Source: Fibrella aestuarina BUZ 2 (GTDB taxonomy: Bacteria > Bacteroidota > Bacteroidia > Cytophagales > Spirosomataceae). Taken from it: DNA of 64,000 nucleotides. Shown here piece by piece: positions 1 through 64,000 of the stretch (within the stretch, counting starts at the first letter, position 1; every line of letters starts with the position of its first letter). The DNA lies in contig NC_020054.1 in assembly GCF_000331105.1 (NCBI RefSeq), forward strand, positions 1,477,698 to 1,541,697, given 5' to 3'. A program made the position numbers and the translations under genes. The notes below the pieces were generated by a model. The model made no database searches and had not been told where the DNA came from. It was given only the letters and a program-made list of their open reading frames with translations.

Positions 1-85
1 TAGTCATTGATTGTTTTTTACAACGGATGACCCGCAGCGGCGGACCGCACCAATGACGCCGAAGGCAAATGACAATGAATAACGC
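1..85. repeat. Partial copy of a dispersed intergenic repeat with GCGGCGGACCGC core
   Basis: The first 85 bases closely resemble 13527-13605 between kdpB and kdpC. Both begin with the same 13 bases and share a near-identical stretch of about 30 bases (27-58 here, 13559-13589 there) centred on GCGGCGGACCGC. Words of the ATGAC/GTCAT type recur in both. The element appears truncated here by the window edge, so its left arm is not visible. It ends 11 bases before the first start codon. Confidence 0.7.
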
Positions 86-96
86 GCAGCTAACCC

Positions 97-732
97 ATGA
101 CCCATCTATTTGAACCGCTGATTGACGGTATTCTGGAAAAAGGATACGGGGTCGTCGATGAGTTTTTGACGCCCGACGAAGTAACGTACCTGCGCCAACG
201 ACTGCACGAGCGGCACCGGGCGGGCGAATTTCGCGAAGCCGGTATTGGCCGGGCGGCCGAACCGAACGGACAGGCTACCGTTGAGAAGCAGATTCGGGGC
301 GATGAGATCGTCTGGCTGGATCTGGCCACGGCCACGCCGGAAGAAACGGCCTTCCTGAATCGCATTCAGCAGTTTATCGACTACCTGAATCAGACTTGCT
401 ACCTCGGCCTCCGCGATTACGAACTCCACTACGCCCGCTACCCGGTGGGTACGTTCTACCGCCGCCACCTCGATCGGTTCCGTACCGACTCGAAACGTCG
501 GCTGTCGGTGATCACGTACCTGAACGACAACTGGCAACCCACCGACGGTGGACAGCTAGCCGTGTACGTACCGCAGCCCGGACGCGGGACCGCGGACGGC
601 ACCGAGCAAACCGTACCGATCGACCCCATCGGTGGTCGCCTCGTCTGCTTCGATAGCGGCCTGCTCGAACACGAAGTACTGCCCGCCACCCGCGACCGCC
701 TCAGCATCACCGGCTGGCTACGCACCGCCTGA
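97..732 (+). CDS. 2OG-Fe(II) dioxygenase, prolyl-4-hydroxylase/SM-20-like
   Basis: A 211-residue cytosolic enzyme of the 2-oxoglutarate and iron(II)-dependent oxygenase superfamily, the prolyl-hydroxylase-like group. The double-stranded beta-helix iron ligands are readable: His124 and Asp126 in an HLD motif, and His192 in LEHEVL. Arg201 in RLSITGW is the expected 2-oxoglutarate-binding arginine. The N-terminal 100 residues are helical and lack a signal peptide. The ATG follows a repeat element closely and no better start is visible. The substrate cannot be read from sequence; relatives hydroxylate proline or other protein side chains. It stands alone, and the following nuoL has its own promoter-like sequence. 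The family call is firm and the specific activity is open. Confidence 0.85.
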   Translation: MTHLFEPLIDGILEKGYGVVDEFLTPDEVTYLRQRLHERHRAGEFREAGIGRAAEPNGQATVEKQIRGDEIVWLDLATATPEETAFLNRIQQFIDYLNQTCYLGLRDYELHYARYPVGTFYRRHLDRFRTDSKRRLSVITYLNDNWQPTDGGQLAVYVPQPGRGTADGTEQTVPIDPIGGRLVCFDSGLLEHEVLPATRDRLSITGWLRTA

Positions 733-827
733 TATATCCTGAATAGCTAAGCCAATCTGGAGGCTATGGTGGGTGCCTTGGCTAGGCGAAACCCTCGTTT
801 ATCGGCTACACCAACAGGAAATCCCGG

Positions 828-859
828 TTTGTTTTACGCCCGGCTTAACCGGATATTTG
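828..859 (+). promoter_or_regulatory. Candidate promoter of nuoL
   Basis: TTTG at 828-831, a 20-base spacer and GATATTTG at 852-859 fit the Bacteroidota consensus TTTG-N19/20-TAnnTTTG with one mismatch (G for T in the first position of the second box). Transcription would start near 865, about 20 bases before the GTG start of nuoL. Confidence 0.5.
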
Positions 860-884
860 CGGCCAACTTGATGTACCGCCTGCT

Positions 885-2756
885 GTGCCCGATCGTTTAC
901 CCACTGCGTTATTGATTAGCCTGTTGAGCTTACCCCTGCTGGGCTTCGTAGCCCTGTTTCGGGTGGGTGCGGCGCGTTGGGCGGGTTGGCTGGGTGCTGG
1001 CCTTACGGGGCTCGGCCTGGCGATGGCAACGTACCTGGCCCTCACGGTCCCGCAGCCGATGGTCTGGCAAACGGATTGGGTACAACTAGCTGGTAAAGCC
1101 ATTTCGCTCCAATTTCAACTCGACGGATTGGGGCGATTGATGCTCGTACTCGTGCATCTGGTGGCCTTGTTGGTACAGCTCTATTCGCTCGAATACCTGC
1201 ACGACGAACCCCGGCTAGGCCGTTATTTCGCCTATCTTCAGCTCTTCGTGGGGGCCATGCTGGGGATTATTCTGGCTGGTAACCTGCTGATTCTGTACGG
1301 TTTTTGGGAACTCGTAGGCTTGGCCTCGTTCCTGCTAATTGGCTTCTGGTACGACCGGCCCGCGGCGGCGTCGGCAGCCAAAAAAGCCTTCCTGATGAAC
1401 CGGGTGGGCGACGCCGCCTTTCTGCTCGGTATCCTGATGACATACTGGCAAACCGGTTCGTTTGCCTTTGCCGATGCGCCGCTGACTACCGGCGCGGGTA
1501 TCTGCCTGTTTATGGGGTGCGTAGCCAAATCGGCGCAGTTTCCGCTGCTAACCTGGCTGCCTGACGCTATGGAGGGTCCTACGCCCGTGTCGGCCCTGCT
1601 GCACGCGGCCACGATGGTAGCCGCCGGTATTTTTCTGTTGGCCCGCATTCATCCGATGCTCTCACCCGATGCTCTGCTGCTGGTAACCATCGTGGGTACG
1701 TTGACGACGCTGTGGGCGGGTTTTTCGGCCCTTTACCAGACCGACATCAAACGCGTACTGGCCTTTTCGACGGTGTCCCAACTGGGTTTGATGGTGGCGG
1801 CGATGGGAACGGGCAACGTGGGCGGGGCGCTGTTTCACCTGATGACCCACGCCTTCTTTAAAGCCGCTCTGTTTCTGGCGGCGGGCAACGTGATTCATGC
1901 CGTGCACACGCAGGATATGCGCCTGATGGGCGGCCTGCGGCGCGCCCTGCCGGTTACGTTCGTCACGTACCTGCTGGCGGCGGCGGCGTTGGCCGGTGTA
2001 CCGCTGCTGTCGGGTTTTCTGTCCAAAGAGGTTATTCTGGGCGGGGCGGTTGGCTGGGCTGCCGAGCGCGGTGGCGCGGCCACGCTTATTCCGGTGGCAT
2101 TGCTGGCTTCATCGGCGCTGACGGCCCTGTACATGGCCCGTCAGGTGCGGCTCATTTTCTTCGGCGAAACGTCGGTCGATCCGCACCAAACTCCGCACGA
2201 ACCGGGTTGGCTCATGCGCGGGCCGGTCGTGCTGCTGGTTGGGTTGTCGGTGGGGTTCTGGTTTTCGCTTAACCCGCTCTCGGCTCACCACAGCTGGTTA
2301 CTCGTCAGCCTGAATGCCCCTACGCTGCCCGAAGGCTCCGCCTGGCTGGGCTGGCTATCGGTTGGGCTGGTTGGGCTGGGGGGCTGGCTTGGGTTCCGGC
2401 TGCGCGACCCGGCGCCAACGAGTGCACTGGTGCAGGCGTCGATACACTATGGCTACCTCGACCAACTCTACGATCGATGGGTGGTTGTGCCGGTGTTGTG
2501 GGTTGCTTCGCTGCTATACCGGACTGATCAGCGCGTGGTCGACGGCGCCGTCAACGGCGTGGGCATCGGTACCGTGCTGCTGGCACACTTGGCGCGTTTT
2601 CTCGACCGGTTCGGTGTCGATGGGCTGGTGAATGGGGCGGGGCGGCTGGCGCAAACCCTGGGCGGCCTGGCCCGATCCGTGCAGAGCGGGCGCGTGCAAA
2701 CCTACATCGCGACGGCCGTTGCCGTGGTGGTACTGCTACTTTTGTGGATGATATGA
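885..2756 (+). CDS. nuoL: NADH-quinone oxidoreductase subunit L (ND5-like)
   Basis: Membrane subunit of respiratory complex I, one of the antiporter-like proton-pumping subunits. The protein has 623 residues (E. coli NuoL has 613) and consists of many hydrophobic segments. The signature region YGFWELVGLASFLLIGFW carries Glu142, and AKSAQFPLLTWLPDAMEGP carries Lys215; these are the conserved charged pair of the proton channel. The C-terminal part after about residue 510 is the long lateral-helix region typical of NuoL rather than of NuoM or NuoN. The start is GTG at 885, which gives the usual short N-terminus. nuoM follows after about 90 bases, so the two are probably co-transcribed. No nuoA-K or nuoN is present on either side, so this is an isolated L-M pair. 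A DabB-type or Mrp-type role is less likely because a full NuoM partner follows. Confidence 0.9.
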   Translation: MPDRLPTALLISLLSLPLLGFVALFRVGAARWAGWLGAGLTGLGLAMATYLALTVPQPMVWQTDWVQLAGKAISLQFQLDGLGRLMLVLVHLVALLVQLYSLEYLHDEPRLGRYFAYLQLFVGAMLGIILAGNLLILYGFWELVGLASFLLIGFWYDRPAAASAAKKAFLMNRVGDAAFLLGILMTYWQTGSFAFADAPLTTGAGICLFMGCVAKSAQFPLLTWLPDAMEGPTPVSALLHAATMVAAGIFLLARIHPMLSPDALLLVTIVGTLTTLWAGFSALYQTDIKRVLAFSTVSQLGLMVAAMGTGNVGGALFHLMTHAFFKAALFLAAGNVIHAVHTQDMRLMGGLRRALPVTFVTYLLAAAALAGVPLLSGFLSKEVILGGAVGWAAERGGAATLIPVALLASSALTALYMARQVRLIFFGETSVDPHQTPHEPGWLMRGPVVLLVGLSVGFWFSLNPLSAHHSWLLVSLNAPTLPEGSAWLGWLSVGLVGLGGWLGFRLRDPAPTSALVQASIHYGYLDQLYDRWVVVPVLWVASLLYRTDQRVVDGAVNGVGIGTVLLAHLARFLDRFGVDGLVNGAGRLAQTLGGLARSVQSGRVQTYIATAVAVVVLLLLWMI

Positions 2757-2758
2757 AA

Positions 2759-2844
2759 CGAGTGAACAAGCGAAAAGGATAGCTACAACAGACAATTCGG
2801 CAACGATCGTTTGACCAACGCCTTTTGGCTTCACACTCACCCGG
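2759..2844. repeat. Inverted repeat filling the nuoL-nuoM gap
   Basis: The left arm (2759-2778) and the right arm (2821-2844, read in reverse complement) share GAGTG, AAGC and AAAAGG in the same order. The right arm ends two bases before ATG 2847. It belongs to the class of intergenic inverted repeats seen throughout the window. Its position argues that 2847, not the upstream TTG at 2811, is the nuoM start. Confidence 0.5.
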
Positions 2845-2846
2845 TT

Positions 2847-4529
2847 ATGTTACTTTCTCTACTGATTTTTTTGCCGATTGCGGCGTCGCTTGTAGCCGCG
2901 CTGGTTCCCGAACGCCTCTCGCTCCTGCGCTGGCTGACGGTGGCCGTGCTGGCGACAGAAGTGCTGCTGGCCGCTTTGGTCTATGGTCAGTTCGACGCTA
3001 CCAATCCGGCTCATCAGCAACTGGAACAAGCCGACTGGATCACCCTGCCGCTGGGTAATCTGGGCCGTATTTCCATCGATTACCTGATCGGCATCGACGG
3101 GATAAGCCTGCCCCTTGTGCTGCTGACGGCCATCATCATGCTGGTGGGAGCCATTTCCTCGTGGCAGATTACGAAGCGCCCCAACGCCTATTTTTCGCTC
3201 TACCTGCTGCTGACGGGCACCATCATGGGCTGTTTCGTGGCGCTCGACTTCTTCCTGTTCTTTCTCTTTTTCGAGTTCATGCTGCTGCCGATGTACTTCC
3301 TCATCGGCCTGTGGGGCGGCCCCCGGCGCGAATACGCTTCCATTAAGTTTTTCCTTTACACGCTGGCCGGGTCCGTACTGATTCTGCTGGTGATGATTGG
3401 GCTGTCGCTGTCGGTGATCGACCCTGTCTCGACGGCGCTAGCGGCTGGCCTCATTAACAACCCGGCTGATATGACTGCCGAGGTGCTTGCCCTGATTCAG
3501 CAGCAACTGGCGACGGGGCAACTCGACCCCGCTCAACTCGTGCACACGTTCGACTGGCGGTACATGGCCGATGGCCGTAATTACCTGCCCAACGCCCTGC
3601 TCAGCGGACTGAACGACGTGCTCGTCGGCAACGTACCCGTACGTACCTGGGCGTTCTGGGCTGTTTTTGTGGGTTTCGCCATCAAGCTGCCCATCGTGCC
3701 CGTGCACACCTGGCTGCCCGATGCGCACGTTGAAGCGCCCACGCCGGTATCGGTGGTGCTGGCCGGGGTGCTGCTCAAAATCGGCGGCTACGGCCTGATT
3801 CGCGTAGTGTGGGGCTTCTTCCCGGATGCCGCGTCGGAGTACACGGTCGTGCTGGCAGGGCTCGGCGCGCTCAGCATCGTATATGGTGGCCTCAACGCAC
3901 TGGCGCAGTATGATCTGAAGAAGATGATCGCCTATTCATCGGTGTCGCACATGGGCTTTGTGCTGCTGGGTGTCGCCTCGACCACCGGCGAGGGCGTCAA
4001 CGGGGCCGTTTACCAGATGGTCAGCCACGGCGTGCTGTCGGCTATGCTCTTTCTGCTGACGGGTGTATTGTACGACCGGACGCACGACCGGCGCATCGAC
4101 TCGTATCGCGGGCTGATGACGCCCATGCCGCAGTATGCCACGCTCACCGCCGTTGCGTTCTTTGCGTCGCTGGGGCTACCGGGGTTCTCGGGGTTTGTGG
4201 GCGAACTGTTTACGCTCATGGGCAGCTACCAGTCGGCCTACGTACCCGGCTGGATCACGGCTATTTCTACGCTTGGTATCGTGCTGGCGGCGGCTTATTT
4301 CCTCTGGACGCTGCAACGCATGTTTTTCGGCCCGGTCTGGGTACGTGCCCACAGCACCGAAGCCCCCGCAAACAGCCCCCACGTGCTGGCTGATTTAGAC
4401 CCGCGCGAACGGCTGATGCTCGTGCCGCTGGGTGTGCTGGCGCTGCTGTTGGGGCTATTTCCGAATTGGGTGTTCTCGTTGAGCCACGCCGCGGTGGCCC
4501 AGTGGCTACTTAAATTTACGGTTGACTGA
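2847..4529 (+). CDS. nuoM: NADH-quinone oxidoreductase subunit M (ND4-like)
   Basis: Antiporter-like membrane subunit of complex I, 560 residues from ATG 2847. An in-frame TTG at 2811 would add 12 residues but lies inside the intergenic inverted repeat, and the MLLSLLIFLP start is typical of NuoM. Glu143 in FFEFMLLPMYF and Lys280 in AIKLPIVPVHTWLPDAH are the conserved channel residues. The protein is about 50 residues longer than E. coli NuoM (509). The extra length is a hydrophilic loop at about residues 190-264, between two conserved transmembrane blocks. It follows nuoL in the same direction. The last 24 bases overlap the 3' end of the convergent acetyltransferase gene. nuoN does not follow. 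Confidence 0.9.
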   Translation: MLLSLLIFLPIAASLVAALVPERLSLLRWLTVAVLATEVLLAALVYGQFDATNPAHQQLEQADWITLPLGNLGRISIDYLIGIDGISLPLVLLTAIIMLVGAISSWQITKRPNAYFSLYLLLTGTIMGCFVALDFFLFFLFFEFMLLPMYFLIGLWGGPRREYASIKFFLYTLAGSVLILLVMIGLSLSVIDPVSTALAAGLINNPADMTAEVLALIQQQLATGQLDPAQLVHTFDWRYMADGRNYLPNALLSGLNDVLVGNVPVRTWAFWAVFVGFAIKLPIVPVHTWLPDAHVEAPTPVSVVLAGVLLKIGGYGLIRVVWGFFPDAASEYTVVLAGLGALSIVYGGLNALAQYDLKKMIAYSSVSHMGFVLLGVASTTGEGVNGAVYQMVSHGVLSAMLFLLTGVLYDRTHDRRIDSYRGLMTPMPQYATLTAVAFFASLGLPGFSGFVGELFTLMGSYQSAYVPGWITAISTLGIVLAAAYFLWTLQRMFFGPVWVRAHSTEAPANSPHVLADLDPRERLMLVPLGVLALLLGLFPNWVFSLSHAAVAQWLLKFTVD

Positions 4530-5027
4530 CCAGCGCCGGTTGGTCGAGTAAGGCATCCAGCGTCCTGAGTCGGTGAGGCGGAGTTCCATCCGCACGTTGG
4601 CGCGCGAATAGGGGCTGGGTGCGAGCGGGATATACACGAATCCCAGACTTTCGTAGATGTGAATGGCCGATTTGAGGGCCGTGTTCGCTTCGAGCCAGAT
4701 CCGCCGCGCTCCCTGCCGACGGGCGTGCTCGATAGCCGCCTCGCACAAACGGCGTCCCGTGCCGATCTCCCGCCACGATTGAGAAACCGCCAGTTTAACC
4801 AGTTCATACTCGCCCGGTCCTGAATAAACGAGGCCTACCGTGCCCACAATCAAGCCTTCGTATTCGGCCAACAGGATGGTGCCGCCGTTGGCGAGGATAT
4901 AGGTCTCGGGTTGATCCAATTGTTCCAGGTCGTGCGTTTCCAGCGGAAACGTTTCCGAGATGGCTTCAGCGTTGATGCGCTTAAAATCAGCTTTGTAAAG
5001 AGGCTGGTAGCTGATAATGCGGTTCAT
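4506..5027 (-). CDS. GNAT-family N-acetyltransferase
   Basis: A 173-residue acetyl-CoA-dependent N-acetyltransferase. The acetyl-CoA pyrophosphate-binding motif A is visible at residues 86-93 (REIGTGRR), preceded by the beta-strand YELVKLAVSQS and followed by a helix. The C-terminal IYESLGF (about 124-130) contains the tyrosine often used as general acid in this fold. ATG 5027 is chosen over an in-frame ATG 30 bases upstream because it gives the normal GNAT length and N-terminus. The acceptor substrate is unknown. It converges on nuoM with a 24-base overlap of the 3' ends, so the two messages are partly antisense to each other. Confidence 0.85.
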   Translation of the reverse strand: MNRIISYQPLYKADFKRINAEAISETFPLETHDLEQLDQPETYILANGGTILLAEYEGLIVGTVGLVYSGPGEYELVKLAVSQSWREIGTGRRLCEAAIEHARRQGARRIWLEANTALKSAIHIYESLGFVYIPLAPSPYSRANVRMELRLTDSGRWMPYSTNRRWSVNRKFK

Positions 5028-5380
5028 GGTGATACGTGTTTCAGAATTAGCGCACAATAGCGAGCTAGTGAGGCTTTTTTGGGTACTATTCTGGATAGAC
5101 CCACGTAGTGTAACATGGTCACCGTTAAATACAAGTGTATATATTATGTCACCCGTAATAACTTATTTGAGCCCCTTTTTGGGTAAATAAAAGACTGATT
5201 ATGAATGACTTTTGCTGATTTAGTAATTTGAAGTTTTCGGAAAAATACTTAGTTGAACAAATGGTCATAACGGATAGTAAATAGCCCCTTTTTCCTGGTT
5301 TCGGCGTGTCAGCGAGTTGCGTTGGGAGGCCATTGTTCGCTATACCAAAACCGCGTCGGGGGGACACCGCCATTTGTCTT
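5028..5380. other. AT-rich intergenic region between divergent genes
   Basis: About 350 bases without a convincing gene between the acetyltransferase (minus strand) and the response regulator (plus strand). It is clearly more AT-rich than its neighbours. It contains a short direct repeat of AGCCCCTTTTT (near 5169 and 5283). No tRNA, hairpin terminator or insertion-sequence end was seen. Apart from the TACCTTTG box at its right edge, no regulatory element can be assigned. Confidence 0.4.
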
Positions 5381-5388
5381 TACCTTTG
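5381..5388 (+). promoter_or_regulatory. TAnnTTTG promoter box of the sigma-54 activator
   Basis: TACCTTTG matches the Bacteroidota -7 box exactly and ends four bases before ATG 5393. No TTG is seen at the expected upstream spacing. If used, the transcript would be leaderless or nearly so. The box also excludes the longer in-frame starts upstream. Confidence 0.5.
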
Positions 5389-5392
5389 TTTG

Positions 5393-6724
5393 ATGCCACC
5401 GACCCTGCTGCTTATCGACGACGAACCCCGCCTGCGCCAGTTGCTGGCCCGAATGCTGCAACTGGAAGGCTATACGGTGCTGGAAGCCGAAACGGGCCGC
5501 GCGGGGCTGCACGTTCTTGAACGGGAGCCCGTACACGCCGTGCTCTGCGACGTGAAACTGCCCGATGGTAGCGGTATTGCCTTCACCGAGCAGATCAAAC
5601 AAACGTACCCAGCCACAGAAGTGATCGTGCTGACGGCCTACGGCACCATTGCCGACGGCGTGACAGCCATCAAAAACGGTGCGTTCGATTACATTACGAA
5701 AGGCGACGACAACGACCGGATTCTGCCATTGGTGAGCCGGGCGATCGAAAAGGCGCAGTTGCAGTTCCGGATTCGGGAGCTGGAAGACAAGGTGGCGCAG
5801 CGGTACGGTTTCGAGCGCATCCTGGGTACGTCGAAAGCCATCCGGCAGGCGATCGACCTGGCGCGCAAGGTGGCGGTAACCGACACGACGGTGCTGCTGA
5901 TGGGCGAGACCGGTACGGGCAAAGAAGTCTTCGCGCAGGCCATTCATCAGGCTAGTCGGCGTGCGTCCGGTACGTTCGTGGCGATCAACTGCGGTGCGTT
6001 GAGCAAAGACATTCTCGAAAGCGAGCTTTTCGGCCACCGGGCCGGGGCGTTTACGGGCGCGAGTCGGGATCAGAAAGGCCTGTTTGCGGAAGCCCACAAA
6101 GGCACGCTCTTCCTCGACGAAATTGGCGAAATGCCCCTCGACCTACAGGCCAAGTTGCTCCGCGTGCTCGAAACGCACGAGTTTCTGCGGGTGGGCGACA
6201 CCAAACCCACCAAAGTCGACGTGCGCGTGATTGCGGCCACCAACCGGGGGCTGGAACAGGAAGCCAACGCGGGCCATTTCCGGCTCGATCTGTACTACCG
6301 GCTGTCGGTGTTCAGCATCGACCTACCGCCCCTCCGCGATCGCCCCGCCGACGTACCTGAGCTGGCGCTGCGGTTTGCGCAGGAGTCGGCCGCCAAGCTG
6401 GGCAAACGCGACCTTCGGCTGAGCGAGGCGTTCGTGCAGAAATTGCAACAGCATAGCTGGAAAGGCAACATCCGCGAACTGAAAAACGTGATCGAGCGCG
6501 CGGTGATCCTGTCAGATACCAACGTGCTGGATGCCGACGTACTCCCCGCCGACATGCAGTCAGGTACGTTCGACGCGGCAGCGATGGACCTGGCCTCGGT
6601 CGAGAAAGGGCATATCGGACGGGTGCTGCGCCACGTCAACGGCCACAAACCCGAAGCCGCCCGCCTCCTCGGCATCGGCCTAACCACGCTCTACCGCAAA
6701 ATGGCAGAGTACGGGATTGAGTAG
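5393..6724 (+). CDS. NtrC-type sigma-54-dependent response regulator
   Basis: A 443-residue enhancer-binding transcription activator. The receiver domain (1-120) has the acidic pair Asp9/Asp10, phospho-acceptor Asp53 and Lys103. The AAA+ domain (about 142-370) has Walker A GETGTGKE at 171-178, the sigma-54 contact loop GAFTGA at 218-223 and Walker B TLFLDE at 238-243. A Fis-type helix-turn-helix lies at about 405-440. ATG 5393 is chosen because it gives a clean receiver start and lies four bases after a TAnnTTTG box. No kinase gene is adjacent, but the gene sits beside kup and the kdp genes. Those encode a kinase-less KdpD and a separate histidine kinase and include no kdpE. It is therefore the best candidate partner of that kinase; this is inferred from context. 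Confidence 0.92.
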
Positions 6725-6759
6725 GTGTTAACTCAAAACGATACAGGGCTAGTAGACGG

Positions 6760-8799
6760 TCAGGTACCTGATACCATGTTCAGGCCATCCAGGGGTTCGT
6801 CGACTTCGCCCTTGCCTTTTACGCGCCGGAGCCGGATGGAGTTAGCGGGGTTGACGACCAGCGGGATTTGTTCGGTGGCTACGTTCTGGCTGTCGAGACC
6901 ATAAGCTCGTTCGTCGGCGAGGCTGATGCGTTTCAGGGCGAAATAGCCGTTCATGATGAACGTTTCGAGCAGGCTCAGGTCGTTCTCGTACGACAGGAAC
7001 CGGTTGATGACGATGAACCGGAAATCGCCGATCGCGTTGGGGTTTGGCTTCAGCGGCCGGTACTTGGGCTTGATCGTGATCTCGTGGCAGCGCACCATCT
7101 CTTCCACCACTTTCCGGAACAGCAAATTGATGCGCGGCTGCACCCGGAAGCCCAGCTTGAACGTGATGCGCACCACGTCTTCCGGTTCCAGAATATCGAC
7201 CACGTATTCGGTCGTGTAGGGCTCGTCGACCAATTCGATGTGGATAAGCCAGTACACGTCGGCGCGCTTGGGCATACCCTCCAGAATCGAATCGAGGATG
7301 TGCTCCTCGACAAGCTGATGCTGCGGTGAGGCGGTCAGGTACACCAGGTTGGTGGCGTACTTAGGTACGTCGGTGTCGTTGCTCAGTTGCCGCAGTATGG
7401 GCAGGTGGTCGCGCAGGCTCACAAACTGGGTGAGGCGGCGTTTGATGCGGCTGCCGTTATGCCAGACCAGCATTACGGTCAGCATAATCGAGCCTAATAA
7501 AAGCGATACCCAGCCGCCATGCGTGAATTTCCGCAGGTTGGCGATCAGGAAGCCGCCTTCAATGAAAAAATAGATCAGCAGTAACGCCACGACAATCAGG
7601 CCGTTGACCCGCTTTTTGGCGTACAGGTACATGCCCAGCAACACGGTCGTGGTCAGCATGGTCAGGTTCACCGACAGGCCAAACGCCGCCTCCATGTTTT
7701 TCGATTCGCGGAAGTAAAGCACCACGATGAAACAGCCCGCCATCAGCAGCCAGTTGAACGCCGGAATGTAGACCTGTCCCCGCGCATTGGACGGAAAAAC
7801 GATGCGCATTTTGGGCAGCAACGTCAGCCGGAACGCCTCAGATACGAGCGTAAACGTACCGCTGATGAGCGCCTGTGAGGCGATGATGGTCGCCAGCGTG
7901 GCAATGCCGATGCTGGGCAGCATAAACCAGTCGGGTACCAGCCCGAAGAACGAATTCAACGTACCTAGCGGCTTACCCATGTGGTCGAGCAACCACGCCG
8001 CCTGACCGAGGTAGCAGAGAATGAGGCAGATCTTGACGTAGAACCACGACACCTGCACGTTGCGCCGCCCCACGTGGCCCATGTCGGAGTAAAGCGCTTC
8101 GGCCCCTGTCGAGCACAGAAACACGCCGCCTAACAGCCAGAAGCCCTCGGGGTAATTCACGATCATGTTGTAGGCGTAAACGGGGTTCAGCGCCCGAATA
8201 ACGCCGGGATTCTGGGCCAGTTGCAGGGCGCCCATCAGCCCGATCATGGTAAACCAGATGGACATGATCGGGCCAAAGGCCTTGCCCAGCTTGTCGGTGC
8301 CCGCCTGCTGCGCCGCAAACAGCAGGAAAATGATAACCAGCACAATGGGGACCGTGGGCAGGTTGGGGTACAGCGGTAACAGCCCCTCAATGGCCGACGA
8401 AACCGAAATGGGCGGGGTAATGATGCTGTCGGCGATCAGGAAGCTGCCGCCCGCAATGGCCGGAAACAGCAGCCATTTGGCGTAGCGCCGGATGAGTGTA
8501 TAGAGCGAGAAAATGCCACCCTCGCCGTTGTTGTCGGCGCGCAGGGTGAGTAACACGTATTTGAGCGTGGTCTGAAAGGTCAACGTCCAGAAAATGGCCG
8601 AAACGCCGCCCAGCGCCAGCGTTTCGTCGACGATCCGGTCTTCAATAATGGCGCGGTAGGTATACAGCGGCGACGTGCCGATATCGCCGAACACAATGCC
8701 GACCGCGACCAGCAGGCCTGCCGCCGTCATGCGGTCGATGTGATGGTGGGACTGATTACTCAAGGGAAGATTGGTTTGTCGGTTGGGTACGTTACTCAC
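6760..8799 (-). CDS. kup: Potassium uptake permease Kup (HAK/KUP/KT family)
   Basis: Inner-membrane K+/H+ symporter of 679 residues, somewhat longer than E. coli Kup (622). The family motif GDIGTSPLYT is at 38-47 in the first membrane helix. About 12 hydrophobic segments follow up to residue about 460, and then a 220-residue soluble C-terminal domain. The N-terminal tail (about 23 residues) is polar and rich in Asn, Ser and His. The gene is divergent from kdp and downstream of the sigma-54 activator. The upstream region carries a sigma-54-like -24 box and two identical 12-base repeats. A complete single-polypeptide Kup beside KdpFABC suggests that low- and high-affinity K+ uptake are controlled together. 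Confidence 0.95.
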   Translation of the reverse strand: MSNVPNRQTNLPLSNQSHHHIDRMTAAGLLVAVGIVFGDIGTSPLYTYRAIIEDRIVDETLALGGVSAIFWTLTFQTTLKYVLLTLRADNNGEGGIFSLYTLIRRYAKWLLFPAIAGGSFLIADSIITPPISVSSAIEGLLPLYPNLPTVPIVLVIIFLLFAAQQAGTDKLGKAFGPIMSIWFTMIGLMGALQLAQNPGVIRALNPVYAYNMIVNYPEGFWLLGGVFLCSTGAEALYSDMGHVGRRNVQVSWFYVKICLILCYLGQAAWLLDHMGKPLGTLNSFFGLVPDWFMLPSIGIATLATIIASQALISGTFTLVSEAFRLTLLPKMRIVFPSNARGQVYIPAFNWLLMAGCFIVVLYFRESKNMEAAFGLSVNLTMLTTTVLLGMYLYAKKRVNGLIVVALLLIYFFIEGGFLIANLRKFTHGGWVSLLLGSIMLTVMLVWHNGSRIKRRLTQFVSLRDHLPILRQLSNDTDVPKYATNLVYLTASPQHQLVEEHILDSILEGMPKRADVYWLIHIELVDEPYTTEYVVDILEPEDVVRITFKLGFRVQPRINLLFRKVVEEMVRCHEITIKPKYRPLKPNPNAIGDFRFIVINRFLSYENDLSLLETFIMNGYFALKRISLADERAYGLDSQNVATEQIPLVVNPANSIRLRRVKGKGEVDEPLDGLNMVSGT

Positions 8800-8840
8800 G
8801 CTGCTTCAGGGCCGGGTTAGGGCCGCTTACGCAACGATTG

Positions 8841-8857
8841 ACCGAATATCGTGCCAA
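8841..8857 (-). promoter_or_regulatory. Candidate sigma-54 promoter of kup
   Basis: On the minus strand, TTGGCACG (8857-8850) matches the sigma-54 -24 element perfectly. The -12 region at the right spacing reads TCGG instead of TTGC, so it is imperfect. The predicted start would be about 30 bases upstream of the kup ATG. A sigma-54 activator gene lies just beyond kup, which supports the reading. The mismatched -12 box is the main weakness. Confidence 0.45.
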
Positions 8858-8893
8858 TTCGAGAATAACCGCCACAACCGGCTTTCGGCATCC

Positions 8894-8937
8894 GCTTTTT
8901 TTCAAAATGGCAAATCTGCTTTTTCAAAATGAAAAAA
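8894..8937. promoter_or_regulatory. Tandem 12-bp sites between divergent kup and kdp, possible enhancer
   Basis: The 12-mer TTTTTCAAAATG occurs twice in direct orientation, at 8898-8909 and 8920-8931. The spacing is 22 bp, which is two helical turns. Flanking bases are also similar. The pair lies between divergent kup and kdp, 40-75 bp upstream of the candidate kup -24 box. Face-matched repeats of this kind are what an NtrC-type dimer would bind; the regulator encoded at 5393-6724 is the obvious candidate. This is inference. Confidence 0.45.
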
Positions 8938-9088
8938 TAGCCCTTGCGTCAGCCACGTCATTTCGCTTAGTTTCGTATTAAGTGTTTGATAGTGAGTTGA
9001 TTGTATTTGATGAATTGACTTGGCTACAAAATGGACTGCTTTTTGGCATAGGGTAGTCGCAACCAAATCAACCAGTACCATCACACTC

Positions 9089-9175
9089 ATGGGTATCGCC
9101 CTGCTTCTGCTTCTCTCGGCCCTGCTCTGCTTCGCCGTCTTCTACAAAGCCATCGAATGGTTTGAACGCATCTAG
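9089..9175 (+). CDS. 28-residue single-span membrane peptide upstream of kdpF
   Basis: A 28-codon ORF from ATG 9089 to TAG 9175. The N-terminal 19 residues are one hydrophobic helix (Met-Gly-Ile-Ala then Leu/Ala-rich), followed by a short polar tail FYKAIEWFERI. It ends two bases before the ATG of kdpF, the spacing of a translationally coupled gene. I do not recognise it as a named family. It resembles KdpF in size and topology but lacks its usual C-terminus. It could be a second KdpF-like stabiliser or a leader peptide. Support is its position, the uninterrupted frame and its membrane-helix composition. Confidence 0.5.
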   Translation: MGIALLLLLSALLCFAVFYKAIEWFERI

Positions 9176-9177
9176 TC

Positions 9178-9258
9178 ATGCTTACGCTCCTGCTCATCGC
9201 CTCCATTCTGGTCTTCGCCTACATGCTGTACGTGCTGATCCGGCCAGAGAAATTTTAA
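9178..9258 (+). CDS. kdpF: Potassium-transporting ATPase subunit KdpF
   Basis: A 26-residue single-span peptide (MLTLLLIASILVFAYMLYVL, ending IRPEKF). The size, hydrophobic helix and short basic/acidic C-terminus are those of KdpF, the small lipid-like stabiliser of the KdpFABC complex in the inner membrane. It lies two bases after the 28-codon ORF and 123 bases before kdpA, with an inverted repeat in between. Confidence 0.8.
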   Translation: MLTLLLIASILVFAYMLYVLIRPEKF

Positions 9259-9261
9259 AGC

Positions 9262-9372
9262 GTGAACGAGCGAATGAGTGGTCCGCTACTGCGGTAAACG
9301 CCTGATTCCGCGGCGTGCTCTTTCATCACGGTGCCGAAGCACTCGTTCACTCATCGGCTCGTTCACTCATTC
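9262..9372. repeat. Octamer-type inverted repeat between kdpF and kdpA
   Basis: Left arm 9262-9280 and right arm 9348-9366 match at 17 of 19 positions in reverse complement. The right side (9341-9372) is four consecutive 8-bp units of consensus RCTCRTTC (for example ACTCGTTC, GCTCGTTC). The element fills most of the gap and ends 9 bases before the kdpA ATG. The element before tatC (63656-63744) uses related 8-bp units. Confidence 0.75.
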
Positions 9373-9381
9373 ATTTCACTT

Positions 9382-11097
9382 ATGACAACTGAACTACTGG
9401 GTATTGTCGCCACGTACCTGATCACGATGTTGCTGGCGATTCCGCTGGGCAAACTCTACGCGAAGGTATTTGCCAACAAGCCCAACGCACTCGACTTCAT
9501 GGCGCCGCTGGAGCGGCTGCTGTATCGCGTTGGCGGCGTTGACCCCAACCGCGACATGACCTGGAAAGAAAACCTGGTCGCGCTGCTGACAATCAACCTG
9601 GTATGGTTGGTCTACGCCTTCGTGCTCCTGCTGACGCAGGGTAGCCTGCCCCTCAACCCCGATGGCAACCCGTCGATGACGCCCGATCTGGCGTTTAACA
9701 CGGCGATCAGCTTTCTGGTCAACTGCAACCTGCAACATTATTCGGGCGAAAGCGGGCTGACGTACCTGACCCAACTGGGCGTGATCACGTTCCTGCAATT
9801 TGTGTCGGCCGCTACGGGCATCGCCGCGCTCGTGCTGATTTTCCGGTCGTTCCTGCCCGCCACGACCGACCGGTCGGGTAACTTCTACACGTTCTTCATC
9901 AAGTCGATCACCCGGATTTTGCTGCCGCTCTGTTTGCTGGTGGCGATCGTGCTGGCGTTCAACGGCACTCCGGCCAGTTTCGACGGGAAAGATCAGTTCA
10001 TCTCGATGCAGGGCGATACCGTCAATGTGTCGCGCGGCCCGGCGGCGGGGATGATCGCCATTAAGCACCTGGGCACGAACGGCGGCGGCTGGTTTGGGGC
10101 CAATTCGGCGCACCCGCTCGAAAACCCCAACTACCTCACCAACATGGTCGAGATGGTAAGTCAGGTGCTGATTCCGGTGGCGATGCTGTTTGCGCTGGGC
10201 TTTTTCATCCAGCGTCGAAAATTTGCCTGGGTTGTCTACGGCGTTATGACGGCGGGGCTGCTGGTGCTGCTCGTACCCACCATCCTGACCGAGATCCACG
10301 GGAACCCGGCCATTGCCCAACTGGGCGTCGGTCAGCCAACGGGCGCGATGGAAGGCAAGGAGGTGCGGTTCGGCCCCACGGCCTCGGCCTACTGGAGCAT
10401 CGTCACCACGATCATCTCCACCGGCTCGGTCAACTCCATGCACGACTCGTCGATGGCGCTGTCAGGTGCGATGGAACTGCTGGGCATGATGACCAACGCC
10501 TTCTATGGTGGCTGTGGCGTGGGCTTCCTCAACTACTACATCTTCCTGATCATCGCCGTCTTTATCTCGGGGCTGATGGTGGGCCGCACGCCGGAGTTCT
10601 TCGGGCGGAAGGTCGAAGCGCGGGAGATGAAGATCGCCTCGCTGATCGCCATCCTGCACCCGTTTCTGATCCTGGTCGGTACAGCCTTGTCGAGCTACCT
10701 CGTCAAAAATGGCATTGGCAGCGACTGGGCGGTGCAACCCGCCAACTGGCTCAACAACCCCGGTTTCCACGGGTTCTCGGAGATGCTCTATGAATACACC
10801 TCATCGGCGGCCAATAACGGGTCGGGCTTCGAGGGGCTGGGGGATAACAACATCTTCTGGAATGTCTCGACGGGCTTCCTGCTGCTGCTGGGGCGGTTCC
10901 TGCCGATCGTTGGGCCGCTGGCGATTGCGGGTTTGCTCACGCAGAAAAAGTTTGTGCCGGAGAGCGCAGGTACGTTGCCCACCGACACCGGTACGTTCGG
11001 GCTGATGACCTTCGCCGTTATCTGGATCATCGCCGCCCTGTCGTTCTTCCCGGCCCTCGCGCTGGGTCCGCTGGCTGAATATTTCTCACTTAAATAA
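9382..11097 (+). CDS. kdpA: Potassium-transporting ATPase subunit A, K+ channel-like subunit
   Basis: The K+-selective membrane subunit of the KdpFABC pump, 571 residues (E. coli 557). The four selectivity-filter segments of the superfamily of K+ transporters fold are present: NCNLQHYSGESGLT, GTNGGGWFGANSAHPLENP, NAFYGGCGVGF and TSSAANNGSGFEGL. ATG 9382 is chosen because it begins MTTELLGIVATY, the standard KdpA N-terminus; the in-frame upstream extension would run back through the inverted repeat. kdpB follows after about 200 bases that hold another GC-rich inverted repeat. Confidence 0.96.
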   Translation: MTTELLGIVATYLITMLLAIPLGKLYAKVFANKPNALDFMAPLERLLYRVGGVDPNRDMTWKENLVALLTINLVWLVYAFVLLLTQGSLPLNPDGNPSMTPDLAFNTAISFLVNCNLQHYSGESGLTYLTQLGVITFLQFVSAATGIAALVLIFRSFLPATTDRSGNFYTFFIKSITRILLPLCLLVAIVLAFNGTPASFDGKDQFISMQGDTVNVSRGPAAGMIAIKHLGTNGGGWFGANSAHPLENPNYLTNMVEMVSQVLIPVAMLFALGFFIQRRKFAWVVYGVMTAGLLVLLVPTILTEIHGNPAIAQLGVGQPTGAMEGKEVRFGPTASAYWSIVTTIISTGSVNSMHDSSMALSGAMELLGMMTNAFYGGCGVGFLNYYIFLIIAVFISGLMVGRTPEFFGRKVEAREMKIASLIAILHPFLILVGTALSSYLVKNGIGSDWAVQPANWLNNPGFHGFSEMLYEYTSSAANNGSGFEGLGDNNIFWNVSTGFLLLLGRFLPIVGPLAIAGLLTQKKFVPESAGTLPTDTGTFGLMTFAVIWIIAALSFFPALALGPLAEYFSLK

Positions 11098-11100
11098 TAA

Positions 11101-11293
11101 ACCCCTCCCCCGGCCCCTCCCCTTAAACAAGGGGAGGGGGCAAGACGCCGCGATAGATTTATATCTATTGGCGGCCGAGCCATCTTCCCTTTATCTTAAG
11201 AAAAGGGGATTTAGGTACCGCCGACAGGTCTATAGCTACTGAAGGCCGAGTTCCCCCTCCCCTCCATTTGAGGGGCCGGGCCGGGGGAGGGGT
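11101..11293. repeat. GC-rich nested inverted repeat between kdpA and kdpB
   Basis: Outer arms 11101-11124 and 11271-11293 are near-perfect reverse complements built from CCCCTCCCC and GGCCCC words. Inner arms 11129-11140 and 11251-11262 also pair. The right outer arm ends 7 bases before the kdpB ATG. It has the same architecture as the other intergenic elements but is built from a C/G-rich word set. Confidence 0.75.
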
Positions 11294-11300
11294 CAATCAT

Positions 11301-13442
11301 ATGGCAACTCAAGAAACTTCGTCCAATCGTGTTGCTTCCCTCTTTCAGCCGGCGCTGATTGGGACGGCGATCAAGGACTCATTTATCAAACTCAATCCGG
11401 CCGTTCTGATCAAGAACCCGGTGATGTTTACGGTGGGCGTGGGTACGCTCATCATGCTGATCGTCACGATCTACATTGCGTTATCGGGCGACACGACCCA
11501 GGGTACGTTTGGCTACAACCTCACGATTACGGCTATTCTGCTGCTGACGCTGCTGTTTGCCAACTTCGCCGAGGCCATTGCCGAAGCCCGGGGGAAAGCC
11601 CAGGCCGAGTCGTTGCGGAAAACGCGGCAGGAAACTCCCGCTAAGGTAATCCGGGAGGTGGGTCAGATGACCCTCAACGAGGTGCAGGTGATTTCATCGG
11701 CGCAGTTGCGCAAAGGCGATGTGTTTCTCTGCGAAGCTGGCGACATCATCCCGTCGGATGGCGAGATCATCGAAGGGCTGGCGACCATCGACGAATCGGC
11801 CATCACGGGCGAATCGGCCCCGGTAATCCGGGAGGCGGGCGGTGACAAGTCATCGGTAACGGGTGGCACCAAAGTGCTGTCCGACAAAATCAAGGTGGTG
11901 GTGACGACCCAGCCGGGCGAATCGTTTCTCGACAAAATGATTGCCCTGGTGGAAGGGGCTTCGCGGCAGAAAACGCCCAATGAAATTGCCCTGACGATTT
12001 TGCTGGCGGGCTTTACGCTGGTATTTATCATCGTCTGCGTCACGCTGCAACCCTTTGCCGAATACGCCAACACACCCATTACCATTGCCGCCCTGATTTC
12101 GCTGTTCGTCTGCCTCATCCCGACCACCATCGGCGGGCTGCTGTCGGCCATCGGTATTGCGGGGATGGACCGGGCGCTGCGGGCCAACGTAATCGCCAAA
12201 TCGGGCCGGGCGGTGGAAACGGCGGGCGACATCGACACGCTGCTGCTCGATAAAACGGGCACCATCACCATCGGCAACCGGAAAGCCACGCACTTCTACG
12301 CCGCCCCGGACATCGCCCAACCCGACATGGTGCGGGCCTCGGCGCTGAGTTCGCTGGCCGACGAAACGCCCGAAGGCAAGTCGATTGTGGAGCTGGTTGA
12401 GCGAATGTACAATGTACAATGTACAATGCACAATGGCGAGCTAGCCCTGAAAAAAGCGGATCAGACCATCATACAGTCTTCATTAGCCACTGTGCATTTT
12501 ATCAAGTTTACCGCCGAAACGCGTTCATCGGGTATCGATCTGCCTGTCAACGGCCCGTCAGGTACGTTCCTGCGCATCCGTAAAGGAGCCGTCGATTCGA
12601 TCCGAACCATCGTGACGAAGGCGGGCCATGCCTTTCCGGCAGAAACCGACGCCAAAGCCAGGGAGATTGCGGCTAATGGCGGAACGCCGCTGGTGGTGAC
12701 GGAGAACGAACGCGTAATGGGCGTGGTGGAGCTTCAGGACATTATCAAGCCGGGGATCTCGGAACGCTTCGACCGCCTGCGGAAGATGGGCGTAAAAACG
12801 GTAATGGTAACGGGCGACAACCCGCTGACGGCCAGGTTTATTGCCGAGAAGGCCGGGGTCGATGACTTCATTGCCGAGGCCAAGCCAGAAGACAAGATGC
12901 AGTACATCCGCACCGAGCAAACCGGCGGCAAACTGGTGGCGATGATGGGCGACGGCACCAACGATGCCCCCGCGCTGGCGCAGGCCGACGTGGGCGTGGC
13001 GATGAACTCCGGCACGCAGGCCGCCAAGGAAGCCGGTAACATGGTCGATCTCGACAATGACCCCACCAAGCTGATTGAGGTGGTCGAGATTGGTAAGCAA
13101 CTGCTCATTACGCGGGGGACGCTGACGACGTTCTCCATCGCTAACGATGTCGCCAAGTATTTCGCCATCGTACCGGCGCTGTTCGTGGCGAGCATTCCGG
13201 CGCTGCAACGCATCAACATCATGAATCTGCATAGCCCCGAATCGGCTATTCTGTCGGCGGTGATCTTCAACGCGATCATCATCCCGATGCTGATTCCGCT
13301 GGCCCTGCGTGGGGTCGATTACAAACCGATCGGCGCGTCGGCGCTGCTCCGGCGCAACCTGTTTATCTACGGATTCGGTGGTCTGGTGGCCCCGTTCGTC
13401 GGCATCAAACTGATCGACCTGGTCGTAGGATTATTTGTATAA
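11301..13442 (+). CDS. kdpB: Potassium-transporting P-type ATPase subunit B
   Basis: The catalytic P-type ATPase of the Kdp pump, 713 residues against 682 in E. coli. TGES at 169-172 is the A-domain motif. Asp317 in DKTGT is the phosphorylated residue. ADETPEGKS and the [10 protein letters not shown] and [18 protein letters not shown] motifs mark the N and P domains. ATG 11301 gives MATQETS and lies just after an inverted repeat. The extra length is partly explained by residues about 369-400, where the gene reads through a copy of the heptad repeat found in nearby intergenic gaps. That segment falls in the nucleotide-binding domain between SIVEL and [12 protein letters not shown]. The frame is intact, so the pump is probably functional. 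Confidence 0.96.
12405..12498. repeat. Heptad inverted repeat inside the kdpB coding sequence
   Basis: ATGTACA occurs three times in perfect tandem at 12405-12425, followed by variant units ATGCACA and ATGGCGA. Positions 12425-12437 pair with 12486-12498 at 12 of 13 positions in reverse complement. The same words make up the intergenic elements near 19421, 27357, 27751, 28343, 33565 and 35731. Here the element is read in frame as part of KdpB. Confidence 0.8.
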
Positions 13443-13445
13443 ACT

Positions 13446-13602
13446 GTCATTCATCGTCATTCGCTTCGCGGTCATTAAGTAGTCATTTATTGTCATTAAG
13501 TGGTCATTTGCTTCGCGTCATTGATAGTCATTGATTGCTTACGACAAATGACGATTAATGACCCGCGGCGGCGGACCGCACCAATGACGCGAAGCCAATG
13601 AC
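13446..13602. repeat. Long GTCATT-type inverted repeat between kdpB and kdpC
   Basis: Eight GTCATT words occur between 13446 and 13532 at spacings of 10-15 bases. Left arm 13503-13523 and right arm 13582-13602 match at 20 of 21 positions in reverse complement, with GCGGCGGACCGC (13568-13579) in the loop. The right part is duplicated at the start of the window (1-85). It ends 9 bases before the kdpC ATG. Confidence 0.8.
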
Positions 13603-13611
13603 ACTTCTCTT

Positions 13612-14175
13612 ATGAAAACGCATATCGCTCCGGCGCTCCGGCTTACGGTCGCCCTTATTATCCTGACTGCTGTTGTGTATCCACTCGTGGTGGCGGGCAT
13701 TGCCAGACTGGCCCCCAGTAGTGGCGCTGGTGAACAGGTTATTGTTAACGGCAAGGTGGTGGGGTACGCCCGCATCGGGCAGACATTCACCGAAGATCGC
13801 TACTTCAACACACGTCCGTCGGCGGTCGACTACAACGCGGCGGGCTCGGCCGGGTCGAACAAAGGGCCGTCCAATCCCGATTACCTCAAGGCGGTGCAGG
13901 CTCGCATCGACACCTTTCTGGTGCATAATCCGGGCGTGCAGAAAGCCGACATTCCGGCTGAACTCGTGACGGCGTCGGGGTCGGGCCTCGATCCTGATCT
14001 GTCGCCGGCCGGGGCCAAGATTCAGGTACGTCGTATTGCGAAGGTGCGGGGAATCGCCGTCGCCCGCCTGAACCAACTGGTGGATGAACATACCAAAGAA
14101 CCCCTGCTAGGGCTGTTTGGCCCGCCGACGGTGAACGTGCTGGCGCTCAACGTGGCGCTCGACGCGCTGAAGTAA
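13612..14175 (+). CDS. kdpC: Potassium-transporting ATPase subunit C
   Basis: A 187-residue single-span periplasmic subunit of KdpFABC. One hydrophobic helix lies at about 10-32 (LRLTVALIILTAVVYPLVVAG). A soluble domain follows with the family motifs GQTFTEDRYFNTRPSAVDYNA, GSNKGPSN and ASGSGLDPDLSP. The C-terminus FGPPTVNVLALNVALDAL is also typical. It follows kdpB after a long inverted repeat and completes the F-A-B-C set. Confidence 0.95.
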   Translation: MKTHIAPALRLTVALIILTAVVYPLVVAGIARLAPSSGAGEQVIVNGKVVGYARIGQTFTEDRYFNTRPSAVDYNAAGSAGSNKGPSNPDYLKAVQARIDTFLVHNPGVQKADIPAELVTASGSGLDPDLSPAGAKIQVRRIAKVRGIAVARLNQLVDEHTKEPLLGLFGPPTVNVLALNVALDALK

Positions 14176-14180
14176 TGTTC

Positions 14181-14228
14181 AGACCTATAAGGTTTTCAAA
14201 CCGCAACGGCGGACCGCCTTGTAGGTCT
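14181..14228. repeat. Hairpin after kdpC with GGCGGACCGC loop
   Basis: AGACCTATAAGG (14181-14192) pairs with CCTTGTAGGTCT (14217-14228) at 11 of 12 positions. The loop carries ACGGCGGACCGC at 14206-14217, the core also found at 37-48 and 13568-13579. The stem words (ACCTATAAGG) recur in hairpins at 62096-62131 and 23164-23207. It may end the kdpABC message, although no T-run follows. Confidence 0.6.
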
Positions 14229-14313
14229 ATCGAATTCAAATTCACAGTATGGCTACAGGTGCCTTCCAGAATGCTGGACTGGCACAATGCTGTAGCGACT
14301 AAGTTTAATGACA

Positions 14314-15459
14314 ATGAAAATCCTGTGTACGGCTTTACTAATAGCCATAACATACCCGTTCGTAGCTGTATCTGCCCAATCGATTGATACTACGCACCTT
14401 TCCACGACGTCTCAGCCCGTTCCTGGGTCAGGCCTGACCGTGACCGGGTACGTAGAAGCGTATTATTCACACGATTTTACGGCCCCTAAAACGAGCCAGG
14501 AACGCCCCAGCTTTTTGTACAACCACCGCCGCAACCGGGAAGTGAACATCAACCTGGCGTTTGTGAAAGCCGCCTACAGCAGCGACCGGATGCGGGGCAA
14601 TCTGGCGCTTCAGGTGGGTAACTACGCCCAGTACAACTACGCCGCCGAACAGGAACTGACGAAGACTATATTCGAAGCCAACGCCGGGGTGAAGCTGGCC
14701 AAAAACCGTGATCTCTGGCTCGATGCGGGCCTTTTTGCCTCGCACATCGGCTTTGAAAGCGCGATCTCGAAAGACTGCTGGACGCTCACCCGCAGCCTGC
14801 TGGCCGAAAACTCGCCCTACTACCTGTCGGGGGCCAAACTGACGTACAACACGCCTAATGGCAAGTGGACGGTGCTGGGGATGGTGACTAACGGTTGGCA
14901 GCGGATCAAAAAACTCGACGGCTATAGCGGCCCGGCCCTGACCACGCAGGTGCAGTACCGGCCCTCGGCAAACCTGACGCTCAATTGGAGCAGTTTCGTG
15001 GGTGCCGACCGGCCCGATTCGCTCCGGCAAACACGCTTCTTCAACAATGTCTACGCCATTGTGAACCCGCAGGGGCGCTTTGGGCTAATCCTGGGCTTCG
15101 ACATCGGGGCGGATCGTAAACCGGTGGTTCGGGCTGGATCCGACCAGCGCGTCGGTAGTGGCAGCTACGTCTGGTATTCGCCCGTCGTAATTGCCCGCTA
15201 CAAAACGTCCGACAAAAGCTACGTCAACGGCCGCGTCGAGTACTACGCCGATCCGAACGGGGTACTTATTGCCACGGGTACGGCCAATGGCTTCCAAACA
15301 GTCGGCTATTCGCTCGGCTACGATTGCGCCATCCTGCCCAATGCCTTATTCCGCATTGAAGGCAAGGTGTACGACAGCAAAGACCCAATTTTTGAGGGGA
15401 AAAGCAGTCGCAGTCGCACCAACACCTCGCTCACCACGAGTCTGGCGGTGTCTTTTTGA
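14314..15459 (+). CDS. Outer-membrane beta-barrel porin of the kdp cluster
   Basis: A 381-residue protein from ATG 14314, with an alternative ATG six bases upstream. It has a signal peptide (about 1-20, ending VSAQS), then a GLTVTGYVEAYYSHDF entry strand and alternating aromatic/polar strands to a C-terminal phenylalanine (SLAVSF), the pattern of an outer-membrane barrel. It resembles the OmpL-like beta-barrel porin-2 group. Located between kdpC and the sensor genes, it probably supplies K+ or small-solute passage across the outer membrane for the Kdp pump; this role is inferred from context. No TonB box or plug domain is present. Confidence 0.8.
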   Translation: MKILCTALLIAITYPFVAVSAQSIDTTHLSTTSQPVPGSGLTVTGYVEAYYSHDFTAPKTSQERPSFLYNHRRNREVNINLAFVKAAYSSDRMRGNLALQVGNYAQYNYAAEQELTKTIFEANAGVKLAKNRDLWLDAGLFASHIGFESAISKDCWTLTRSLLAENSPYYLSGAKLTYNTPNGKWTVLGMVTNGWQRIKKLDGYSGPALTTQVQYRPSANLTLNWSSFVGADRPDSLRQTRFFNNVYAIVNPQGRFGLILGFDIGADRKPVVRAGSDQRVGSGSYVWYSPVVIARYKTSDKSYVNGRVEYYADPNGVLIATGTANGFQTVGYSLGYDCAILPNALFRIEGKVYDSKDPIFEGKSSRSRTNTSLTTSLAVSF

Positions 15460-15490
15460 CAGTACACCGGGCCCAGTGTAACCAATCTTC

Positions 15491-16615
15491 ATGAACCCCA
15501 ACGACCAAACCGCCGAACGCTTCCTGAACCTCATCCGCGAGTCGCGCCGGGGGAAGTTCAAGATTTACATTGGCATGAGCGCGGGCGTGGGCAAGTCGTA
15601 CCGGATGTTGCAGGAGGCCCACAGCCTCTTGCGCAGCGGCGTCGACGTGCGCATCGGGTTCATCGAAACCCACAATCGGGCCGAAACCGTGGCGCTGGTT
15701 GAGGGGTTGCCCCTTATTCCGCGGCGTACGCTGTTCTACAAAGGCCGTCAGCTGGAGGAAATGGACGTGCAGGCCATCATCAACAGCCATCCCGAACTGG
15801 TGATCGTCGACGAACTGGCCCATACGAATATTCCCGGTTCGAAAAATGACAAACGCTGGCAGGATGTGGCCGATGTTCTCGATGCGGGGATTAACGTGAT
15901 CTCGGCGGTCAACATTCAGCATATCGAAAGCCTCTACGATGAGGTGCGGGCCATTACGGGCATCGACGTAACCGAGCGTGTGCCCGACCGGATGCTGCAA
16001 CTGGCCGACGAGGTTGTGAACATCGACCTGACCGCCGACGAACTGATTGCGCGGCTTCGCGACGGCAAACTTTACGACCAAGCCAAGGTGCAGACGGCAT
16101 TGGCCCATTTTTTTCAGCCGGAGAAAATCCTGCAACTGCGCGAACTGGCCCTGAAAGAAGTGGCCGGGCAGGTGGAGCGCAAAGTTGATCAGACCTTGCC
16201 TCCGGCCTCGGTTTCGCGCCACGAGCGGTTTCTGGTGGCCATCAGCACCAATGCCGACGTGGCCCGCCGGGTGATCCGAAAAACGGCCCGGCTGGCGAGC
16301 TATTACAACTCGCGCTGGTATGTGCTGTACGTGCAGACGCCCGCCGAAGCCCCCGACCGCATCCGGCTCGACGTGCAGCGGCACCTGATCAATAACCTTA
16401 AATTAGCCACCGAACTGGGGGCCGAGGTAATTCGGGTAAAAGGCCAAAACATCGTGGATGGTATCATGGGTGAGGTGGAACGCCGCCACATCACCACGGT
16501 CTGTATCGGCAAACCGCACCTTAACCTGCTGCAAATCATCATCCAGACCAACGCCTTCAATCGGTTGCTCAACAAGCTGTCGGCCTCCGACGTCGACCTG
16601 ATCATTTTGTCGTAA
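15491..16615 (+). CDS. KdpD-like sensor domain protein lacking the histidine kinase
   Basis: A 374-residue cytosolic protein equal to the N-terminal part of KdpD. The KdpD domain contains Walker A GMSAGVGKS (28-36) and VDELAHTN (106-113). A universal-stress-protein-like domain follows at about 235-374, starting near SRHERFLVAIS. The four transmembrane helices and the kinase core of E. coli KdpD (894 residues) are absent; the frame closes with a normal stop. The next gene, 11 bases on, encodes a separate membrane histidine kinase, so the KdpD functions are divided over two polypeptides. It probably senses ATP, nucleotide or K+ status and modulates that kinase; this is inferred. Confidence 0.92.
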   Translation: MNPNDQTAERFLNLIRESRRGKFKIYIGMSAGVGKSYRMLQEAHSLLRSGVDVRIGFIETHNRAETVALVEGLPLIPRRTLFYKGRQLEEMDVQAIINSHPELVIVDELAHTNIPGSKNDKRWQDVADVLDAGINVISAVNIQHIESLYDEVRAITGIDVTERVPDRMLQLADEVVNIDLTADELIARLRDGKLYDQAKVQTALAHFFQPEKILQLRELALKEVAGQVERKVDQTLPPASVSRHERFLVAISTNADVARRVIRKTARLASYYNSRWYVLYVQTPAEAPDRIRLDVQRHLINNLKLATELGAEVIRVKGQNIVDGIMGEVERRHITTVCIGKPHLNLLQIIIQTNAFNRLLNKLSASDVDLIILS

Positions 16616-16626
16616 ACTGCCCCGCC

Positions 16627-18429
16627 ATGACCATTAAAGCCAAAATAACGCTCGCGCTGGCCTTTCTCTTCGCCATCATGCTGCTGTTGGGTGGGGTAGG
16701 GGCTTATTACCTCAACCGGCTGGCCGCCGACTCGCAGGCGATCCTGACCGACAATTACGAATCGCTCGACTATACCAGCAACATGCAAAAGGCGCTGGTG
16801 GGGCTGCGGGCCAGACTCGATACCGAAGCGCTGGGTACGTTCGACGACAACCTGAAACGGCAGGAAGCCAACGTGACGGAAGTAGGCGAAGGCGAGGCCA
16901 CGCAGGCCGTGCGACGCGCCTTTAACCAACTGCGGCAGATGCCTCAGGATTCGGTCGTGGTGGGGCGGCTATGGGCGGGGCTGTTTCGCATCGACGACGT
17001 GAACCGACAGGCCATCATCCGCAAAAACGACGTGGCCAAACAAACGGCCCGCGACGCGCTGGTGTGGCTGGCCGTGGTGGGGACGTTGTCGTTTCTGGTG
17101 GTGTTTTCAATGCTGTTTAGTTTTCCCGGCTACATCGCCAGCCCCCTGCGCGAGCTCACGCAGGGCATCCGGCAGGTGGCGAGCCGTAATTTTGAGGAAC
17201 GGCTGCACGTTAAATCGAGCGATGAGTTTGGCGAACTGGCGCGGTCATTCAACAGCATGGCGCAGAAACTCGACGAATACGAACACTCAAATCTGGCCCG
17301 GATTCTGTTCGAGAAAAAGCGCATCGACACACTCATTCAGGTAATGTCGGATGGCATTATCGGGCTCGATCAGAACCGCTATATCCTGTTTGTCAACCGG
17401 GTGGCGAGCCGATTGCTGGGCCTGAGTGAGGCCGACCTGCTGGCGCAATACGCCCCCGACGTAGCGGCCCGCAATGACCTGATGCGCAGCTTGATTCAGG
17501 ACGTAATGACCACTGGCGCCGCGGCAAAGGATGGCGATTCGACCCTGCTCAAAATCTACGATGAGGGCAAGGAAAGCTATTTTATCCGGCAAACACAGGT
17601 GGTCGACGTATCGCGCACGGGCGATGAGCAGGCGGTGCGAGCCGGGTACGTGATCGTGCTGAAAAACGTGACCTCGTATAAAGAGCTCGATCTGGCCAAA
17701 ACCAATTTCATCGCCACGGTCTCGCACGAACTGAAAACGCCGCTGTCGAGCATCAAGATGAGCCTGAAACTGCTCGACGATCAGCGCGTTGGCGAGCTGA
17801 ATGACGAGCAGCGGCAACTGGTCGGGAATGTGCGCGATGATGCCGACCGGCTGCTGAAACTAACCGGCGAACTACTGAATATGGCGCAGGTCGAGTCGGG
17901 GCAGATTGAACTGGCTATCCGCCCCGTGGCCCCTGCCGATCTGGTCCGTTATGCCACGCAGGCCCTACGTACCCAGGCCGAACAACGAGCCATCGAATTG
18001 GTGAGCAACGTACCTGGCAACCTCCCACTCGTAGAAGCCGATCCCGACAAAACGTCGTGGGTGCTGGTCAATTTTCTGTCGAACGCCATCCGGCACAGCC
18101 CCGACAATGGCCGGGTCGACATCAGCGCCACGCCGATTGGCCAACAGGTCGAATTTCGGGTGCGCGATCACGGCCCTGGCATCCGTCCCGAGCACCGCGA
18201 CCGTGTGTTTGACCGCTATTTTCGGGCCGCATCCGTGCCGTTTTCGGGCAGCAGCGGGTATCCGGCAAGTGCCATGGCAAACCCTAGCAGCAGCGGAACG
18301 GGGCTGGGCCTGGCCATTTCTAAAGAATTTATCCAGACGATGAATGGGCAAGTAGGGCTTGATACTTCCGTGACCGACGGCGCAGCCTTCTGGTTTCGGC
18401 TGCCGGTGGCTGGCCAGACCGTTGTGTAG
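16627..18429 (+). CDS. HAMP-PAS sensor histidine kinase of the kdp cluster
   Basis: A 600-residue inner-membrane kinase. Transmembrane segments lie at about 6-28 and 140-168, enclosing a periplasmic four-helix-type sensor. A HAMP domain (about 165-220), a PAS domain (about 230-350), HisKA with phospho-acceptor His367 in SHELKTPLSS, and HATPase_c with NFLSNAIRHS, RDHGPGI and GTGLGLAISKEF follow. It starts 11 bases after the kinase-less KdpD gene, so the two are surely co-translated. No KdpE-type OmpR regulator is present. The NtrC-type regulator at 5393-6724 is the likely phosphate acceptor. Confidence 0.92.
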   Translation: MTIKAKITLALAFLFAIMLLLGGVGAYYLNRLAADSQAILTDNYESLDYTSNMQKALVGLRARLDTEALGTFDDNLKRQEANVTEVGEGEATQAVRRAFNQLRQMPQDSVVVGRLWAGLFRIDDVNRQAIIRKNDVAKQTARDALVWLAVVGTLSFLVVFSMLFSFPGYIASPLRELTQGIRQVASRNFEERLHVKSSDEFGELARSFNSMAQKLDEYEHSNLARILFEKKRIDTLIQVMSDGIIGLDQNRYILFVNRVASRLLGLSEADLLAQYAPDVAARNDLMRSLIQDVMTTGAAAKDGDSTLLKIYDEGKESYFIRQTQVVDVSRTGDEQAVRAGYVIVLKNVTSYKELDLAKTNFIATVSHELKTPLSSIKMSLKLLDDQRVGELNDEQRQLVGNVRDDADRLLKLTGELLNMAQVESGQIELAIRPVAPADLVRYATQALRTQAEQRAIELVSNVPGNLPLVEADPDKTSWVLVNFLSNAIRHSPDNGRVDISATPIGQQVEFRVRDHGPGIRPEHRDRVFDRYFRAASVPFSGSSGYPASAMANPSSSGTGLGLAISKEFIQTMNGQVGLDTSVTDGAAFWFRLPVAGQTVV

Positions 18430-18458
18430 GCAGGAACCGATACGTCGGCTAAACGCTG

Positions 18459-18466
18459 TACTTTTG
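18459..18466 (+). promoter_or_regulatory. TAnnTTTG promoter box of the nucleotidyltransferase gene
   Basis: TACTTTTG fits the -7 box. It lies 52 bases before ATG 18519, leaving a leader of about 45 bases that contains a GGAGG-like purine run. No good upstream TTG at the expected distance. Confidence 0.4.
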
Positions 18467-18518
18467 CCAGGAGGAGCTAGTTTACATAAAACCCGCTCCG
18501 GCAACTTGATACGACTGC

Positions 18519-19418
18519 ATGAAACCTACTCTCTTGATTCTGGCCGCTGGTATGGGCAGCCGCTACGGGGGCATTAAGCAACTCGACCAGTTTGGGCCAC
18601 ACGGCGAAACCATTATCGATTATTCGCTTTTCGACGCCATCCGGGCCGGTTTCGGCAAGGTGGTGTTCATCATCCGGCAGGAATTACAGGCCGATTTTGA
18701 AGCGCTTTTCCTACCCAAACTACAGGGAAAGATTGAGGTTGACTTTGCCATTCAGGCCCTGTTTTCGTACGTACCCGCCGACCTCGGCCCGGTGCAGCGC
18801 ACCAAACCCTGGGGCACGGGCCACGCCATGTTGTGCGCCCAGAAACAAACGCAAACACCGTTTGCCGTCATCAACGCCGACGATTTTTACGGGCAGGAGG
18901 CCTTCCAGGTAATGGCCGACTTCCTGACGACTGATACCGATGATTCGCGCCACGCGATGGTTGGTTACGAAGTAAAAAACACGCTGTCGGAGTTTGGCTC
19001 CGTGTCGCGCGGGGTGTGCGCCACCGACGACCACAACAACCTGACGTCGGTGATCGAACGGACGAAGATTTACGAGAAAGAGGGCACTATCGTCTACGAA
19101 GAAGCGGATGGCCTCACGCCGCTCGCGCCCGAAACGCCCGTGTCGATGAACTTCTGGGGCTTCAAACCGAGCGTATTTCCCAGCGTACAGGCGCAGTTTG
19201 AGACCTACGCCCGCGCCAATTTCGACGTACCCAAGGCCGAATTCTACATTCCCACGATCGTGACGCAGCTTATCCAGACGGGCGAAGGCACCTGCCGGGT
19301 ATTCCGCAGCCAGTCGGAGTGGTTCGGCGTCACGTACCCTGAAGACAAACCCACGGTGATGAAGTCGTTCAAGCGCCTCCACGCCGACGGCAAGTACCCC
19401 GATAGCCTGTGGGGGTAA
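18519..19418 (+). CDS. Sugar-nucleotidyltransferase-fold protein
   Basis: A 299-residue protein with the NTP-transferase Rossmann-like fold. The nucleotide-binding signature LAAGMGSRYGGIKQL starts at residue 7, followed by WGTGHAML (about 90-97) and VINADDFYG, with the metal-binding aspartates typical of this family. The C-terminal 100 residues contain SMNFWGFKPSVF and KPTVMKSFKRLHADGKYP. Substrate is uncertain; relatives activate sugar-1-phosphates or other phosphates with NTPs. It stands between the kdp kinase and a small secreted protein. No operon partner reveals the pathway. Confidence 0.75.
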   Translation: MKPTLLILAAGMGSRYGGIKQLDQFGPHGETIIDYSLFDAIRAGFGKVVFIIRQELQADFEALFLPKLQGKIEVDFAIQALFSYVPADLGPVQRTKPWGTGHAMLCAQKQTQTPFAVINADDFYGQEAFQVMADFLTTDTDDSRHAMVGYEVKNTLSEFGSVSRGVCATDDHNNLTSVIERTKIYEKEGTIVYEEADGLTPLAPETPVSMNFWGFKPSVFPSVQAQFETYARANFDVPKAEFYIPTIVTQLIQTGEGTCRVFRSQSEWFGVTYPEDKPTVMKSFKRLHADGKYPDSLWG

Positions 19419-19420
19419 TG

Positions 19421-19514
19421 AATGCACGATGCACGATGTACAATGGGGTGCGTAGGTCGGTAGCTAGCCGTTTACGAACACCCATTGTGCATCGTGCATT
19501 GTCCACTGTACATT
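19421..19514. repeat. Heptad inverted repeat, RATGYAC family
   Basis: The left arm (19421-19450) is a run of 7-bp units such as AATGCAC and GATGCAC. The right arm (19479-19514) is the reverse complement with units such as CATTGTG and CATCGTG. The right arm carries about one extra 7-bp unit compared with the left. It begins two bases after the TAA of the preceding gene. Confidence 0.85.
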
Positions 19515-19563
19515 CAATCCCCAGTCGTTCCGTTGTCAACTAAACCCGGACGACGGGCGAGCT

Positions 19564-20013
19564 ATGAAAACAATGGTGTTGCTGGTTGGACTGCTAGGTA
19601 CGTTGCCAGGCTTAAGCCAGTCGCTGGTGGGTACGTGGAAACGGACGGGTACGTTGATTAATTACCAGAGCGGCAAGACCGACGATGTGCAGGCGATGAT
19701 GACGAAAAGCATGCCCTGTACGGCCAATATTACTTACGAGTTTACGGGCAACGGCCTGCTGAAAACGAAGATTCCCGCCGATTGCCAGCAGATGATGTCG
19801 GCGATGGCCAAGCTATATGCCGACACGCGCTACTCCACCAGCGGCAACCAGATCACCGTCGTGTCGCCTGACCCTAAGCTGTCGCCTAACTCGACGTACA
19901 CCTACAGCGTGACAGGCAACACCCTAATCATGACGCTAACCTACGCCGATCAGCCCAAGATGCCCAACCCTACCAAGGCCAAAACGATGGTGCTGACCTA
20001 CCAGCGGCAGTGA
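19564..20013 (+). CDS. Small secreted lipocalin-like protein
   Basis: A 149-residue exported protein with a signal peptide (about 1-20, cut near LSQS). The mature part is built of short strands: SLVGTWKRTG at the start and ITYEFTGNGLL, TYSVTGNTLIMTL and MVLTYQRQ towards the end. This GTW plus strand-rich pattern is common in small lipocalin-like proteins of Bacteroidota. Two cysteines (CTAN, DCQQ) could form a disulfide. Function unknown. It is followed by an inverted repeat that fills the gap to the next gene. Confidence 0.6.
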   Translation: MKTMVLLVGLLGTLPGLSQSLVGTWKRTGTLINYQSGKTDDVQAMMTKSMPCTANITYEFTGNGLLKTKIPADCQQMMSAMAKLYADTRYSTSGNQITVVSPDPKLSPNSTYTYSVTGNTLIMTLTYADQPKMPNPTKAKTMVLTYQRQ

Positions 20014-20114
20014 AGGCGCGACGAATGATAAATGATGCGTAGGCTAACGCGCCTTGACTCTGGCGACTGCCTGCTTATCGTTTACCACTCAGCGTTCATC
20101 ACTACCTTTACTTC
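20014..20114. repeat. Heptad element filling the gap before the FAD/Fe-S dehydrogenase
   Basis: The right half (20073-20114) is six consecutive 7-bp units of loose consensus GTTYAYC (for example GTTTACC, GTTCATC), and the last unit touches ATG 20115. The left side (about 20022-20042) has GATRAAT-like units in the opposite sense. AAGGCGCG and CGCGCCTT form an internal 8-bp stem. The element occupies the whole intergenic gap. Confidence 0.6.
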
Positions 20115-23100
20115 ATGATTGCCGCTGCTCCTCAATTGCCCTTTGCTGCCCTTCAGCCGTCGTTTGAAGGCGAGCTTTATTTCGATACGTCTACCGAGCA
20201 CGTCGCCCAGCGGATGCTCTACGCGACCGATGCCTCGGTGTATCAGGAAACGCCGCTGGCTGTGGCGATTCCGCGTACGGTAGACGACATTAAACGGCTG
20301 GTGCGCTTCGCCAAAGCCAATAAAAGTGCCGGGGTGCAGGCGAGCCTCATTCCGCGCGCGGCCGGTACGTCGCTGGCCGGGCAGGTGGTGGGTAGTGGCA
20401 TCGTGGTCGACATTTCGACCCATTTCAATCAGATTCTGGAGATCAACCCCGCCGAGCGCTGGGTTCGGGTGCAGCCGGGCGTCATTCGCGACGACCTGAA
20501 CGTGGCCCTGCGTCCGCATGGGTTGCAGTTCGGCCCCGAAACTAGCACGGCCAGCCGGGCCATGATTGGCGGGATGATCGGTAATAATTCGTGTGGACTG
20601 CACTCCATCGTGTGGGGCACTACCCGCGACCACCTGCTCGAAGTACGGGCCGTGCTGGCCGACGGGGCCGAAGTGACCTTTGGCCACCTGAGCGCCGACG
20701 ATTTTGCCGCCAAGTGCCGGGGCGAACACGTGGTGAGTCCGCTCGAACAGCGCATTTACCAGCAGTTCCAAACCTGGCTGAGCGATCCCCAGCTTTGCCA
20801 GCAAATCCGCGACGGTTACCCCAACGCCAACGTGACCCGCCGCAACACCGGCTACGCCCTGGATGCGCTGGTTGAGCAGGGCTCGGGGCGTGGGGCCGGG
20901 GGCGGGGAGCAAGCCTCTACAGCTGCCCTTTCCCCCCAAGCTCCGAGCCCCAAGCCCCCTGCGGCTATCAACCTCGCTGCGCTCATTGCGGGGTCAGAGG
21001 GGACGCTTTGTTTTATCACGGAGGCGAAGCTGAATCTGCTGCCCCTGCCGCCTGCCCACGTGGCGCTGGTTTGTGCCCATTTCCAGACGCTTCGGCAGTC
21101 GCTGGAAGCTAATCTGGTGGCGTTGGCGCATCACTGCTGGGCGTCGGAGCTGGTCGATGATTACATTTTGCAACTGACCAAAACCAACGCCGAGCAACTC
21201 CGCAACCGAACATTTGTGGAAGAGCATCCCGAAACGGGCGATCCGAAAGCGGTGCTGATGGTCGAGTTTTTCGACGATACTGAGGCGGGCGTCCGGGCGA
21301 AAGCCGAGGCTTTTGTGGCGTCGTTGCAGGCGGCGGGGCTGGGGTATGCCTATCCCATTCTGCACGGCGACGAGACTAAGAAGCCGTGGGCGCTGCGCAA
21401 GGCGGGCCTCAGCATCATGTATAATATCCCCGGCGATGAAAAACCGGCTAACGTGATTGAAGACTGTGCCGTGGCCCCGCAGGATCTGCCCGACTACATT
21501 GACGAGCTGACCCGGATGGCGAAGGAAAACCACGGCCTCGATCTGGAATATTCGGCGCATGCCGGGGCTGGTGAGTTGCACGTCTTGCCGCTGATCAACC
21601 TCAAAACGACGCCGGGCCGCGAGACCTTCCGGGCCTTGCTGATGGACACCGCCACGCTGGTGAAAAAATACGGTGGGGCGCTCTCCGGCGAGCACGGCGA
21701 CGGGCGGCTGCGGGGCGAATTTATCGCCTTTATGTTGGGGCCGGAAAACTACGAGTTGTGCAAGGCCGTGAAGGCCCTCTGGGATCCCGACAACCTGTTC
21801 AACCCTGGTAAGGTGGTCGATACGCCCCCGATGAACGAACACCTCCGGTACGTGGCCGATGCGGTGATTCCACAGCCCCAGACGCGCTTCGATTTCTCAA
21901 AAGATGGCGGCCTGCTCGAACTGGCCGAAAAATGCTCGGGCTCGGGTGATTGCCGCAAAACGCATCTGTCGGGCGGTACGATGTGCCCCAGCTACATGGC
22001 GACCCGCCGGGAACACGATACTACCCGCGCCCGCGCCAACATGCTCCGGCATTATTTCACGGGTGGCGATGGGCAGACGGTCACGATGGATGAGGTTAAA
22101 GACGTACTCGACCTGTGTCTGTCGTGTAAAGCCTGCCAGACCGAATGCCCCAGCAGCGTGGATATGACCCGCATGAAAGCCGAGTTTACGCAGCGCCTCT
22201 ACGACGAACGCTCGGTGCCGTTGCGGGCGCGGCTGGTGGGTAACTTCTCGCGGCTGATGGGCTTGGCCAGTCTGGCCCCCTGGGCCTACAACGCCATCTA
22301 CGACACGCCCGCCCTGCGCCGGATCGCTAACCGCCTCGTTGGTTTCCACCCCGACCGTACCATGCCCGCGCTAAAGCCAGTAAACGCTCAGCGGCTGACG
22401 GCTACGACCTCGAAGGCCGGAGCAATGTCGAAAACGGTAAACCTCTTTCTGGATGAGTTTACGCGCTACAACGATGGGTACGTTGCCGAAAAAACGGCTA
22501 AACTGCTCGACCGATTGGGTTACAAACTGGTCATTCCGGACCACGCCGAGAGCGGCCGGACGTACCTGTCGAAAGGGCTGGTCGACGACGCCCGCAAGCT
22601 GGCTATCCGCAACGTAACGTACCTGCGCGACCACGTCACAGCTGATGCGCCGCTGATCGGGCTGGAACCCTCGGCCATCCTGACCTTCCGCGACGAATAC
22701 CCTGATCTGGTACCGGCCGAGCTGAAGGCCGATGCCCGCCGCATTGCCCAGCATACGTACCTGTTCGAGGAATGGATCGCCCGGGAAGCCGACGCCGGGC
22801 GGATCACCCCTGAAGCGTTCACCACCGAGGCCCGCACGGTGAACGTCCACGGCCATTGCCATCAGAAAGCCCTATCGGGCATGACGGCGCCGACCCGGGC
22901 ATTGAGCTTACCCCAGCATTATACCGTCGAGGTGATTCCGTCAGGCTGTTGTGGTATGGCCGGTTCGTTTGGTTACGAAACCGAACACTATGACCTCTCG
23001 ATGCAGATTGGTGAGCTGGTGCTGTTTCCTGCCGTGCGCGCCGCCGCCAGCGAGGTTATCGTGGCTGCGCCGGGTACGTCGTGCCGCCATCAGATCAAAG

Positions 23101-23165
23101 ACGGCACCGGCCGCAAAGCCCTGCACCCCGCCGAGGTGCTGTTCGAGGCGCTGCGGCAGCCATAA
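20115..23165 (+). CDS. FAD-linked, Fe-S-containing 2-hydroxyacid dehydrogenase (YdiJ-like fusion)
   Basis: A 1016-residue flavo-iron-sulfur oxidoreductase in which GlcD-like FAD and GlcF-like Fe-S parts are fused, as in E. coli YdiJ (1018 residues). The FAD-binding PCMH domain (about 45-300) includes PRAAGTSLAGQ, GGMIGNNSCG and AGSEGTLCF. The FAD-oxidase C-terminal domain ends near LFNPGKVVD. The iron-sulfur part has Cys607, Cys613, Cys624 and the C-x2-C-x2-C-x3-C group at 668, 671, 674 and 678. A C-terminal CCG-type domain follows with Cys945/Cys946. Likely substrates are D-lactate or D-2-hydroxyglutarate, with electrons passed to the quinone pool; the exact one is not readable. Residues about 255-283 encode a Gly/Pro-rich insert derived from a heptad inverted repeat, between RRNTGYALD and the AGSEGTL motif. 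Confidence 0.88.
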   Translation: MIAAAPQLPFAALQPSFEGELYFDTSTEHVAQRMLYATDASVYQETPLAVAIPRTVDDIKRLVRFAKANKSAGVQASLIPRAAGTSLAGQVVGSGIVVDISTHFNQILEINPAERWVRVQPGVIRDDLNVALRPHGLQFGPETSTASRAMIGGMIGNNSCGLHSIVWGTTRDHLLEVRAVLADGAEVTFGHLSADDFAAKCRGEHVVSPLEQRIYQQFQTWLSDPQLCQQIRDGYPNANVTRRNTGYALDALVEQGSGRGAGGGEQASTAALSPQAPSPKPPAAINLAALIAGSEGTLCFITEAKLNLLPLPPAHVALVCAHFQTLRQSLEANLVALAHHCWASELVDDYILQLTKTNAEQLRNRTFVEEHPETGDPKAVLMVEFFDDTEAGVRAKAEAFVASLQAAGLGYAYPILHGDETKKPWALRKAGLSIMYNIPGDEKPANVIEDCAVAPQDLPDYIDELTRMAKENHGLDLEYSAHAGAGELHVLPLINLKTTPGRETFRALLMDTATLVKKYGGALSGEHGDGRLRGEFIAFMLGPENYELCKAVKALWDPDNLFNPGKVVDTPPMNEHLRYVADAVIPQPQTRFDFSKDGGLLELAEKCSGSGDCRKTHLSGGTMCPSYMATRREHDTTRARANMLRHYFTGGDGQTVTMDEVKDVLDLCLSCKACQTECPSSVDMTRMKAEFTQRLYDERSVPLRARLVGNFSRLMGLASLAPWAYNAIYDTPALRRIANRLVGFHPDRTMPALKPVNAQRLTATTSKAGAMSKTVNLFLDEFTRYNDGYVAEKTAKLLDRLGYKLVIPDHAESGRTYLSKGLVDDARKLAIRNVTYLRDHVTADAPLIGLEPSAILTFRDEYPDLVPAELKADARRIAQHTYLFEEWIAREADAGRITPEAFTTEARTVNVHGHCHQKALSGMTAPTRALSLPQHYTVEVIPSGCCGMAGSFGYETEHYDLSMQIGELVLFPAVRAAASEVIVAAPGTSCRHQIKDGTGRKALHPAEVLFEALRQP
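20877..20961. repeat. G/C-rich heptad inverted repeat inside the FAD/Fe-S dehydrogenase gene
   Basis: From 20877 to 20911 five 7-bp units follow the consensus NGGGGCN (for example CGGGGCG, TGGGGCC). From 20934 to 20961 four units follow the complementary pattern (CCCCAAG at 20934 and again at 20948). The segment is read in frame as a Gly-rich then Pro/Ala-rich stretch. It breaks the normal spacing between two conserved FAD-domain motifs, so it looks like an insertion that left the frame open. Confidence 0.75.
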
Positions 23166-23207
23166 AGCTTATAGGCCTGGGCGGCCCCGTTTAAACCTAC
23201 AAGCTTT
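23164..23207. terminator. Hairpin between convergent dehydrogenase and udk
   Basis: AAAGCTTATAGG (23164-23175) pairs with CCTACAAGCTTT (23196-23207) at 11 of 12 positions. It sits across the stop codons of two convergent genes and could stop transcription in both directions. T/A bases at the outer ends are few, so termination strength is uncertain. Confidence 0.5.
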
Positions 23208-23826
23208 ACTGGTTCGCTACTTTGGCTTTCAGGAACGAGATGACCACGTCCAGGCCCTTCTGGTAATGGATATTGTTAGGGATAACAATGTCGGCTTCGG
23301 CGCGGTAGGGCTTGATAAACTGCTTGTACGTGGGTTTTACGTGGTATTTCCAGCGATACATCACGTCGTCGAGGTCGTAGCCGCGCTCTTCGGCGTCGCG
23401 CTTCACCCGGCGTTCCAACTTGATGCTGTTTTTGGCATCGATGAAAATTTTGAGGTCCATCTGATCGGCCAGTTCGCGGAAGTGGAACACAAAAATGCCT
23501 TCCACCACAATGATGGGCGCGGGCGTAAATGTCAGCAGCTGCGGGATAATGTCGGGGTTGTTGAACGTGTATTCACGTTGCTGCACCGTCAGGCCCTGGC
23601 GTAGCTGCTCGATGTGCTGGGCATACAGATGGTGGTCGATCGTTTCGGGAACATCAAAATTATGGATGCCCTGATCGTCAACGGCAATCTGATCGAGCGA
23701 CAAATAATAGTTATCCTGCGAAATCAGGCAGATTTCGTGGGGTGCGAAGGCGTTGAGGATGCCTTTCAGAAAGGAGGTTTTTCCTGATGCACTACCCCCG
23801 GTAATGCCAACGATGTATGGTTTCAT
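23206..23826 (-). CDS. udk: Uridine kinase
   Basis: A 206-residue cytosolic kinase that phosphorylates uridine and cytidine in pyrimidine salvage. Walker A GGSASGKT is at 10-17. ISQDNYYL, the YTFNNPDIIPQ segment, IIVVEGIFVF and RRVKRDAEERGYDLDDV are the expected uridine kinase family motifs. ATG 23826 is preferred to one 18 bases upstream because MKPYIVGITGGSASGKT is the normal N-terminus. It converges on the dehydrogenase gene. A perfect TAnnTTTG box on the minus strand lies 72 bases upstream. Confidence 0.9.
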   Translation of the reverse strand: MKPYIVGITGGSASGKTSFLKGILNAFAPHEICLISQDNYYLSLDQIAVDDQGIHNFDVPETIDHHLYAQHIEQLRQGLTVQQREYTFNNPDIIPQLLTFTPAPIIVVEGIFVFHFRELADQMDLKIFIDAKNSIKLERRVKRDAEERGYDLDDVMYRWKYHVKPTYKQFIKPYRAEADIVIPNNIHYQKGLDVVISFLKAKVANQ

Positions 23827-23897
23827 AAGACGGTGAAACCTCACCCACGGCGCCTCTTTGTGCTTGGAGAGCGGGACCGGGAATGAGGTGGTTTTGA

Positions 23898-23905
23898 CAA
23901 AAATA
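23898..23905 (-). promoter_or_regulatory. TAnnTTTG promoter box of udk
   Basis: TATTTTTG on the minus strand. It leaves a leader of roughly 65 bases before the udk ATG. No well-spaced upstream TTG is present. Confidence 0.4.
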
Positions 23906-24026
23906 CGGCAAGGGGCTCAATCCGCGGTGACAGTCGCTCAACTGACCCGGGGCGCTTCGTAACGACGCCCCCTATTTTACCGCGCCAATCTTCGGGGGCT
24001 GTCTGCCGGTTTCGCGCTGCATGCCC

Positions 24027-24034
24027 GATATTTG
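24027..24034 (+). promoter_or_regulatory. Promoter-like box touching the hemE start
   Basis: GATATTTG differs from TAnnTTTG at one position and ends four bases before ATG 24039. The identical octamer serves in the candidate nuoL promoter. It supports ATG 24039 over the in-frame ATG 24021 and would give a leaderless or nearly leaderless message. Confidence 0.35.
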
Positions 24035-24038
24035 CCCC

Positions 24039-25076
24039 ATGAAGTTACAGAATGACTTAGTGTTACGGGCGGCACGCGGCGAAACCGTCGAGCGGACGCC
24101 CGTGTGGCTGATGCGGCAGGCAGGCCGTATCCTGGCCGAATACCGGGCCGTACGCGAAAAAGCGGGTAGTTTTATCAAATTGGCGACCACCCCCGAACTG
24201 GCTGCTGAGGTAACGGTGCAACCTGTCGATTTGCTGGGCGTGGATGCCGCGATCATTTTCTCGGACATTCTGGTGGTACCCGAAGCGATGGGTCTGCCCT
24301 ACGAAATGATCGAGCAGCGGGGTCCCGTTTTTCCGCGTACCATCCGGACGATGGCCGACCTCGATAGCCTGCACATCGCCGACCCGGAAGAACACCTTGG
24401 GTACGTGCTGGAAGCGCTGCGGATTACCAAACAGTTACTGGCGGGTCGCGTGCCGCTGCTGGGCTTTGCCGGGGCACCGTTTACCATCTTCTGCTACATG
24501 ACCGAGGGCCGGGGCTCGAAGACGTTTTCAGTTGCCAAAAAGCTGCTCTACACCGACCCGACTTTTGCGCACGCCTTGCTACAACGGATCACCGACAGCA
24601 CCATCGCCTACCTGAAAGCGCAGGTAGGGGCGGGGGCTGACCTCGTTCAATTATTCGATTCGTGGGCGGGCATCCTGTCGCCGGAGCAATACAATACCTT
24701 TTCACTGCCTTACATCCGGCAGATTTGCGACGCGTTGAAAGCCGATCCGACCGTGGGGCACACGCCCATTACGGTGTTTGCCAAAGGCGCGTTCTTTGCC
24801 CGGCAGGCCATTGGGCAACTCAACTGCGACGTGGTGGGCCTCGACTGGAACATGGACGCTGCCGAATCGCGGCTGTTGGTGCCTAACAAAACCCTGCAAG
24901 GCAACCTCGACCCCTGCGTACTCTATGCTGAACCCGCGCAGATTCGGGCCGAAGTGGCGCAGATGCTGGCGGCGTTTGGCCCTCAACGCCACATTGCCAA
25001 CCTCGGCCACGGCGTTTACCCCGACACCAACCCCGACCACGTACGGGTGTTTATCGATGCTGTAAAAAACGCCTGA
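24039..25076 (+). CDS. hemE: Uroporphyrinogen decarboxylase
   Basis: A 345-residue cytosolic enzyme that removes four carboxyl groups from uroporphyrinogen III to form coproporphyrinogen III in haem synthesis. The signature [12 protein letters not shown] is at 19-30. [25 protein letters not shown], the GLDWNMD region and [15 protein letters not shown] near the C-terminus are all family motifs. The start at 24039 gives the usual [11 protein letters not shown]; an ATG 18 bases upstream is in frame but less typical. No other haem gene is adjacent. The 3' end overlaps that of the convergent hydrolase gene by 26 bases. Confidence 0.95.
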
Positions 25077-25794
25077 TCGCCGCCAGTATTCGGCTTTTCT
25101 GCGCCTCGGTAGCCCCGTCCCACATATCGTTATGTAGGATTGGCTGCTGCTCGATCATGATGCCGTAGGTACGTTGCTCATCGGGAGTGGGCAACACTCC
25201 CTCGTCGGCTGGCTGATCGCTGGAACGGATGGAGAGGATACGGGGCTGTCGGGCGCGGCGAAACGGCATGCGGCGGTTGTCGAGCGTGACGACCGCCGCC
25301 ACCTCGGCTGGGTACGTGTCGGCGTAGAGCATCGACTGATCGCCCCCATTGGAATGCCCCACCAACAGCAAACGGCTCCTGTCGAGCATAGGTAGTCGGC
25401 GATTCAATCTTGCCAGTGCGAACCGGATGTTCTGTACCCCGCGCTCCCAGTTTGGTAGGCGCACCACACGCGGGTTGCCGGTTGTGGGAATAGGATCATC
25501 GCTGGGTACTTCGTGCTGCACCCCCGCCACTACGTACCCCTGCGCGACCAGATCGCGGGCAATAAAGCTGTAGTCGGTTGAATGGCCGCCATACCCGTGA
25601 CTGATTACGGCAATTTTGGGCCGTTTAGGCAGCGTTGCCGGGCGATAAAGCACTACCGGAACAGCCCGCTGCCGCGTTGTATCAAACAACGCCAGCGTAT
25701 CGACGGCCATTGATTGAGCCGACACGGGGACGGATAAAACGAAAGCGGCCAATGAAAAGCACAGCGTAGCGCAGCCGTTCAGGAAGGGAAACAT
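25051..25794 (-). CDS. Secreted alpha/beta hydrolase
   Basis: A 247-residue exported serine hydrolase. A signal peptide spans about 1-27 (ending VSAQS). HGYGG (66-70) is the oxyanion-loop region. The nucleophile elbow GHSNGG places Ser148. Candidate acid and base residues are in the C-terminal third, with a histidine at HNDMWDG. It resembles dienelactone-hydrolase/platelet-activating-factor-acetylhydrolase-like esterases of Bacteroidota. The substrate is not known. It overlaps the 3' end of hemE by 26 bases. Confidence 0.8.
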
Positions 25795-26029
25795 GATGAC
25801 GAATTTGTGAGCCGCTAAGGTAAGCTATCGGGGCAGGTGGTTTGCCTGGGCGCTCATTATCCATGCGCTGTCGAGAAGCAACGATGATAAATGGCAGACC
25901 TTGTACTTTCTGTTTAGTGATACTTGTCAGAAGAAGCTGGCTTCGGGTCGCAACAGAAACCTAACATCCTCTTTCCCCGCCTTTTCCGTTTATTTGCACC
26001 GACGAACTAGGCGACAGCCATCGATTCAG

Positions 26030-27350
<1,321 letters not shown>

Positions 27351-27356
27351 TAAACA

Positions 27357-27435
27357 ATGAATGATGTACAATGCACAATGACTGCGTTGGCTTGGCTTCA
27401 ACCTCATCGTACATTGTGCATTGTACATCGTCCAT
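27357..27435. repeat. Heptad inverted repeat between eno and the ftsB-like gene
   Basis: Arms 27357-27380 and 27412-27435 match at 22 of 24 positions in reverse complement. The units are of the RATGNAY type (AATGCAC and similar). The right arm ends 10 bases before the next ATG. Confidence 0.9.
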
Positions 27436-27445
27436 TCCCTACTCC

Positions 27446-27748
27446 ATGAACCTCCCTCGTCGCCACCGCTTTTATTGGTTCACGGGCCTCGGCTTTGTGG
27501 CCTGGATGCTGTTTTTTGATGCCAACGACCTGCGCTCGCAGTTGCGTAACTGGTGGAAACTGCGCGAGCTGGAAGGCGAAAAGACCTTTTATCAGGAACA
27601 GATCGAAGCCGTGAAAGCCGAGCGGCATGAAGTGCTGGGCAGTCAGCGGTTGCGCATCAAGTATGCCCGCGAGAAATACCTGATGAAGAAGCGCACCGAA
27701 GACGTCTACGTGCTGGTCGACGAGGCGGGGAAACCCATTGAGAAATGA
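27446..27748 (+). CDS. FtsB/DivIC-family septum formation protein
   Basis: A 100-residue bitopic membrane protein. A short basic N-terminus is followed by one membrane helix (about 10-25, WFTGLGFVAWMLFF). A heptad-rich coiled coil (about 30-75, RSQLRNWWKLRELEGEKTF onward) and a C-terminal domain with KYAREKYLMKKRTEDVYVLV follow. Size and topology are those of the FtsB/DivIC cell-division family, which scaffolds the divisome together with FtsL. The ATG at 27446 is used because upstream in-frame codons lie inside the inverted repeat. A position next to eno is also usual for ftsB-like genes in other bacteria. Confidence 0.85.
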   Translation: MNLPRRHRFYWFTGLGFVAWMLFFDANDLRSQLRNWWKLRELEGEKTFYQEQIEAVKAERHEVLGSQRLRIKYAREKYLMKKRTEDVYVLVDEAGKPIEK

Positions 27749-27750
27749 AT

Positions 27751-27844
27751 AATGTACACTGAATGATGCACAATGCACAATGGCCGTGTTGGTCTATTGA
27801 GTCGTGTCGCTCCATTGTACATTGTGCATTATTCAGTGTACATT
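27751..27844. repeat. Heptad inverted repeat between ftsB-like gene and phosphatase
   Basis: Arms 27751-27783 and 27812-27844 match at 31 of 33 positions in reverse complement. The units are 7 bp long and of the RATGNAY type. The element starts three bases after the stop codon and ends four bases before ATG 27849, so it fills the whole gap. Confidence 0.95.
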
Positions 27845-27848
27845 CAGT

Positions 27849-28337
27849 ATGATCTCCATTCTCTTCGTCTGTTTGGGCAATATTTGTCGGTCGCCGGTGG
27901 CGGAAGGCGTCTTCCGGCAGCAGGTCGATGAGGCGGGTTTGACCGGTGTCATTGAGTGCGATTCAGCAGGTACGTCGTCGTACCATATCGGGCAGCTGCC
28001 CGACATACGTACCCGGCAAAACGCCCTGACCCACGACCTGACGCTCACGCACCGCGCCCGCCGCATGATCGGCGAAGACCTCGCCCGCTTCACCTACATC
28101 ATCACGATGGACGAGGCCAATTACGAGGCCGTCATGAAACTGACGCAGCGCAGCATTGGCCTCACCCACGACGATACCATCTTTTTGCTGCGGGAGTTCG
28201 ACCCCGCCGTCAGTGACCAACCCAACGTACCTGATCCGTATTACGAAGGCCCCGAGGTCTTCGAGGAAGTTTACCAAATCACGCATCGCTGCTGCGGCGA
28301 ACTGCTAACGTACCTGCGGAAGCGACACAACTTGTAG
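27849..28337 (+). CDS. Low-molecular-weight protein-tyrosine phosphatase
   Basis: A 162-residue cytosolic phosphatase. The active-site P-loop CLGNICRS begins at Cys8 with Arg14, and the general acid Asp129 is in VPDPYYEG. ATG 27849 is fixed by the N-terminal position of the P-loop; longer in-frame starts run back through the inverted repeat. Relatives dephosphorylate protein tyrosines or regulate exopolysaccharide kinases. No partner kinase is nearby, so the target is open. Confidence 0.92.
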   Translation: MISILFVCLGNICRSPVAEGVFRQQVDEAGLTGVIECDSAGTSSYHIGQLPDIRTRQNALTHDLTLTHRARRMIGEDLARFTYIITMDEANYEAVMKLTQRSIGLTHDDTIFLLREFDPAVSDQPNVPDPYYEGPEVFEEVYQITHRCCGELLTYLRKRHNL

Positions 28338-28342
28338 AAAGA

Positions 28343-28424
28343 TAATGGATAATGCACGATGGACAATGTACAATGGGCTTGATCGTCTGATCATTATACA
28401 TTGTCCATCGTACACTATCCATTA
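28343..28424. repeat. Heptad inverted repeat between phosphatase and gpmI
   Basis: Arms 28343-28375 and 28392-28424 match at 30 of 33 positions. The 7-bp units include AATGCAC and AATGTAC variants. The loop is short (16 bases) and the right arm ends 12 bases before the gpmI ATG. Confidence 0.95.
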
Positions 28425-28436
28425 CCGCCACTCTTT

Positions 28437-30011
28437 ATGAATAAAAAAGTCATCCTCGTCATTATGGACGGGTGGGGCATGACCACCCAGAACGACCGGT
28501 CGGCGCTGGCGGCGGCAAAGACGCCGTTTGTTACCGAGGCCTGGAGTCGCTATACGCACAGCACGCTGGAGGCATCGGGCCTGAAAGTAGGGCTGCCGGT
28601 GGGGCAGATGGGCAACTCGGAAGTGGGGCACATGAACCTCGGTGCAGGGCGCATCGTCTACCAGGACCTGGTGAAAATCAACCTTGCCGTTGAAGAGCGC
28701 ACGCTCGCTCACGAACCCGTGCTGGCCGAAGCCTTTGCCAGGGCTAAAGCGACGGGCAAAAACGTGCACCTGATTGGGCTGGTATCGGATGGCGGCGTTC
28801 ATGCCCATATCGACCACCTCAAGGGTCTGTTGAGCATCGCGCATGAGCAGGGCCTGATCAACGTATTCGTCCACGCGTTCACCGACGGGCGCGACACCGA
28901 CCCAAAAAGTGGGCTCGGTTACCTGACGGACCTGAAGGCGCACATGAACGGCACGACTGGCCAACTGGCCACAGTGATTGGCCGGTTCTACGCCATGGAC
29001 CGCGACAACCGCTGGGAACGCGTAAAAGTAGCCTATGATGCCATGGTCAACGCCGTGGGGGACCGGGCGCAGGGCGATGGCGTATTCCAAGCCATTCGCG
29101 ACTCCTACGACGCCGGCACGACGGATGAATTCATCACACCCATTGTGCTCGAAAACGCCGATCATACGCCCGTTGCTCAGATCAAAGACGGCGATATTGT
29201 CATCTGTTTTAACTTCCGCACCGACCGGGGCCGCGAAATCACGATTGCGCTGACGCAAAAAGATTTCCCCGAACAGCAGATGCACAAGCTCGACCTCGAT
29301 TACATCACGATGACCAACTACGACTCGGATTTTAAGGGCGTGAAGGTCATTTACGAGAAAGACAACCTGGAAAAAACGCTGGGTGAAGTAGTCGCGGCAG
29401 CGGGCCGGAAACAGATTCGGATTGCCGAAACGGAGAAGTACCCGCACGTGACGTTCTTCTTCTCAGGTGGCCGCGAAGAGCCCTTCATTGGTGAAACCCG
29501 CCTCCTGATTCCATCGCCGAAAGAGACGACCATCGTCAACGAGGAAGGGCAGACCGTCACGATTCCGGTGAAAACCTACGATCAGAAACCGGAGATGTCG
29601 GCTCATGGTATCCGCGACGCCATCGTGGCTGAACTGAAAAAAGGCGAGGTCGATTTTGTGTGCCTCAACTTTGCCAATACCGACATGGTGGGCCATACGG
29701 GCGTGTTTGACGCCGTGGTGAAAGCCGCCGAAACCGTCGACGCCACTACCCGCGACGTGGTAACGACGGGCCTCGAACACGGCTACACCTCGATCATCAT
29801 CGCCGACCACGGTAACGCCGATTATATGATCAACGACGACGGCACGCCCAACACGGCTCACACTACCAGCCTGGTGCCGTGTATTCTGGTGGATAATGAG
29901 TTCCAGCCCGCGCTCAAAGACGGTAAGCTGGGTGATATCGCCCCCACCGTGCTGGCACTGATGGGCATCCCCCAGCCTACCGAAATGACGGGTGAAAGTC
30001 TGCTGGCCTAG
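28437..30011 (+). CDS. gpmI: 2,3-bisphosphoglycerate-independent phosphoglycerate mutase
   Basis: A 524-residue manganese-dependent mutase of the alkaline phosphatase superfamily, interconverting 3- and 2-phosphoglycerate. Asp11 in MDGWG and Ser61 in GNSEVGHMNLGAGR are the metal ligand and the phosphorylated serine. RFYAMDRDNRWERV, NFRTDRGREIT, the NFANTDMVGHTG motif and IADHGNADYM complete the family pattern. ATG 28437 gives the standard MNKKVILVIMDGWG start. It is a glycolytic neighbour of eno and ends with a 20-bp perfect hairpin terminator. Confidence 0.96.
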   Translation: MNKKVILVIMDGWGMTTQNDRSALAAAKTPFVTEAWSRYTHSTLEASGLKVGLPVGQMGNSEVGHMNLGAGRIVYQDLVKINLAVEERTLAHEPVLAEAFARAKATGKNVHLIGLVSDGGVHAHIDHLKGLLSIAHEQGLINVFVHAFTDGRDTDPKSGLGYLTDLKAHMNGTTGQLATVIGRFYAMDRDNRWERVKVAYDAMVNAVGDRAQGDGVFQAIRDSYDAGTTDEFITPIVLENADHTPVAQIKDGDIVICFNFRTDRGREITIALTQKDFPEQQMHKLDLDYITMTNYDSDFKGVKVIYEKDNLEKTLGEVVAAAGRKQIRIAETEKYPHVTFFFSGGREEPFIGETRLLIPSPKETTIVNEEGQTVTIPVKTYDQKPEMSAHGIRDAIVAELKKGEVDFVCLNFANTDMVGHTGVFDAVVKAAETVDATTRDVVTTGLEHGYTSIIIADHGNADYMINDDGTPNTAHTTSLVPCILVDNEFQPALKDGKLGDIAPTVLALMGIPQPTEMTGESLLA

Positions 30012-30032
30012 TCAGCAGCTGCGTCTGATTGA

Positions 30033-30083
30033 TAAAAGGCCGCCGCCGTTAAGAGTCAGACTTTTAACGGCGGCGGCCTTTTA
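30033..30083. terminator. Strong bidirectional terminator after gpmI
   Basis: A perfect 20-bp stem (30033-30052 with 30064-30083) encloses an 11-base loop. The stem core is GGCCGCCGCCG and its outer ends are A-rich on the left and T-rich on the right. It lies between convergent gpmI and the LytTR gene and would act for both. Confidence 0.9.
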
Positions 30084-30097
30084 TAGCTCATTGAGCG

Positions 30098-30523
30098 CTA
30101 ATTTGCCAGTTCCTGCACTTTCTGCTGGAAGCCTTCGACCTGCCGGAAAAAATGGCTCGCTTTGCGGCGCGATACCTCGATCTTGTCGCCGTTGGCCAGT
30201 TGCACCGTGTGCTGATGGCGGTTGAGGCTCTGCTCTTCGAGATACAGCAGGTTCACGATGTTCTTTTTGTGCGGGCGGGCAAACAGGCCCGGCGAGAGAC
30301 GACTTTCCATTTTCTTGAGCGTCAATGACACCATCAGGCGCGTGCCGTCGGAAAAATGGAACATGGTGTAATTGCCTTCGCCTTCGAGGCGCACAATCTT
30401 GTGCATGGGCATGGCTTTACGGTAACCCCAGAAAGGCAATGTCAGGTCAGATAGGTTAAAAAGACGGATAAGGTCCTCCGGGGCAAGGCCCGAGCAGGCA
30501 GACGCAAAGGCGTAGGGTTTCAT
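30098..30523 (-). CDS. LytTR-type DNA-binding protein without receiver domain
   Basis: A 141-residue regulator. The LytTR DNA-binding domain occupies about 42-135, with IVRLEGEGNYTMFHFSDG, RPHKKNIVNL and VQLANGDKIEVSRRKA as its characteristic strands. The first 40 residues (including APEDLIRLFNL) are not a receiver domain and match nothing I recognise. Stand-alone LytTR proteins are common in Bacteroidota and bind direct repeats near promoters. Its targets are unknown; four 10-bp GTTAA repeats lie upstream of the outer-membrane protein gene in the same region. Confidence 0.85.
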   Translation of the reverse strand: MKPYAFASACSGLAPEDLIRLFNLSDLTLPFWGYRKAMPMHKIVRLEGEGNYTMFHFSDGTRLMVSLTLKKMESRLSPGLFARPHKKNIVNLLYLEEQSLNRHQHTVQLANGDKIEVSRRKASHFFRQVEGFQQKVQELAN

Positions 30524-30913
30524 GGTACATGGTTATTAATTGTGGATAGATAACAGAGTCGTGCAAGTTGACGTAAAACACGCTGGTTGTCAATACCCAA
30601 ATTAGGGGATTGTGCGAACGGTAACTAATCGTATACTTCTGGCGGCTTCAAGAAAAATGAGAGAGGGTAACGTTGGCCTTTGCCGCCCATCGCTATAGAT
30701 GAGTACCACAAGTAAATACCCAAAAACCCTATTATGTAACGGGTATGCCATAGCCATAACTCGTAGGAGTGTTGGCCGGATGCCATACAAATGAGTGCTG
30801 CCACCTGAAGCCTCAACAAGCTTAGGTGGCAGCACTCGTTCGTTGCGGTTGACGCTGCTGGACAAAGGGCCTATCGCTCCCACGCGCTGAGGGTTGGCCG
30901 AGCGGCAACGTAC
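30524..30913. other. AT-rich gap with a perfect hairpin; no convincing gene
   Basis: About 390 bases between the LytTR gene and the outer-membrane protein gene. Composition is lower in GC than the flanks. A perfect 14-bp stem GAGTGCTGCCACCT at 30793-30806 pairs with 30824-30837, extended by an inner 4-bp stem. No T-run follows on either strand. Two overlapping short minus-strand frames (93 and 64 codons) are present but lack recognisable motifs. It may be decayed sequence from a lost gene. Confidence 0.4.
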
Positions 30914-33367
30914 CTAGCGCCCGCCGCCTTTGCTGTCGTCGTTCTGAATCTTCTTGCTTTGCTTGCCGCCGCTGCTCATCTGCCCGAAGCGGTAGGCAAA
31001 CGTCAGGCGCACGCTCCGGCTCACCCAGAACGACCGCATGTCGGTGGTGAAAGTGGACGCACTCTGGCTGCCCGTCTGGTATACGCCCTGGTTGAAGGGG
31101 TTATTCAGCGCGAGCGTCAGGTCAGCTTTTTTCTTCATCAGCTCTTTTTTGGCGGCCAGCGAATACCAGTAGTAGCCGCCGTAATTCCCCTGCAACGACA
31201 CCCAGCCGGAGCCAAAATTGCCGTTGACCTGCAGCGTTACGTCCTTCGGCAGTTTGTACGAAGCGTTGGCGTTGGTCGACCAGACCCAACCGGCGTTGCT
31301 TTGCCGCAGGGCCACACTGACCAGGTCCAGGTACGTTAGGTCGGCGCCCACGCTAACGTTTAACTCTTTGGTTGGCTGGAGCGTCAGGTTCGTGTTTAGC
31401 CCGTAACTGGCGTTGCGGCCGATGTTTTCGGGGCGGGTAAGGGCTACGCCATCGGCCCCCACGGTCTGTAGCCATTCGATGCTGTTGTTGGTTTGCCGCC
31501 AGTAGGCCGTTGCGTTGAACGACATGCCTTTGTCGTTGTAGGTACTGTAGGCTAGCTCAGTCGCGTGGGTCAGCTCGGGGGCCAGAAAGGGGTTGCCCGT
31601 TTGCAGGTTTTTCGAGTCGCTGGCGTTCACGAACGGGTTCAGATACCAGACCAGCGGGCGCGAAATGCGCTGGGTGTAGCTGGCTTTGTAGGTGTGCTTA
31701 CCCCACGATTTCGACACCGTCAGGCTCGGTACAATGTTGCCGTATTGGCTCGTAAACTGCGTTTTCGTCGTAATGAAATCGCCGTTGATGCCCGTGTATT
31801 CGTAGCGCAGGCCGCCCGTAGCGGTCCATTTTTTCTTCGATTCCAGCCGCATCGACACGTACCCGGCCGCGACCCGCTGCGTGTAGGCAAAATCGTTGGT
31901 ACGGCTGGGGTCGAGCTGGTAATCGGTTGGCAAGCCGCTAAGCGACTGATCGACGGAAAATTCGCTGCCGATGCGGCGCATAATGCCTTTGGCACCCATT
32001 TCCAGCTTGTAGGTCAGCGTGTCTTTTCTGCCTTTATGCTCGAAGGGGCGCGAGTAGTCGGTCTGGACGGTGTACTCGTTGTTGCGGCTAAGGTTGGTGC
32101 TGCGTTCCAGGTACGTTGGCGCTTCGCTGCCCCGGTTCCGCTGCGTAATGTCGTAGTAGTAATTGTCGGGCATCCGGCTGTATTGGGTCAGGATCGAAAA
32201 TTCCGCCGGTGCGGCGCTTGAGCCCGGTTTTTTGATGGTTTTTGTCCAGCCCAGGTTGAACTCACCATTGCCATAGGGGTTACGGAAGCGCACGTCGCGC
32301 ACAAAATCCTGCGTGATGGCGCTGCCGACCGTCAGGCGGTTCTGCAAGGTGCTGTTCATGGGGAAATTACCGCCCCATACGTTGGCGGCAAAGTTGATGC
32401 GGTTGAGGGTGTCGGGGTCGTAATCGAGGCTCATCTCGCCGTACCCACCTACGCCACTATTGTCGCGGTCGCTGCGGGTAAACAGCACGCTCAGGGGCTG
32501 GCGCGTTTCCGGGTCGAGCGCCGTGCGGGTGGCTTCGTTCCAGCCGATGTTGCGATACGTGTACGTATTTGCCGATACCGACAGCCCCAGTTTTTCGCCT
32601 TTCACCCCCCACTTGATACCAACCGCCGAATTGAAATTACCCGCCGTCGCGTTCACTGAGCCGTTGGATCCTTTCAGGGCTTTTTTGGTGATGATGTTGA
32701 TGACTCCCGCCGACCCTTCCGCGTCGTATTTGGCACCGGGGCTGGTGATAACCTCTACCGATTTGATCGTATTGGCAGGCATCTGTTTCAGCGCCTCGGC
32801 GAGGTTGCGGGCCATAATGCTCGACGGCTTTCCGTTGACGAGCACCTTAATGTTACTGCTGCCCCGCATTTTCAGGTTGCCGTCGAGATCGACGGTCAGC
32901 ATCGGTACTTTGCGCATCACATCGACGGCCGTGCCGCCCACGTTGGCAATATCCTGCTCGGCGTTGTACACCAGCCGGTCGCCTTTGTCCTCCACCATCG
33001 GCTTCACGGCGGTCACCGTCACTTCGGCCAGGGCGTTGGTGCTCGTGCTGATCGACACGTTGCCCAGCTCCACCGTGGGCTTGTCGGCCGACAGCGTAAT
33101 GGCGTCGATGCGTTTGGTTCGATAGCCCACAAACGAGACGACGAGTTTGTACGTACCGAAGCCGACTTTATCGAGCGTGAACGTACCTGAGTCGGAGGTG
33201 GCCACGCCCGTAATCACGTTGTCGGTGGGCCCCATCAGCGCCACGGTGGCATACGGAACGGGTTTGTGGGTGGTCGAATCGGTCAGGGTGCCGGTAATGC
33301 GGCCCGTCTGCCCGAAGGCGATCGTTGTGGTGAGGACGAAGAGGAAAGCGCCGTAGAGAAGATTCAT
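30914..33367 (-). CDS. TonB-dependent-receptor-type outer-membrane beta-barrel protein
   Basis: An 817-residue outer-membrane protein. A signal peptide spans about 1-20. A carboxypeptidase-regulatory-like domain follows at about 22-105 (GRITGTLTDSTTHKPVPYATV). A plug-like domain (about 115-225) contains VDVMRKVPMLTVD, LVNGKPS and GSAGVINIITKK. The remainder is a large beta-barrel of the outer-membrane beta-barrel family group, ending in a basic Gly/Ser-rich tail after YRFGQM. ATG 33367 is selected by the signal peptide. The substrate is unknown; no SusD partner is adjacent, so it is not a classical glycan-uptake pair. Confidence 0.88.
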   Translation of the reverse strand: MNLLYGAFLFVLTTTIAFGQTGRITGTLTDSTTHKPVPYATVALMGPTDNVITGVATSDSGTFTLDKVGFGTYKLVVSFVGYRTKRIDAITLSADKPTVELGNVSISTSTNALAEVTVTAVKPMVEDKGDRLVYNAEQDIANVGGTAVDVMRKVPMLTVDLDGNLKMRGSSNIKVLVNGKPSSIMARNLAEALKQMPANTIKSVEVITSPGAKYDAEGSAGVINIITKKALKGSNGSVNATAGNFNSAVGIKWGVKGEKLGLSVSANTYTYRNIGWNEATRTALDPETRQPLSVLFTRSDRDNSGVGGYGEMSLDYDPDTLNRINFAANVWGGNFPMNSTLQNRLTVGSAITQDFVRDVRFRNPYGNGEFNLGWTKTIKKPGSSAAPAEFSILTQYSRMPDNYYYDITQRNRGSEAPTYLERSTNLSRNNEYTVQTDYSRPFEHKGRKDTLTYKLEMGAKGIMRRIGSEFSVDQSLSGLPTDYQLDPSRTNDFAYTQRVAAGYVSMRLESKKKWTATGGLRYEYTGINGDFITTKTQFTSQYGNIVPSLTVSKSWGKHTYKASYTQRISRPLVWYLNPFVNASDSKNLQTGNPFLAPELTHATELAYSTYNDKGMSFNATAYWRQTNNSIEWLQTVGADGVALTRPENIGRNASYGLNTNLTLQPTKELNVSVGADLTYLDLVSVALRQSNAGWVWSTNANASYKLPKDVTLQVNGNFGSGWVSLQGNYGGYYWYSLAAKKELMKKKADLTLALNNPFNQGVYQTGSQSASTFTTDMRSFWVSRSVRLTFAYRFGQMSSGGKQSKKIQNDDSKGGGR

Positions 33368-33521
33368 AACGAGTGTATAGGTAATTGTGTGCCAACTCCG
33401 AAAAAGGCCCGTTGCTGCCTGCAAGCCCGGGTTTGCCCTGGTATTGCGTCCGTTTCTGGACAAGTCTTGTCCGGTTATGGGGCAGATGCACAAAGGTGAT
33501 GGGCCGTTGCGTACACTCGTT

Positions 33522-33560
33522 GTTAAAAGTGGTTAAGGCTTGTTAAGGTGTGTTAAAGGG
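33522..33560. promoter_or_regulatory. Four GTTAA repeats at exact 10-bp spacing
   Basis: GTTAA occurs at 33522, 33532, 33542 and 33552, with GTTAAGG at the two central copies. Spacing of one helical turn places all copies on the same DNA face. Read on the minus strand they lie about 25-60 bp upstream of a CACCTTTG box (33498-33491) that could serve the outer-membrane protein gene. This is a plausible activator array; the binding protein is unknown. Confidence 0.45.
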
Positions 33561-33564
33561 AATT

Positions 33565-33669
33565 AATGTACAATGAACGATGTACGATGTACAATGGGGC
33601 GAACGGCGTAGCGCTTGCCTGCTAATGCACCGCGCCTCATCGTACATCGTTCCTTATCCATTGTACATT
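33565..33669. repeat. Heptad inverted repeat upstream of cysM
   Basis: Left arm 33565-33589 and right arm 33638-33669 are reverse complements except that the right arm carries one extra 7-base block. Units are of the RATGNAC type. The right arm ends three bases before ATG 33673. Confidence 0.9.
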
Positions 33670-33672
33670 CTT

Positions 33673-34566
33673 ATGGCAACTCTGCTTGATCTCGTTGGCA
33701 ACACGCCGCTGGTTGAATTGAACCGGCTCAATACCAATCCGGCTTATAAGCTTTACGGCAAACTCGAAGGCAACAATCCTGGTGGGAGCGTGAAAGACCG
33801 CGCCGCCTACAGCATGATTCGCGGCTACATCGACCGGGGCGAATGGCAACCCGGCATGAAACTGATCGAGGCAACAAGCGGCAACACGGGCATTGCGCTG
33901 GCGATGATTGCCCGCCTCTTCAACATCGATATCGAGCTGGCGCTGCCCGCCAATTCGACCAAGGAACGGGTGCAGACGATGGAAGCGTTTGGGGCCAAAG
34001 TCACCCTGACGGAGACCATCGAAGCGGGACGCGATTACGTCGAGGCCAAAGCCGCTACGGGTGAATACCTGCTGGTGGATCAGTTTGCCAACCCCGACAA
34101 TTACCTGGCGCATTACCGCACTACCGGCCCCGAAATCTGGCGCGATACGGCGGGGCAGATCACGCATTTTGTCTCGTCGATGGGCACGACGGGCACCATC
34201 ATGGGTACGTCGCGTTACCTGAAAGAGCAAAACCCCAATGTGCAGATTGTAGGTTGCCAGCCCACCGACGGCTCGTCGATCCCCGGTATCCGCAAATGGC
34301 CGGTAGAATACCTACCCAAGATTTTCGATCCCAGCCGTGTCGATCAGATTATCGACGTGTCGCAGGACGATGCCACGCAGATGACGCGCCAACTGGCGCG
34401 GGTTGAAGGCGTTTTTGCCGGAATGAGCAGTGGAGGCGGTGTTCACGCGGCCCTGCGCCTCATCGAGCAATTACAGGAGCAGGGCATCGAACAGGCCACC
34501 ATCGTCTGTATTCTCTGCGATCGCGGGGATCGGTATCTGTCGTCGGGGCTGTTTGAAAACCTGTAG
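33673..34566 (+). CDS. cysM: Cysteine synthase B, O-acetylserine sulfhydrylase
   Basis: A 297-residue PLP enzyme that makes cysteine from O-acetylserine and sulfide. Lys41 in NNPGGSVKDRAA is the PLP lysine. EATSGNTGIALAM binds the substrate carboxylate, and SSMGTTGTIMGTSRYL binds the cofactor phosphate. The DGSSIPGIRKWPVEYLP segment and the length favour CysM over CysK. ATG 33673 follows a heptad element directly. The TAG stop lies inside the left arm of the next inverted repeat. No serine acetyltransferase is adjacent. Confidence 0.92.
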   Translation: MATLLDLVGNTPLVELNRLNTNPAYKLYGKLEGNNPGGSVKDRAAYSMIRGYIDRGEWQPGMKLIEATSGNTGIALAMIARLFNIDIELALPANSTKERVQTMEAFGAKVTLTETIEAGRDYVEAKAATGEYLLVDQFANPDNYLAHYRTTGPEIWRDTAGQITHFVSSMGTTGTIMGTSRYLKEQNPNVQIVGCQPTDGSSIPGIRKWPVEYLPKIFDPSRVDQIIDVSQDDATQMTRQLARVEGVFAGMSSGGGVHAALRLIEQLQEQGIEQATIVCILCDRGDRYLSSGLFENL

Positions 34567-34670
34567 AGACCGCGGCGACGGACCGTGCCACCCTTTGCGT
34601 CTCAGAAGTCAATGAAATCCCCCTGGATTATTGCCGACGCCAGATGAGACGCAAAGGATGGCGTCTCTAC
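34563..34670. repeat. Two-tier inverted repeat between cysM and pyrD
   Basis: The outer stem GTAGAGAC (34563-34570) pairs perfectly with 34663-34670 and contains the cysM stop codon. The inner arms 34588-34604 and 34645-34661 match at 16 of 17 positions (CTTTGCGTCTC type words). A GCGGCGACGGACCG sequence resembling the core at 37-48 lies between the outer and inner left arms. The pyrD promoter box begins seven bases after the element. Confidence 0.85.
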
Positions 34671-34676
34671 GGATTG

Positions 34677-34684
34677 TACCTTTG
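34677..34684 (+). promoter_or_regulatory. TAnnTTTG promoter box of pyrD
   Basis: TACCTTTG ends five bases before ATG 34690. The in-frame GTG at 34684 overlaps the box, so ATG 34690 is the better start. The message would be leaderless or nearly so. Confidence 0.5.
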
Positions 34685-34689
34685 TGCCC

Positions 34690-35733
34690 ATGTACAAACG
34701 CTTGCTGTTGCCGCTCCTGTTTCGGTTCGATGCGGAGAAGGTCCACTATTTCGCCACGTCGACGCTTCAGGTTGCGCATAAGATTCCCGGTGTAGCGGCG
34801 CTGCTGCGCTGGCTGTTTACCTACCGGCATCCCAGCCTCGAACGCACGGTATTTGGCCTGACGTTTCCTAACCCGGTGGGGCTGGCGGCGGGCTTCGACA
34901 AAAACGGCGAGTGGGTCGAAGAACTGAGCAATCTGGGCTTTGGCTTTATTGAGATTGGCACCGTAACGCCCCGTCCGCAACCCGGCAACGATAAGCCGCG
35001 GCTGTTTCGCCTCAAGGCCGACAGTGGGTTGATCAACCGGATGGGCTTCAACAACAAAGGCGCTGGCCCGGCGGCGGGTCGGTTGCAGTTTCATCGGCAA
35101 CGTACCCAGAACCCACGCGTGCTGATCGGCGGTAACATCGGCAAGAACAAAGACACGCCTAACGAAGAAGCGCTCACCGACTACCTGCTGTGTTTCCGTG
35201 ACCTGTTCGATGCCGTCGATTATTTCGTCGTCAACGTATCGTCGCCCAACACGCCGGGTTTGCGGGCGTTGCAGGAAAAAGAACCGCTGAAAGCAATTCT
35301 GGGTCGGTTGCAGGGCGAGAACAGCCTGAAAAACAAGCCGAAACCAATCTTGCTCAAAATTGCCCCCGACCTGGCGGATAGTCAGCTCGACGACATCATC
35401 GAGATTGTTCGGGAAACGGGGATTGCGGGCGTGATCGCGACCAACACGACCATCAGCCGCGACGGGCTACGTACCCCGGCCGATGCCGTAACGAAGATGG
35501 GGGCGGGCGGCGTCAGTGGTAAACCCGTTCAGGTACGTTCCACCGAGGTGATTCGCTACCTGCACACTCAGTCAAACGGGGCATTCCCGATTATCGGGGT
35601 AGGGGGCATTCAGACCGCCGCCGATGCCAAAGAAAAACTCGACGCCGGGGCCACGCTCGTGCAGGTCTACACCGGCTTCATCTACGAAGGCCCCGCCCTG
35701 GCCAGCAAGATCTGCCGGGGGTTAGTACAATGA
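34690..35733 (+). CDS. pyrD: Dihydroorotate dehydrogenase, class 2 (quinone-linked)
   Basis: A 347-residue FMN enzyme oxidising dihydroorotate to orotate in pyrimidine synthesis, with electrons passed to quinone at the inner membrane. The N-terminal 50 residues form the amphipathic membrane-association helices of class 2. [47 protein letters not shown] (catalytic serine about 184-185), ATNTT and GVGGI complete the family set. ATG 34690 is chosen over GTG 34684 because of the promoter box. The TGA stop is inside the left arm of the following inverted repeat. Confidence 0.95.
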
Positions 35734-35820
35734 ATAATGGACAATGCACGATGTATAATGGGCTGTAAAGCGTTTACTCTAGCGCCCGCCCATTATACAT
35801 CGTGCATTATCCATTATTCA
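35731..35820. repeat. Heptad inverted repeat between convergent pyrD and VWA gene
   Basis: Arms 35731-35763 and 35788-35820 match at 32 of 33 positions, the best pair in the window. The left arm starts with the pyrD stop codon and the right arm ends one base before the stop of the VWA gene. Units are 7 bp long. Here both flanking genes end, so the element is not tied only to translation starts. Confidence 0.95.
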
Positions 35821-35821
35821 T

Positions 35822-36925
35822 TCACTTGATATTCTTCCGCCGGTTGCGCTGGAAATCCTCGAACATCATGTTGCCGAGGCCCTGCAAGCCACTGTAATAG
35901 GCGCGGCCGTTGTTGACCTTCGTAAATTCCTGCACAAACTGCTTCAGATACGGGTCAGTGGCGATCATGAACGTCGTGACGGGGATGTCGAGGCGGCGGC
36001 ACTGAGCGGCCAGCGTAAGGGTTTTGCTCACCACTTTCCGGTCGAGGCCAAACGAGTTTTTATAGTACCGGATGCCTTCCTTCAGACAGGTCGGTTTACC
36101 ATCGGTAATCATAAAAATCTGCTTGTTTTTGTTCTTGCGGCGGCGCAGCAAATCCATCGCCAGTTCGAGGCCAGCTACCGTGTTGGTGTGGTACGGGCCC
36201 ACTTCCAGATAGGGTAGGTCTTTAGCCTGAATCTGCCAGGCATCGTTGCCAAACACCACAATGTCGAGCGTGTCTTTGGGGTACTTCTGTTTGATCAGCT
36301 CCACCAGCGCCAGCGCTACTTTTTTAGCGGGCGTAATCCGGTCTTCGCCATACAGAATCATCGAGTGGCTGATGTCGATCATCAGCACCGTGCTCGTCTG
36401 GGTTTTCTGCTCTTTTTCAGTTACTTCCAGGTCTCGCTCCATCAGCGTGAATTCCTCCACGCCGCTGTTGATCTGCGCATTTTTGATCGACTCGGTCATC
36501 GAAATCTGTTCGAGCGTGTCGCCAAACTGGTAGGTACGCAGGTCGCTGCTCAGCTCATCGCCCGAGCCGGTGTAGGGCGTGTTGTGGTTGCCGCCTGATT
36601 TTGAGCGTTTCAGCTTGCCGAAAATCTCGTCGAGGGCCGAGCGCCGGATCGTCTGTTCGGTTTTTGGCGTAATCGAAATTTTACCTTCCTGATTCTCTTC
36701 CGTCAGATATCCTTTTTCTTTTAGCTCATCGAAAAAGTTGCCCATCCCATACTGATCGTCGGTGAGGCTATACTGCCGGTCGAGCTGATTCATCCAGGCC
36801 ATTGCCTGCTCCACATCGCCCGACGTAATGAGCAGCAACTGCTGAAAAATGTTGAGCAGCTGATCAAATTTGCTGCCTCCCTTCTGTTCGGGAGGCACAA
36901 ACTGAGAAAAGTTAAAGCCTTTCAT
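35822..36925 (-). CDS. VWA-domain protein
   Basis: A 367-residue cytosolic protein. The C-terminal von Willebrand factor A domain (about 178-365) contains the metal-ion-dependent adhesion motif Asp184-x-Ser186-x-Ser188 in DISHSM, and FMITDGKPTC further on. The N-terminal half is helical and charged, without known motifs except a winged-helix-like stretch. No signal peptide or membrane span is seen. Such proteins usually work with a MoxR-type AAA+ ATPase, but none is in this window. ATG 36925 gives MKGFNFSQFVPPEQ, the typical start of this Bacteroidota group. Confidence 0.82.
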   Translation of the reverse strand: MKGFNFSQFVPPEQKGGSKFDQLLNIFQQLLLITSGDVEQAMAWMNQLDRQYSLTDDQYGMGNFFDELKEKGYLTEENQEGKISITPKTEQTIRRSALDEIFGKLKRSKSGGNHNTPYTGSGDELSSDLRTYQFGDTLEQISMTESIKNAQINSGVEEFTLMERDLEVTEKEQKTQTSTVLMIDISHSMILYGEDRITPAKKVALALVELIKQKYPKDTLDIVVFGNDAWQIQAKDLPYLEVGPYHTNTVAGLELAMDLLRRRKNKNKQIFMITDGKPTCLKEGIRYYKNSFGLDRKVVSKTLTLAAQCRRLDIPVTTFMIATDPYLKQFVQEFTKVNNGRAYYSGLQGLGNMMFEDFQRNRRKNIK

Positions 36926-36953
36926 GAGATGCCTTTGGTGTTTACTAGCTGGG

Positions 36954-37033
36954 GTTTGACGTTGTGCTACAGACAAACACGTAACAACAACCCGAGGGAA
37001 AACGTCAAACTGCAAACGTTAAACCTCAAACTA
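36954..37033. repeat. Heptad element upstream of the VWA and DHH genes
   Basis: GTTTGACGTT (36954-36963) pairs perfectly with 37001-37010. Positions 36999-37033 are five consecutive 7-bp units of consensus YAAACNN (for example CAAACTG, CAAACGT). It lies between two divergent start codons. Confidence 0.7.
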
Positions 37034-37121
37034 AATTTGTAAATTCGCCATTCGATTGCGCCATCCAGGCAAATTGCCTCGCAAACCGATGCAGTTTGCT
37101 CGGCTGGTGTTTTTAGTATAT

Positions 37122-38135
37122 ATGTTTGATATCGAAGCCATTGGCGAATTACTGCGGCATCCTCACCGCATCCTGATAACCACCCACCAAAACCCGGATG
37201 CCGACGCCATGGGGTCATCGCTGGGGCTGGCGGGCTATCTGCGGCAGAAGGGCCATTCGGTACTGGTCATTACCCCGACCGACTACCCGCAGAATCTGGC
37301 CTGGATGCCCGGCAACGACGAAGTGCTGGCGTTCGACGAAAAGCAACGTACCCAGGTCGAAGCCCTCATCGCCGAAGCTGATACGATTTTCTGTCTCGAT
37401 TTCTCGGCCCTCGACCGCATCCGCGACTTAGGGCCGATGGTGCGGCAGGCGCGCGCCCGCAAGGTGATGATCGATCACCACCTGGAACCCGAAAATTTTG
37501 CCGATCTGGCCTATTGGGATACCAAAGCCGCCGCCACCGCCCAGCTGATTTTTAAGCTGATCGAGCAACTGGGCGATGGCGCCCTGATCGACGCCGACGT
37601 GGCTGCCTGCCTGTATGCCGGCCTGATGACCGACACCGGCTCGTTCCGCCACTCCAATACCACGCCCGAAGTCCACCGGATTGCCGCCGCCTTGCTCGAA
37701 CGGGGCATCGACGTTAGCCAAATACACCGGCTGATCTTCGACGGCGTTTCGCTCGATAAACTCCGGCTGCTTGGCTATATTCTGAATGAAAAGTTGCGCG
37801 TCTTGCCGCAATACAAATTCGCGTACATCACGCTCTCGGTCGACGAACTGCGCCGGTTTCGGTCAAGAACGGGCGATACCGAGGGTATCGTCAACTACGC
37901 GCTGTCGGTCGAAGGTGTGGTCGCTGCGGCTATCCTGATCGATCGGGGCGAAGAGATTCGGCTGTCGTTCCGGTCGGTGGGCGATTTCTCGGTGCGCGAT
38001 CTGGTGCATACCCATTTCAACGGTGGCGGCCACAAAAATGCCGCCGGGGGGCGCTCGCGCCTGTCGCTGGCCGATACCGAAGCCAAATTGCTGACCATCT
38101 TACCCGAGTACCAAACTGAATTAGCTGGTGTCTAG
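37122..38135 (+). CDS. DHH-family phosphoesterase, NrnA-like
   Basis: A 337-residue cytosolic phosphoesterase of the DHH/DHHA1 family. HQNPDADAMGS is at 22-32, IDHH at 117-120, the GLMTDTGSFRHS motif further on, and the C-terminal DHHA1 glycine-rich FNGGGHKNAAGG. Relatives degrade nano-RNA and 3',5'-adenosine bisphosphate, or cyclic dinucleotide products. ATG 37122 is preferred to an in-frame ATG 66 bases upstream because it gives the family N-terminus. Divergent from the VWA gene. Confidence 0.88.
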   Translation: MFDIEAIGELLRHPHRILITTHQNPDADAMGSSLGLAGYLRQKGHSVLVITPTDYPQNLAWMPGNDEVLAFDEKQRTQVEALIAEADTIFCLDFSALDRIRDLGPMVRQARARKVMIDHHLEPENFADLAYWDTKAAATAQLIFKLIEQLGDGALIDADVAACLYAGLMTDTGSFRHSNTTPEVHRIAAALLERGIDVSQIHRLIFDGVSLDKLRLLGYILNEKLRVLPQYKFAYITLSVDELRRFRSRTGDTEGIVNYALSVEGVVAAAILIDRGEEIRLSFRSVGDFSVRDLVHTHFNGGGHKNAAGGRSRLSLADTEAKLLTILPEYQTELAGV

Positions 38136-38194
38136 GCGCATACTTGTTGACGACGTGCTGCCGCGCCAAAACCGATAAACCGATTACAAAGACA

Positions 38195-39127
38195 ATGCAG
38201 ATTAAAACGCTTGGCAATGCCGCCCTGCTCGCAGCCGTTCTGATGGCCTGTGGCAAAGATCGCCTTCAGACCTCTGAAAGCGGCTTGAAATACCAGCTTC
38301 ACGAGCAGAACGAAGACGCTCGCAAAGCCAAAATTGGGGATATCCTGACGCTCCATCTGGCGCTGAAAAACAGCAAGGATTCGGTGCTGCGCGATACGCA
38401 TAAAGAAGGGGCGCCCCTCCAGCTCATGTTGCAGGTGCCGCCGTTCAAAGGGGCGTTTGAAGAAGGGCTGGCTATGCTGGCCAAAGGCGACAGCGCCACA
38501 TTCTACGTAAAGGCCGACTCACTCTTTGCGCGCGCCAACCAGCCGTTTCCTCCGGGCATCACCAAGGGGTCTGACATCGTCTTCAACGTAAAACTGCTCG
38601 ACGTACAAAACGAACAGGAGTTCCAGAAAGCACAGACGCAGGCGCGCGATAAGCAGAAAGGCATCGACGATAAAGCGATCGGTGATTTCCTGGCTAAGAA
38701 CGGACAGGCGGGCAAGGCACAGAAAACGGCCAACGGCGTGTATTACGTTGTAACGCAACCCGGTGCCGGTGCGAAACCCAACCGTGGCGATAACGTGAAG
38801 GTGCACTACACGGGCAAGCTGATGAACGGTAAGGTGTTTGATAGCTCAATCGGCAACCAACAGACGGGTGGCCAGCCGCTTCAGTTCCAGGTTGGGACGG
38901 GCATGGTGATTCCGGGTTGGGATGAAGGTATCCTGCAACTGACCAAGGGCAGCAAAGCCACGCTCTATATCCCCTCGGGTATGGCGTACGGCGCTCAGGG
39001 TGCACCGCCGACGATTCCGGCCAACTCACCGCTGGTATTCGACGTTGAACTGGTTGACATCAGCAAAGGACAGGCGCCTGCCATGCCGGGTATGCCGCAG
39101 GGCGGCCCAGCAGCGGGCGGCCGTTAA
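38195..39127 (+). CDS. FKBP-type peptidyl-prolyl isomerase lipoprotein
   Basis: A 310-residue lipoprotein. The signal peptide ends in the lipobox VLMAC with Cys19. An N-terminal FKBP-like region (about 25-140) is followed by a linker. A canonical FKBP domain (about 180-295) has VKVHYTGKLMNGKVFDSS, PLQFQVGTGMVIPGWDEGI and YIPSGMAYGAQGAPP. The tail is Gly/Pro/Met-rich. It probably folds envelope proteins from the inner or outer membrane. A second FKBP lipoprotein follows, so the two form a pair. ATG 38195 is set by the lipoprotein signal. Confidence 0.9.
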   Translation: MQIKTLGNAALLAAVLMACGKDRLQTSESGLKYQLHEQNEDARKAKIGDILTLHLALKNSKDSVLRDTHKEGAPLQLMLQVPPFKGAFEEGLAMLAKGDSATFYVKADSLFARANQPFPPGITKGSDIVFNVKLLDVQNEQEFQKAQTQARDKQKGIDDKAIGDFLAKNGQAGKAQKTANGVYYVVTQPGAGAKPNRGDNVKVHYTGKLMNGKVFDSSIGNQQTGGQPLQFQVGTGMVIPGWDEGILQLTKGSKATLYIPSGMAYGAQGAPPTIPANSPLVFDVELVDISKGQAPAMPGMPQGGPAAGGR

Positions 39128-39132
39128 AAATT

Positions 39133-39270
39133 AAGTTCAACCGTTCAACGTTTAAGGTGTAAAGTGGCTCCTGTAGAAAAGGAACCACTTGCCAGTAGAC
39201 ATTGAACCGCAGCGCACCGCCTGATCCGGTTGGGTCAGGCGGTGTATCGCTTTACACTTTGGACTTAAAC
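39133..39270. repeat. Heptad element between the two FKBP genes, with an internal hairpin
   Basis: Five 7-bp units of the AANGTTN type run from 39133 to 39167; three units beginning CTT occupy 39250-39270. The two sides pair through GTTTAAG and TGTAAAG, with one extra unit on the right. An independent perfect 10-bp stem, CACCGCCTGA (39215-39224) with 39235-39244, lies inside. The element ends 7 bases before the next start. Confidence 0.65.
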
Positions 39271-39277
39271 TAATAAG

Positions 39278-40246
39278 ATGCGCTTACAACTTAGTCTCTT
39301 TGGAATTGGCCTGCTGGCTGTAATTGGTGTCTGGCTAACCAGCTGTAGCCCCACCGGCGAGGCCCTGGCTGACCGAAAACAGCGCGAAAACGCAGAGGAA
39401 ATTCAGCAGTACATCACGGCCAATAACCTGCAAGCCGAGCAATTGGGGTCGACGGGCGTGTATTACGTCAAAACGGCGTCGGCACCGGGCAACCAATCGG
39501 CTGTGACGGGCGATGAAGTGCGCTTCTTCGTGGTGTCGAGACGCTTCGACGGAACCGTTATCGACAGTACCGACGGCATTAACCCGGCTGTGTACACGTT
39601 TGGCACCAATGCCCCCCGGGCCCGGGCCATCACGAACGGCTCGTATCTGTACAACAACATCACCGACGGGATGCTTGCGGGGATCATCGTTGGCCGTGAA
39701 GGCGAAAAACTAACCTTGCTGGTGCCGTCGTATTACGACAACGGCCGGTATGGTACGCTAACCCTGCCGCAGTATTCGCCGATTCGCTACGACATGCGCA
39801 TTGTATCGGTTCGGACCGAAGACGAACAGATTCGGGAATATATTGCTGCGAACAAAATCACCGTAACAGACACGGCGGCGGGTGGCATTCGGATTGCCAA
39901 GACGCTGGCCCGCCCCGATTCGGCCTTGATCAAAGCAGGCGAAACCGCGACGATTCGGTATACAGGCCGGTTGCTCAACGGTACTCAGTTCGACTCGAAC
40001 GTACCCACGGCAGCGGCTATCGCCAGTGACCCGTCAAGCGCCACGGCTGGCTATGATGTAACGGTTGGGCAAACGGCTGTTGTGGCTGGTTGGACAACAG
40101 GGTTGCAACAGGTACGTCGGGGTGAGAAATTTTTGCTGATCTTTCCGTCGTCGCAGGGCTATGGCTCTTCAGGGGCACCCAACTCAACGGTAATTGGTCC
40201 GTTCAAGCCACTTTTGTTCGAAATGGAAATTCTGCGGGTGAGGTAA
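39278..40246 (+). CDS. FKBP-like lipoprotein with two isomerase-type domains
   Basis: A 322-residue lipoprotein with lipobox VWLTSC (Cys23). Two FKBP-like domains are visible. The first (about 55-180) is degenerate, beginning TGVYYVKT. The second (about 200-322) retains IRYTGRLLNGTQFDSN, VVAGWTTGLQQVRRGEKFLLIFPSSQGYG and PFKPLLFEMEILRV. Each begins with an EEIQQYITANN or DEQIREYIAAN helix, so they look like an internal duplication. It follows another FKBP lipoprotein and ends with an intrinsic terminator. Confidence 0.85.
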   Translation: MRLQLSLFGIGLLAVIGVWLTSCSPTGEALADRKQRENAEEIQQYITANNLQAEQLGSTGVYYVKTASAPGNQSAVTGDEVRFFVVSRRFDGTVIDSTDGINPAVYTFGTNAPRARAITNGSYLYNNITDGMLAGIIVGREGEKLTLLVPSYYDNGRYGTLTLPQYSPIRYDMRIVSVRTEDEQIREYIAANKITVTDTAAGGIRIAKTLARPDSALIKAGETATIRYTGRLLNGTQFDSNVPTAAAIASDPSSATAGYDVTVGQTAVVAGWTTGLQQVRRGEKFLLIFPSSQGYGSSGAPNSTVIGPFKPLLFEMEILRVR

Positions 40247-40272
40247 GCTCAACCGTGATCACGTAAGTTTGC

Positions 40273-40308
40273 AAAGCCGTTTGGGTACGTACCTGAACGG
40301 CTTTTTTT
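40273..40308 (+). terminator. Intrinsic terminator after the second FKBP gene
   Basis: AAAGCCGTTT (40273-40282) pairs with the reverse complement at about 40296-40305, followed by a run of T residues to 40308. The loop contains the palindrome GGTACGTACC. It ends 12 bases before the next gene. Confidence 0.85.
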
Positions 40309-40320
40309 CGCCCAACAGCT

Positions 40321-40923
40321 ATGGAACGAATGCTTTGCTTTGCGACGAATAACGCGTACAAACTGGAAGAAGTACAGGCTGCTCTGTCGGGCTCAGGTAC
40401 GTTCGTGCTGCGCACACTCCGCGAGATTGGCTGCACCGACGAACTGCCCGAAACGACCGGCACCATTCCCGGCAATTCCCGCCAGAAAGCCAGGTACGTG
40501 TTTGACCACTTCAACGTGGCCTGCTTTGCCGACGATACGGGGCTGGAAGTGGAGGCGCTGGACGGTGAGCCCGGCGTCGACTCGGCCTACTACGCCGGTG
40601 AACCCCGCGACAATACGCGCAACCGGGCGTTGCTGCTCGCGAATCTGGCCGAGCACACCAACCGCCGGGCACAGTTCCGATCGGTGTTTACGCTGGTGGA
40701 ACCCGGACCGAACGGCGAACCGATCGAGCATCAGTTCGAAGGGATCGTGATGGGCGTGATTATCGACGTGGAGCGCGGCGACGGTGGGTTTGGCTACGAC
40801 CCGCTGTTTGTGCCCGACGGCTACGAGCAAACCTTTGCCGAGATGCCGCTCGCCGAGAAAAACAAAATCAGCCACCGGGCGCGCGCACTGGCGAAGCTGG
40901 TTGCATATCTGGGACAGGAATAG
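40321..40923 (+). CDS. rdgB: XTP/dITP pyrophosphatase (RdgB/HAM1 family)
   Basis: A 200-residue cytosolic house-cleaning enzyme that hydrolyses dITP and XTP to monophosphates, preventing base-analogue incorporation. FATNNAYKLEEV, the PETTGTIPGNSRQKA segment, FADDTGLEVEALDGEPGV, GGFGYDPLFVPDG and SHRARAL are the family motifs in order. The ATG follows the preceding terminator by 12 bases. Convergent with the NTF2-like gene. Confidence 0.93.
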   Translation: MERMLCFATNNAYKLEEVQAALSGSGTFVLRTLREIGCTDELPETTGTIPGNSRQKARYVFDHFNVACFADDTGLEVEALDGEPGVDSAYYAGEPRDNTRNRALLLANLAEHTNRRAQFRSVFTLVEPGPNGEPIEHQFEGIVMGVIIDVERGDGGFGYDPLFVPDGYEQTFAEMPLAEKNKISHRARALAKLVAYLGQE

Positions 40924-40941
40924 CCCCTAGACCTGTCACCC

Positions 40942-41340
40942 TTAAAACATCGTATTGTTGTTGGCCGACGTGGCGGGGACGAGTTGGAGTACATCCCAAT
41001 GCTCCACGATTTTGCCGTTGTCGTCGAACCGAAAAATATCCATACCCGCCCACTCTTCGGTGCCGTTGCCATCGGCGGTGGGCCAGGTCTGGCGGCAATG
41101 TAGCACGACCAGATTCCCTTCGGCTATGGCCCGCTGCACGGCTACCTGCTTGCCAGGATAGTCGCGCGCCATCCGCTCAAAATAAGCGATGAAGGCGGCC
41201 TTACCATCGCCTACCTGTGGATTATGCTGGATGTATTCGTCGCCAACGTACCGGTCGACCGCTTCGGCGGGCCGACACTGGTTAAACATCAGGTCGTAGA
41301 AGGCGATGGCGTTGGCTTTGTGCTGGTCTGGTTGCGTCAT
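40942..41340 (-). CDS. SnoaL/NTF2-like protein
   Basis: A 132-residue protein of the NTF2-like (SnoaL) fold: a cone-shaped alpha+beta barrel. Residues [33 protein letters not shown] form the N-terminal helices and first strand. [20 protein letters not shown] is the typical last strands. His52-type and Asp residues line the cavity in relatives. No signal peptide is seen. It starts 9 bases after the end of the GH92 gene on the same strand, so they may share a message. Function unknown. Confidence 0.75.
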
Positions 41341-41349
41341 GTAATACGT

Positions 41350-43635
41350 TTATTTTTTGGTGGGTTTGGCGCTCATGTAAAACGTGAGTGTACCGCCTTT
41401 CAGAATGTCAGCATGGTTCAGCATGGGCTGGGAGAGGGGCATGCCGTTGAGCAGCACCTTCGACACATACACGTTTTTGTCGCTCTGATTCACGGTTTCG
41501 ATGGTAAATGTTTTGCCGTTTTCCAACGTCAATTTGGCGTTCTTGACGAGCGGGCTACCCAGCGAATACTCGGCTGAGCCGGGCGCAACGGGATAAAAAC
41601 CCATCGATGAGAACATATACCACGCGCTCATCTGGCCGCAATCATCGTTACCGCCGAGGCCGTCGGGCGTGGGTTTGTACTGCATCCGCAGAATCTGCCG
41701 AATGCGTTCCTGCGTGCGCCAGGGCTGCCCAGCCCAGTTGTAGAGATAGGCAATGTGGTGGGCGGGCTCGTTGCCGTGAATGTAACCGCCAATGATGCCT
41801 TCGCGGGTGATGTCTTCCGTTTCGGCAAAAAACTTGTCGGGCAGGTGCATGCTGAACAGCGTATCGAGGCGGGCGGCGAATTTTTTGGCGCCGCCCATCG
41901 TCTCAACCAGCGCCGTTGGGTTCTGCGGTACGAAAAAGCTGAAGTTCCAGGAGTTGCCTTCGATGAAACCCTGCCCGTCGGTGGCATATACGTCGAAGGG
42001 TTTTTTGAACGTACCGTCGGCGAGGCGCGGGCGCATGAAGCCAATGGAGTTATCCCAGACATTGCGCCAGTTTTCGGCGCGTTTCAGGTACGTGTTATAC
42101 ACATCGGCGCGGTTCAGTTTTTTGGCCAGTTGGGCAATGCACCAGTCGTCGTAGGCATATTCGAGCGTATTGGACACCGACGTGCCGTTGGCTGTTGCCG
42201 GAATGTAGCCCCGGTCGATGTACTCGCCGATGCCTTCGTAAGAGCGGTGGTTCGAGGTGGCGATGCAGGCGTCCAGCACGGCCTGCGGGTCGCCGGTGTA
42301 TGTGCCTTTGATAACGGCGTCGGCCAGCACCGACACGCTATGGTAGCCGCTCATGCACCAATTGTCGTTGGCGTAGTGCGACCAGACTGGCAGCATCTTC
42401 AACGGACTCTGGTTGTAATGCGCCATCATGGAGGCTACCATGTCGTTGTTGCGGCCGGGCTGCATGAGGTTGAAAAACGGGTGCAGGGCCCGGTACGTAT
42501 CCCAGAGCGAAAAGGTGGTGTAGTTGGTGCCCTTTGCCTGATGCACGTCCTGATCCAGCCCTTTGTACTGCTCGTTTACGTCCATGTACACCGTCGGGTT
42601 GATGAAGGCGTGGTACATGGCCGTGTAGAAATTAACCTTGTCGGGCTCGGCAGCGTCGATCTGGATTTTGTTCAACTCGGTGTTCCAGGCGGCCTGCGCA
42701 CGGGTTTTGGCCTGCTCAAAATTCCAGTGAGGGAGTTCGGCCCGCATGTTGGCCAGTGCGTTCTCCTGACTCACCGGCGACAGCGCCATTTTCACCTCAA
42801 TGGCTTCGCCTTCGCTGGTGTCGAAATCGAAATACATCCGGATCTTCTTGCCCGCGATTTCGGGGAAGTTGTGCGCCTGATCGAATTTTCGCCAGAAGCC
42901 CCGGTACACCTGCGGCTTATCGAAATTCTTCTGGCCGTATGACTTAAACGGCTTGGAAAACGACAGCGCAAAATAGACCGTCCGGGTACGTGCCCAGCCG
43001 TTGGTTTGGCGGTAGCCCGTCACTAGGGTATCGTTCACGACGCGCACGTACGTCCAGACCACTTTATCGTCGTAATTATAGATGCCCGCCATCAGGTCGA
43101 GCAGGATGTGCGATTGGTCGGATTTGGGGAAGGTGTATCGGTGCAGGCCCACGCGCTGGGTGGCGGTCAGTTCGGCGGTGATGTTGTGGTCGTCGAGTTT
43201 GACTTTGTAATACCCCGCTTCGGCCACTTCGTTCGCATGTGAAAACGCCGACCGATAACCACTCTTCGGATCGCTCGCCGTACCCGGATTAAGTTGCAAG
43301 GTACCCTGCGTGGGCATGATGAGGAAATCGCCGAGGTCGGAGTGGCCGGTGCCGCTGAAGTGCGTGTGACTGAACCCGACAATCGTTTTGTCTTCGTATT
43401 TGTAGCCCGCGCAGTACCGATAGACGTCGCCGTTGTACTTCCCGTTGAATTCGTAGGAAAGGGTATCCGTGTCGGGGCTGAGTTGTACCGATCCAAACGG
43501 GACGGTGGCACCTGGGTACGTATGCCCCATCTTTTCAGTGCCAATCAGCGGATGAACGTAGGGGACAAGATTCTGTTGAGCAAAAGAGAGGGAAAGAACG
43601 CCTTGCAGCAAAAGGGTAACGCCAATCGTTTTCAT
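41350..43635 (-). CDS. GH92 family glycosidase (alpha-mannosidase type)
   Basis: A 761-residue secreted glycoside hydrolase with a signal peptide of about 20 residues. The N-terminal domain starts PYVHPLIGTEKMGHTYPGATVPFG and contains FSHTHFSGTGHSDLGD. The catalytic (alpha/alpha)6 part includes YRALHPFFNLMQP, the GIGEYIDRGYIP and GNSWNFSFFVPQ motifs, EGIIGGYIHGNEPAHHIAYLY and GNDDCGQMSAWYMFSSMGFYPV. These are GH92 hallmarks; the family consists of calcium-dependent exo-alpha-mannosidases acting mainly on 1,2-linkages. No SusC/SusD pair is near, so it is not in an evident glycan-use locus. Confidence 0.93.
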   Translation of the reverse strand: MKTIGVTLLLQGVLSLSFAQQNLVPYVHPLIGTEKMGHTYPGATVPFGSVQLSPDTDTLSYEFNGKYNGDVYRYCAGYKYEDKTIVGFSHTHFSGTGHSDLGDFLIMPTQGTLQLNPGTASDPKSGYRSAFSHANEVAEAGYYKVKLDDHNITAELTATQRVGLHRYTFPKSDQSHILLDLMAGIYNYDDKVVWTYVRVVNDTLVTGYRQTNGWARTRTVYFALSFSKPFKSYGQKNFDKPQVYRGFWRKFDQAHNFPEIAGKKIRMYFDFDTSEGEAIEVKMALSPVSQENALANMRAELPHWNFEQAKTRAQAAWNTELNKIQIDAAEPDKVNFYTAMYHAFINPTVYMDVNEQYKGLDQDVHQAKGTNYTTFSLWDTYRALHPFFNLMQPGRNNDMVASMMAHYNQSPLKMLPVWSHYANDNWCMSGYHSVSVLADAVIKGTYTGDPQAVLDACIATSNHRSYEGIGEYIDRGYIPATANGTSVSNTLEYAYDDWCIAQLAKKLNRADVYNTYLKRAENWRNVWDNSIGFMRPRLADGTFKKPFDVYATDGQGFIEGNSWNFSFFVPQNPTALVETMGGAKKFAARLDTLFSMHLPDKFFAETEDITREGIIGGYIHGNEPAHHIAYLYNWAGQPWRTQERIRQILRMQYKPTPDGLGGNDDCGQMSAWYMFSSMGFYPVAPGSAEYSLGSPLVKNAKLTLENGKTFTIETVNQSDKNVYVSKVLLNGMPLSQPMLNHADILKGGTLTFYMSAKPTKK

Positions 43636-43639
43636 GGAT

Positions 43640-43647
43640 CAAGATTA
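43640..43647 (-). promoter_or_regulatory. Possible promoter box of the GH92 gene
   Basis: TAATCTTG on the minus strand differs from TAnnTTTG at one position and ends four bases before the GH92 ATG, the same spacing as at 5381 and 24027. Confidence 0.25.
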
Positions 43648-43674
43648 ACCCATTTAGCCGAAAAATTCTATGGT

Positions 43675-43695
43675 ACACCGGGCATAGCCCGGTGT
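43675..43695 (-). terminator. Short perfect hairpin downstream of the YraN gene
   Basis: ACACCGGGC (43675-43683) pairs perfectly with GCCCGGTGT (43687-43695) around a 3-base loop. It lies just past the stop of the minus-strand YraN gene and upstream of GH92. No clear T-run follows. A similar near-palindrome occurs at 15463-15480 after the porin gene. Confidence 0.45.
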
Positions 43696-43698
43696 CAA

Positions 43699-44055
43699 TC
43701 AACAAAAGGCGTCTTCGATATGCTTGATCTTGACCTCGCCGCGGGGCGTGATGGTTACGGCCACTACGTCGAAACGAATGTCATGTTGCCAGTCGCGGGC
43801 GTAGATGTAGTGCTCGGCGGCGCGCATCACGAGTTGGGCTTTGGCATAGGAGACAAAGGTTTCGGGTTCGCCAAAGCTCAGGTTAGAGCGTGTTTTCACC
43901 TCCACGAAAATCAGCAGCTTACCCCGCTGCACAATCAGGTCGATTTCGGCGTGCTGATGGCGGTAATTCGTTTCCAGCAGCTGATAGCCTTTATCCTGCA
44001 AATACTGCAGGGCGGCCGCTTCGCCTTGCTTGCCCGTATCGTTGTGCTGCGCCAT
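43699..44055 (-). CDS. YraN/UPF0102 family nuclease-like protein
   Basis: A 118-residue protein of the restriction-endonuclease-like fold. GKQGEAAALQYLQDKGY opens the domain. Glu37 and Asp39 in AEIDLI, and Glu52-x-Lys54 in VEVKTR, form the PD-(D/E)xK type metal site. Biological role is poorly defined in the family. ATG 44055 gives the usual length; an in-frame ATG 30 bases upstream is less typical. It is downstream of purU on the same strand with a 41-base gap. Confidence 0.88.
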   Translation of the reverse strand: MAQHNDTGKQGEAAALQYLQDKGYQLLETNYRHQHAEIDLIVQRGKLLIFVEVKTRSNLSFGEPETFVSYAKAQLVMRAAEHYIYARDWQHDIRFDVVAVTITPRGEVKIKHIEDAFC

Positions 44056-44096
44056 TAGGAAAGGGAAGTTCACCGTAAACTCCAAACTGAAGATTG

Positions 44097-44957
44097 TTAA
44101 AGGATAATCGTTCGGTTCTGGTGGATGAAGACACGGTCGTTGAAGACCAGTTTTAAGGCCTGCGAGAGCACGATTTTCTCCACGTCGCGGCCCATCGTGG
44201 CCATGTCGGTGGCGGTGTGGCGATGGTCTACTTCCTGCACGTTCTGGGCGATAATCGGGCCTTCGTCGAGGTTGTTGTTCACGAAGTGCGCCGTTGCGCC
44301 AATGATCTTGACGCCTCGTTCATAGGCCTGCCGGTAGGGGCTAGCCCCGATAAAGGCGGGCAGGAACGAATGGTGAATATTGACGATCCGGTTGTTGTAA
44401 TAGCCCACAAAATCGGGCGTAAGCACGCGCATGTATTTGGCCAGCACGAGGTAATCGGGCTGATAGATGGCTAACGTGCGCAGAATAGCGGCTTCGTGCT
44501 CCTCGCGGCTGCGGTTCTCGTGCGAGACGTAATGAAACGGAATACCAAACCGACTGACGAGCGGTTGCAGGGTATTGTAGTTGCTGACAACCGCCAGAAT
44601 ATCGGCATCCAATTCGTCGAAGCTGTAGCGGATGAGCAGCTCGCCCAGGCAATGGTGCTCTTTCGTTACGAAAACGACGATGTTCTTCTTGGCTTTCGGG
44701 TTGAGCCGCAGCTTGACGCCCTCCGGCAGCGTTTCGCGCAGCTCATTCAGTATTTGCTGTGGGTTCAGGTCGTCCGCTTCGGCACCCGCTGGTGCTGAAC
44801 CCACTTCAAACTCCGTTCGCATGAAAAACTGCCCGTCGGGGCTTACGTATTCGTCGTTTCGGATGATGTTGAGGTTATGGCGAAACAACACGCCCGTTAC
44901 GTGGTAAATCAGGCCAGGCATGTCGGGCCCGTCCATTAGCAGAATATGTTTAGTCAT
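44097..44957 (-). CDS. purU: Formyltetrahydrofolate deformylase
   Basis: A 286-residue enzyme that releases formate from 10-formyl-tetrahydrofolate. The N-terminal ACT domain (about 1-85) begins KHILLMDGPDMPGLIYHVTG. The formyltransferase domain has IVNIHHSFLPAFIGASPYRQA with the catalytic Asn-x-His pattern, and GATAHFVNNNLDEGPIIAQ with the key aspartate region. The ACT domain distinguishes PurU from PurN. ATG 44957 gives MTKHILLMDGP. It lies upstream of the YraN gene. Confidence 0.93.
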   Translation of the reverse strand: MTKHILLMDGPDMPGLIYHVTGVLFRHNLNIIRNDEYVSPDGQFFMRTEFEVGSAPAGAEADDLNPQQILNELRETLPEGVKLRLNPKAKKNIVVFVTKEHHCLGELLIRYSFDELDADILAVVSNYNTLQPLVSRFGIPFHYVSHENRSREEHEAAILRTLAIYQPDYLVLAKYMRVLTPDFVGYYNNRIVNIHHSFLPAFIGASPYRQAYERGVKIIGATAHFVNNNLDEGPIIAQNVQEVDHRHTATDMATMGRDVEKIVLSQALKLVFNDRVFIHQNRTIIL

Positions 44958-45168
44958 CACTGGCGGCAATAAGATGGCGGGCAAGATAGGCGGATTGCAG
45001 TAAATCTTATGCTAAAGACCATTTTGATACGAACGAATCTACTTACTTAGCGGTCATATCTGCCATTCGTTACTGGTTAGCTTCCTGAGCGGCTTTGCCA
45101 ACACGACAGCTTGCTCCACACCAACCGACCGATGGCACTTGACCCTTGACTAATTCATTATATCCATC

Positions 45169-46983
45169 GTGGAAGCACTCTTCTCGACATCGAAGCGAAA
45201 ACTCCTGCTCGAAGTAGCCTGGGAGGTTTGTAATCAGGTTGGCGGCATTTACACCGTTATTCGCTCGAAAGTACCCGCTATGGTTGAGAAGTGGGACGAC
45301 AACTACGTGTTGCTGGGGCCTTACTTTCCGCAAAAAGCCGCTGCCGAGTATGAACCCATTACTGAACCCGACGAAACGGAAATTGGGCAGACTGTCCGCA
45401 AAATGCGCCAGCTTGGCTACGAAGTCGAGTATGGCTACTGGCTCGTAACGGGCCGCCCGCGGGTGGTGTTGTTCAACCTGCAAAGCATGACCAGCCAGCT
45501 CGACGCGCTCAAAGCTGGCCTTTGGGAACGCCATAAGCTGCCTACGCTGGGCGTAGAAGACCTCGTTAATCAGACGCTGGCCTTCGGCGAAATGGTGCGG
45601 GTATTTATCAAACTCCTGGCCGACGACCACGCTCGCCGCGTGGACATGGCGGCCCATTTTCACGAGTGGATGGCGGCATCGGGCCTACCCGAGCTGCGCC
45701 GCGAAAACGTGAAAGTCGCCACCGTATTTACCACGCACGCAACCATGCTGGGCCGCTACCTGGCACAGAACGAAACCAATTTTTACGGCCGGCTGGATTC
45801 GTTCGACTGGCAGAAAGAAGCCCGCCATTACGGGATTGAAGCGCAGGCTACCATCGAACGGCTGGCGGCTTTGCAGAGCCACGTGTTTACCACCGTCAGC
45901 GATGTTACAGCCCGCGAATGTGAAGTTTTCCTGGGACGGAATCCTGATCTGATTCTGCCCAACGGCTTGAACGTGACGCGCTTTGCCGCTGCCCATGAGT
46001 TCCAGAACCTGCACGTTCGGTACAAAGAGCGCATTCACGAATTTGTGATGGGCCACTTTTTCCAGAACTACTCGTTCGACCTCGACAAGACGCTGTACTT
46101 CTTCACGTCGGGGCGGTTTGAGTTCAGCAACAAAGGGTATGACCTGACGCTCGAAGCGCTGGCCCGGCTCAACTGGCGAATGCGCGAAGCCAACATGGAT
46201 ATCACGGTGGTGATGTTCATGGTGACGAAGCAGCCCTACCGCTCGATTAACCCCGAGGTGCTGCACACCCGCGCCCTGCTCGACGAAATCCGCGAGACCA
46301 GTCAGGCGATTGAGAAACAGGTGGGCGAGCGCCTTTTCCTGGCGTCGGCGTCGGGCAGCGAAACCAGCCTGCCCGATCTCAACAAATTTGTGGATGAATA
46401 CTGGCGGCTGCGCCTGCGGCGGACGGTGCAAAGCTGGAAGACCAAGCAGTTACCCCGCTTTGTCACGCACGACCTGTTGCAGGAAGACGACATGACCCGC
46501 TTCATCCGGCAGGCCAACCTCGTCAACAATGAGTATGACCGGGTGAAAATCGTCTATCACCCCGATTTCATCGCGTCGACCAATCCGCTCTTTGGGCTCG
46601 ATTACAGTCAGTTTGTGCGGGGGTGCCACCTCGGCATTTTTCCCAGCTATTACGAACCCTGGGGCTATACGCCGCTTGAATGTGTGGTACGCGGCATTCC
46701 GACCGTCACGAGCGACCAATCGGGCTTTGGCGATTTCATCATGCAGATCATGCGCGACTACGAAAACCGGGGCATCTACGTGGTGAATCGCAAGACGCAG
46801 AATTTCGACGAAGCTGCCAACCAGCTCGCCGACATTCTGTACCGATTTGTCAGAATGAGCATGCGCGACCGGATTCAGCAACGAAACCGGGTTGAGAGCA
46901 TTTCCGACGTTTTTGACTGGACCAACCTCCGTTCGTACTACGATACGGCGCACGATCTGGCTCTAAAGCGGCGGAAACCGTAA
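45169..46983 (+). CDS. Glycogen synthase-like glycosyltransferase (GT3 type)
   Basis: A 604-residue cytosolic glycosyltransferase. The N-terminal LLLEVAWEVCNQVGGIYTVIRSK is the hallmark of the eukaryote-like GT3 glycogen synthases. FHEWMAASGLPELR, FTTHATMLGRYLA and RNPDLILPNGLNV follow. The C-terminal GCHLGIFPSYYEPWGYTPLECVVRGIPTVTSD carries the catalytic glutamate pair of the nucleotide-sugar site. It probably extends alpha-1,4-glucan from UDP-glucose. The start is GTG 45169. Bacteroidota often carry this GT3 type instead of GlgA. No branching enzyme is adjacent. Confidence 0.9.
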   Translation: MEALFSTSKRKLLLEVAWEVCNQVGGIYTVIRSKVPAMVEKWDDNYVLLGPYFPQKAAAEYEPITEPDETEIGQTVRKMRQLGYEVEYGYWLVTGRPRVVLFNLQSMTSQLDALKAGLWERHKLPTLGVEDLVNQTLAFGEMVRVFIKLLADDHARRVDMAAHFHEWMAASGLPELRRENVKVATVFTTHATMLGRYLAQNETNFYGRLDSFDWQKEARHYGIEAQATIERLAALQSHVFTTVSDVTARECEVFLGRNPDLILPNGLNVTRFAAAHEFQNLHVRYKERIHEFVMGHFFQNYSFDLDKTLYFFTSGRFEFSNKGYDLTLEALARLNWRMREANMDITVVMFMVTKQPYRSINPEVLHTRALLDEIRETSQAIEKQVGERLFLASASGSETSLPDLNKFVDEYWRLRLRRTVQSWKTKQLPRFVTHDLLQEDDMTRFIRQANLVNNEYDRVKIVYHPDFIASTNPLFGLDYSQFVRGCHLGIFPSYYEPWGYTPLECVVRGIPTVTSDQSGFGDFIMQIMRDYENRGIYVVNRKTQNFDEAANQLADILYRFVRMSMRDRIQQRNRVESISDVFDWTNLRSYYDTAHDLALKRRKP

Positions 46984-47003
46984 AATCGTCGGGCAGATTG
47001 ACC

Positions 47004-47080
47004 GGATTGGCAGGATAAGTAGGATTTATTTAGAATGTTGTGCACATTCAGGTAACCTATTCATCCTGCCATTCTGTTTA
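47004..47080. repeat. Weak inverted repeat before the DUF2851 gene
   Basis: GGAT words recur at 9-base spacing (47004, 47013, 47022), and the right side (about 47060-47080) carries the complementary ATCCTGCCATTC-type words. The architecture matches the other elements but pairing is less exact. It ends a few bases before ATG 47086. Confidence 0.4.
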
Positions 47081-47085
47081 TCGTT

Positions 47086-48402
47086 ATGTCCGAAGAGATG
47101 CTGTACTTTCTTTGGCAGTTTCAGTACTTAGCCGCTCAACCCCTGATCACCACCGATGGCGACCGGGTTGAGGTGATCCACCCGGGGTACCGCAACGGCA
47201 ACGCCGGCCCGGATTTCCTGAATGCCCGCTTACGGGTTGGCGGCGTCGAATGGGTCGGCACCGTGGAAGCACACGTAAAAACCTCGGATTGGCTGGCCCA
47301 CCGGCATCAAAACGACCGGGCCTATGATAATGTGATTCTGCACATTGTCTGGCAACACGATCGCCCAGCGGACAGCCCCGTTCCGCGCCCTGATGGCACC
47401 GCATTGCCCACGCTCGAACTGGCCCCACTGGTGCTGGACGGTTCGCCACCTAATCTATTGCTGACCAACTACCAACGACTGATCGACAACCGTGATCCGA
47501 TTCCCTGTGCCGGGCAGTTTCGGATGGTGAAACCGCTGCGCCAGACCGCCATGCTGGACAAATCCTTGCTCCAACGCCTTGAACACAAAGCAACGGCTGT
47601 CCGCGAGTTGTACGAGGCCACAGGCCACGATTGGGAAGAAACGGCTTATCGGCTGCTGGCAACGTACCTGGGCAGTAAGGTCAACGTGGAGCCGATGGAA
47701 CAGCTCACGCGGGCGGTGCCGCTACGTGTCTTGCAAAAACACCGCAACAGCCTGTTACAAGTCGAAGCCCTGTTGCTGGGTACGTCGGGGCTGATCCCAA
47801 CCCCAGATGACGAAAACGATGACTTTACGGTCGTGCTACGGCGCGAATATCAGTTTCTGGCTGCCAAATACAACCTGGCCGATCGACAACTGCCTGCTCA
47901 TATCTGGAAATGGGGAAAACTACGCCCGGCCGGTTTCCCTACGATGCGGCTGGCTCAACTGGCGGCATTGGTGCAGCAGCATGCCAGCCTCTTCTCGGTG
48001 CTGGTCGATACGGCGGGCGATGTACCGGCGTTACTGAAAGCGCTTCAGGTACGTCCATCGGCCTATTGGCAAACGCATTTTCAGTTTGGGAAGGTGGGCA
48101 AAAAAAACTCCGCCGCCTTGGGGACGTCGACCGCGCAGGGCCTACTCATCAATACGGCGGCCCCCTTGCTGGCTGCATATGCACAGCACAGAGAGCAGCC
48201 CGATTTGCTCGACCGAGCCGTATCCCTGCTTGAACAGCTGCCCCCCGAAGACAACCGCATCACGCGCCTGTGGGATGAGCTTGGTCTGCACATTCGGTCG
48301 GCGTTCGATTCGCAGGCGGCGTTAGAACTGTACAACGGGTTTTGTCTGCCCAAACGCTGCCTCAACTGCCAAATCGGCATTGCCTTGGTACGAGCTTCGT
48401 AA
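47086..48402 (+). CDS. DUF2851 family protein
   Basis: A 438-residue conserved protein of unknown function found mainly in Bacteroidota. The family block is complete near the N-terminus: HPGYRNGNAGPDFLNARLRV, WVGTVEAHVKTSDWLAH and YDNVILHIVWQHD. The central and C-terminal regions are helical. A C-terminal CLNCQIG pair of cysteines is the usual end motif. The acidic and histidine residues of the first block suggest a nuclease-like fold, but this is unproven. It converges on the GT4 gene with a two-base gap. Confidence 0.88.
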   Translation: MSEEMLYFLWQFQYLAAQPLITTDGDRVEVIHPGYRNGNAGPDFLNARLRVGGVEWVGTVEAHVKTSDWLAHRHQNDRAYDNVILHIVWQHDRPADSPVPRPDGTALPTLELAPLVLDGSPPNLLLTNYQRLIDNRDPIPCAGQFRMVKPLRQTAMLDKSLLQRLEHKATAVRELYEATGHDWEETAYRLLATYLGSKVNVEPMEQLTRAVPLRVLQKHRNSLLQVEALLLGTSGLIPTPDDENDDFTVVLRREYQFLAAKYNLADRQLPAHIWKWGKLRPAGFPTMRLAQLAALVQQHASLFSVLVDTAGDVPALLKALQVRPSAYWQTHFQFGKVGKKNSAALGTSTAQGLLINTAAPLLAAYAQHREQPDLLDRAVSLLEQLPPEDNRITRLWDELGLHIRSAFDSQAALELYNGFCLPKRCLNCQIGIALVRAS

Positions 48403-48404
48403 GG

Positions 48405-49679
48405 CTAGGCGTGCACCATCGACTGACCAACGCCAACGCGCAAGAGGGCGTTTTCAAGCCGGTCGATAGCCGAAGTGGTGTCCCATTTGTCGGCGACCAT
48501 CGCACGCCCCTGCTCCGACAGCCGTTGGTGCAGAGCCGAATCATGCAGCAGCCGATGAACACCCGCTGCCAGCTGGGCGGGATCACGCGGGAAGAGCAGG
48601 CCGTTCTGGCCATCGATTACCGTTTCGCGGATACCCCCTTCGGCTACGGCTACAACCGGCAAGCCACAGGCGTTAGCTTCCAGCGGCGCAAAACCGAAGG
48701 GCTCCAGTTCCGAGGTGTACAGCAGACAAGTCGCCGTATTGAGCAAGTGGGTCAGTTCATCCTGCGTCACGCGTTCGCGCGGCTGGAAATCGACCCCCAA
48801 TTGCTGGCTGAGTTGAATCACTTCGTTCACATACAGGCTGTTGCCCATGTTACCAACCCAGATCAGGGGCGGGCGGCGTTCGGCCGGGAGTTGAGCCAGC
48901 GCGCGGATGGCTGTGTCGGGGCGTTTATGAGGGAAAAAGGCGCCGAGGCCTAGCACGAAAGGCTGGCGGGGCAGGTCCTGGAAGGGGAATAGGTGCGTAT
49001 CAATGCCCAGATAACAGACCTCGCAACGTTGTGTACCGCCCTGATGATCGGCACCATAGGCCCGCACGACGCTTTCGTTGGTGAAATAGGAATTGACCAG
49101 CACCTTATCGAACGACTCGTAATTCAGCAACTCTTCGCGTACCCGCACTCGCGCCTGCCGTTGCTCAAACAGGTCGCGCCAAAACGCCTGCCGGTACGTG
49201 GCATCCTGCCAGCGACCACTAGCTGGCGGTAGTGCCGACCAGCGTTGGGTGGGGAACGCCTCGAACAGCGACCGATTCGGCTCACCCAGATAAAGTACTT
49301 TCGGTAGCTTCACAAAGCGCCCGATGTAAGGCATCATGAACGTCTGGCAGGAGTTGGCAAACAGGACATCATGCCCTCCCGCTTCAATCTGCGCGGCTGA
49401 CTGTCGGCAGGCGTCCAGCATGCGTTCAACCTGCGTGTCGGGCAGATACGCAATAGACCGTAGGCGATCGCGGTACTGGTGCCGGATGCGGATGGTCATA
49501 TCGAGTGGAACCACCTTGGGCGCACCCGCGTATTGATTCACATCGAGGTAATCGCTGTCGGCCATCGAGGTCGTATACACCGTCAACTGGTGACCGCGCT
49601 CGGCTAGCCCTTTAATGTGTTGGTGTAGTGCACGGCTGGCTCCGCCACTGGGTAGGTTATGCCAAATGGCAATATTCAT
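48405..49679 (-). CDS. GT4-family glycosyltransferase
   Basis: A 424-residue GT-B fold glycosyltransferase. The N-terminus MNIAIWHNLPSGGASRALHQHI is the acceptor-domain glycine-rich start. LGLGAFFPHKRPDTAIRAL opens the donor domain, and SELEPFGFAPLEANACGLPVVAVAEGGIRE is the E-x7-E donor-binding motif. The sugar and acceptor are unknown; such enzymes add sugars to lipids or polysaccharides at the cytosolic membrane face. It occupies the place after gldE where gldD is usually found. A TAnnTTTG box on the minus strand suggests its own promoter. Confidence 0.85.
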   Translation of the reverse strand: MNIAIWHNLPSGGASRALHQHIKGLAERGHQLTVYTTSMADSDYLDVNQYAGAPKVVPLDMTIRIRHQYRDRLRSIAYLPDTQVERMLDACRQSAAQIEAGGHDVLFANSCQTFMMPYIGRFVKLPKVLYLGEPNRSLFEAFPTQRWSALPPASGRWQDATYRQAFWRDLFEQRQARVRVREELLNYESFDKVLVNSYFTNESVVRAYGADHQGGTQRCEVCYLGIDTHLFPFQDLPRQPFVLGLGAFFPHKRPDTAIRALAQLPAERRPPLIWVGNMGNSLYVNEVIQLSQQLGVDFQPRERVTQDELTHLLNTATCLLYTSELEPFGFAPLEANACGLPVVAVAEGGIRETVIDGQNGLLFPRDPAQLAAGVHRLLHDSALHQRLSEQGRAMVADKWDTTSAIDRLENALLRVGVGQSMVHA

Positions 49680-49711
49680 GCGCTGTAAAGCTCTTGGTTC
49701 CGAATCCGACG

Positions 49712-49719
49712 CAAAGCTA
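49712..49719 (-). promoter_or_regulatory. TAnnTTTG promoter box of the GT4 gene
   Basis: TAGCTTTG on the minus strand, 33 bases before the GT4 ATG and just past the end of gldE. It would uncouple the glycosyltransferase gene from the gldE message. No clear -33 TTG. Confidence 0.35.
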
Positions 49720-49729
49720 CGCCGTGATG

Positions 49730-51067
49730 CTACTTCTCCGTTAAGTTTTGCTGGGTAACACGCACTTCCCGAATGCGTTTGTCGTCGGCCAGCAAGACAT
49801 GGAACGTGAAATCGTCGAAGGTAATCTCATCCCCCGCTTGGGGCAAACGGCTGAACAATTCGAGCAGCAAGCCACCCAGCGACTCACTATCGCCCCGAAC
49901 AGCATCGAAAGCGGTTGGGTCCACGTCGAGCACGCGACATACGTCGGTCAGCGGGGTACGTCCTTCAAAAATCACCGTCTGCTCATCCACCCGGCGGTAA
50001 CCCGTAGGCGTTTCGTCGTCGAACTCGTCGTTGATATCGCCGAAAATTTCTTCGATAATGTCTTCCAGCGTTACCAGGCCGCGCGTGCCGCCATATTCAT
50101 CGATCACGACGGCCATGTGCACGCGTTTTCGTTGAAAATCCTGCATCAGGTCGTCGACCATTTTTGTCTCAGGAATGTAGAAGGCGGGCCGCAACAGCGG
50201 CTTCCAGTCGAACGACGCGTCGGCCTGAAGGTGCGGCAACAGGTCTTTGAGGTACAGAATGCCTTCGATCTGATCGATGGTTTCGTGGTAAATCGGTACC
50301 CGCGAATAGCCGGCGTCGTTGAGTTGAGCCAGTAATTGTGGAAAGGGCAGATCGTCGGGAAAGGCCGTGATATCCATGCGGGCGCGCATGACCTGCCGGG
50401 CCGTGAGGTTGCTGAAGTTAACAATGCCTTTCAGCAACTCCCGTTCCTCTTCGCTGGCATCGGAGCCGGTCAGTTCAACCGCATCGCTGAGCTCTTCGGC
50501 CGATAGTTTATAGCCTTTGCGCTGAATGCGCTTGTCGATCTGATTACTAAGGCTGACCAGCAGTTTGGCTACCGGCGCAAACACGAATAAGGCTATACGC
50601 GCGAGCCAGTAGGTACGTCCGGCCGTAGCTGGCGCATACTGGGCGGCGTAGATTTTGGGCACCATTTCGCCAAATACCACAATGCCGATGGTGGTCGTAA
50701 CGGTCACAGCCGCCAGGACCCAGCCCGAGGTATGCGACAGCGCCGTGGCCACCCAGGTCATGTACGTGACGATGAGGACAATGGCAATATTGAGGAGGTT
50801 ATTGAGAATGACCAGCGAGGCCAGCAGCCGCTTGGGCCGGTCGAGCAGGGTGGCGATGCGGCGTTGGGTAGGCTCGTTGCTTTCCCGGTAGCGCGCCCGA
50901 TCCTGTGGGGTAAGCGCAAAAAAAGACGCTTCTGCGGCAGAGGCCATCGCGGCACCCAGCAGCAAAAGCAACACAACGGCGAAGTAGGGGCCGTAAAAAC
51001 GAAGATAGGTGCTCCAATCGCTACCGACGGGAAGCACCTGTGTGGAAGAAGGGTCTCCTGGATCCAT
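49730..51067 (-). CDS. gldE: Gliding motility-associated protein GldE (CNNM-CBS-CorC family)
   Basis: A 445-residue inner-membrane protein. Hydrophobic segments at about 27-50, 85-115, 118-140 and 155-185 form a DUF21/CNNM-type domain. Paired CBS domains (about 215-345) include RAFGYSR-like and GGTRGLVTLEDIIEEIFGDI motifs, and a CorC/HlyC domain closes the protein. Gene order with ssb and mutY matches the arrangement known for gldE in Flavobacterium, which supports the GldE name over a generic hemolysin or CorC-like label. gldD is absent downstream. Motility itself cannot be inferred from this gene alone. Confidence 0.85.
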   Translation of the reverse strand: MDPGDPSSTQVLPVGSDWSTYLRFYGPYFAVVLLLLLGAAMASAAEASFFALTPQDRARYRESNEPTQRRIATLLDRPKRLLASLVILNNLLNIAIVLIVTYMTWVATALSHTSGWVLAAVTVTTTIGIVVFGEMVPKIYAAQYAPATAGRTYWLARIALFVFAPVAKLLVSLSNQIDKRIQRKGYKLSAEELSDAVELTGSDASEEERELLKGIVNFSNLTARQVMRARMDITAFPDDLPFPQLLAQLNDAGYSRVPIYHETIDQIEGILYLKDLLPHLQADASFDWKPLLRPAFYIPETKMVDDLMQDFQRKRVHMAVVIDEYGGTRGLVTLEDIIEEIFGDINDEFDDETPTGYRRVDEQTVIFEGRTPLTDVCRVLDVDPTAFDAVRGDSESLGGLLLELFSRLPQAGDEITFDDFTFHVLLADDKRIREVRVTQQNLTEK

Positions 51068-51077
51068 AGGGAAACGG

Positions 51078-51127
51078 GTTTAACGGATGTAGCAGCCCGT
51101 AGCTACTGGCTGCTACATCCGTTAAAC
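51078..51127. repeat. Perfect 20-bp hairpin between ssb and gldE
   Basis: Positions 51078-51097 are an exact reverse complement of 51108-51127, with a 10-base loop. It lies between two same-strand genes and fills most of the gap. No T-run follows on the minus strand, so a processing or stability role is as likely as termination. Confidence 0.85.
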
Positions 51128-51132
51128 TAAGT

Positions 51133-51666
51133 TTAGAACGGTAAATCGTCGTCGCCGCTGTTATCGAAAGCGGCTGGTGCCGGGGCTGGTTTAGGCTGAC
51201 GAGCGGGGGCAGGGGCGGGTGCCGGTTGCGGAGCCGCCTGCTGACGCGGGGCTGGCGCCGGAGCCGGTTGGGGGGCGGCCTGCTGCTGCTGACGCGGCGC
51301 GGGCGCTGATTCGTACTGGCCACCACCATCGTCGTTGCGGCTACCCAGCAATTGCATGGTCGTAGCCCGTACGCGCAGCGAGAAGCGCTCTTTCCCTTCT
51401 TTATCGACCCAGGTTTCGGTGCGGAGGCGTCCTTCGATGTATACGGGGTTGCCTTTGCGCAGGTATTGCTCGGCTACCTTGGCCTGTTCATTCCAAAGCT
51501 CAACGCGGAACCATTCGGTTTGCTCGACACGCTCGCCATTCCGGTTGGTAAACTTCTCCGTCGTGGCCACATTGAACTGCGCCACCACGCCACCACCATC
51601 CAAATAACGAACTTCGGGGTCGGCCCCCAGATTCCCAATCAACGTTACTTTGTTTAAGCTTGCCAT
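51133..51666 (-). CDS. ssb: Single-stranded DNA-binding protein
   Basis: A 177-residue OB-fold protein. The DNA-binding domain (about 1-108) starts MASLNKVTLIGNLGADPEVRY and includes FNVATTEKF, EWFRVELWNEQAKVAEQYLRKG and VYIEGRLRTETW. A long Pro/Ala/Gln-rich linker (about 120-165) is encoded by repeated GC-rich triplets. The acidic C-terminal tip DDDLPF recruits replication and repair partners. It lies between mutY and gldE on the same strand, an arrangement conserved in Bacteroidota. Confidence 0.96.
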   Translation of the reverse strand: MASLNKVTLIGNLGADPEVRYLDGGGVVAQFNVATTEKFTNRNGERVEQTEWFRVELWNEQAKVAEQYLRKGNPVYIEGRLRTETWVDKEGKERFSLRVRATTMQLLGSRNDDGGGQYESAPAPRQQQQAAPQPAPAPAPRQQAAPQPAPAPAPARQPKPAPAPAAFDNSGDDDLPF

Positions 51667-51749
51667 GTGTTAACTGTGTTTAAAAATCGGTCTTTACGGC
51701 GGTTTAGGCGTCCGGCGCAGAAGAATTAAAGTTACTGAAATCTACCGAC

Positions 51750-52919
51750 TTATCCAAACTGTTTCTCAAAATAAGCGGTGATCAGAACGGGCTTCGGCAA
51801 CTGCTCTACATCGGCTCTGGTAAACCAGCGGAGGCCCTCAGGCAGCGCCGTTTTGTCAGCCTCAGGCAGCGCAATTTCGTAGAAAAAAGCCTTCACCCGC
51901 TGGTGCGACAAAAGCTGCTGCTCGGCGATGGCCGGGCCAACCAAAACGCCCGCTTCGACCAAATTGTTCGCCTCGCCAGGTACGTCGACCGAGCGCCAGT
52001 TGGGGGCGGGTTCGTCGGTTTCGGTGCCATAAAATTCATACAGATTCTGCCAGATGTCGCGCTGGGTACGTTCCCGCAGGGCAAACTGGGCTGCCTCGCC
52101 CTCGCCCCGCCGAAAGACGAAGTAGGTGAAGAACCGCTCGCGCACGGGCGCTTTCTTTTTCTTGACGGGTAGTTTGTGCTGCCGCCCGGTCAGGTAGGCC
52201 CGGCACTGCTGCTGAACGGGGCAGAGCAGGCAGTCAGGCGCTACGGGCGTACACTGGATAGCCCCAAACTCCATAATAGCCTGGTTATACGTGGCCGGGT
52301 CGACGGCGTGGGCCATCAGGCGGGTGGCGAGCGCGGCAAACGTTTTCTTGGCCTGCGTGGTCGTGATGTCTTCTTCGATTCCAAACACGCGCGCCAGCAC
52401 ACGGTACACGTTGCCATCTACCACCGGCACCCGTTCGCCAAATGCGAAGGAGGCAACGGCGGCGGCGGTGTACGTACCGATTCCCTTGAGCGTCAATAAT
52501 TCGTGGTACGTATCCGGAAATTGCCCCTGCTTGGTGTCGGCAATAAGCTTGGCTGTTTGGTGAAGATTGCGAGCCCGTGAGTAGTAGCCCAGCCCCTGCC
52601 AGAGGCGCAGTAATTCGCGTTCGTCGGCCCGGGCCAGATCAACCAGTGTGGGATAAGCCTCGATAAACCGAAGGTAATAGGGAAGTCCCTGTGCCACACG
52701 TGTTTGCTGAAGAATCACCTCCGACAGCCAAATGCGGTAAGGATCGGTTGTATGTCGCCAGGGTAAGTCGCGCCGGTGGCGTTCATACCACCGTTCGAGG
52801 GTAGGGCCAAAGTGGGTAACTTCGGGCGCTTCCTCAGCCGCGTTACCCGCTGATTGCCAGTTCAAAATAATCGTAAGATTTTCGCCGTTGACTGGTAATA
52901 AAGGAGCAAGGGGTTTCAT
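51750..52919 (-). CDS. mutY: A/G-specific adenine DNA glycosylase
   Basis: A 389-residue base-excision repair enzyme removing adenine paired with 8-oxoguanine. Glu67 in WLSEVILQQTRV and Asp168 in VPVVDGNVYRV are the catalytic residues. The helix-hairpin-helix is LKGIGTYTAAAVASFAFG (144-161). The [4Fe-4S] ligands are Cys223, Cys230, Cys233 and Cys239 (C-x6-C-x2-C-x5-C). The C-terminal NUDIX-like domain recognises 8-oxoG. ATG 52919 is selected; about 30 residues precede the usual E. coli start. Head of the minus-strand mutY-ssb-gldE run. Confidence 0.95.
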   Translation of the reverse strand: MKPLAPLLPVNGENLTIILNWQSAGNAAEEAPEVTHFGPTLERWYERHRRDLPWRHTTDPYRIWLSEVILQQTRVAQGLPYYLRFIEAYPTLVDLARADERELLRLWQGLGYYSRARNLHQTAKLIADTKQGQFPDTYHELLTLKGIGTYTAAAVASFAFGERVPVVDGNVYRVLARVFGIEEDITTTQAKKTFAALATRLMAHAVDPATYNQAIMEFGAIQCTPVAPDCLLCPVQQQCRAYLTGRQHKLPVKKKKAPVRERFFTYFVFRRGEGEAAQFALRERTQRDIWQNLYEFYGTETDEPAPNWRSVDVPGEANNLVEAGVLVGPAIAEQQLLSHQRVKAFFYEIALPEADKTALPEGLRWFTRADVEQLPKPVLITAYFEKQFG

Positions 52920-52936
52920 TATCAACCGAAAAGACC

Positions 52937-52944
52937 TACCTTTG
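52937..52944 (+). promoter_or_regulatory. TAnnTTTG promoter box of the HU gene
   Basis: TACCTTTG, about 60 bases before the GTG start at 53004. No well-placed -33 TTG is visible. Confidence 0.45.
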
Positions 52945-53003
52945 TACTCCTTTTTCAGTACCTTAAAATCAACAACCAAGTAATCGCTAAAGTTTAGTAA
53001 GTC

Positions 53004-53306
53004 GTGACGAAAGCAGACGTAATCGCTGAGATCTCGGATAAGACCGGAATCGATAAAGCAGATGTGACCGTTACCTTAGAGAAGTTCTTTTCGGTCGTTA
53101 AAGATTCATTGGCCGAAGGAGAAAACATCTATGTAAGAGGGTTCGGTAGCTTCATTAATAAGAAACGCGCCAAGAAAGTGGCTCGTAATATCTCGAAGAA
53201 CACGGCTATGGTGATCGATGAGCATTTCATCCCCAGCTTTAAGCCGGCTAAGGTCTTCGTTGAGCAAGTTAAAACCAGCGACAAAGCCAAAGTTTCGGCT
53301 GAGTAA
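53004..53306 (+). CDS. HU/IHF-family DNA-binding protein
   Basis: A 100-residue nucleoid protein. MTKADVIAEISDKTGIDKADV forms the dimerisation helices. YVRGFGSFINKKRAKKVARNI is the beta-arm region with basic residues, followed by FIPSFKPAKVF. The start is GTG 53004, since no ATG is available at the family N-terminus. Divergent from mutY; the intergenic region carries a TAnnTTTG box. It heads the HU-TPR-COX24-rng run. Confidence 0.93.
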   Translation: MTKADVIAEISDKTGIDKADVTVTLEKFFSVVKDSLAEGENIYVRGFGSFINKKRAKKVARNISKNTAMVIDEHFIPSFKPAKVFVEQVKTSDKAKVSAE

Positions 53307-53376
53307 GCCTCAGTAATCAGCCTTGCGTCTCGCCTTCGGGTCATACGCAAGGCTGTTTGCTACGTCCCGGTTCTGT

Positions 53377-54243
53377 ATGAAAGTATCGACCATACTTGTT
53401 GTTGTTGCCACAGCTGCCTTGAGTGCGGGACTGTACAGCCTGCCCAGAGTGGTGGTGCAGAACCAGACGAAGCAGTTGGGTAATGCACCCGGTGGGCGTT
53501 CGACCAACACGCCGGTAGCTGATTCGTTGAATGTTGTGGCCAATACCGGCGCCAAGTCGGAAGCAGACGTTCAGCACAATCAGCCCCTTACGCCCGATCA
53601 GCAGAAGCAGGTAGAAGGGTTGCAGAAGGCCTACGCCGTGGCTGCGCCTGATGCCCGCAAGTCAGCTGCTGAAAAGTTGATCACCTTTTTCCGCTCGGCA
53701 AACCGGTTCGATAGTGCCGCCCATTACACCGGTGAAATCGCCAAGATCGATCCGACCGTACAGGCTAACCTACGCGCTGGCGATCAGTACTTCGAAGCAT
53801 ATGGGTTTGCCGTAGCAGAACAGAAAGCAGCCTATTTGGGCGAGCAGGCCCGGGTTTTCTATCAGAAAGCCCTCGCGCAAAACCCAAATCTGCTGGCCGC
53901 CAAAGCCAATATGGCTATGACGTACGTGAGTACGCAAACACCGATGCAGGGAATTATGCTTTTGCGGGAGGTGTTGGAGCAAGACCCTACCAACGAGTTA
54001 GCCCTGTTTAACCTCGGGATGCTATCGATGCGGTCGGGACAGTACAACAAAGCCATTGGTCGTTTCCAGCAGATCCTGACCAACGACCCGGCTAACCGCA
54101 AGGCAAAGTTCTATCTGGCGGTTTGTCTGGTTGAGACGAATCAGAAAGCGGAGGCCAGCAAATTGCTGACAGACTTGAAAGCGAACGAAACAGATCCGCA
54201 GATCCAGGCGGCGATTCGGGAGTTGGAAGAGCGAGTAAAGTAG
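53377..54243 (+). CDS. Tetratricopeptide repeat protein with N-terminal membrane anchor
   Basis: A 288-residue protein. Residues about 4-24 are one hydrophobic segment (signal anchor or signal peptide). A polar linker follows, then TPR-like helical pairs from about 85 to 285. Examples are ARVFYQKALAQNPNLLAAKANMAM, EDPTNELALFNLGMLSMRSGQYNKA and IGRFQQILTNDPANRKAKFYLAV. It is a probable periplasmic scaffold with unknown partners. ATG 53377 gives the membrane-start reading. Position between HU and rng is conserved in related genomes as I know them. Confidence 0.8.
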   Translation: MKVSTILVVVATAALSAGLYSLPRVVVQNQTKQLGNAPGGRSTNTPVADSLNVVANTGAKSEADVQHNQPLTPDQQKQVEGLQKAYAVAAPDARKSAAEKLITFFRSANRFDSAAHYTGEIAKIDPTVQANLRAGDQYFEAYGFAVAEQKAAYLGEQARVFYQKALAQNPNLLAAKANMAMTYVSTQTPMQGIMLLREVLEQDPTNELALFNLGMLSMRSGQYNKAIGRFQQILTNDPANRKAKFYLAVCLVETNQKAEASKLLTDLKANETDPQIQAAIRELEERVK

Positions 54244-54329
54244 AGACGCACGATTTCGCATCTCTGCAAAAAATAGGGCCTGCCAGGTGGCGGGCCGACA
54301 TTTGTAACACACATAAAACCTTACGCACT

Positions 54330-54419
54330 ATGCCTTGCGGTAAAAAACGGAAGCGGCACAAGATCGCCACTCACAAGCGGAAAAAACGGCTCAGAAAGAA
54401 TCGGCACAAGAAGAAATAG
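54330..54419 (+). CDS. 29-residue basic COX24/AURKAIP1-like protein, putative ribosomal
   Basis: A 29-codon ORF: MPCGKKRKRHKIATHKRKKR followed by a basic end rich in Arg, Asn and Lys. It matches the short, extremely basic protein found upstream of rng in Bacteroidota and related to the C-terminal domain of mitochondrial COX24/AURKAIP1 (mS38). A ribosomal or rRNA-binding role is likely from family knowledge. It is easily missed because of its length. It is followed by a heptad element and then rng. Confidence 0.85.
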   Translation: MPCGKKRKRHKIATHKRKKRLRKNRHKKK

Positions 54420-54420
54420 T

Positions 54421-54510
54421 GATGAGTGATGAACGGTGGACGGTGAGTTTGCTTACGCTAGCGTAACCGCAGCAGCCCGCACACTTACCGATCAGCACTC
54501 ATCACTCACC
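54421..54510. repeat. Heptad inverted repeat before rng
   Basis: Left units are GATGAGT, GATGAAC and two GGTG-starting 7-mers (54421-54448). GATGAGTGATGA (54421-54432) pairs with 54499-54510 at 11 of 12 positions. It begins one base after the stop of the COX24-like gene. Confidence 0.7.
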
Positions 54511-54597
54511 GTTATTTTGAAAGAAGCCTCGCCGTTTTCCGCGTGCGTGGCTTCTTTGTTTATATCCTACACGCCATTTTAACCGTGCTAATCGCTT

Positions 54598-56202
54598 GTG
54601 AGCAACGAAATTGTAATCAGTTCCACTCAGAAAGGGGATCGGATTGCACTCCTGCAGGATAAACGCCTGCTGGAGTACCACCTCGATGAGTCGGAAAGCA
54701 GCTTTACGGTTGGCGATTTGTATTTAGGTACCGTTAAGAAGTTGTCGTCGGGCCTCAACGCGGCATTCGTCGATGTTGGGCACGAAAAAGACGGATTCCT
54801 GCATTATCAGGACCTCGGCCAGCACATCAACTCCCTAAACAAGTTAACTAAAGAGGTAATCGCCAAGCGTGTCAACACGGGTCGGTTGTCTGATTTCGAG
54901 ATGGAGCCGGCCATCGAGAAAATCGGTAAAATCGACAAAGTGCTGACCAAAGGGCAGTCTATTCTGGTGCAGGTGGTGAAAGAACCCATCTCAACCAAAG
55001 GACCGCGCCTTTCCTGTGACATTTCCATTGCGGGCCGCTATCTCGTGCTCGTACCTTTCTCCAACGGGGTTAATCTGTCGAAGAAAATCACGGATCGGAC
55101 CGAACGCAATCGGCTGATCAAATTGATGTCGGCTATTAAACCCAAAAACTTTGGGGTCATCGTTCGGACGGTGGCGCAGGGTAAAGAGGTCGAAGAACTC
55201 GACCGCGATCTGCAAAATTCCATTGACAAATGGGACCGCGCCCTGCAAAACCTACGCGATGCTAAACCCCGCGACCGTGTCCTGAGCGAAATGAACCGCG
55301 CCTCGTCTATTCTGCGCGATATGCTTAACGAGTCGTTTGACAGCATTACGGTCGATACCAAAGAAGGCTTTGACCAAATACGGGAGTTCATCCATACGAT
55401 TGCCCCGGAGAAAGAGAAGATTGTAAAACTGTACAGCGGCAAGGCCAAGTTGTTTGAGTCGCTGGGATTAGAAAAGCAAATCAAGTCGCTGTTTGGGCGG
55501 TCGGTGAGCTTGCCGGGTGGTGGGTATCTCATCATCGAGCATACCGAAGCCCTGCACGTCATCGACGTAAACAGCGGGAATAAGTCGAACTCAGAGGAAG
55601 ATCAGGAAGCTACGGCCATCAGCGTCAACCGCGAAGCGGCCCGCGAGATAGCCCGGCAACTGCGGCTGCGGGATATGGGCGGCATCATCGTTGTCGATTT
55701 TATCGACATGAAGAAGGCCGACAACAAGAAGCTGATCTTCGACATCATGCGCGACGAGATGAAGGGCGACCGGTCGAAGTTCACGATCCTGCCCCTCACC
55801 AAGTTTGGCCTGATGCAGATCACGCGGCAGCGGGTACGTCCTGAGTTGAACATCGTAACGCGGGAGGTATGCCCTACTTGTGGCGGTACGGGCACCATTC
55901 AGGCGAGCGTGCTGATCACGGACATTATCGAAGGCAACGTCGATTATATCCTGACCAAGCAGAACGAACGCGGCATTCAGATCGTGCTGCACCCCTTCCT
56001 GTATGCTTACTTCACAAAGGGCTTCCCGTCGCCACAACACAAGTGGTTTTTGAAGTACAAAACGTGGGTGAAGCTGACCAAAGACAGTTCGCTGGGTATC
56101 ACTGATTTCCGGTTCCTCAACAAACATGGCGAGGAAATTGAACTAGCCACCAACCCGACGCCCAATAACCCGTCGGAGAAAGTGGTGGTGGTTGAAGCCT
56201 AG
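54598..56202 (+). CDS. rng: Ribonuclease E/G family endoribonuclease
   Basis: A 534-residue endoribonuclease for rRNA maturation and mRNA decay. An S1-like RNA-binding region (about 38-125) starts DLYLGTVKKLSSGLNAAFVDVG. The catalytic core carries metal-binding Asp323 (VIDVNSG) and Asp367 (VVDFIDMKK). The zinc-link type CPTC pair is Cys425/Cys428. The length and lack of a long disordered tail fit RNase G rather than RNase E. The start is GTG 54598. A strong intrinsic terminator follows. Confidence 0.93.
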   Translation: MSNEIVISSTQKGDRIALLQDKRLLEYHLDESESSFTVGDLYLGTVKKLSSGLNAAFVDVGHEKDGFLHYQDLGQHINSLNKLTKEVIAKRVNTGRLSDFEMEPAIEKIGKIDKVLTKGQSILVQVVKEPISTKGPRLSCDISIAGRYLVLVPFSNGVNLSKKITDRTERNRLIKLMSAIKPKNFGVIVRTVAQGKEVEELDRDLQNSIDKWDRALQNLRDAKPRDRVLSEMNRASSILRDMLNESFDSITVDTKEGFDQIREFIHTIAPEKEKIVKLYSGKAKLFESLGLEKQIKSLFGRSVSLPGGGYLIIEHTEALHVIDVNSGNKSNSEEDQEATAISVNREAAREIARQLRLRDMGGIIVVDFIDMKKADNKKLIFDIMRDEMKGDRSKFTILPLTKFGLMQITRQRVRPELNIVTREVCPTCGGTGTIQASVLITDIIEGNVDYILTKQNERGIQIVLHPFLYAYFTKGFPSPQHKWFLKYKTWVKLTKDSSLGITDFRFLNKHGEEIELATNPTPNNPSEKVVVVEA

Positions 56203-56219
56203 ACAGACCAATGCATGTG

Positions 56220-56259
56220 AAAAAGCCGCCCGGAGCATTAGCTCCTGGCGGCTTTTTTT
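56220..56259 (+). terminator. Intrinsic terminator after rng
   Basis: AAAAAGCCGCC pairs with GGCGGCTTTTT, extended inward by GGAGC/GCTCC around an ATTA loop. Seven T residues follow. It also ends in A-rich sequence on the left and might work on the other strand. Confidence 0.92.
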
Positions 56260-56410
56260 GCTAGCTCGATGCGGTGACGGCGGCTCGAAACGAACTGATC
56301 TACGACAAGATAATAACCAAAATAGACACGTACCTGCGGGTATAGATATTTACGAAATCTTGAAATAATTAATAAATTTATGCCGTACTAAAAATAGGAT
56401 AAACAACGTG

Positions 56411-56806
56411 TTAGTTTGAGACTTTATCCAGAATCTGGGCTAGCATTTCACGAAGTAGCGTATGTGAGGCTGGTTTTGTCAGAAACTGCTCCGCGCCGTT
56501 GGCAAGGCAAAAGGCAGCGTCTTCGGGAGAGGACGACGTAGAGAGGACAAATATTCGGCGTGATGGTGCGGTAAGCGTATGTTTCAGCGCAAGCAGCACG
56601 TCTCGACCGTGCATGCGGGGCATATTCAAATCCAGAAAGATCAGGTCGGGCTGGGTAGGCGTTTCAGCTAAATAGTCGATTACTTCATCGCCGTCTGTGA
56701 GTGTGCTTAGACGGATCGGAAAAGAGTGGTCCCGAAGTGCTATCTCGAATAAGGCTATGTCATCCTCGTCATCGTCGATTAAAAGAATATGGATGGGTGA
56801 AGTCAT
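56411..56806 (-). CDS. Single-domain response regulator (CheY-like)
   Basis: A 131-residue receiver domain without an output domain. The acidic cluster Asp11-Asp13, phospho-acceptor Asp59 in IFLDLNMPRMHG, Ser/Thr at about 90 and Lys111 in LTKPA are in place. It is divergent from the large hybrid kinase gene, sharing a 140-base control region. It probably relays or sinks phosphate from that kinase. No DNA-binding region is present. Confidence 0.9.
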   Translation of the reverse strand: MTSPIHILLIDDDEDDIALFEIALRDHSFPIRLSTLTDGDEVIDYLAETPTQPDLIFLDLNMPRMHGRDVLLALKHTLTAPSRRIFVLSTSSSPEDAAFCLANGAEQFLTKPASHTLLREMLAQILDKVSN

Positions 56807-56872
56807 AGCGTAACGGGCAATAAATCAATCTAATACCAAGTCAGGCGGCTCTGTAAGTACGTGTCTTTCGGA

Positions 56873-56880
56873 TACCTTTG
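56873..56880 (+). promoter_or_regulatory. TAnnTTTG promoter box of the hybrid kinase
   Basis: TACCTTTG. An in-frame TTG start at 56878 would overlap the box, so the first ATG downstream (56947) is the better start. This leaves a leader of about 60 bases. Confidence 0.45.
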
Positions 56881-56946
56881 TTCTGGTTGGTGCAAAACTA
56901 CTCAACGGTGATAACTAAGACTAATTTCCTGGCAGGCGGCGGGGAA

Positions 56947-59900
56947 ATGGCTACCCTAATTGCAGACTTCGACTGGTCGTTAACGCCATTGGGTCCGATT
57001 GAGCAATGGCCACAAAGCCTGAAGACAGCCGTGACCCTGATGCTCAATGCCCGGCAACCCATGTGGATCGGTTGGGGCGATGCCATGACGTTCCTGTACA
57101 ATGATGCCTACATTCCGGTGTTGAGCTTGGCAAAGCACCCTCAGGCGTTAGGGCAACCCGCGGCGGTGGTCTGGCAGGAAATCTGGGATTTCTGCGGGCC
57201 ATTGGCCGATAAGGTATTCCAGCAGGGGGAATCGTCGTTTGTGGATGACGTGCAGTTATTCATGGACCGGGGCGGAATGCTGGAGGAAACGTTTTACTCA
57301 TTCTCCTACAGCCCTATTCGGGGCGAATGTGGGCGGGTAGATGGGCTCTTCTGTCCTAATGTTGAAGTAACCGCTCAGAACCTCAACACGCGCCGGCTGG
57401 CCACCTTGTCGGCCCTGACGGCCAATGCCCTTGGCGAACGTACCGCGCAGGCCGCTTGCGAATCCATTGCCCAGACACTGGCCCAGAACACCGCCGATAT
57501 ACCGTTTGCTTTGTTGTACCTGACTCAGGCCGACAATCGATCGCTACGGCTTGAACAGGCCGTTCATGTCACACCCGCGGCGGATTGGCAACAGGTAACT
57601 CTGGACGGTTTATGGACCGCCCCGCTTGGGCTCCCCCTGGCGCAGGTACTGGAAGAAAACAAAGCGCTAACTGGGCACTGGGCTCCGACGCCGGAATTGC
57701 CGATGGGCCCGGCTGGTCAGGCGATCAGGCAGGCGATTGTATTGCCACTGGTAGCACCAGGTCAACACCATCCGCTGGGGGTGCTGGTCGCGGCTATTAA
57801 CCCAACCCGGCAGCTGGACACCGACTACCGGACGTTTTACGAACTGATGGCCAATCAGGCCGCCGCAGCGATCCAGAACGCCCGGGCTGCCGAAGAAGAA
57901 CGCCAGCACCTCGAACAACTGGCCGAGCTAAACCGCGCCAAGACCTTATTTTTTAGCAACATCAGCCACGAATTTCGCACGCCGCTGACGCTGATGCTCG
58001 GGCCCCTGGAAGAACTGTTGCGCGGAACGGATGGGGCACTAAGTAGAGCTCACCAAACGCACGTTCAGGCGGCTCACCGCAATGCCCGGCGGCTGTTGCG
58101 GCTGGTCAATACGCTGCTCGATTTTAGCCGCCTGGAAGCCGGACGGTTGCAGGCCAACTTCGCCCTGACCGATCTGGCAACGTTGACGGTTGATCTGGCC
58201 AGCAACTTTCGTTCTGCGGTGGAAAAAGCCGGGTTACAGCTAATCGTGGACGTCGGTACGCTGACTGGTCCGGTGGCCGTTGACCCCACGATGTGGGAAA
58301 AAATTGTGCTGAACCTCATTTCCAATGCATTCAAGTTTACGTTGGCCGGCAGCATCACCGTCCGATTGCGTCAACTGGATGATGCCGTCGAGCTGTCGGT
58401 GCAGGACACGGGCGTAGGTATTCCAGAAGCGGATTTGCCCCGCCTTTTCGAGCGATTCCACCGGGTCGAAGGGTCGCGGGGGCGTTCCTTTGAGGGGACA
58501 GGCATTGGCCTGGCCCTTGTGCACGAATTAATCGATCTGCACGCTGGCACCATTGACGTGCAGAGCGAAGTAAATGTAGGCAGTACGTTCACCGTGCGCT
58601 TACCCATGAAACAGGCCACCCTGGCAACTACGGCCAATGGGCCTTTGGGCAGCGCCAACTTATTTGTCGCTGATGCTGAATCGACAGAGAGTACAGCGAC
58701 GGAGCCAAGCTCGAAAACAGCCACAAGTCAGGCTATTACGAAGCGCATTCTGCTCGCCGACGACAACGCCGATATGCGGGCCTATATTCATCGGTTGCTA
58801 AGCCCCCATTACGCCGTCGACGTGGTGACTGACGGGCAACAAGCCCTGGAGGCGATTCGGCGGCATCAGCCCGATCTGGTTTTGTCGGACATCATGATGC
58901 CCCACCTCGACGGCACTCAGTTGCTTAGCATCATCAAATCGGACCCCCAAACAGCGCAAATGCCGGTTATGTTATTGTCGGCGCGGGCGGGTGAAGAAGC
59001 TACGCTGGATGGCTATACGGCGGGGGCCGACGATTACCTGACCAAGCCGTTTTCGGCCAACGAGCTCCTGACTCGGGTACGTGCTCAGATCAACCTGGCC
59101 CAGAATCGGCAGGAGCAACAGCTCAAGCTACGCCACTTGTTTCAGCAGGCGCCCGTGGCGATTTCCACCGTCGAAGGGCCGCAGCATGTCTTTACGTTTG
59201 CTAATGATTTTTACATTCAGTTGGTCGACCGTTCACGCGATCAACTCATAGGTCGCCCCTTTCTCGACGCTTTCCCGGAACTGGTTGAGCAGGGATTTGG
59301 CCCGCAGTTAGACCAAATTCTTCAAACGGGCAAACCGTTCGTCATTACCGAAGGCAGCGTGACCGTGAAACGACATGGTCAGTTGGCAGAGGGGTACTTC
59401 AATTACTCCTTTCATCCCTTCACCGACATAAACGGGAATACGATGGGGGTCATTATGGCTGCTCAGGAAGTAACCGATTCGGTCTTGGCCCGGCAGCAGA
59501 TTGAAGAAAGCGAACAACGGCTGGAGCGGTTAGTGGCAGAGCGCACGATGGCGCTCAATCAGCTAAACGCCGATCTGGAGCGGTCGAACCTGGACCTGAT
59601 GCAGTTTGCGTCTGTGGCAAGCCATGACCTGAAGGAGCCCCTGCGGAAAGTAGAGGCGTTCAGTAACCTGCTGGCCATGTCGCTGGCCGGCAAGCTGGAA
59701 AAGGAAGAAGCGCAGCATTTTGAGCGCATCATCCGTGCCGTAGCCCGGATGCAGTCGCTGGTGGACGACGTGCTGCGGTTCTCAAAGCTCTCTAAGCAAG
59801 ATGCCCAATTTGAACCGGTCGACCTGACGATTGTACTTAGTCGAATTCTGGAAGATCTCGACATTCGCATACAGGAGCGTAATGCGCAGGTACGTGTCGA

Positions 59901-60297
59901 TACGCTGCCGGTCATCCAGGCCATACCGGGCCAAATGCATCAGCTATTCCAGAATCTGATTAGTAATGCCTTAAAATTTGCGGGCGATCGACCACCCCTC
60001 ATCGCCATTCAGAACTGCCCGGTTACCGGTACGGTGCGGGAAACGTTCGGCCTTGCCGATTCGGTATCCTACGTCATGCTCAAGGTAACAGACAACGGGA
60101 TTGGCTTCAGTATGAAATATGCCGACAAAATTTTCGGCATGTTCCAACGGCTCAATAACAAGGGCGACTACCCCGGGACGGGCATTGGCCTGGCGATTTG
60201 CCGACGGATTGTTGAGAATCACCATGGGTTTATAGTCGCTGACAGTCAGCCGAATCAGGGCGCATCCTTTACTATTCTTCTGCCTGTTGAGCAATGA
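56947..60297 (+). CDS. Hybrid sensor kinase with two complete kinase cores around a receiver
   Basis: A 1116-residue soluble sensor. The order is: PAS-like domain (about 10-145, FDWSLTPLGPIEQWPQSLK); GAF domain (about 155-310); HisKA with His341 in SHEFRTPLT; and HATPase_c. A receiver with Asp648 in LVLSDIMMP follows, then a PAS domain (about 730-855), a second HisKA with His893 in SHDLKEPLRK, and a second HATPase_c ending GTGIGLAICRRIVENHHG. No membrane span is seen, so signals are probably cytosolic, possibly light or redox through PAS/GAF. Start ATG 56947 follows the promoter box. The divergent receiver gene is the likely partner. Confidence 0.9.
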   Translation: MATLIADFDWSLTPLGPIEQWPQSLKTAVTLMLNARQPMWIGWGDAMTFLYNDAYIPVLSLAKHPQALGQPAAVVWQEIWDFCGPLADKVFQQGESSFVDDVQLFMDRGGMLEETFYSFSYSPIRGECGRVDGLFCPNVEVTAQNLNTRRLATLSALTANALGERTAQAACESIAQTLAQNTADIPFALLYLTQADNRSLRLEQAVHVTPAADWQQVTLDGLWTAPLGLPLAQVLEENKALTGHWAPTPELPMGPAGQAIRQAIVLPLVAPGQHHPLGVLVAAINPTRQLDTDYRTFYELMANQAAAAIQNARAAEEERQHLEQLAELNRAKTLFFSNISHEFRTPLTLMLGPLEELLRGTDGALSRAHQTHVQAAHRNARRLLRLVNTLLDFSRLEAGRLQANFALTDLATLTVDLASNFRSAVEKAGLQLIVDVGTLTGPVAVDPTMWEKIVLNLISNAFKFTLAGSITVRLRQLDDAVELSVQDTGVGIPEADLPRLFERFHRVEGSRGRSFEGTGIGLALVHELIDLHAGTIDVQSEVNVGSTFTVRLPMKQATLATTANGPLGSANLFVADAESTESTATEPSSKTATSQAITKRILLADDNADMRAYIHRLLSPHYAVDVVTDGQQALEAIRRHQPDLVLSDIMMPHLDGTQLLSIIKSDPQTAQMPVMLLSARAGEEATLDGYTAGADDYLTKPFSANELLTRVRAQINLAQNRQEQQLKLRHLFQQAPVAISTVEGPQHVFTFANDFYIQLVDRSRDQLIGRPFLDAFPELVEQGFGPQLDQILQTGKPFVITEGSVTVKRHGQLAEGYFNYSFHPFTDINGNTMGVIMAAQEVTDSVLARQQIEESEQRLERLVAERTMALNQLNADLERSNLDLMQFASVASHDLKEPLRKVEAFSNLLAMSLAGKLEKEEAQHFERIIRAVARMQSLVDDVLRFSKLSKQDAQFEPVDLTIVLSRILEDLDIRIQERNAQVRVDTLPVIQAIPGQMHQLFQNLISNALKFAGDRPPLIAIQNCPVTGTVRETFGLADSVSYVMLKVTDNGIGFSMKYADKIFGMFQRLNNKGDYPGTGIGLAICRRIVENHHGFIVADSQPNQGASFTILLPVEQ

Positions 60298-60380
60298 GCA
60301 ACGTACCTGGCTCGCTGCAGCATGCTCTGCAATAGGTTACCGGATGGACACAGCCGTTAGCTCAACGGTCCGTACGGGGT

Positions 60381-60411
60381 TTTGTCATTCTTTACCGTTT
60401 TTTTATTTTTG
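60381..60411 (+). promoter_or_regulatory. Consensus promoter for a candidate small RNA
   Basis: TTTG at 60381-60384, a 19-base spacer and TATTTTTG at 60404-60411 match the Bacteroidota consensus exactly. No start codon with a good reading frame follows before the terminator at 60511-60541. Confidence 0.65.
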
Positions 60412-60417
60412 TAAACA

Positions 60418-60541
60418 CGTCAATCAACCGGGCGTGTATGAGTTAAGCAAACGAGGACCCGGTTTAGACTGGGCTTGTTTATAGCTTCAACCTTTCCACT
60501 TGTAGAGGAAGACCTCGGTACCTTCGGTGCCGGGGTTTTTT
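60418..60541 (+). ncRNA. Candidate small RNA or attenuated leader upstream of DUF3467
   Basis: A consensus promoter (60381-60411) and a strong intrinsic terminator (60511-60541) bracket about 120 bases that contain no convincing gene. AACCGGG (60426-60432) pairs with CCCGGTT (60458-60464) as a first stem. GAGG (60505-60508) and CCTC (60513-60516) could form a stem competing with the terminator. It may be a free small RNA, or a leader controlling the DUF3467 gene 33 bases further on. I cannot assign it to a known RNA family by eye. Confidence 0.5.
60511..60541 (+). terminator. Intrinsic terminator upstream of DUF3467
   Basis: An 11-pair stem with G-U pairs closes on a TTC loop: ACCTCGGTACC with GGTGCCGGGGT. 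Six T residues follow. It precedes, rather than follows, the DUF3467 gene. Confidence 0.8.
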
Positions 60542-60560
60542 ATTGTCAGTGTCAAACCCG

Positions 60561-60568
60561 TATTTTTG
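60561..60568 (+). promoter_or_regulatory. TAnnTTTG promoter box of DUF3467
   Basis: TATTTTTG ends five bases before ATG 60574, giving a near-leaderless start. A TTG lies 15 bases upstream, closer than the usual 19-20. Confidence 0.4.
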
Positions 60569-60573
60569 ACTAT

Positions 60574-60897
60574 ATGGAACAGCAGAATTTCAATAACGAC
60601 GGATCGATCGATGTCGAACTGAGCGAGGAAGTGGCAGAGGGGGTTTACGCGAATTTGGCGATGATTGCCCACTCGAACAGCGAGTTTATTGTCGATTTTA
60701 TCCGGCTGATGCCCGGTATTCCGAAAGCCAAAGTAAAATCACGGATTATCCTGACGCCCGAACACGCCAAGCGGTTGCTGGTTGCGCTGAAAGAGAACAT
60801 CCGCAAGTTTGAAGATAATTTCGGGGCCATTAATCAACCCGACGATACCTTCCGTTTCCCCACCGGTGGCTTCGGCGGCCCCGTAGGCGAAGCCTAA
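60574..60897 (+). CDS. DUF3467 family protein
   Basis: A 107-residue cytosolic protein. IDVELSEEVAEGVYANLAMIAHSNSEFIVDFIRLMPG and ILTPEHAKRLLVALKENI are the DUF3467 core. The tail is Gly/Pro-rich (FPTGGFGGPVGEA). The gene is common in Bacteroidota, often near transcription or translation genes; here rpsL follows. Function unknown. Start ATG 60574 is preferred because the longer in-frame extension runs back through the terminator and promoter box. Confidence 0.85.
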   Translation: MEQQNFNNDGSIDVELSEEVAEGVYANLAMIAHSNSEFIVDFIRLMPGIPKAKVKSRIILTPEHAKRLLVALKENIRKFEDNFGAINQPDDTFRFPTGGFGGPVGEA

Positions 60898-60959
60898 TGC
60901 GTGTTTGAGGGCCAAGATTTACCGCTGCCCGATCGGCGCAGCAACTTTAGGTTTAGACC

Positions 60960-60989
60960 TTGAACTTTGAACTCATTTTCATACCTTTG
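60960..60989 (+). promoter_or_regulatory. Promoter of rpsL
   Basis: TTG at 60960-60962, a 19-base spacer and TACCTTTG at 60982-60989 match the consensus. The leader to the rpsL ATG is about 60 bases. Confidence 0.65.
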
Positions 60990-61054
60990 CACTCCGAATT
61001 TCGGGGAGACGTGCTTAGACGTCTCAGATTGCATAGCAAACAACCAATTAATTA

Positions 61055-61477
61055 ATGCCTACCATACAACAATTAGTCCGCAAGGGCCGCGAAAAGCTGG
61101 AGTTTAAGTCGAAGTCTCCGGCTTTGGACGCTTGCCCGCAGCGTCGTGGTGTATGTACTCGTGTATATACGACCACCCCGAAGAAGCCAAACTCGGCTCT
61201 TCGTAAAGTTGCCCGTGTTCGTTTGTCGAACGGGAAAGAAGTCAACGCCTACATTCCGGGCGAAGGCCACAACCTGCAAGAGCACTCAATCGTGCTGATT
61301 CGCGGTGGCCGGGTGAAAGACCTGCCGGGTGTACGTTACCACATCGTGCGCGGTGCGCTCGATACGGCTGGTGTAAGCGGCCGTCTGCAAAGCCGGTCGA
61401 AATACGGTGCGAAACGTCCGAAACCAGGTCAGGCTCCGGCAGCTGGTAAAGGTGCGCCCGCTAAGAAGAAAAAATAA
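61055..61477 (+). CDS. rpsL: 30S ribosomal protein S12
   Basis: A 140-residue decoding-centre protein. [19 protein letters not shown] opens the protein. The conserved [21 protein letters not shown] and [17 protein letters not shown] loops, which contact the decoding site and carry streptomycin-resistance positions, are intact (Lys in KKPNS). The C-terminal tail is extended by Gly/Ala/Pro and ends in lysines. rpsG follows after an inverted repeat. Confidence 0.98.
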
Positions 61478-61480
61478 TTA

Positions 61481-61557
61481 ATGTATACCAAAGAGTGCCT
61501 ACTGTACAATGAGCCGTTCTGGAACTCATTCTACATCAACCATTCTGTAGTATACAT
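61481..61557. repeat. Inverted repeat between rpsL and rpsG
   Basis: ATGTATAC (61481-61488) pairs perfectly with 61550-61557. AATGAG (61508-61513) pairs with CTCATT (61525-61530). Words of the TGTACAATG type connect it with the heptad elements. It separates two ribosomal genes that normally share a message. Confidence 0.65.
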
Positions 61558-61612
61558 GCCCAACACTGCCCGTTGAAAGACTACGGCAGAGTAAGAGAAA
61601 TCTGAAGACACA

Positions 61613-62080
61613 ATGAGAAAGTCGAAACCCCCCAAGCGGTATGTGTTGCCCGACCCCAAATACAAAGAGGTACTGGTAACCAAGTTTGTGAACAATTTGA
61701 TGTACGAAGGCAAAAAGTCGTTGTCGTACTCCATCTTCTATGATGCCCTCGATATCGTGGCTAAGCGCACGAGCGAAAGCGGCCTTGATGTATGGCGGAA
61801 AGCATTGAACAACGTAATGCCATCGGTTGAAGTAAAAAGCCGCCGCGTCGGTGGGGCTACCTTCCAGGTGCCGACCGAAGTACGCGCAGACCGGAAGGTC
61901 TCGGTAGGCATGAAATGGCTGATCCGGTATGCTCGTTCACGCGGCGAGAAAACGATGGTAGATCGGTTAGCCGCCGAAATCATCGCAGCATCAAAAGGCG
62001 AAGGCGCCGCCGTTAAAAAGAAAGACGATACGCACCGTATGGCCGAAGCCAACAAGGCGTTCTCTCACTTCCGGTTCTAA
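61613..62080 (+). CDS. rpsG: 30S ribosomal protein S7
   Basis: A 155-residue primary 16S rRNA-binding protein of the small-subunit head. [30 protein letters not shown] is the N-terminus of the family. [23 protein letters not shown] and [20 protein letters not shown] are conserved. fusA, which usually follows rpsG, is not here; a hairpin and a terminator close the unit and glyA follows. Confidence 0.97.
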
Positions 62081-62095
62081 CACAGACCGCTTATA

Positions 62096-62131
62096 AACCG
62101 ACAAGGTTTTCAAAACCTTATAGGTTTAACA
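62096..62131. repeat. Hairpin after rpsG of the AAGGTTTTCAAAACCTT type
   Basis: Left arm 62096-62111 and right arm 62115-62131 match at about 14 of 16 positions around AAAACC/GGTTTT. The words are related to those of the hairpin at 14181-14228. Confidence 0.75.
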
Positions 62132-62134
62132 AGG

Positions 62135-62167
62135 AAAGCCCCCCGCCCAAAGCAGGGGGCTTTTTTA
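62135..62167 (+). terminator. Intrinsic terminator of the rpsL-rpsG unit
   Basis: AAAGCCCCCCGC pairs with GCAGGGGGCTTT around a short loop, followed by a run of T residues. Confidence 0.9.
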
Positions 62168-62200
62168 ATGCACGGTCAATCGCATCTGCCTGAAACGCCG

Positions 62201-62208
62201 TACCTTTG
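62201..62208 (+). promoter_or_regulatory. TAnnTTTG promoter box of glyA
   Basis: TACCTTTG. The leader to ATG 62333 is about 120 bases and contains a heptad inverted repeat. No clear -33 TTG. Confidence 0.4.
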
Positions 62209-62224
62209 AGGGGTATAAAAAGCG

Positions 62225-62321
62225 GTTTGCCGTTTGGCCTTTTTGGGCAAGCGTTGTTTCCCGGAAAGTTAGCTGACTGGTTCAGGCAGTAACGCCCACC
62301 GAGAAACGCCAAACGACAAAC
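62225..62321. repeat. Heptad inverted repeat in the glyA leader
   Basis: GTTTGCCGTTTGGC (62225-62238) pairs with 62308-62321 at 13 of 14 positions. The right side consists of AAAC-starting 7-bp units such as AAACGAC. It ends 11 bases before ATG 62333, so it lies within the transcribed leader if the upstream promoter box is used. Confidence 0.75.
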
Positions 62322-62332
62322 TTACCTTCAAC

Positions 62333-63643
62333 ATGACCGCTGCAACGACAACCACCCGCACACGTGACGCGCAGATTTTCGATCTGATTGCCAAAGAACA
62401 ACACCGTCAGGAGTCAGGCATTGAACTGATTGCTTCTGAGAATTTCGTATCGCCGCAGGTGATGGAAGCCGCCGGTAGCGTTTTGACCAACAAATATGCC
62501 GAGGGCCTGCCCGGCAAACGGTATTATGGTGGTTGCGAAGTGGTTGATCAGGTGGAGCAGATTGCCATCGACCGGGCCAAAGAATTGTTTGGCGCGACCT
62601 GGGCCAACGTACAGCCGCACTCCGGTGCCCAGGCCAACACGGCTGTGTTCCTGGCCACGCTCAAACCCGGCGATACTATCCTCGGTTTTGACTTAAGCCA
62701 TGGCGGCCACCTCACCCACGGTTCGCCGGTTAATATTTCCGGTAAATATTTCCGCCCGACGTTCTACGGCGTTGAGCAGGAAACGGGCGTAATTAATTAC
62801 GATGTCGTTGAAGAAACAGCGCAACGCGAGAAGCCCAAAATGCTCATCTGTGGTGCCTCGGCCTACAGCCGCGACTGGGACTACGCCCGCCTGCGCGCCA
62901 TTGCCGATTCGGTAGGGGCACTGATGCTGGCCGACGTGTCGCACCCCGCCGGGCTCATTGCCAAAGGGCTGCTGAATGATCCCCTCGAACATGCCCACAT
63001 CGTCACGACCACCACGCACAAGACCTTGCGCGGTACGCGGGGCGGGATGATCATGATGCGGAACGATTTCGAGAATCCGTTTGGGCTGAAAACGCCGAAG
63101 GGCGACCTGCGCATGATGTCGTCGCTGCTCGACTCGGGCGTGTTTCCGGGCACGCAGGGTGGGCCGCTTGAGCATATCATTGCGGCAAAAGCCGTTGCGT
63201 TTGGGGAGGCCCTCACCGACGATTTCTACGATTACGCCGTTCAGGTACGTGCCAATGCGCTCGCTATGGCGAAAGCCTTTACCGAAAAAGGCTACCGGAT
63301 TATCTCGGGCGGTACGGATAACCACTTGATGTTGATCGATTTGCGCACCAAAGGGGGCGCCGCTACCAGCCTGACGGGCAAGCTGGCCGAAAACACCCTG
63401 ATTAAGGCTGATATTACCATTAACAAAAACATGGTTCCGTTCGATGACAAGTCGCCGATGGTAACGTCGGGGATGCGGGTTGGTACGGCGGCCATGACAA
63501 CGCGCGGTCTGAAAGAAGCGGATATGGAGTTGATTGTGGATTACATCGATGAAGTGTTGATGAACCACGACAACGACGTTAAAATCAGCGCCGTTCGGGA
63601 GAAAATTAACGCCTGGATGAAGGCGTTTCCGTTATACGCATAA
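62333..63643 (+). CDS. glyA: Serine hydroxymethyltransferase
   Basis: A 436-residue PLP enzyme interconverting serine and glycine with tetrahydrofolate. [65 protein letters not shown] and [14 protein letters not shown] with PLP Lys230 are the family motifs. ATG 62333 gives a normal N-terminus with a Thr-rich first eight residues. It has its own terminator-separated unit after rpsG and is followed by an octamer-type inverted repeat and tatC. Confidence 0.97.
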
Positions 63644-63655
63644 CTAATTGCGACT

Positions 63656-63744
63656 GCGTGAATGAATGACTAGTTGCCAGCCTATCGGCAACGACTCGGG
63701 CGTTAGTTGCTAGTCGTACATTCACGCATTCACTCGTTCACTTC
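63656..63744. repeat. Octamer-type inverted repeat between glyA and tatC
   Basis: GCGTGAATGAATGACTAG (63656-63673) pairs with 63710-63727 at 16 of 18 positions. The right side from 63720 is a run of 8-bp units such as ATTCACGC and ATTCACTC, related to the element before kdpA. It ends about six bases before ATG 63751. Confidence 0.75.
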
Positions 63745-63750
63745 TTAGAG

Positions 63751-64000
63751 ATGGCTTTAGATCAGTCGTTTGACGACAAATTTTACAATTACGACGAAGA
63801 CAGCGAGAGCGCACTGCCTGATCCTGACAGTGATGGCACCGAAATGAGCTTCCTCGAACACCTGGAAGAACTTCGGTGGCATTTGCTGCGGGCCTTTGCG
63901 TCGATCTTTGTGTTCGCCGTCATTGCCTTTATCTTCATCAAAGACATCTTTGCGGTTGTAGTGTTGGGTCCGGCGAAAGCGGATTTCTGGACGTACAAGC
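63751..64000 (+). CDS. tatC: Sec-independent protein translocase TatC, partial
   Basis: The first 83 codons of the twin-arginine translocase membrane subunit, cut by the window end. An acidic N-terminal tail of about 30 residues (YDEDSESALPDPDSDG) precedes the family motif MSFLEHLEELRWHLLRAF, the first cytosolic helix that contacts signal peptides. The first membrane helix (about 47-65, FASIFVFAVIAFIFI) follows. The acidic extension is longer than in E. coli TatC. tatA/tatB are not visible. Confidence 0.9.
   Translation, partial: MALDQSFDDKFYNYDEDSESALPDPDSDGTEMSFLEHLEELRWHLLRAFASIFVFAVIAFIFIKDIFAVVVLGPAKADFWTYK

Follow-up and report, generated by a model that had tools for sequence, protein, structure and literature searches.

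Intergenic hairpins with arms of degenerate heptamer arrays in Fibrella aestuarina and its relatives: retained slots and exchanged word families

The STRR sequences of cyanobacteria are direct repeats of heptamers, and Rickettsia palindromic elements, which are palindromic repeats lying in frame inside proteins, form families of fixed sequence that are not heptamer arrays. Intergenic TAACTGA arrays, also composed of tandem 7-nt units, have been reported in five Bacteroidetes too; the sections of that report used here give 169 direct sets and one inverted set in one genome, and relatives that can be without the array in the same gap (PMC4679880). REP, BIME and REPIN sequences are multicopy short extragenic palindromes that lie between or after genes, and the REP definition, in the excerpt available, includes a common consensus motif (PMC12306157). 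Within the portions covered of two further papers, tandem and inverted repeats occur together in a Bacteroidota genome as a MITE with minisatellite in Porphyromonas gingivalis (PMC4596501), and template-switch mutations that create and repair hairpins are described for RNA genes and microRNAs (PMC8794818). Among the matches listed in a search of open-licence papers, we found no description of the elements reported below.

Here we analyse a 64,000-nt stretch of the Fibrella aestuarina BUZ 2 genome (NC_020054.1, positions 1,477,698 to 1,541,697; hereafter the window). Four consecutive forward-strand genes encode enolase (eno, 26082..27350; Pfam PF00113/PF03952), a small protein that we take to be FtsB-like (27446..27748; no Pfam family), a low molecular weight phosphatase (27849..28337; PF01451) and the BPG-independent phosphoglycerate mutase GpmI (28437..30011; PF06415/PF01676); the three with Pfam matches serve below as anchors for orthologous slots. 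By its phosphatase gene the host groups with Fibrella, the nearest named match found being that of Fibrella forsythiae at 91% identity, in a comparison that may have excluded the host's own record. Each of the three gaps between these genes is filled by one hairpin, with no strand assigned: 27356..27436 (arms 27356-27380 / 27412-27436 of 25 nt, 92% complementary, loop of 31 nt), 27751..27844 (arms 27751-27783 / 27812-27844 of 33 nt, 94%) and 28343..28424 (arms 28343-28375 / 28392-28424 of 33 nt, 91%). These values agree with the arms of 24-33 bp matching at 90% or better that the original prediction had read from the letters. Lag-7 periodicity of the arms is 0.65-0.77, and the predicted RNA folds have z values of -8.3, -8.5 and -6.8, respectively.

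Other hairpins of the RATGNAY family had been expected near 19421-19514, 33565-33669 and 35731-35820, and we located them, again without strand, at 19429..19499 (starting 10 nt past the stop codon of a gene that ends at 19418), 33565..33669 (arms 33565-33601 / 33633-33669; its gap was classed as divergent) and 35729..35822, which lies between convergent genes, overlaps both stop codons and has the strongest fold among six tried (z -14.2). The same layout with different units, foreseen at 54421-54510 and 62225-62321, was recovered as an AGTGATG-type hairpin with 20-nt arms at 54418..54506 and a GTTTGNC-type hairpin with 18-nt arms at 62225..62321, both unstranded. An inverted-repeat finder gave 13 inverted repeats in the window, seven of them with lag-7 arms; the element at 62225-62321, found at a lower threshold, is the eighth. 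Three further places in the prediction did not hold up at the thresholds used: 20073-20114 and 36999-37033 contain no inverted repeat, and 39133-39270 contains only an inner 10-nt GC hairpin.

The signal extends well beyond the window. With at most one mismatch, AATGYACAATGYACAATG occurs at 80 + 79 places in the 6.94 Mb host genome, overlapping places counted, and the reversed pattern at none. A 464-kb sample of host gaps (the window plus 20 stretches of its own genome) contained 251 gaps of 60-600 nt as delimited by a simple custom gene finder, whose uncertain start codons inflate the distance to the next start; inverted repeats scoring at least 14 were present in 73 of these gaps and in none of the 251 after one dinucleotide shuffle each, and 19 held heptameric hairpins. 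Among 344 pooled hairpin arms of at least 18 nt, 7 was the best lag in 111 compared with 9.4 in shuffled arms, the excess over shuffled controls that the original prediction called for, here in the sampled part of the genome. Lag 8 was weakly raised (21 vs 11.1), lags 4, 5 and 10 were slightly above the null (9/6.8, 7/4.9 and 14/12.2), and lags 6, 9, 11 and 12 were below it. A chance origin is ruled out by the shuffles of gaps and arms, by those of the eno-ftsB slot described below (mean 0.05 vs 40 of 48 species) and by the fold z values; the hairpins are real and more than chance provides.

The gaps in 21 data sets (the host genome and 20 others, as partial stretches with custom gene calls) comprised 752 co-directional, 136 convergent and 202 divergent ones, and heptamer hairpins occupied 77, 17 and 6 of these, respectively. 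In co-directional gaps they start a median of 5 nt past the stop codon (quartiles 2-14). The elements thus sit right after stop codons and are rare in divergent gaps.

What defines the main family is a word grammar rather than a fixed sequence. In 127 units from the left arms of 44 elements, positions 2-4 of RATGNAY are near-fixed (117, 120 and 122 units), position 1 is A or G, position 6 is A in 103, position 7 is mostly C or T (62 and 52) and position 5 is near random (T49 A28 C25 G25), so that the description of the arms as runs of degenerate RATGNAY units is borne out as a near-fixed core with one almost random position. Departures are far from uniform across word positions (p 4e-36) and are uneven also in the GTTTGTG and GTTTACG families (p 1e-4 and 1.5e-7). 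The GTTCAAG, GGGCATA, GGAGCAT and GAGTTAA families, with 17-24 units each, have a similar pattern; the AGTGATG family (42 units) has little contrast between positions. Because neutral decay of a slippage array would be expected to spread changes evenly, some constraint appears to act on the core in the main families. The grouping used gives eight word families in all, with nine elements unplaced.

The arms are also polar and mirrored. Located independently of complementarity, 99 RATG arrays formed 41 base-to-loop pairs, not all independent since some loci are close relatives; none had the opposite layout, none paired on the same strand and 17 arrays were unpaired, the arms being polar in all 41 pairs. 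STRR and, in the sections used, TAACTGA repeats are direct arrays, whereas here tandem 7-nt units stand in paired inverted arms mirrored unit for unit, 82 of the 99 arrays belonging to the 41 inverted pairs. At the free position 5, both arms of an element agree in 0.82 of 107 units, compared with 0.49 when arms from different elements are set in their best register (maximum 0.58 in 20 rounds), and every compared free position is mirrored in 17 of 41 elements. Left arms are G-rich: G exceeds C in 99 of 113 co-directional heptamer elements and falls below it in nine, the corresponding figures being 13 and 3 of 17 in convergent and 5 and 1 of 6 in divergent gaps.

One array lies inside a gene. 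The original prediction placed an element of this kind in kdpB, where an in-frame RATGNAY array on the forward strand (12404..12435) is intact as a left arm only: across 12404-12505, lag-7 periodicity is 0.69 in the left array and 0.34 in the degenerate right arm, and the fold is no better than shuffles (z -0.20). A comparison with five relatives, made on proteins rather than DNA, suggests a fuller form elsewhere, as KdpB of S. koreense, S. linguale and another relative can be read as both arms of an in-frame 7-nt hairpin. Back-translated stretches of the relatives fit period 7 at 0.69-0.96, control peptides at 0.50-0.58. KdpB of Fibrella sp. WM1, 96% identical, is without the array stretch and is shorter there. 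KdpB of the window and of its Spirosoma relatives fits in-frame arrays, a placement that may parallel that of the Rickettsia palindromic elements, which lie in frame inside proteins but are of fixed sequence and not heptameric.

Within a genome the elements draw on common words. Sharing of 6-mers is 0.058 within and 0.019 between genomes (0 of 2000 permutations), so that the units are not locus-specific as originally proposed, although unit order and loop are. Within the host's genus, counts of triple RATGNAY arrays reach 516, 438 and 207 in three genomes but 7 and 3 in two more. Of 35 genomes, 24 have such arrays and the four from outside the clade lack them; the reversed control gave none in any of the 35. 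The elements do not look like fresh copies. Fifteen of 42 heptamer elements of the host have a second match over at least 70% of their length, at only about 68-84% identity, and 864 kb contained no full-length copy above about 84% over 70% of the length. When compared among 38 heptamer elements, loops have no more similarity to each other than shuffled loops do (mean best local score 9.7 vs 9.1, highest score 13 vs 15). In one Spirosoma, no near-identical copy of its two slot hairpins was present in 13 regions that carry GGAGCNN arrays, the longest match being 78 nt at 72%.

These elements share with REP and REPIN sequences that they are extragenic, palindromic and present in many copies; they differ in having, in place of a consensus palindrome with highly similar copies, a degenerate 7-nt grammar in eight families with unshared loops and 68-84% matches, and two of the ten carriers searched, the host and G324, have no match to the associated Y1 (RAYT) transposase. 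The full-length copies with common interior and ends that mark a MITE were not found among the heptamer elements of the 864 kb, and in P. gingivalis, in the part of that report covered, the minisatellite lies inside the MITE (PMC4596501), whereas here the arms themselves are arrays. The possibility raised with the original prediction, that all are copies of one conventional MITE or REP family of fixed sequence, is contradicted by the several families and unshared loops and is ruled out when the low identity of matches, the lack of near-identical copies and the unrelated families at single slots are added.

The host genome also carries a second hairpin class, of GTCATT 10-mers (e.g. L121 near 14101 and 19561, L072 near 170), whose copies can be nearly full length (e.g. 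94% over 96 nt) and in which some loops are common to copies; this looks like a more conventional dispersed repeat. A hairpin tip, GGCTGACGC-N10..13-GCGTCAGCC, has 33 exact copies in the host genome, whose loops are all distinct, some at most three bases apart. Several of these tips lie in convergent gaps, some of them on top of heptamer stems.

Within the sample taken, heptamer hairpins mark one clade, Spirosoma/Fibrella/Fibrisoma/Rudanella. We counted 63 lag-7 and 31 lag-8 hairpins in its 47 loci (899 kb). Outside it, 27 genomes from the family, order and phylum, sampled at one or two stretches each (40 loci, 0.79 Mb), yielded two hairpins with lag 8 and a single weak one with lag 7, and further outgroup loci no lag-7 hairpin. 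Occurrence across the phylum is not supported by this sample. The proposed search for an associated enzyme by co-occurrence, covering Y1 transposase, reverse transcriptase and SbcD in 20 genomes with 10 carriers, gave no candidate. Matches to a Y1 transposase were absent from the host and G324 and present in the other eight carriers, reverse transcriptase (PF00078) had no match in seven of ten, and SbcD above the family cut-off was missing from the host, G332 and G324 and present in the other seven. A RAYT-type transposase, a reverse transcriptase or loss of SbcD is accordingly rejected as the common cause, none tracking presence of the elements; palindrome handling may differ in the three genomes without an SbcD match. 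One locus, L013 (NZ_JAPQNS010000012.1), bears the record title Flavobacterium sp. SUN052. This title is probably wrong, since the genes resemble those of Rudanella and Spirosoma (phosphatase identity 72%; four-fold identity 0.51 to L020).

The orthologous slots, compared in 48 species (the window and 47 other loci), retain structure while exchanging words. The eno-ftsB gap has an inverted repeat of at least 13 nt in 40 of 48 species, compared with a mean of 0.05 and a maximum of 1 of 48 in shuffles; 30 of these hairpins are heptameric and 13 eno-ftsB hairpins are not 7-periodic. Eight species lack arms of 13 nt and five lack arms of 11 nt. The hairpins of this one slot belong to several unrelated word families. 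Conservation of structure at a place, which usually goes together with conservation of sequence, is here separated from it. Along the row, the other co-directional slots are occupied in 23/48 (19 heptameric), 6/43 (1 heptameric, 5 octameric), 10/23 (0 heptameric), 0/21 and 0/12 species, a strongly heterogeneous occupancy (chi2 p 2.7e-14), and the sole divergent slot in 0/23. Lag 7 reaches z 32.8 and 31.7 at the first two slots, with harmonics at 14 and 21 in eno-ftsB, and lag 8 reaches z 31.9 at the gpmI slot. Just upstream of the gpmI start codon, many Spirosoma have an octamer array (TTTCACTC)n, e.g. L018 10565-10630, usually without a left arm. Very long non-heptamer hairpins also occur in the eno-ftsB gap, with 48-nt arms of GGTGTCGGGTT type in L173, with 42-nt arms in G039/L030, and in L175.

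Four-fold site identity between the host and its congeners is 0.49-0.57, near saturation, and we therefore examined closer species pairs. Unrelated eno-ftsB hairpins occur in L018/L168, L027/L173, L022/L179 and L017/L019 (four-fold identity 0.82, 0.79, 0.69 and 0.71). In the first two pairs identity is 92-99% in the 100-nt coding windows flanking the replaced gap and 83-99% over most of the remaining row, other gaps excepted. The eno-ftsB gap of L016/L185 is 98% identical and the following gap is replaced; L027/L173 is the reverse, with the eno-ftsB gap replaced and the following gap kept. In L011/L012 a stretch near the hairpin tip is common to both species, one having a 7-nt and the other an 8-nt family. 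Conserved hairpin gaps need no special cause, as gaps without hairpins are mostly conserved above four-fold sites. Hairpin gaps are in fact the less conserved (mean difference -0.11, p 1e-4, 48 vs 79 gaps), and among 24 with identity below 0.75 a hairpin was detected in both species in only 12, so one hairpin is not always exchanged for another. The idea of a repeat system whose sequence turns over as its unit length and symmetry persist is thus supported in part, by the 7-nt periodicity kept across the 48 species, by families swapped, in some cases between close sisters, and by mirrored changes between arms.

Mirrored changes were counted in 42 orthologous hairpins aligned at an identity of at least 0.70, the hairpin being called in one species of each pair. 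Nineteen paired changes that kept pairing were observed against 1.73 expected from the overall change rate, an 11-fold excess, together with eight double changes without both paired and 78 one-sided changes; 7.9% of arm sites and 121/574 loop sites had changed. As 13 of the 19 fell in non-heptamer and six in heptamer hairpins, the correlation between arms is a property of the clade's hairpins at large. Mirrored changes in both arms are expected from template switching, and selection could give the same. The template-switch account likewise features mirrored multi-base changes, perfect stems and asymmetric stem composition; the parts covered do not contain the word 'tandem' and do not describe family swapping (PMC8794818). 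Among arm mismatches in co-directional gaps there was no clear excess of G-U over A-C (heptamer 51 vs 46, all 134 vs 109), in keeping with pairing maintained on the DNA itself. Were RNA selection alone responsible for the pairing, a clear G-U excess would be expected; none was detected, in a test whose power is unproven, a control of 35 T-tailed hairpins being uninformative in also having no excess (10 vs 8). No intermediate of arm rewriting was caught among the species compared, the best cases being unpolarised by an outgroup.

We suggest, with about even confidence, that these are hairpin slots with a putative function, renewed by DNA-level copying between arms and 7-nt slippage, whose word families spread within genomes. 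A hairpin may be favoured at some slots, such as the gap between enolase and the small gene. Enolase is highly expressed, and the eno-ftsB hairpin is probably an intercistronic RNA hairpin, putatively stepping down or protecting transcripts. The DNA would be kept palindromic by template switching between arms during replication, with slippage by 7 nt assisting by offering several registers, and a word family could spread through a genome by short ectopic copying that overwrites existing hairpins, through putative machinery. Several observations count against this reading: the near-fixed word positions exceed what slippage and copying alone explain, the consistent polarity of the arms is not accounted for, most of the mirrored changes lie in non-heptamer hairpins, low-identity hairpin gaps often have a hairpin in one species only, and some species have no eno-ftsB hairpin or one that is not 7-periodic. 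A bolder version, which we consider doubtful, is a self-renewing system in which pairing, polarity and unit length but not sequence are inherited, slots after genes stay occupied, and arms are rewritten from a genome-wide 7-nt grammar by copying or word-adding machinery dedicated to the clade.

The main rival to slot renewal is transposition of small palindromes, which is possible, if rather unlikely: non-autonomous MITE-, REP- or RPE-like elements, moved by a putative transposase, would insert after genes, decay or be lost, and give way to other families landing in the same gaps, any RNA effect being incidental. The abundance of a single family in certain genomes, at hundreds of copies, with near absence in congeners, the rarity in divergent gaps, the in-frame KdpB arrays in the clade against the shorter stretch in a 96% identical relative, the near full-length copies and partly shared loops of the host 10-mer class and the 15 of 42 heptamer elements with a long second match all suit it; the low identity of those matches, the unalike loops, the 13 regions without near-identical copies, the two of ten carriers without a Y1 transposase and the very uneven occupancy among slots do not. 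That these are functional RNA hairpins of an ordinary kind, acting as terminators or processing sites and under selection on base pairing only, with the 7-nt periodicity a by-product of slippage, seems improbable to us. Placement past stop codons and in convergent gaps, strong predicted folds, compensatory changes and slot conservation would follow from it, but it leaves genome-biased families and near-fixed word positions, unnecessary for a hairpin, without a role; G-U shows no clear excess, no Rfam family matches at gathering score in the window, and the T tract of an intrinsic terminator is missing, with no run of at least four T immediately past the right arms of the three window hairpins checked (27436, 27844 and 28424). 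Least probable is an array of sites for a protein that binds single-stranded DNA or RNA and reads about 4-5 fixed bases per 7 nt, with the inverted layout serving the protein or its loading. It would explain the fixed and free positions of the word (for RATGNAY at p 4e-36), the strict polarity and the octamer arrays upstream of gpmI that lack a left arm, but several unrelated families occur at the same slot and one protein would need to accept them all.

Elements of this kind can escape searches for repeats or RNA families that rely on sequence, as the Rfam result in the window illustrates. Among the dozens of species in the clade, some differ by an entire hairpin while the coding flanks on both sides are clean. 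How long near-perfect stems arise, whether by template switching, slippage, selection or transposition, can therefore be tested directly in bacteria. A possible empty site is the convergent gap near 19227 of L016, where L185 has 23 nt.
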